The notes beneath the pieces were generated by a model. That model searched no databases and had not been told where the DNA came from. It was given only the letters and a program-made list of their open reading frames with translations. A stretch of DNA of 9,894 nt from Smithella sp. ME-1 (GTDB lineage Bacteria; Desulfobacterota; Syntrophia; Syntrophales; Smithellaceae). This document shows positions 1 through 9,894 of this stretch, one piece after another. Positions within the stretch are counted from its first letter, which is position 1. Each line of letters starts with the position of its first letter. A program made the translations under genes and the position numbers. The stretch covers positions 1-9,894 of the forward strand of contig AWGX01000771.1 of NCBI GenBank assembly GCA_000495415.1. Reading direction: 5' to 3'.

Positions 1-152
1 CATTCCCGCGAAGGCGGGAATCCATGATTTTACATCTCCCTTTTTTAAAGGGAGATGAAGAGGGATAATTCGACTAACAAGCTTCAGCTCACTACGTTTC
101 TGAAGCTTGAGTCTCATTAAATCTCCCCTAACCCCTCTTTAATGAAGAGGGG
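1..152. repeat. Cluster of four palindromic intergenic repeats
   Basis: Four perfect inverted repeats lie head to tail before the first gene. They are ATTCCCGC/GCGGGAAT at 2-21 (8-bp stem, 4-nt loop), CATCTCCCTTT/AAAGGGAGATG at 33-57 (11-bp stem, 3-nt loop), CAAGCTTCAG/CTGAAGCTTG at 78-109 (10-bp stem, 12-nt loop) and CCCCTCTT/AAGAGGGG at 132-152 (8-bp stem, 5-nt loop). The second and fourth share the CTCCC/GAGGG theme. The first resembles a dispersed palindrome common in deltaproteobacterial intergenic DNA; I recall that from general knowledge and did not search. No open reading frame is visible here. The arrangement suggests a mosaic of small non-autonomous repeats rather than one terminator. 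Confidence 0.8.
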
Positions 153-153
153 G
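132..153 (+). promoter_or_regulatory. Ribosome binding site inside a hairpin arm
   Basis: The purine-rich stretch at 145-153 (AAGAGGGGG) is the only good Shine-Dalgarno sequence for the gene starting at 158, with 4 nt between them. It is also the right arm of the 8-bp palindrome 132-152. In mRNA the site could therefore be masked by its own stem. That a repeat supplies the ribosome binding site is seen in the sequence; any regulatory effect is inference. Confidence 0.5.
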
Positions 154-157
154 AAAT

Positions 158-1159
158 GTGGAAATTATGCAAAAGGAAATTCAAAAATTTTTAACGGAAC
201 ATCTGGGCAAGGCTGATTTTAAGCTTGAGCCAATCAAGAAGGGCGGTTCCGACCGCCAATTTTTCAGGGTCACTTTGCCGCATGGAGATCGTTTTATTTT
301 TATGCATTATGGCGATGAAGTAGCGGAAAACGCCCATTGGGGCGGCATCAACAAATTCATGGCATCGCTGAATATGAACGTTCCGCGGATTATCACACAG
401 GATATCTCAAAGCATTTTATTTTGATTGAGGATCTGGGCGACGTTGATTTGTGGTCGCTCCGGTTTGAGCCCTGGGAAGAAAGACGTGATTTCTATTTTC
501 AGGTACTGACTCAAATTTATCGTCTGCATTCCTTTGATTTGAAATCGGCTCCCGCTGATGTGCAGTTATCCGAAAGTTACGGCCCACGACTCTATAAATG
601 GGAGCACGACTATTTTCTGGAAAATCTTGTCTGGGAAGTCTGCAAAATAAAACTTTCATCATCAGATGCCGCGAAGTTAAACAAAGAACTGGATGCGCTT
701 TCCGCCCGTCTGCAAAAAATAGAACCGTCCCTAATTCATAGAGACTTTCAGTCGCAGAATATCATGATTAAAAACGGCAGGCCGGTTATGATTGATTTTC
801 AGGGAATGCGTTTGGGATGCCTGTTTTACGATCTCGGTTCGCTGATCTGCGATCCTTATGTTACTTTTGAAGATGAAGAAAGAAACGAGCTGATAAATTA
901 TTATTATGAACTCATGAATCCATCATACAGCCGCGATGAATTTGTCCATAACTTTTGGATGGGTTCGGTACAGCGTCTTTTACAGGCACTGGGCGCTTAT
1001 GGTTTCCTGGGACTAAAAAAACATAAAACAGATTTTCTCGGACATATCGGCAACGGCCTGGAAAATTTATTAATCGCAGTAGATAATGTCGGTGCACTCG
1101 AAATGCTGAGTGAGTTGGCGACCGAATGCGAAACAATCCTCGCCGGGAAAAATTACTGA
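158..1159 (+). CDS. APH-fold sugar kinase (AmgK-like phosphotransferase)
   Basis: A 333-residue protein of the aminoglycoside phosphotransferase/choline kinase fold, closest in style to AmgK, which phosphorylates N-acetylmuramate or N-acetylglucosamine at the anomeric position during peptidoglycan recycling. Visible motifs are GGSDRQFFRV (29-38, nucleotide-binding loop), LIEDLGD (89-95, hinge), the catalytic loop HRDFQSQN (194-201) and the metal-binding IDFQG (212-216), followed by YDLGSLICDPY (224-234), typical of this subgroup. The length fits AmgK (about 340). The GTG at 158 is chosen because GAGGGGG lies just upstream; ATG at 167 is the alternative. The usual partner, a MurU-type nucleotidyltransferase, is not in the window, so the exact substrate is unproven. 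It is probably cytosolic. The gene is GC-richer than the DNA downstream and looks like resident chromosome. Confidence 0.85.
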   Translation: MEIMQKEIQKFLTEHLGKADFKLEPIKKGGSDRQFFRVTLPHGDRFIFMHYGDEVAENAHWGGINKFMASLNMNVPRIITQDISKHFILIEDLGDVDLWSLRFEPWEERRDFYFQVLTQIYRLHSFDLKSAPADVQLSESYGPRLYKWEHDYFLENLVWEVCKIKLSSSDAAKLNKELDALSARLQKIEPSLIHRDFQSQNIMIKNGRPVMIDFQGMRLGCLFYDLGSLICDPYVTFEDEERNELINYYYELMNPSYSRDEFVHNFWMGSVQRLLQALGAYGFLGLKKHKTDFLGHIGNGLENLLIAVDNVGALEMLSELATECETILAGKNY

Positions 1160-1198
1160 GAAATTATGAAGATATAAAATATAGCAAAAACTATATGA

Positions 1199-1402
1199 AT
1201 AATTAAGTGTTATATTACCAGAACTCCAGAGGCTGAACACAATGAAGCATTATCCTTTGACGAGAATCATCGTCTAATGGGAAAAGGTTGGGGCTATGTA
1301 GATGCCCATCTGATTACATCCACCGTATTGACTGGTGTACTGATCTGGACTCTGGATAAAAAACTGGCACAGTTTACCGATACCATGCATATAAAATATT
1401 AG
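1199..1402 (+). pseudogene. VapC-type PIN-domain toxin, C-terminal remnant
   Basis: An open frame without a proper start encodes only the last ~67 residues of a VapC ribonuclease. The hallmark is MGKGWGYVDAHLITS (ATG codon at 1277), where the D of VDAH is a conserved PIN metal ligand. It is followed by IWTLDKKL, matching the LWTRDRRL region of VapC, and then the end of the protein. Full VapC proteins have about 125-140 residues with acidic residues near the N terminus. Here the N-terminal half is missing, because an in-frame TGA at 1196 and only 36 bp separate it from the preceding gene. No VapB antitoxin is present. A dead toxin-antitoxin relic is by far the best reading; a functional 41-residue peptide from 1277 is unlikely. 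Confidence 0.8.
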
Positions 1403-1674
1403 AGAATGTATTTTGAACTTTGAGGAAGAATTGCAAAAGAAACTTTAAAGAATTATTTGTTGTAGACAAAGAATAAATAGGGCGCTGACTCTAATTTTGC
1501 ATAAAACAGATCTTTTTGGTCATTGCTGTTTTTTCTTTTGACATTAATTAATAATATATTCCCACACTCCACTTCCCCGGGACGACTTTGAATTTCTCCA
1601 TTTTTTAACAATTAACTGTTGAGTGCCAGGACATTTTGGACACTCCACAATTAGCATGTAACAAATATCGTGAG
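1403..1674. other. Gene-free AT-rich spacer with an imperfect hairpin
   Basis: About 270 bases without a credible gene on either strand. The only structure seen is an imperfect inverted repeat at 1617-1649 (TGT-T-GAGTG against CACTC-C-ACA, 8 paired bases with one mismatch). It lies just beyond the 3' end of the minus-strand FkbM gene. It could act as a weak terminator for that gene, but no run of U follows in that direction. It may instead be the worn end of a lost insertion sequence. Confidence 0.4.
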
Positions 1675-2457
1675 TTACAAAGAGCGTTTACCTGACCGGT
1701 TGATGAATAAATAATCTGACCATGGATCCGGCTCCCCCGTAATAGACTTGGGGCGTGAAGAGCTGATCTGTTCAAAGCAGAAATCCTTTAAATAAGCGAA
1801 TACTTCTTTATAACAATCTTGCCCGATATATATCGGTTGATCCTCGAGTTCGGTGATAATATAATTCACTTTTTTGAGCAGGTTTCCTAAGCCTCTAAAT
1901 GCATGCAAGGATGCCCCTTGCAGGTCCATGCAGATCAAATCAATTGAAGTAATGCGATTTTCTTTGCAGAAGTCATCCAAACGGACCGCATCAACCTTGA
2001 TTTCGCTTTGAACGAGTTTTTCATGGTAGTCATCGCACTGACGGAAACAGGAGGATGCACCTATGTTCTTGTGTTTGAGGTTCGGATTCGACATTTCATA
2101 AGATTCAACAACTGGATAGAATTTGATTTTCTCATTTTTATCCCAGACAGCTTTCTCAATCAGAGATACGTTAGAAGATATTGCGGCGTTCCTTCTGCAT
2201 AATAGGATACTGTCCGGATTGCATTCAAAGGCAAAAACTTTGGCGTTATAAAATCTGGAGAGACAAAGTGCGTCTAGAAGATCCCTGCTGCCTAATTCAA
2301 AAATTATCTTAACATCTTCCTTATGGATATGTTTTGTAAAATTGTTATTCAAATAAGTGCTTTTTATATTGGGGTAGCAGCCTATTTGGTAAAGACACCG
2401 ACGAATTCTGCATTGATTTTCTTCAGTAAGGGATTTTTTTATGAATGATCTGATCAT
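1675..2457 (-). CDS. FkbM-family SAM-dependent methyltransferase
   Basis: A 260-residue class I methyltransferase of the FkbM family, which O-methylates sugars or polyketide hydroxyls and is common in surface-glycan loci. The SAM-binding motif I is IIFELGSRDL (51-60). The acidic end of the next strand is FAFECNP (75-81). VRLDDFCKEN (158-167) and IDLICMDLQGAS (172-183) match the conserved FkbM D-F-x-K and K-x-D-x-x-G-x-E-like blocks, but MDLQGAS replaces the usual DIEGAE/DVEGHE, so one acidic residue is Gln. Length is normal. The ATG at 2457 is the only sensible start, although it lacks a clear Shine-Dalgarno site. The gene diverges from the second FkbM gene at 2672. Its acceptor is not identifiable. 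A cytosolic enzyme is expected. Confidence 0.85.
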   Translation of the reverse strand: MIRSFIKKSLTEENQCRIRRCLYQIGCYPNIKSTYLNNNFTKHIHKEDVKIIFELGSRDLLDALCLSRFYNAKVFAFECNPDSILLCRRNAAISSNVSLIEKAVWDKNEKIKFYPVVESYEMSNPNLKHKNIGASSCFRQCDDYHEKLVQSEIKVDAVRLDDFCKENRITSIDLICMDLQGASLHAFRGLGNLLKKVNYIITELEDQPIYIGQDCYKEVFAYLKDFCFEQISSSRPKSITGEPDPWSDYLFINRSGKRSL

Positions 2458-2511
2458 TTAGTTATTTATAAAAACTTCTTTTTAGCAGGTTTGAGTATAT
2501 GCAGCGGGGAA

Positions 2512-2655
2512 TTATGTGTCAAGATGATTATGAGCACTGATTATTTCTTTGTATTGCCTTGGCACTTTAAAGACAGTATATTAGAAAGAGAAAAAGAATT
2601 TTTGGCAAAAGGCGGTAAAATAATTTTTCCGTTGCCAGAAATTAAAATAATGTAG
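2512..2655 (+). pseudogene. Sugar C-methyltransferase, C-terminal remnant
   Basis: Between the two divergent FkbM genes lies the tail of another gene. The frame ending with TAG at 2653 encodes STDYFFVLPWHFKD, then REKEFLAKGGKIIFPLPE. This matches the C-terminal domain (Methyltransf_14 type) of NDP-sugar C-methyltransferases, in which a D-Y-x-x-V-L-P-W-H-F block precedes a GGK-x-I-F-P-L-P end. Only about the last 43 residues of a ~400-residue enzyme remain. The sequence upstream of the block (before about 2512) no longer matches the family, although the frame stays open to 2461. It sits immediately before the FkbM gene at 2672 and was probably its operon partner before truncation. Translation from ATG 2524 is possible but has no obvious function. 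Confidence 0.8.
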
Positions 2656-2671
2656 AGGAAAAGAAAAGATA

Positions 2672-3478
2672 GTGCAAATAAAAGAATCATTTTTATTAAT
2701 AAAAATTATAAGATTTTTAATAAGACCTTGGGGCTATGATATAGTCCCCACAAAGAATCCCGGCTTAAAAGTTGAAAAAAAAATAATAGAGTATTTTAAT
2801 TTAGCACTTATAAAACGTGAACATCCAGCCTATCAAACATCCTACTCACAGGTAGCAGAAGATATAATAGTATCTGATTTGTTTTATAGAAAAAACAACA
2901 GCCTGCCTTCTTATTTGGAACTGGGGGTAGAATCTCCTATCTATATTAATAACACCTATAAATTTTACAAAAGAGGATCCAATGGAGTTTTAGTCGAAGC
3001 TAATCCGAAACATATAGAACAAATAAAAAAAAATCGTCCAAACGACAAATTAATTTCTTCAGCCGTAGGCGTAAATGAAGCAGAGTCTGTTAATTTATAT
3101 TATTTACAAAACGGATGCGAATCAATTTCTAAAGAAGAAGCCGAGTTCAGAGAAAAAGCAGGACATAAAATAAATGAAGTTACACAAATTCCTTGTTCAA
3201 CTATTAATAAAATAATTGAACAGAATTTTCAAGATGGCCATCCGGATTTTTTGTCTATTGACATAGAAGGTATGGATCTTGATGTTTTAAAGACATTAGA
3301 TTTTGAGAAATACCCCATCCCGGTAATTTGTGCAGAAACTTTGATTTTTGGAGGACTTCGCACTCTCCAGAGAAACAATGAAATAATAAACTTTTTAACA
3401 ACAAAAGGTTATTTTGTGTATGCTGATACTTATATAAATACTATTTTTGTTAATAAAGATTGGTATTTAAAAAAATAA
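2672..3478 (+). CDS. FkbM-family SAM-dependent methyltransferase
   Basis: A 268-residue FkbM-family methyltransferase. The signature SYSQVAEDIIVSDLF (57-71) corresponds to the SQ-x-x-ED-x-I-L-x block at the start of FkbM domains. Motif I is YLELGVESPIYINNTY (81-96), followed by GVLVEANP (105-112). FLSIDIEGMDLDVL (193-206) is the conserved D-x-E-G block and is intact, unlike in the minus-strand paralogue. PVICAET (217-223) closes the core. The N-terminal ~50 residues are a basic, hydrophobic lead region with no clear domain. The start is GTG 2672; the upstream purines (AGAGG at 2654-2658) are poorly spaced. It is strongly AT-rich, as is its surrounding DNA, suggesting transfer from elsewhere. 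It is followed after 15 nt by the broken glycosyltransferase-like gene, so it was once part of an operon for surface-glycan modification. The acceptor is unknown. Confidence 0.88.
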   Translation: MQIKESFLLIKIIRFLIRPWGYDIVPTKNPGLKVEKKIIEYFNLALIKREHPAYQTSYSQVAEDIIVSDLFYRKNNSLPSYLELGVESPIYINNTYKFYKRGSNGVLVEANPKHIEQIKKNRPNDKLISSAVGVNEAESVNLYYLQNGCESISKEEAEFREKAGHKINEVTQIPCSTINKIIEQNFQDGHPDFLSIDIEGMDLDVLKTLDFEKYPIPVICAETLIFGGLRTLQRNNEIINFLTTKGYFVYADTYINTIFVNKDWYLKK

Positions 3479-3493
3479 AAAACAGGAGAAACT

Positions 3494-3764
3494 GTGAAAG
3501 CTTTATTCATTGATAGCTCAAAAAAACAATGAAGCATTCACGAATCAGGGGAAATGATTTTTCAATGTTTAAATAATCAAAATAATATCATTTTGATTAT
3601 ATTGAAATAGACGAAAAAATTCAACCATATCAACACAGCATGATTTATATTTTTTCAATTATAATCAAGTTACTATGTCATGGCTAAGTGTAAAAAATCT
3701 TAAAAAACATTAGGTCATGTAATTATAACTGTTTTAGAAGTTTTGCCGGACAATCCCTTTTACC
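3494..3764 (+). pseudogene. Glycosyltransferase-like gene broken by several frameshifts
   Basis: A good ribosome binding site (CAGGAG, 3483-3488) precedes GTG 3494, but the frame stops after 12 codons at a TGA following a run of seven A. Piecing frames together gives MKALFIDSSKK, then NEAFTNQG/NDFSMFK, then FDYIEIDEKIQPYQH, then DLYFFNYNQVTMSWLSVKNL and finally VIITVLEVLPDNPF. These fragments are collinear and read like the N-terminal part of one glycan-locus protein, resembling proteins annotated as glycosyltransferases beside FkbM genes. At least four frameshifts or stops separate them, and everything after about codon 90 is missing. It is only 15 nt behind the FkbM stop, so it was the next gene of that operon. 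The family assignment is from memory and moderate; the pseudogene call is firm. Confidence 0.65.
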
Positions 3765-3825
3765 CCCGAATTCAGGCAGACCTCTCCGGCGTGTCTTAAA
3801 TAATTCTTGAAAAAATCACAAAACG

Positions 3826-4057
3826 TTATAACTGCGTGTGCCCTTCAGGGTAGATGTAATCATCCCAGGAATATTCCGGGTCGCCGTAGTTTATGTAAGA
3901 TTCTCTCCTGCATCCGGCCTTCCAGTATCAGGCTCAGCGCTTCTCTTGCTACTATTCTGAAGTCCAAATCATCGCTATCCGTTGATAAATTCATATCCTT
4001 GGTTGCTTTGTAAGCTTGTGGCAAACTCATAGTGTAGTTCTGGAACATGGGGTGCAT
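3826..4057 (-). pseudogene. Unknown gene, probably frameshifted
   Basis: On the minus strand a frame opens with ATG 4057 or, better, ATG 4048, which has AGAGG 9 nt upstream. It encodes an acidic, helical-looking segment with LDFRIVAREALSLILEGRM and stops at 3860. In another frame, the stretch from about 3930 to the TAA at 3826 reads SYINYGDPEYSWDDYIYPEG, which looks like genuine protein and continues naturally after EGRMQE. A frameshift near 3905-3915 would join the two into a ~75-residue protein. I do not recognise the family. Alternatives are that only the first frame (62-65 residues) is real, or that both are chance. The acidic/aromatic tail favours a decayed gene. The plus-strand frame opposite it has no recognisable features. 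Confidence 0.4.
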
Positions 4058-4072
4058 CCTCTTTTAAATTCC

Positions 4073-4195
4073 CTAAAAATAAATCATTTTAGGCTGGTAC
4101 TCCTTTCCTTTCTCTTTCTCAGCTAACTGACACAAAATATAATACATCATCACGCACAGGTTTGCGTTGACATAAAAGTTAATATGGCCTATGGT
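4073..4195 (-). other. Small minus-strand open frame, unrecognised
   Basis: A frame open from 4195 to the TAG at 4073 encodes about 40 residues, including FYVNANLCVMMYYILCQLAEK followed by a charged, Lys/Glu-rich end. ATG codons at 4150 and 4147 and a GTG at 4153 are possible starts; none has a clear ribosome binding site. The composition (hydrophobic helix then charged helix) looks like real coding sequence. It lies just upstream of, and on the same strand as, the broken gene at 3826-4057. It may be the tail of a lost gene, possibly a transposase. No function is claimed. Confidence 0.25.
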
Positions 4196-4215
4196 TCATC
4201 TACATAAATACAAAC

Positions 4216-4223
4216 AAGGAAGG
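4216..4223 (+). promoter_or_regulatory. Ribosome binding site selecting the TTG start of rnk
   Basis: AAGGAAGG lies 6 nt before TTG 4230. The longer in-frame ATG at 4191 has no purine stretch in front of it, and its 13 extra residues would be encoded through this ribosome binding site. The site therefore decides for the TTG start. Confidence 0.75.
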
Positions 4224-4229
4224 TGTGTT

Positions 4230-4643
4230 TTGGATAGAACGGTTTACATAACCAGTTTCGACATGGACAGGCTTCAGAGCATCATCGATAATCACCGCTC
4301 TGCATCGCCGAAGATTAAAGAGCAGATCGAAAGGCTGGAAATCGAGTTGGACAAGGCGGTTGTCGTGGAGCCCAAAGATATTCCTGCGGATGTGGTCACG
4401 ATGAACACGAAACTGCGCCTGTTGGATGAGACATCGGGAGAGGAAAAAATCATTTCGCTTGTTTTCCCCTCCGACGCCGATTTCGATAAAAACCGGATAT
4501 CCGTGCTGGCCCCAGCCGGTACAGCCTTGCTGGGTTACCGTGTGGGCGATATTGTGGAATGGAACGTGCCGTCGGGAACCAAAAGCTTCCGTATCATAGA
4601 AACCCTTTATCAGCCTGAAGCCGCCGGGCATTACGACGTATAA
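4230..4643 (+). CDS. rnk: Rnk-type regulator, GreA/GreB family
   Basis: A 137-residue protein matching Rnk (nucleoside diphosphate kinase regulator; E. coli Rnk has 136 residues). Rnk binds RNA polymerase through a Gre-type C-terminal domain and has a short N-terminal coiled coil. Here residues 1-45 (MDRTVYITSFDMDRLQSII, then alternating charged heptads) form the coiled-coil part. Residues 53-130 form the GreA/GreB C-terminal domain, with ADVVTMNTKLRLLD (53-66), FPSDAD (79-84), ISVLAPAGTALLGYRVGD (90-107) and WNVPSGTK (111-118). The TTG start with AAGGAAGG upstream gives exactly the family length; ATG 4191 would add 13 unsupported residues. The gene is clearly GC-richer than the decayed DNA on its left. 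It appears monocistronic and cytosolic. Confidence 0.88.
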   Translation: MDRTVYITSFDMDRLQSIIDNHRSASPKIKEQIERLEIELDKAVVVEPKDIPADVVTMNTKLRLLDETSGEEKIISLVFPSDADFDKNRISVLAPAGTALLGYRVGDIVEWNVPSGTKSFRIIETLYQPEAAGHYDV

Positions 4644-4700
4644 CGACGTAAAACGCTGACGATGTAAAGGGGACGCTGGACGATGTAAAAGGGACGCTGT
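4643..4700. repeat. Short tandem repeat of about 21 bp
   Basis: Immediately after the rnk stop, the unit ACGATGTAAAGGGGACGCTGG (4659-4679) is followed directly by a near-identical copy at 4680-4700, differing at two positions. A shorter relative (ACGACGTAAAACGCTG) precedes them at 4643-4658. The GTAAAGGGGACGCTG motif typically flanks REP-associated transposase genes, which fits the transposase scrap that follows. Confidence 0.6.
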
Positions 4701-4707
4701 TAACTTA

Positions 4708-4829
4708 TTAGCTTTCTATCAGCCTGTAGCCGTTTGATTCGGCAAGCTGCTCGCCCCGAACAACCGATTTGCTGATGGCCGGAAGCGACAATCCAAGACG
4801 TCGCGCCAGGCTGGCCATCGTAACACCTA
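4708..4829 (-). pseudogene. REP-associated (Y1) transposase, C-terminal remnant
   Basis: Read leftwards from the IS630 boundary to the TAA at 4708, about 40 codons encode LGVTMASLARRLGLSLPA, then SKSVVRGEQLAESNGYRL. This is the helix-turn-helix found at the C terminus of many REP-associated tyrosine transposases (RAYT/TnpA_REP) of Proteobacteria. The catalytic Y1 domain (about 250 residues) is absent. The fragment ends at the left edge of the IS630 element (4827-4830). Past the right edge the same frame stays open for some codons but no longer resembles the family. Either the gene was already truncated before the insertion, or a deletion next to the IS removed the rest. The adjacent tandem repeats support the identity. 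Confidence 0.65.
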
Positions 4830-4841
4830 GTGTAGTGCGTC
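4830..4841 (+). repeat. IS630 left terminal inverted repeat
   Basis: GTGTAGTGCGTC is the exact reverse complement of 5955-5966. It is preceded by the TA target duplication within a CTAG tetranucleotide. Confidence 0.92.
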
Positions 4842-4850
4842 ATAAATAAC

Positions 4851-4880
4851 TTGACATATAATTAAGAAATCATGTATGCT
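4851..4880 (+). promoter_or_regulatory. Candidate sigma-70 promoter of the IS630 transposase
   Basis: TTGACA at 4851-4856 is a perfect -35 box. With an 18-nt spacer, TATGCT at 4875-4880 is a fair -10 box. Transcription would start around 4886-4888, on top of the ATG at 4887, predicting a leaderless or nearly leaderless transcript. The ATG at 4872 would then lie upstream of the transcript start. Confidence 0.5.
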
Positions 4881-4886
4881 TCTTTC

Positions 4887-5969
4887 ATGAGCCGAACAAC
4901 AACACCGATTATTTTGAGTCTCCAAGAACAATCAACATTGGACGCCTGGGCACGGGGAAGAAGTTACCCAATGCGCCTCGTCCAGCGCGCCCAAATTATC
5001 AAAATGGCAGCAAATGGTAATCAGAGTCAGGATATCGCTCGCGATCTGGGAATCTCCCGGCCAACCGTGCAGCTATGGAGACAGCGCTTTCTGGCCTTAC
5101 GTATGGGCGGTCTGGAGAAGGATGCTCCTCGTCCCGGTCGAATCCCTAAGATACCGGAGGAAAAAATTCAAGCAGTTGTTGAAGCAACTCTCCATTCGAC
5201 GCCCTGCAATGCCACGCACTGGAGCACCCGTAACATGGCCAAGGCTCAAGGTCTTAGCGAAGCCACTATACGCCGGATATGGAAGCAATACAATTTAAAG
5301 CCGCATTTGATCAAAACCTTCAAGCTAAGCCGTGACAAGCATTTTATAGAAAAGCTTCACGACGTTGTCGGACTGTATCTAAATCCTCCGGATAAATCCG
5401 TTGTGTTCTGTGTGGACGAGAAGAGTCAAATTCAAGCCTTGGACCGCACTCAGCCGGGTTTGCCGATGAAGCCGGGTCGTTGTGGAACCATGACACACGA
5501 TTATAAGCGCAATGGCACGACGACTTTATTTGCGGCACTCAGCATGCTTGACGGCAGAGTAATTGGTGATTGCATGCCGCGTCACCGTCATCAAGAATTT
5601 ATCCGTTTCCTCAAAAAGATAGACGACGAAACGCCTGAGAGCCGCGACCTTCATTTGATTGTGGACAATTACGGTACTCACAAGCATCCTCGTGTAAAAT
5701 CATGGCTTAAACGCCATCCACGATTTCATTTGCACTTTACTCCGACTTCAAGTTCATGGTTGAACCTGGTCGAACGTTGGTTCAGTGAAATTACTGTAAA
5801 ACGCATCCGTCGTGGCACCTTCGGGAATGTAACCATCTTGATCAAAGCAATAAAAGATTATATTGATGCACATAATCAGAATCCGCATATTTTTGTATGG
5901 ACTGCGCCCGTAGAGCGTATTTTGGCTAAAATTAACAAATGTAAAGAAGCGTTGGACGCACTACACTAG
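4887..5969 (+). CDS. IS630-family DDE transposase
   Basis: A 360-residue transposase that cuts and joins the element ends into TA targets. The N-terminal half has a helix-turn-helix region (SQDIARDLGISRPTVQLWRQ, 47-66), then a second winged-helix stretch (LSEATIRRIWKQYNL, 123-137). The DDE catalytic core shows FCVDEKSQIQALDRT (174-188, first Asp at 177), LIVDNYGTHKHP (257-268, second Asp at 260) and SSSWLNLVERWFS (288-300, Glu at 296). All three acidic residues and full length are present. I chose ATG 4887 because family members start close to this sequence and the likely promoter -10 box overlaps the alternative ATG 4872. The TAG stop at 5967-5969 is formed by the TA target duplication plus the flanking G. 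Confidence 0.95.
   Translation: MSRTTTPIILSLQEQSTLDAWARGRSYPMRLVQRAQIIKMAANGNQSQDIARDLGISRPTVQLWRQRFLALRMGGLEKDAPRPGRIPKIPEEKIQAVVEATLHSTPCNATHWSTRNMAKAQGLSEATIRRIWKQYNLKPHLIKTFKLSRDKHFIEKLHDVVGLYLNPPDKSVVFCVDEKSQIQALDRTQPGLPMKPGRCGTMTHDYKRNGTTTLFAALSMLDGRVIGDCMPRHRHQEFIRFLKKIDDETPESRDLHLIVDNYGTHKHPRVKSWLKRHPRFHLHFTPTSSSWLNLVERWFSEITVKRIRRGTFGNVTILIKAIKDYIDAHNQNPHIFVWTAPVERILAKINKCKEALDALH
5955..5966 (-). repeat. IS630 right terminal inverted repeat, inside the transposase gene
   Basis: GACGCACTACAC mirrors the left end. It is also coding: it carries the last transposase codons (D-A-L-H), and the stop codon begins in the TA duplication just outside. Confidence 0.92.
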
Positions 5970-6010
5970 TATCGTGAAGCTGTGATTTGGTACAGGAATT
6001 ATCAATAATA

Positions 6011-6577
6011 ATGGAACCTTTTGATTTTCAACAAATTCATGACGAATTTCGAGAGCGGATTTTTCACTATCTTTTCGGTATGGCCGGCAAAAACGACGCA
6101 GAGGATTTGACACAGGTAGTTTTCGAAAAGATAAACCGTAATCTGGAAAATTTCAGAGGAGAATCAAGCATTGCAACTTGGATTTACCGCATTGCCACCA
6201 ATGTTGCACTGGATAACGGACGTTTGGCCTCGTCACGTAAAACAATAATTTCATTGGACACAATTGAGGACATCTGTGATTGTAATATTTTAGGCAATGA
6301 TAAGCATCTTGACGCGGAAAGCAAGCTTATGAGGCGTGAAATGAATTCCTGCATCCACCGCATCGTTAAGCGCATGCCTGAAACCGAACGTGTTGTGCTG
6401 CTTCTCAGTGAATTTGAAGGACTGAAGAACCGTGAGATTGCAGAGATACTGGATATTACCATTGATACCGTAAAAATCAGACTTCACCGCGCCCGGACAA
6501 GATTAAAAAAAGACATTAAGACGGAGTGCACCCTTTATCATGACGAAAGAAACGAATTAGTTTGCACGCCTAAGTAA
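6011..6577 (+). CDS. ECF-type RNA polymerase sigma factor with Cys-bearing tail
   Basis: A 188-residue sigma-70 family protein with regions 2 and 4 only, as in ECF sigma factors. Region 2 covers about residues 12-72 (DAEDLTQVVFEKINRNLENF at 29-48, SIATWIYRIATNVALD at 53-68). Region 4 covers about 113-168 (MPETERVVLLLSEFEGLKN at 122-140, then the helix-turn-helix EIAEILDITIDTVKIRLHRAR at 142-162). A C-terminal extension holds TECTLYHDERNELVC (171-185), with two cysteines that could sense redox state or metal. ATG 6011 is preferred; an in-frame TTG at 5987 would add eight residues. Neither has a strong ribosome binding site. Only 41 bp separate it from the IS630 end, so its original promoter may be displaced. 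No anti-sigma gene follows directly. Confidence 0.85.
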   Translation: MEPFDFQQIHDEFRERIFHYLFGMAGKNDAEDLTQVVFEKINRNLENFRGESSIATWIYRIATNVALDNGRLASSRKTIISLDTIEDICDCNILGNDKHLDAESKLMRREMNSCIHRIVKRMPETERVVLLLSEFEGLKNREIAEILDITIDTVKIRLHRARTRLKKDIKTECTLYHDERNELVCTPK

Positions 6578-6583
6578 CGTAAC

Positions 6584-6724
6584 GATGCTATAAAATATCT
6601 ATCACTATCAATTATTAATTTCTTTAACCAACAATCCACCACATTCAAAAAATAAAAAATGTATCCTTTTTGATATCTCTTACGTCTATAGCGCAAAAAT
6701 TTTTCCCCAATGTTTTATAGCATC
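6584..6724. repeat. Long-spaced 12-bp perfect inverted repeat
   Basis: GATGCTATAAAA at 6584-6595 is the exact reverse complement of TTTTATAGCATC at 6713-6724, 117 bp apart, in the spacer after the sigma-factor gene. No gene lies between the arms. It could be a small non-autonomous element, paired binding sites for a regulator, or the base of a long RNA stem. Confidence 0.55.
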
Positions 6725-6761
6725 AGATAAGATTTAATATTTTTAGATTATGAACATGATC

Positions 6762-6784
6762 ATCATCAGCTAAAAACTGATGAT
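6762..6784 (+). promoter_or_regulatory. Hairpin upstream of the 4Fe-4S protein gene
   Basis: ATCATCAG (6762-6769) pairs perfectly with CTGATGAT (6777-6784) around a 7-nt A-rich loop. A run of A rather than T follows (6787-6792), so on the plus strand it is not a typical intrinsic terminator. It sits 36 bp before the GTG at 6821, within the likely leader or promoter region, and could be an operator or a leader stem. The rest of spacer 6578-6820 holds no gene. Confidence 0.45.
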
Positions 6785-6820
6785 TCAAAAAAATACTATG
6801 ATATTCGAAAGGTTGAATCT

Positions 6821-7930
6821 GTGAAAAGGTATATACTTATCTTAGGCGTATTTTTATTAGTCTTAGGCATTGCTTGTGCGACGGAAGAGATGGTGGGATG
6901 CATTCTGATGCCAATTTCAGGCGTCCTATATTTTTTCGGTACTACTTCCAAAAAAGTATTTTCTTTTTTTAATATGGAAGTGGGCAAATATCTCATAATG
7001 GCTGGTACATTTATAATTATTACATCACTAATTTTTCTCATCCCAGAGAAGAATAAAGAACTGCAACACAGTGCTAAAAGTTTCAAGTTAAATAAAGTAG
7101 GCCTATGGAAGCAAAGAAGAATGTTATTTCAGATTTTTATACTAGGATTAATAACTTTTCATATTATATTGGTTCACTTCAAAGGACTGAATATTCCCTC
7201 TATATGCCCACGGTCGTCAACAGACATCGCGACAAATTATGGCCTTTTTGGACTTTCGGCTGTATTTTGGCTTATTATGTACCTCCTCGTATTTATTTGG
7301 GGACGCGTTTTATGTTCATGGTTTTGTGTTTATTCATTTGTTCAAGAACGGTCGAACGATATTTTATCCGCATTTAATAAAAAAGTAAGCCATACAGTTA
7401 AAAAAAATTTTATTATTTATATTGTTACATCTATTTTTTGGGGTAGCGTAATTTACAATGTTACGAAATATTATTTGACAACAAACTCCCTTGAATTCAA
7501 TATTGTCAATGGGTACAAGGTTGCAAATTTATGGGTATTTTATGGAGGCATGATTACAATGCTTCCACTGACCATGTTTTTAAGCTATTATTTCGGCAAT
7601 AGATTTTTCTGTAAATATGTCTGCCCTGTTGGTGGACTAATGAGTATATATTCCCGTTTCAGTTTCTTAAAAATAAAAATAGATCATGCCAAATGCAAGA
7701 ACTGTAAAAAATGTTCACGTTCATGTCAAATGGGAGTAGATATAGACCAATACATAAAAGATGAAAAAATAGCAGTGACTGATAATAATTGCATTGCTTG
7801 TGGTGATTGTATTGATGCCTGTAAATTTTCTGCCTTGAAATATGGATTAGTTATTAAACAACCCTCATATAACGAACAACCGATATCCAATAACAAAGTA
7901 ATCCCAGTCGAGGAAAAGCAATTATCGTAA
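6821..7930 (+). CDS. NapH/NosR/CcoG-like membrane 4Fe-4S ferredoxin
   Basis: A 369-residue polytopic membrane protein with a cytoplasmic-type double cubane domain, the architecture of NapH, NosR C-terminal and CcoG-like electron-transfer proteins. Hydrophobic segments lie near 4-20, 27-40, 57-74, 101-120, 143-160, 197-213 and 240-258. Conserved Cys motifs are CSWFC (165-169) and CKYVCP (264-268, then P269). Two [4Fe-4S] motifs follow: C292-x2-C295-x2-C298-x3-C302 and C324-x2-C327-x2-C330-x3-C334. The first membrane motif lacks the proline normal in C-x3-C-P, as it reads CV, and the first cluster ends CQ instead of CP. GTG 6821 is well placed behind GAAAGG (6807-6812). It probably passes electrons between the quinone pool or a soluble donor and an unknown partner; the flavin and MerB-like genes downstream are candidates. 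The DNA is AT-rich. Confidence 0.85.
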   Translation: MKRYILILGVFLLVLGIACATEEMVGCILMPISGVLYFFGTTSKKVFSFFNMEVGKYLIMAGTFIIITSLIFLIPEKNKELQHSAKSFKLNKVGLWKQRRMLFQIFILGLITFHIILVHFKGLNIPSICPRSSTDIATNYGLFGLSAVFWLIMYLLVFIWGRVLCSWFCVYSFVQERSNDILSAFNKKVSHTVKKNFIIYIVTSIFWGSVIYNVTKYYLTTNSLEFNIVNGYKVANLWVFYGGMITMLPLTMFLSYYFGNRFFCKYVCPVGGLMSIYSRFSFLKIKIDHAKCKNCKKCSRSCQMGVDIDQYIKDEKIAVTDNNCIACGDCIDACKFSALKYGLVIKQPSYNEQPISNNKVIPVEEKQLS

Positions 7931-7974
7931 TTTTTTACTTATAGATACAGAATAAATTGAGGTGATATTATTAT

Positions 7975-8403
7975 ATGAAACCTACAGAGCTTCCACCAGA
8001 AGAGCGCATGGCTTTGCTATCGAATTTACGCTACGGTAGATTAGGCATGTCCTTGAATAACAAACCTTATGTTGTGCCTATGTCTTACGTTTACCATAAT
8101 GATAAAATATATCTCCACTCAAGAAAAGAAGGAGAAAAACTCAAAATAGCAAGAAGCAATCCGAGAGTTTGTTTCCAAGTGGATAATTTGCGTAATAACC
8201 GTTGGGCTAGCGTCATAGCAAGAGGAATAATTAAATTATCAACTGATATCGAAATCAAAAAAAAGATGTTCAACGCTTATGTTATTAAGAATATGGGTGG
8301 CCATAAAAAAAGACAATTTATGCCAGAAGATATAGAAAAAATGGATATGGTAGTGCTGGAGATGGAAATCGAAGAGATGACAGGGAGGCGGGGTATCTGG
8401 TAA
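7975..8403 (+). CDS. PNPOx-like / NimA-type split-barrel flavin protein
   Basis: A 142-residue protein of the pyridoxamine 5'-phosphate oxidase-like split beta-barrel superfamily, close in size and pattern to NimA-type (nitroimidazole resistance) and general flavin-binding members. Typical features are the N-terminal helix ending LLSNLRYGRLGMS (14-26), the strand pair PYVVPMSYVY (31-40), IYLHSRKEGEKLKIARSNPRVCFQVD (45-70, the FMN-phosphate-binding region) and WASVIARGIIKL (77-88). Such proteins bind FMN, F420 or heme; the ligand cannot be told from sequence alone. A strong ribosome binding site (GAGGTGAT, 7959-7966) precedes ATG 7975. It lies 44 nt behind the 4Fe-4S gene and 18 nt before the MerB-like gene, so co-transcription is likely. 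Confidence 0.85.
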   Translation: MKPTELPPEERMALLSNLRYGRLGMSLNNKPYVVPMSYVYHNDKIYLHSRKEGEKLKIARSNPRVCFQVDNLRNNRWASVIARGIIKLSTDIEIKKKMFNAYVIKNMGGHKKRQFMPEDIEKMDMVVLEMEIEEMTGRRGIW

Positions 8404-8421
8404 ATTAATATAACCGGATCG

Positions 8422-8706
8422 ATGAAGAAGACAGAGATGATTTATACACAGAAGGACAGGACTTATCATTTTATTATGGAATATTTCGTAAAGTGGGGAC
8501 GTGGACCACATTTTACGGAAATTGCCAAAGCCTTCTCTGTACGACCGGATGAGGGTAAAAAACTTCTGCATGAATTAATGGACACAAAACTTCCTATATG
8601 GTTATACCCCAACACGGATATAATTGCTTCATTTGCCCCATTCCACAATCTGCCCACTCAATATCAAATTACTATCGATGGAAATCAAAAATGGTATGCT
8701 CAATGA
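8422..8706 (+). CDS. MerB-like (alkylmercury lyase family) protein, interrupted at the catalytic Cys codon
   Basis: Read to the TGA, this gives 94 residues. They match the N-terminal winged-helix-like part of MerB-like proteins (HFIMEYFVKWGRGPHFTEIA, 16-35, then EGKKLLHELMDTKLP, 44-58) and the start of the core (IIASFAPFHNLPTQY, 67-81; DGNQKWYAQ, 86-94). MerB cleaves carbon-mercury bonds using Cys96, Asp99 and Cys159. In relatives the sequence after this YA-x block is Cys, and here it is TGA (codon 95). Homology resumes in frame with GFESLAVCWVFPG. Codon 95 may therefore be selenocysteine rather than stop. About two thirds of the way along, the gene is cut by a rearrangement, so the second Cys region is absent. 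The start is ATG 8422, 18 nt behind the flavin gene, with a weak CGGA site. Function on mercury itself is not shown. Confidence 0.65.
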   Translation: MKKTEMIYTQKDRTYHFIMEYFVKWGRGPHFTEIAKAFSVRPDEGKKLLHELMDTKLPIWLYPNTDIIASFAPFHNLPTQYQITIDGNQKWYAQ

Positions 8707-9801
8707 GGGTTTGAATCCCTGGCGGTCTGCTGGGTCTTTCCGGGAACGAGGATTGCCGTTCAGACCGGACTCATTGAAAACAATAGTCATATAAAACGCG
8801 CCATTGGTTTTATTGACCATCAAACAGGGAACCTCTTTTAAAATGTCATAAGCTATATGCGAAAGTTTCTCATAGTGTTTTTTGCGTTCATCCAGGTAAT
8901 CCTGATATTTCGGATGCGTCATTATTCTGGGAATCGCCAGTTGCGGAAGGGTTGTTGAACAAACCTCCGACATTTTCTGATGCAGAATTGTGTTAATGAA
9001 GCGGTCGAAAATAGGATCCTTACCGGCGTTGTATACTTCCATCCAGCCGCAACGCGAACCGGGCCACGGAAGCTCCTTGGAAATTCCTTTCATGCTGATT
9101 GCCGGAACATCATCGACAATATCGGAAAGCGGGACGGTTTTTTTACCATTAAAAACAATATTAATGTAAGTTTCGTCAAAGACAACAAAAAGATCGTTTT
9201 CTTTCGCAATCCTCACAACTTGCCTCAATGTTTCTTCAGGATAAACAAAACCGGTAGGGTTATCGGGATTAATAACCAGAATTCCAACAATCGCTTTGTG
9301 GCTTCTTACTTTCTGTTCCAGTTCCCGCATATCCGGAGACCAGCCGTTATAGGGATTCAAACGATAGGTATTAGGTGGAAACGAAGCGTGCAGAACTTCC
9401 GCCATGAAGTGTGTGGAATAGGTAGGCTCCGGCATAATCATGCGGGCGTCAACCTGAATGGAGCTGTAAGCGCGCGCGATGGCATCACCCAGGCCGTTGA
9501 AGAAGATGATATCTTCCGGTGTAATTTGCACCTTACCTCGACTGTTAAGACGATCGGCAAGAAATTTTCTTGTGGAGTCTACTCCTTTTGTCGGCGAGTA
9601 TGCAAAAGATGCGTCATCCTTTATTATTTCGGTAAGAACTTCTTTCATCCAATCGGGAATTTTTTCCCCCTTCTGCACCGGATCACCGATGTTTTCCCAA
9701 ATTATATTAATGCCTAAATCTCTAAGTTTGTTAGCAATAAGAACTATATTACGGATTTCATAAGTCAGCCCGCTACCGCCGCGGGAAATTTCAAAACGCA
9801 T
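8629..9801 (-). CDS. PLP-dependent fold-type I aminotransferase, 3' end lost
   Basis: Residues 1 to about 347 are a normal aspartate/aromatic-type aminotransferase. IGDPVQKGEKIPDWM (38-52) is the N-terminal gate, SPTKGVDSTRKFLADRL (69-85) precedes the cofactor phosphate loop GLGDAIARAYSS (103-114), NPDNPTG (178-184) binds the ring region, FDETYINIVF (208-217) holds the Asp for the pyridine nitrogen, and SMKGISKELPWPGSRCGW (236-253) holds the Schiff-base Lys242. Family members run to about 430 residues. Here the match ends after GAFYMTIVFNESGL (334-347), and the last ~43 residues are the reverse complement of the MerB-like gene. The C-terminal small domain with its substrate-carboxylate Arg is missing, so activity is doubtful. 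ATG 9801 has AGAGG 11 nt upstream. It could be annotated as a pseudogene. Confidence 0.8.
   Translation of the reverse strand: MRFEISRGGSGLTYEIRNIVLIANKLRDLGINIIWENIGDPVQKGEKIPDWMKEVLTEIIKDDASFAYSPTKGVDSTRKFLADRLNSRGKVQITPEDIIFFNGLGDAIARAYSSIQVDARMIMPEPTYSTHFMAEVLHASFPPNTYRLNPYNGWSPDMRELEQKVRSHKAIVGILVINPDNPTGFVYPEETLRQVVRIAKENDLFVVFDETYINIVFNGKKTVPLSDIVDDVPAISMKGISKELPWPGSRCGWMEVYNAGKDPIFDRFINTILHQKMSEVCSTTLPQLAIPRIMTHPKYQDYLDERKKHYEKLSHIAYDILKEVPCLMVNKTNGAFYMTIVFNESGLNGNPRSRKDPADRQGFKPSLSIPFLISIDSNLILSGQIVEWGK
8704..8841 (+). other. In-frame TGA and read-through extension of the MerB-like gene
   Basis: Decoding TGA 8704-8706 as an amino acid keeps the frame open for 44 more codons to TAA 8839. 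The first ~15 (GFESLAVCWVFPGTR) continue the family match, with E at the position of MerB Asp99. The remaining ~29 codons are antisense to the aminotransferase gene and look like random sequence. The UGA thus lies within genuine homology, while the true C terminus has been lost. Confidence 0.55.
8718..8734 (+). promoter_or_regulatory. Candidate bacterial SECIS element
   Basis: A 6-bp stem CCUGGC/GCUGGG (four Watson-Crick and two G-U pairs) carries the 5-nt loop GGUCU at 8724-8728. The loop begins at the 18th nucleotide after the UGA. The E. coli fdhF SECIS also shows GGUCU, closed by the same two GC pairs, beginning about 19 nt after its UGA. This meets the described bacterial SECIS pattern: a small apical loop, a G among its first two bases, and a distance of roughly 16-37 nt. 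It lies upstream of the breakpoint, so it belongs to the original gene. Confidence 0.55.
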
Positions 9802-9844
9802 AAGTATTCTAACCTCTTACATATTGTTGGCTGTTTCATAATAC

Positions 9845-9860
9845 ATATTTGTTCAAATAT
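9845..9860. repeat. Small palindrome upstream of the aminotransferase
   Basis: ATATTTG-TT-CAAATAT is a perfect 7-bp inverted repeat 44 bp upstream of the minus-strand ATG at 9801. Its position suits an operator near the promoter, but AT-rich palindromes of this size occur by chance. Nothing else is seen in 9802-9894. Confidence 0.3.
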
Positions 9861-9894
9861 CCAGAAAATTTTAGTGAAACTCCAATTCCGAAAG

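Follow-up and report, generated by a model that had tools for sequence, protein, structure and literature searches.

An in-frame UGA at a catalytic cysteine position of a MerB-like gene points to a selenocysteine-containing branch of the alkylmercury lyase fold

The 9,894-nucleotide stretch of DNA from Smithella sp. ME-1 analysed here (contig AWGX01000771.1, hereafter the window) contains a gene related to the alkylmercury lyase MerB whose reading frame is interrupted by a UGA, which raises the question of whether this codon specifies selenocysteine (Sec) or is a nonsense mutation. As described in the original prediction, the frame opens on the forward strand with the ATG at 8422, runs with family-like sequence for 94 codons, meets the TGA at 8704-8706 and then continues in the same frame with GFESLAVCWVFPG. 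Alignment to MerB places this TGA at the codon of Cys96. The true start may instead be the ATG at 8437, since most relatives start about 90 codons ahead of the UGA. The features that bear on the question are the following:

8422..8745, forward strand: predicted selenoprotein gene of MerB-like type, of which only the 5' part (about 108 codons) is present; similarity to relatives ends at about 8744
8704..8706, forward strand: UGA in frame, aligned with MerB Cys96; codon counts in relatives indicate that the family reads it as Sec
8718..8734, forward strand: SECIS-like hairpin with a 6-bp stem (8718-8723 with 8729-8734) and the loop GGUCU (8724-8728), from covariation, the codon test and a scan of the window
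8745..8754, no strand: junction at which both convergent genes lose family similarity, between the blastn end at about 8744 and the aminotransferase profile end at 8752-8754
8752..9801, reverse strand: aminotransferase gene (PRK06855 family, NF005334) without the last approximately 83 profile positions, from a profile match

The 6-bp stem with a GGUCU loop that had been reported downstream of the UGA was recovered with the letters CCUGGC (8718-8723), GGUCU (8724-8728) and GCUGGG (8729-8734), the first loop base being the 18th base past the UGA. Neither strand of the window contains another 6-bp GGUCU hairpin with G-U pairs allowed, the expectation being 0.01 per strand in 300 composition-preserving shuffles. 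The SECIS of E. coli fdhF has the same GGUCU loop at about the same distance from its UGA, whereas its stem sequence and host protein differ. By energy the window hairpin is ordinary: a 63-nt fold yields z = -0.14 and a different minimum-energy structure, the hairpin is the minimum-energy fold only within a 22-nt stretch, and no family reached its gathering score in an Rfam scan of the window. The case for Sec rests on comparison with relatives.

The window copy is also truncated. Its DNA similarity to the closest relatives stops in blastn at about 8744, and its frame past approximately 8745 is the antisense of the aminotransferase gene, residues 1-350 of which match positions 1-351 of the 434 in the NF005334 profile with 579.6 bits (residue 350 corresponds to bases 8752-8754); hence the end at 8841 given in the original prediction lies too far downstream. 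The copy keeps this first UGA site (site 1) and its hairpin, and is without the second site described below and the second half of the protein; because everything past about codon 108 is lost, it cannot function as an enzyme in its present form. The truncation is an event separate from the UGA, lying downstream of it, and the junction at 8745-8754 is either a deletion or an assembly chimera, both of which give the same picture. That the window sequence is a chimera, with the broken gene existing in no cell, has a little less than an even chance. It would fit with the two convergent genes losing similarity within about ten bases and with the absence of a close copy of the window aminotransferase from the fetched loci (the only match, in the locus L058, is 26% identical), but a simple deletion between convergent genes would look equally like this. 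A chimera would concern the window copy only and is compatible with the Sec explanation. No DNA like positions 8404-9894 of the window was found in the plasmids searched.

Ahead of the MerB-like gene and in the same direction the window carries a NapH-like polyferredoxin gene (6821-7930) followed after 44 bases by a pyridoxamine-oxidase-like gene (7975-8403), which is in turn separated from the MerB-like gene by 18 bases, so that the three look like an operon-like arrangement; neither of the first two had a tblastn match in the fetched loci. Further upstream lie an ECF sigma factor gene (5987-6577) and an ORF (4872-5969) that, by its look, we take to be an IS630-type transposase. In the locus L011 a 71% identical ECF sigma factor is convergent with the MerB-like gene and lies about 285 bases downstream of it.

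A scan of genome contigs recovered 158 relatives of the window protein, of which the best 80 were examined as loci; the closest to the window copy in the tree are L011, whose protein is 88% identical over 98 columns, and L007. Whereas MerB (PDB 3f0o; MerB2, PDB 5c17) has two catalytic cysteines, the window family has UGA at both corresponding positions in 74 of these 80 loci. At site 1, the Cys96 position, TGA is found in 75 of the best 80 of 158, TGC in five (L008, L012, L014, L016 and L019) and TAA or TAG in none. At site 2, the Cys159 position, which had escaped the original prediction, an in-frame TGA is present in 79 of the same 80, 65 or 66 codons past site 1; the locus L079 is rearranged near site 2 and has its nearest TGA 5 codons late. 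The expectation that MerB-like relatives keep Cys at site 1 thus holds for MerB itself and fails for most relatives of the window protein, which are instead the homologues with TGA at this codon that the original prediction had proposed seeking. The terminal stops of the same genes are divided among TAA (32), TAG (25) and TGA (22; n=79), and if the codons at both sites were drawn like these, uniform TGA would be vanishingly rare in a computation that ignores kinship. These are wide counts, used in place of a narrow-motif codon count that reached only 26 of 81 records. The codon test, the tree and alignment A3 leave out L039 (contig end) and L079, and the full-length alignments leave out L016 (3'-end frameshift) and L020 (third in-frame TGA). 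This third TGA, near position 5163 of L020, stands 13 codons past site 1 where relatives have Gly, and is a sequencing error or mutation.

Among 96 homologous proteins, 79 stop one codon before site 1, 12 have Cys there, four have Trp, which we take for UGA translated with a different code table, and one is otherwise different; a single protein, P0084, has Cys at both sites. In 297 genomes drawn evenly from one phylum there were 20 matches, spread over 16 genomes and all with two internal TGA codons, along with six weaker matches (80-131 bits) without an internal stop, one of which spans profile positions 1-81 only; as 10 of the 16 carrier genomes also host loci of the 80-locus set, the two sets are not independent. 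Two or three double-UGA gene copies per genome were observed in G091, G085 and G148. Viral contigs contained no confirmed relatives.

The window family is predicted to adopt the MerB fold. All eight longer relatives scored pass the Pfam MerB model (PF03243) with 36-70.7 bits against a gathering score of 27, which the truncated window protein, at 21 bits, does not reach, and none of the eight passes the NCBIfam MerB models (11-43 bits against cut-offs of 193 and 200). Passages of PMC9948709 and PMC8261052 present Cys96 and Cys159 as conserved or required in MerB, and PMC4525700 describes a proton-assisted Hg-C cleavage with release of Hg from Cys159 and Cys96, Asp99 helping. In place of Asp99 most relatives of the window family have Glu, whereas MerB2 has Ser; Cys117 of MerB is matched by the first Cys of a CLDCG motif in the relatives, which is absent from the truncated window copy.

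The original prediction knew of no described Sec-containing MerB, but one such relative, SaoL, is already on record: a section of a review (PMC13188914) gives it as a prokaryotic selenoprotein with the motif CU and one Sec, and a section of an earlier review (PMC9312934) gives, with the same example accession and no motif, an alkylmercury lyase MerB-like selenoprotein. SaoL (NF040728) is the MerB-like organometallic lyase of the Sec-assisted organometallic (SAO) system. It is very unlikely that the window gene is plain SaoL with its single Sec. The SaoL model is the sole NCBIfam match of the window protein and the best one for seven of the eight longer relatives, and UGA at the Cys159 position is shared with both SaoL loci read; yet the window protein scores 18.8 bits and all eight relatives 27-48 bits against a cut-off of 140. 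Moreover, site 1 is Cys and site 2 reads C-UGA in the two SaoL genes (L081 and L082, both over the cut-off), whereas in the window family UGA occupies both sites and the residue ahead of site 2 is in most cases Thr, Ala or Ser. Given the Cys at site 1 in the two SaoL genes and family scores far below the cut-off, the window family is a predicted double-Sec variant distinct from SaoL. Two more divergent MerB relatives were encountered: L086 (on the minus strand) has UGA at both sites and a GGUC hairpin at site 2, with no GGUC within 60 bases past the site-1 UGA, while L084 has Cys at site 1 and UGA at site 2; in their genomes (G043 and G059) a search with the family profile A4 had no match at E 1e-20. 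These two suggest that Sec is present in several MerB branches. The portions of the literature covered by our search name no MerB with Sec at both sites, and a prior description in the SaoL papers of Haft and co-workers is possible; the main texts of PMC2398784, PMC5029168 and PMC12013277 do not mention MerB or mercury.

Within the Sec group, the drawn tree has Cys at site 1 in three places, namely P0084, L008 and one four-member clade, and with SaoL as the outgroup four site-1 changes are computed. Given its occurrence in three places inside this group, Sec and Cys have probably been swapped repeatedly at site 1.

Both UGAs are followed in the relatives by a conserved, covarying GGUC hairpin. 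In an alignment of 76 sequences (75 loci and the window), 99.3% of the cells of the site-1 hairpin are paired, as against 13-59% with slid partners, and the stem is closed by G-C in 60 distinct rows and by C-G in another 12, of which the window is one. The site-2 hairpin is 97.6% paired in 78 sequences, as against 43-63% with slid partners, with four pairs changed on both sides. Alignment A2 leaves out the five TGC loci; of these, L008 alone retains the GGUC loop, which the other four have lost. The conservation of the stem-loop, on which the original prediction had in part staked its reading, is accordingly borne out at site 1, with L008 as the one TGC copy in which the loop persists. When no structure was given, the consensus fold recovered hairpin 2 and not hairpin 1, which contains two G-U pairs and was therefore tested as a named structure.

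Codon choice provides a further line of evidence. The ratio of observed to expected synonymous codon entropy falls to 0-0.41 at codons +4 to +8 of site 1 and to 0-0.24 at codons +5 to +9 of site 2, and stays at 0.67-1.05 at nearly all remaining positions from -12 to +21; a weaker skew (0.41-0.60) affects four positions outside the hairpins, one at site 1 (-2) and three at site 2 (-1, +1 and +2). As the codons with low entropy are those of the hairpins, synonymous choice is strongly frozen over them. Synonymous recodings reached the stability of the real hairpin in only a few trials (median 4.5% at site 1 and 1.5% at site 2), with 41 of 78 and 51 of 78 loci, respectively, below 5%.

These observations bear directly on the possibility that the MerB-like gene is a decaying pseudogene and its TGA a nonsense mutation. 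The truncation of the window copy past about codon 108 would be in line with decay, but it is a separate downstream event, and of the best 80 of 158 relatives 75 carry TGA at site 1 and none carries TAA or TAG, the protein is conserved on both sides of this site and the hairpin covaries, which makes a pseudogene highly improbable. A variant genetic code in the hosts in which UGA means tryptophan is barely credible, for in spite of the four of 96 collected proteins with Trp at site 1, 22 of 79 genes terminate with TGA, conserved Trp elsewhere is encoded by TGG (e.g. in 78 of 78 genes four codons before site 1), the UGA-free relatives (5 of 80 loci) have Cys rather than Trp, and the hairpins would be left without a reason to exist.

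The TGA at both sites, the covarying GGUC hairpins and the frozen synonymous codons argue for a branch of selenoproteins within the alkylmercury lyase fold, as had been proposed from the window alone, and the proposal came through the tests on relatives by which its author thought it could fail. A Sec reading of the codon appears close to certain, and the fuller explanation, in which UGA 8704 is a Sec codon of a MerB-fold family rather than a nonsense mutation, is very probable. From the UGAs, hairpins, predicted MerB fold and residue correspondence found in the sequences we infer Sec insertion, a reaction and a substrate along the following lines. SelB and Sec-tRNA would read UGA 8704, aided by the GGUCU hairpin just downstream, and in the intact relatives the second UGA with its own hairpin would introduce a second Sec about 65 codons later. 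With this second Sec, the Cys96/Cys159 metal-binding pair of MerB would become a pair of selenolates, with Glu standing where MerB has Asp99. By analogy with MerB, an organomercury or other organometal would most likely be held between the two selenolates, and the simplest reading is that the carbon-metal bond would be cleaved by protonation, i.e. MerB chemistry performed with selenolates and Glu. Selenolate binds mercury more tightly than thiolate. Tighter metal binding should help capture and carbon-metal cleavage and would render product release harder. Methylmercury and other organometals are candidate substrates, and whether the family has carbon-mercury lyase activity is evenly balanced.

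Going by record titles, the hosts of the 80 loci are mostly uncultured Deltaproteobacteria, with a few loci from Nitrospiraceae, Nitrospinae, Chloroflexi, Poribacteria and other Proteobacteria. SelB and HgcA were scored in 78 host genomes, whereas for tRNA-Sec the scoring covered the host genomes of 39 loci; the host-genome counts leave out L014, and also L061, which comes from the same assembly as L050. SelB was over the cut-off in 68 of 78 (33/39 and 35/39), and tRNA-Sec in 35 of 39, with a cut-off that is not fully specific since it was reached in 5 of 14 control genomes too. One or both were present in 38 of the first 39 hosts, G314 (L018) having neither over the cut-off, and the genomes of the nearest relatives of the window copy (L011 in G310 and L007 in G307) have both. 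As SelB occurs in 263 of the 297 genomes of the phylum sample (15 of 16 carriers versus 248 of 281 others; Fisher p = 1.0), its presence in the hosts is necessary but weak support.

HgcA, encoded by the mercury methylation gene hgcA, was over the cut-off in 42 of 78 hosts (21/39 and 21/39). In the 297-genome sample hgcA is enriched in carriers, with 12 of 16 versus 74 of 281 (p = 0.0001) at E 1e-60, counting contig-edge pieces, and 10 of 16 versus 73 of 281 (p = 0.003) under the curated cut-off; neither comparison is corrected for kinship or genome size. MerA was over the cut-off in 4 of 39 hosts; since MerA-like matches at E 1e-60 occur alike in 37 of 39 hosts and 13 of 14 controls, only the cut-off is telling.

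A tentative and rather unlikely suggestion is that the family is a methylmercury demethylase or self-protection enzyme with a double-selenolate site, found in anaerobes that methylate mercury, and that it is widespread and has been missed by merB surveys. The two metal-binding Cys of MerB are treated as the hallmark of the enzyme, and in the window family both would be Sec; double-UGA relatives in many uncultured bacteria appear, from their genes, to use Sec at both catalytic positions. Because gene finders end genes at UGA, surveys are likely to miss a double-UGA family. If the demethylase reading is true, its absence from merB surveys would follow from gene callers stopping at the first UGA, ahead of the catalytic residue, and from these surveys building on Cys96 and Cys159; genomic estimates of methylmercury degraders would then be too low.

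As for genomic context, no mer operon surrounds the window-family genes in the neighborhoods examined, and no conserved operon emerged, the commonest neighbor cluster occurring in 13 of 81 records. A Pfam scan of the 135 immediate neighbors (of 681 neighboring ORFs) placed the Cys-rich CCG domain first, with six occurrences, among the 25 commonest of 178 families.
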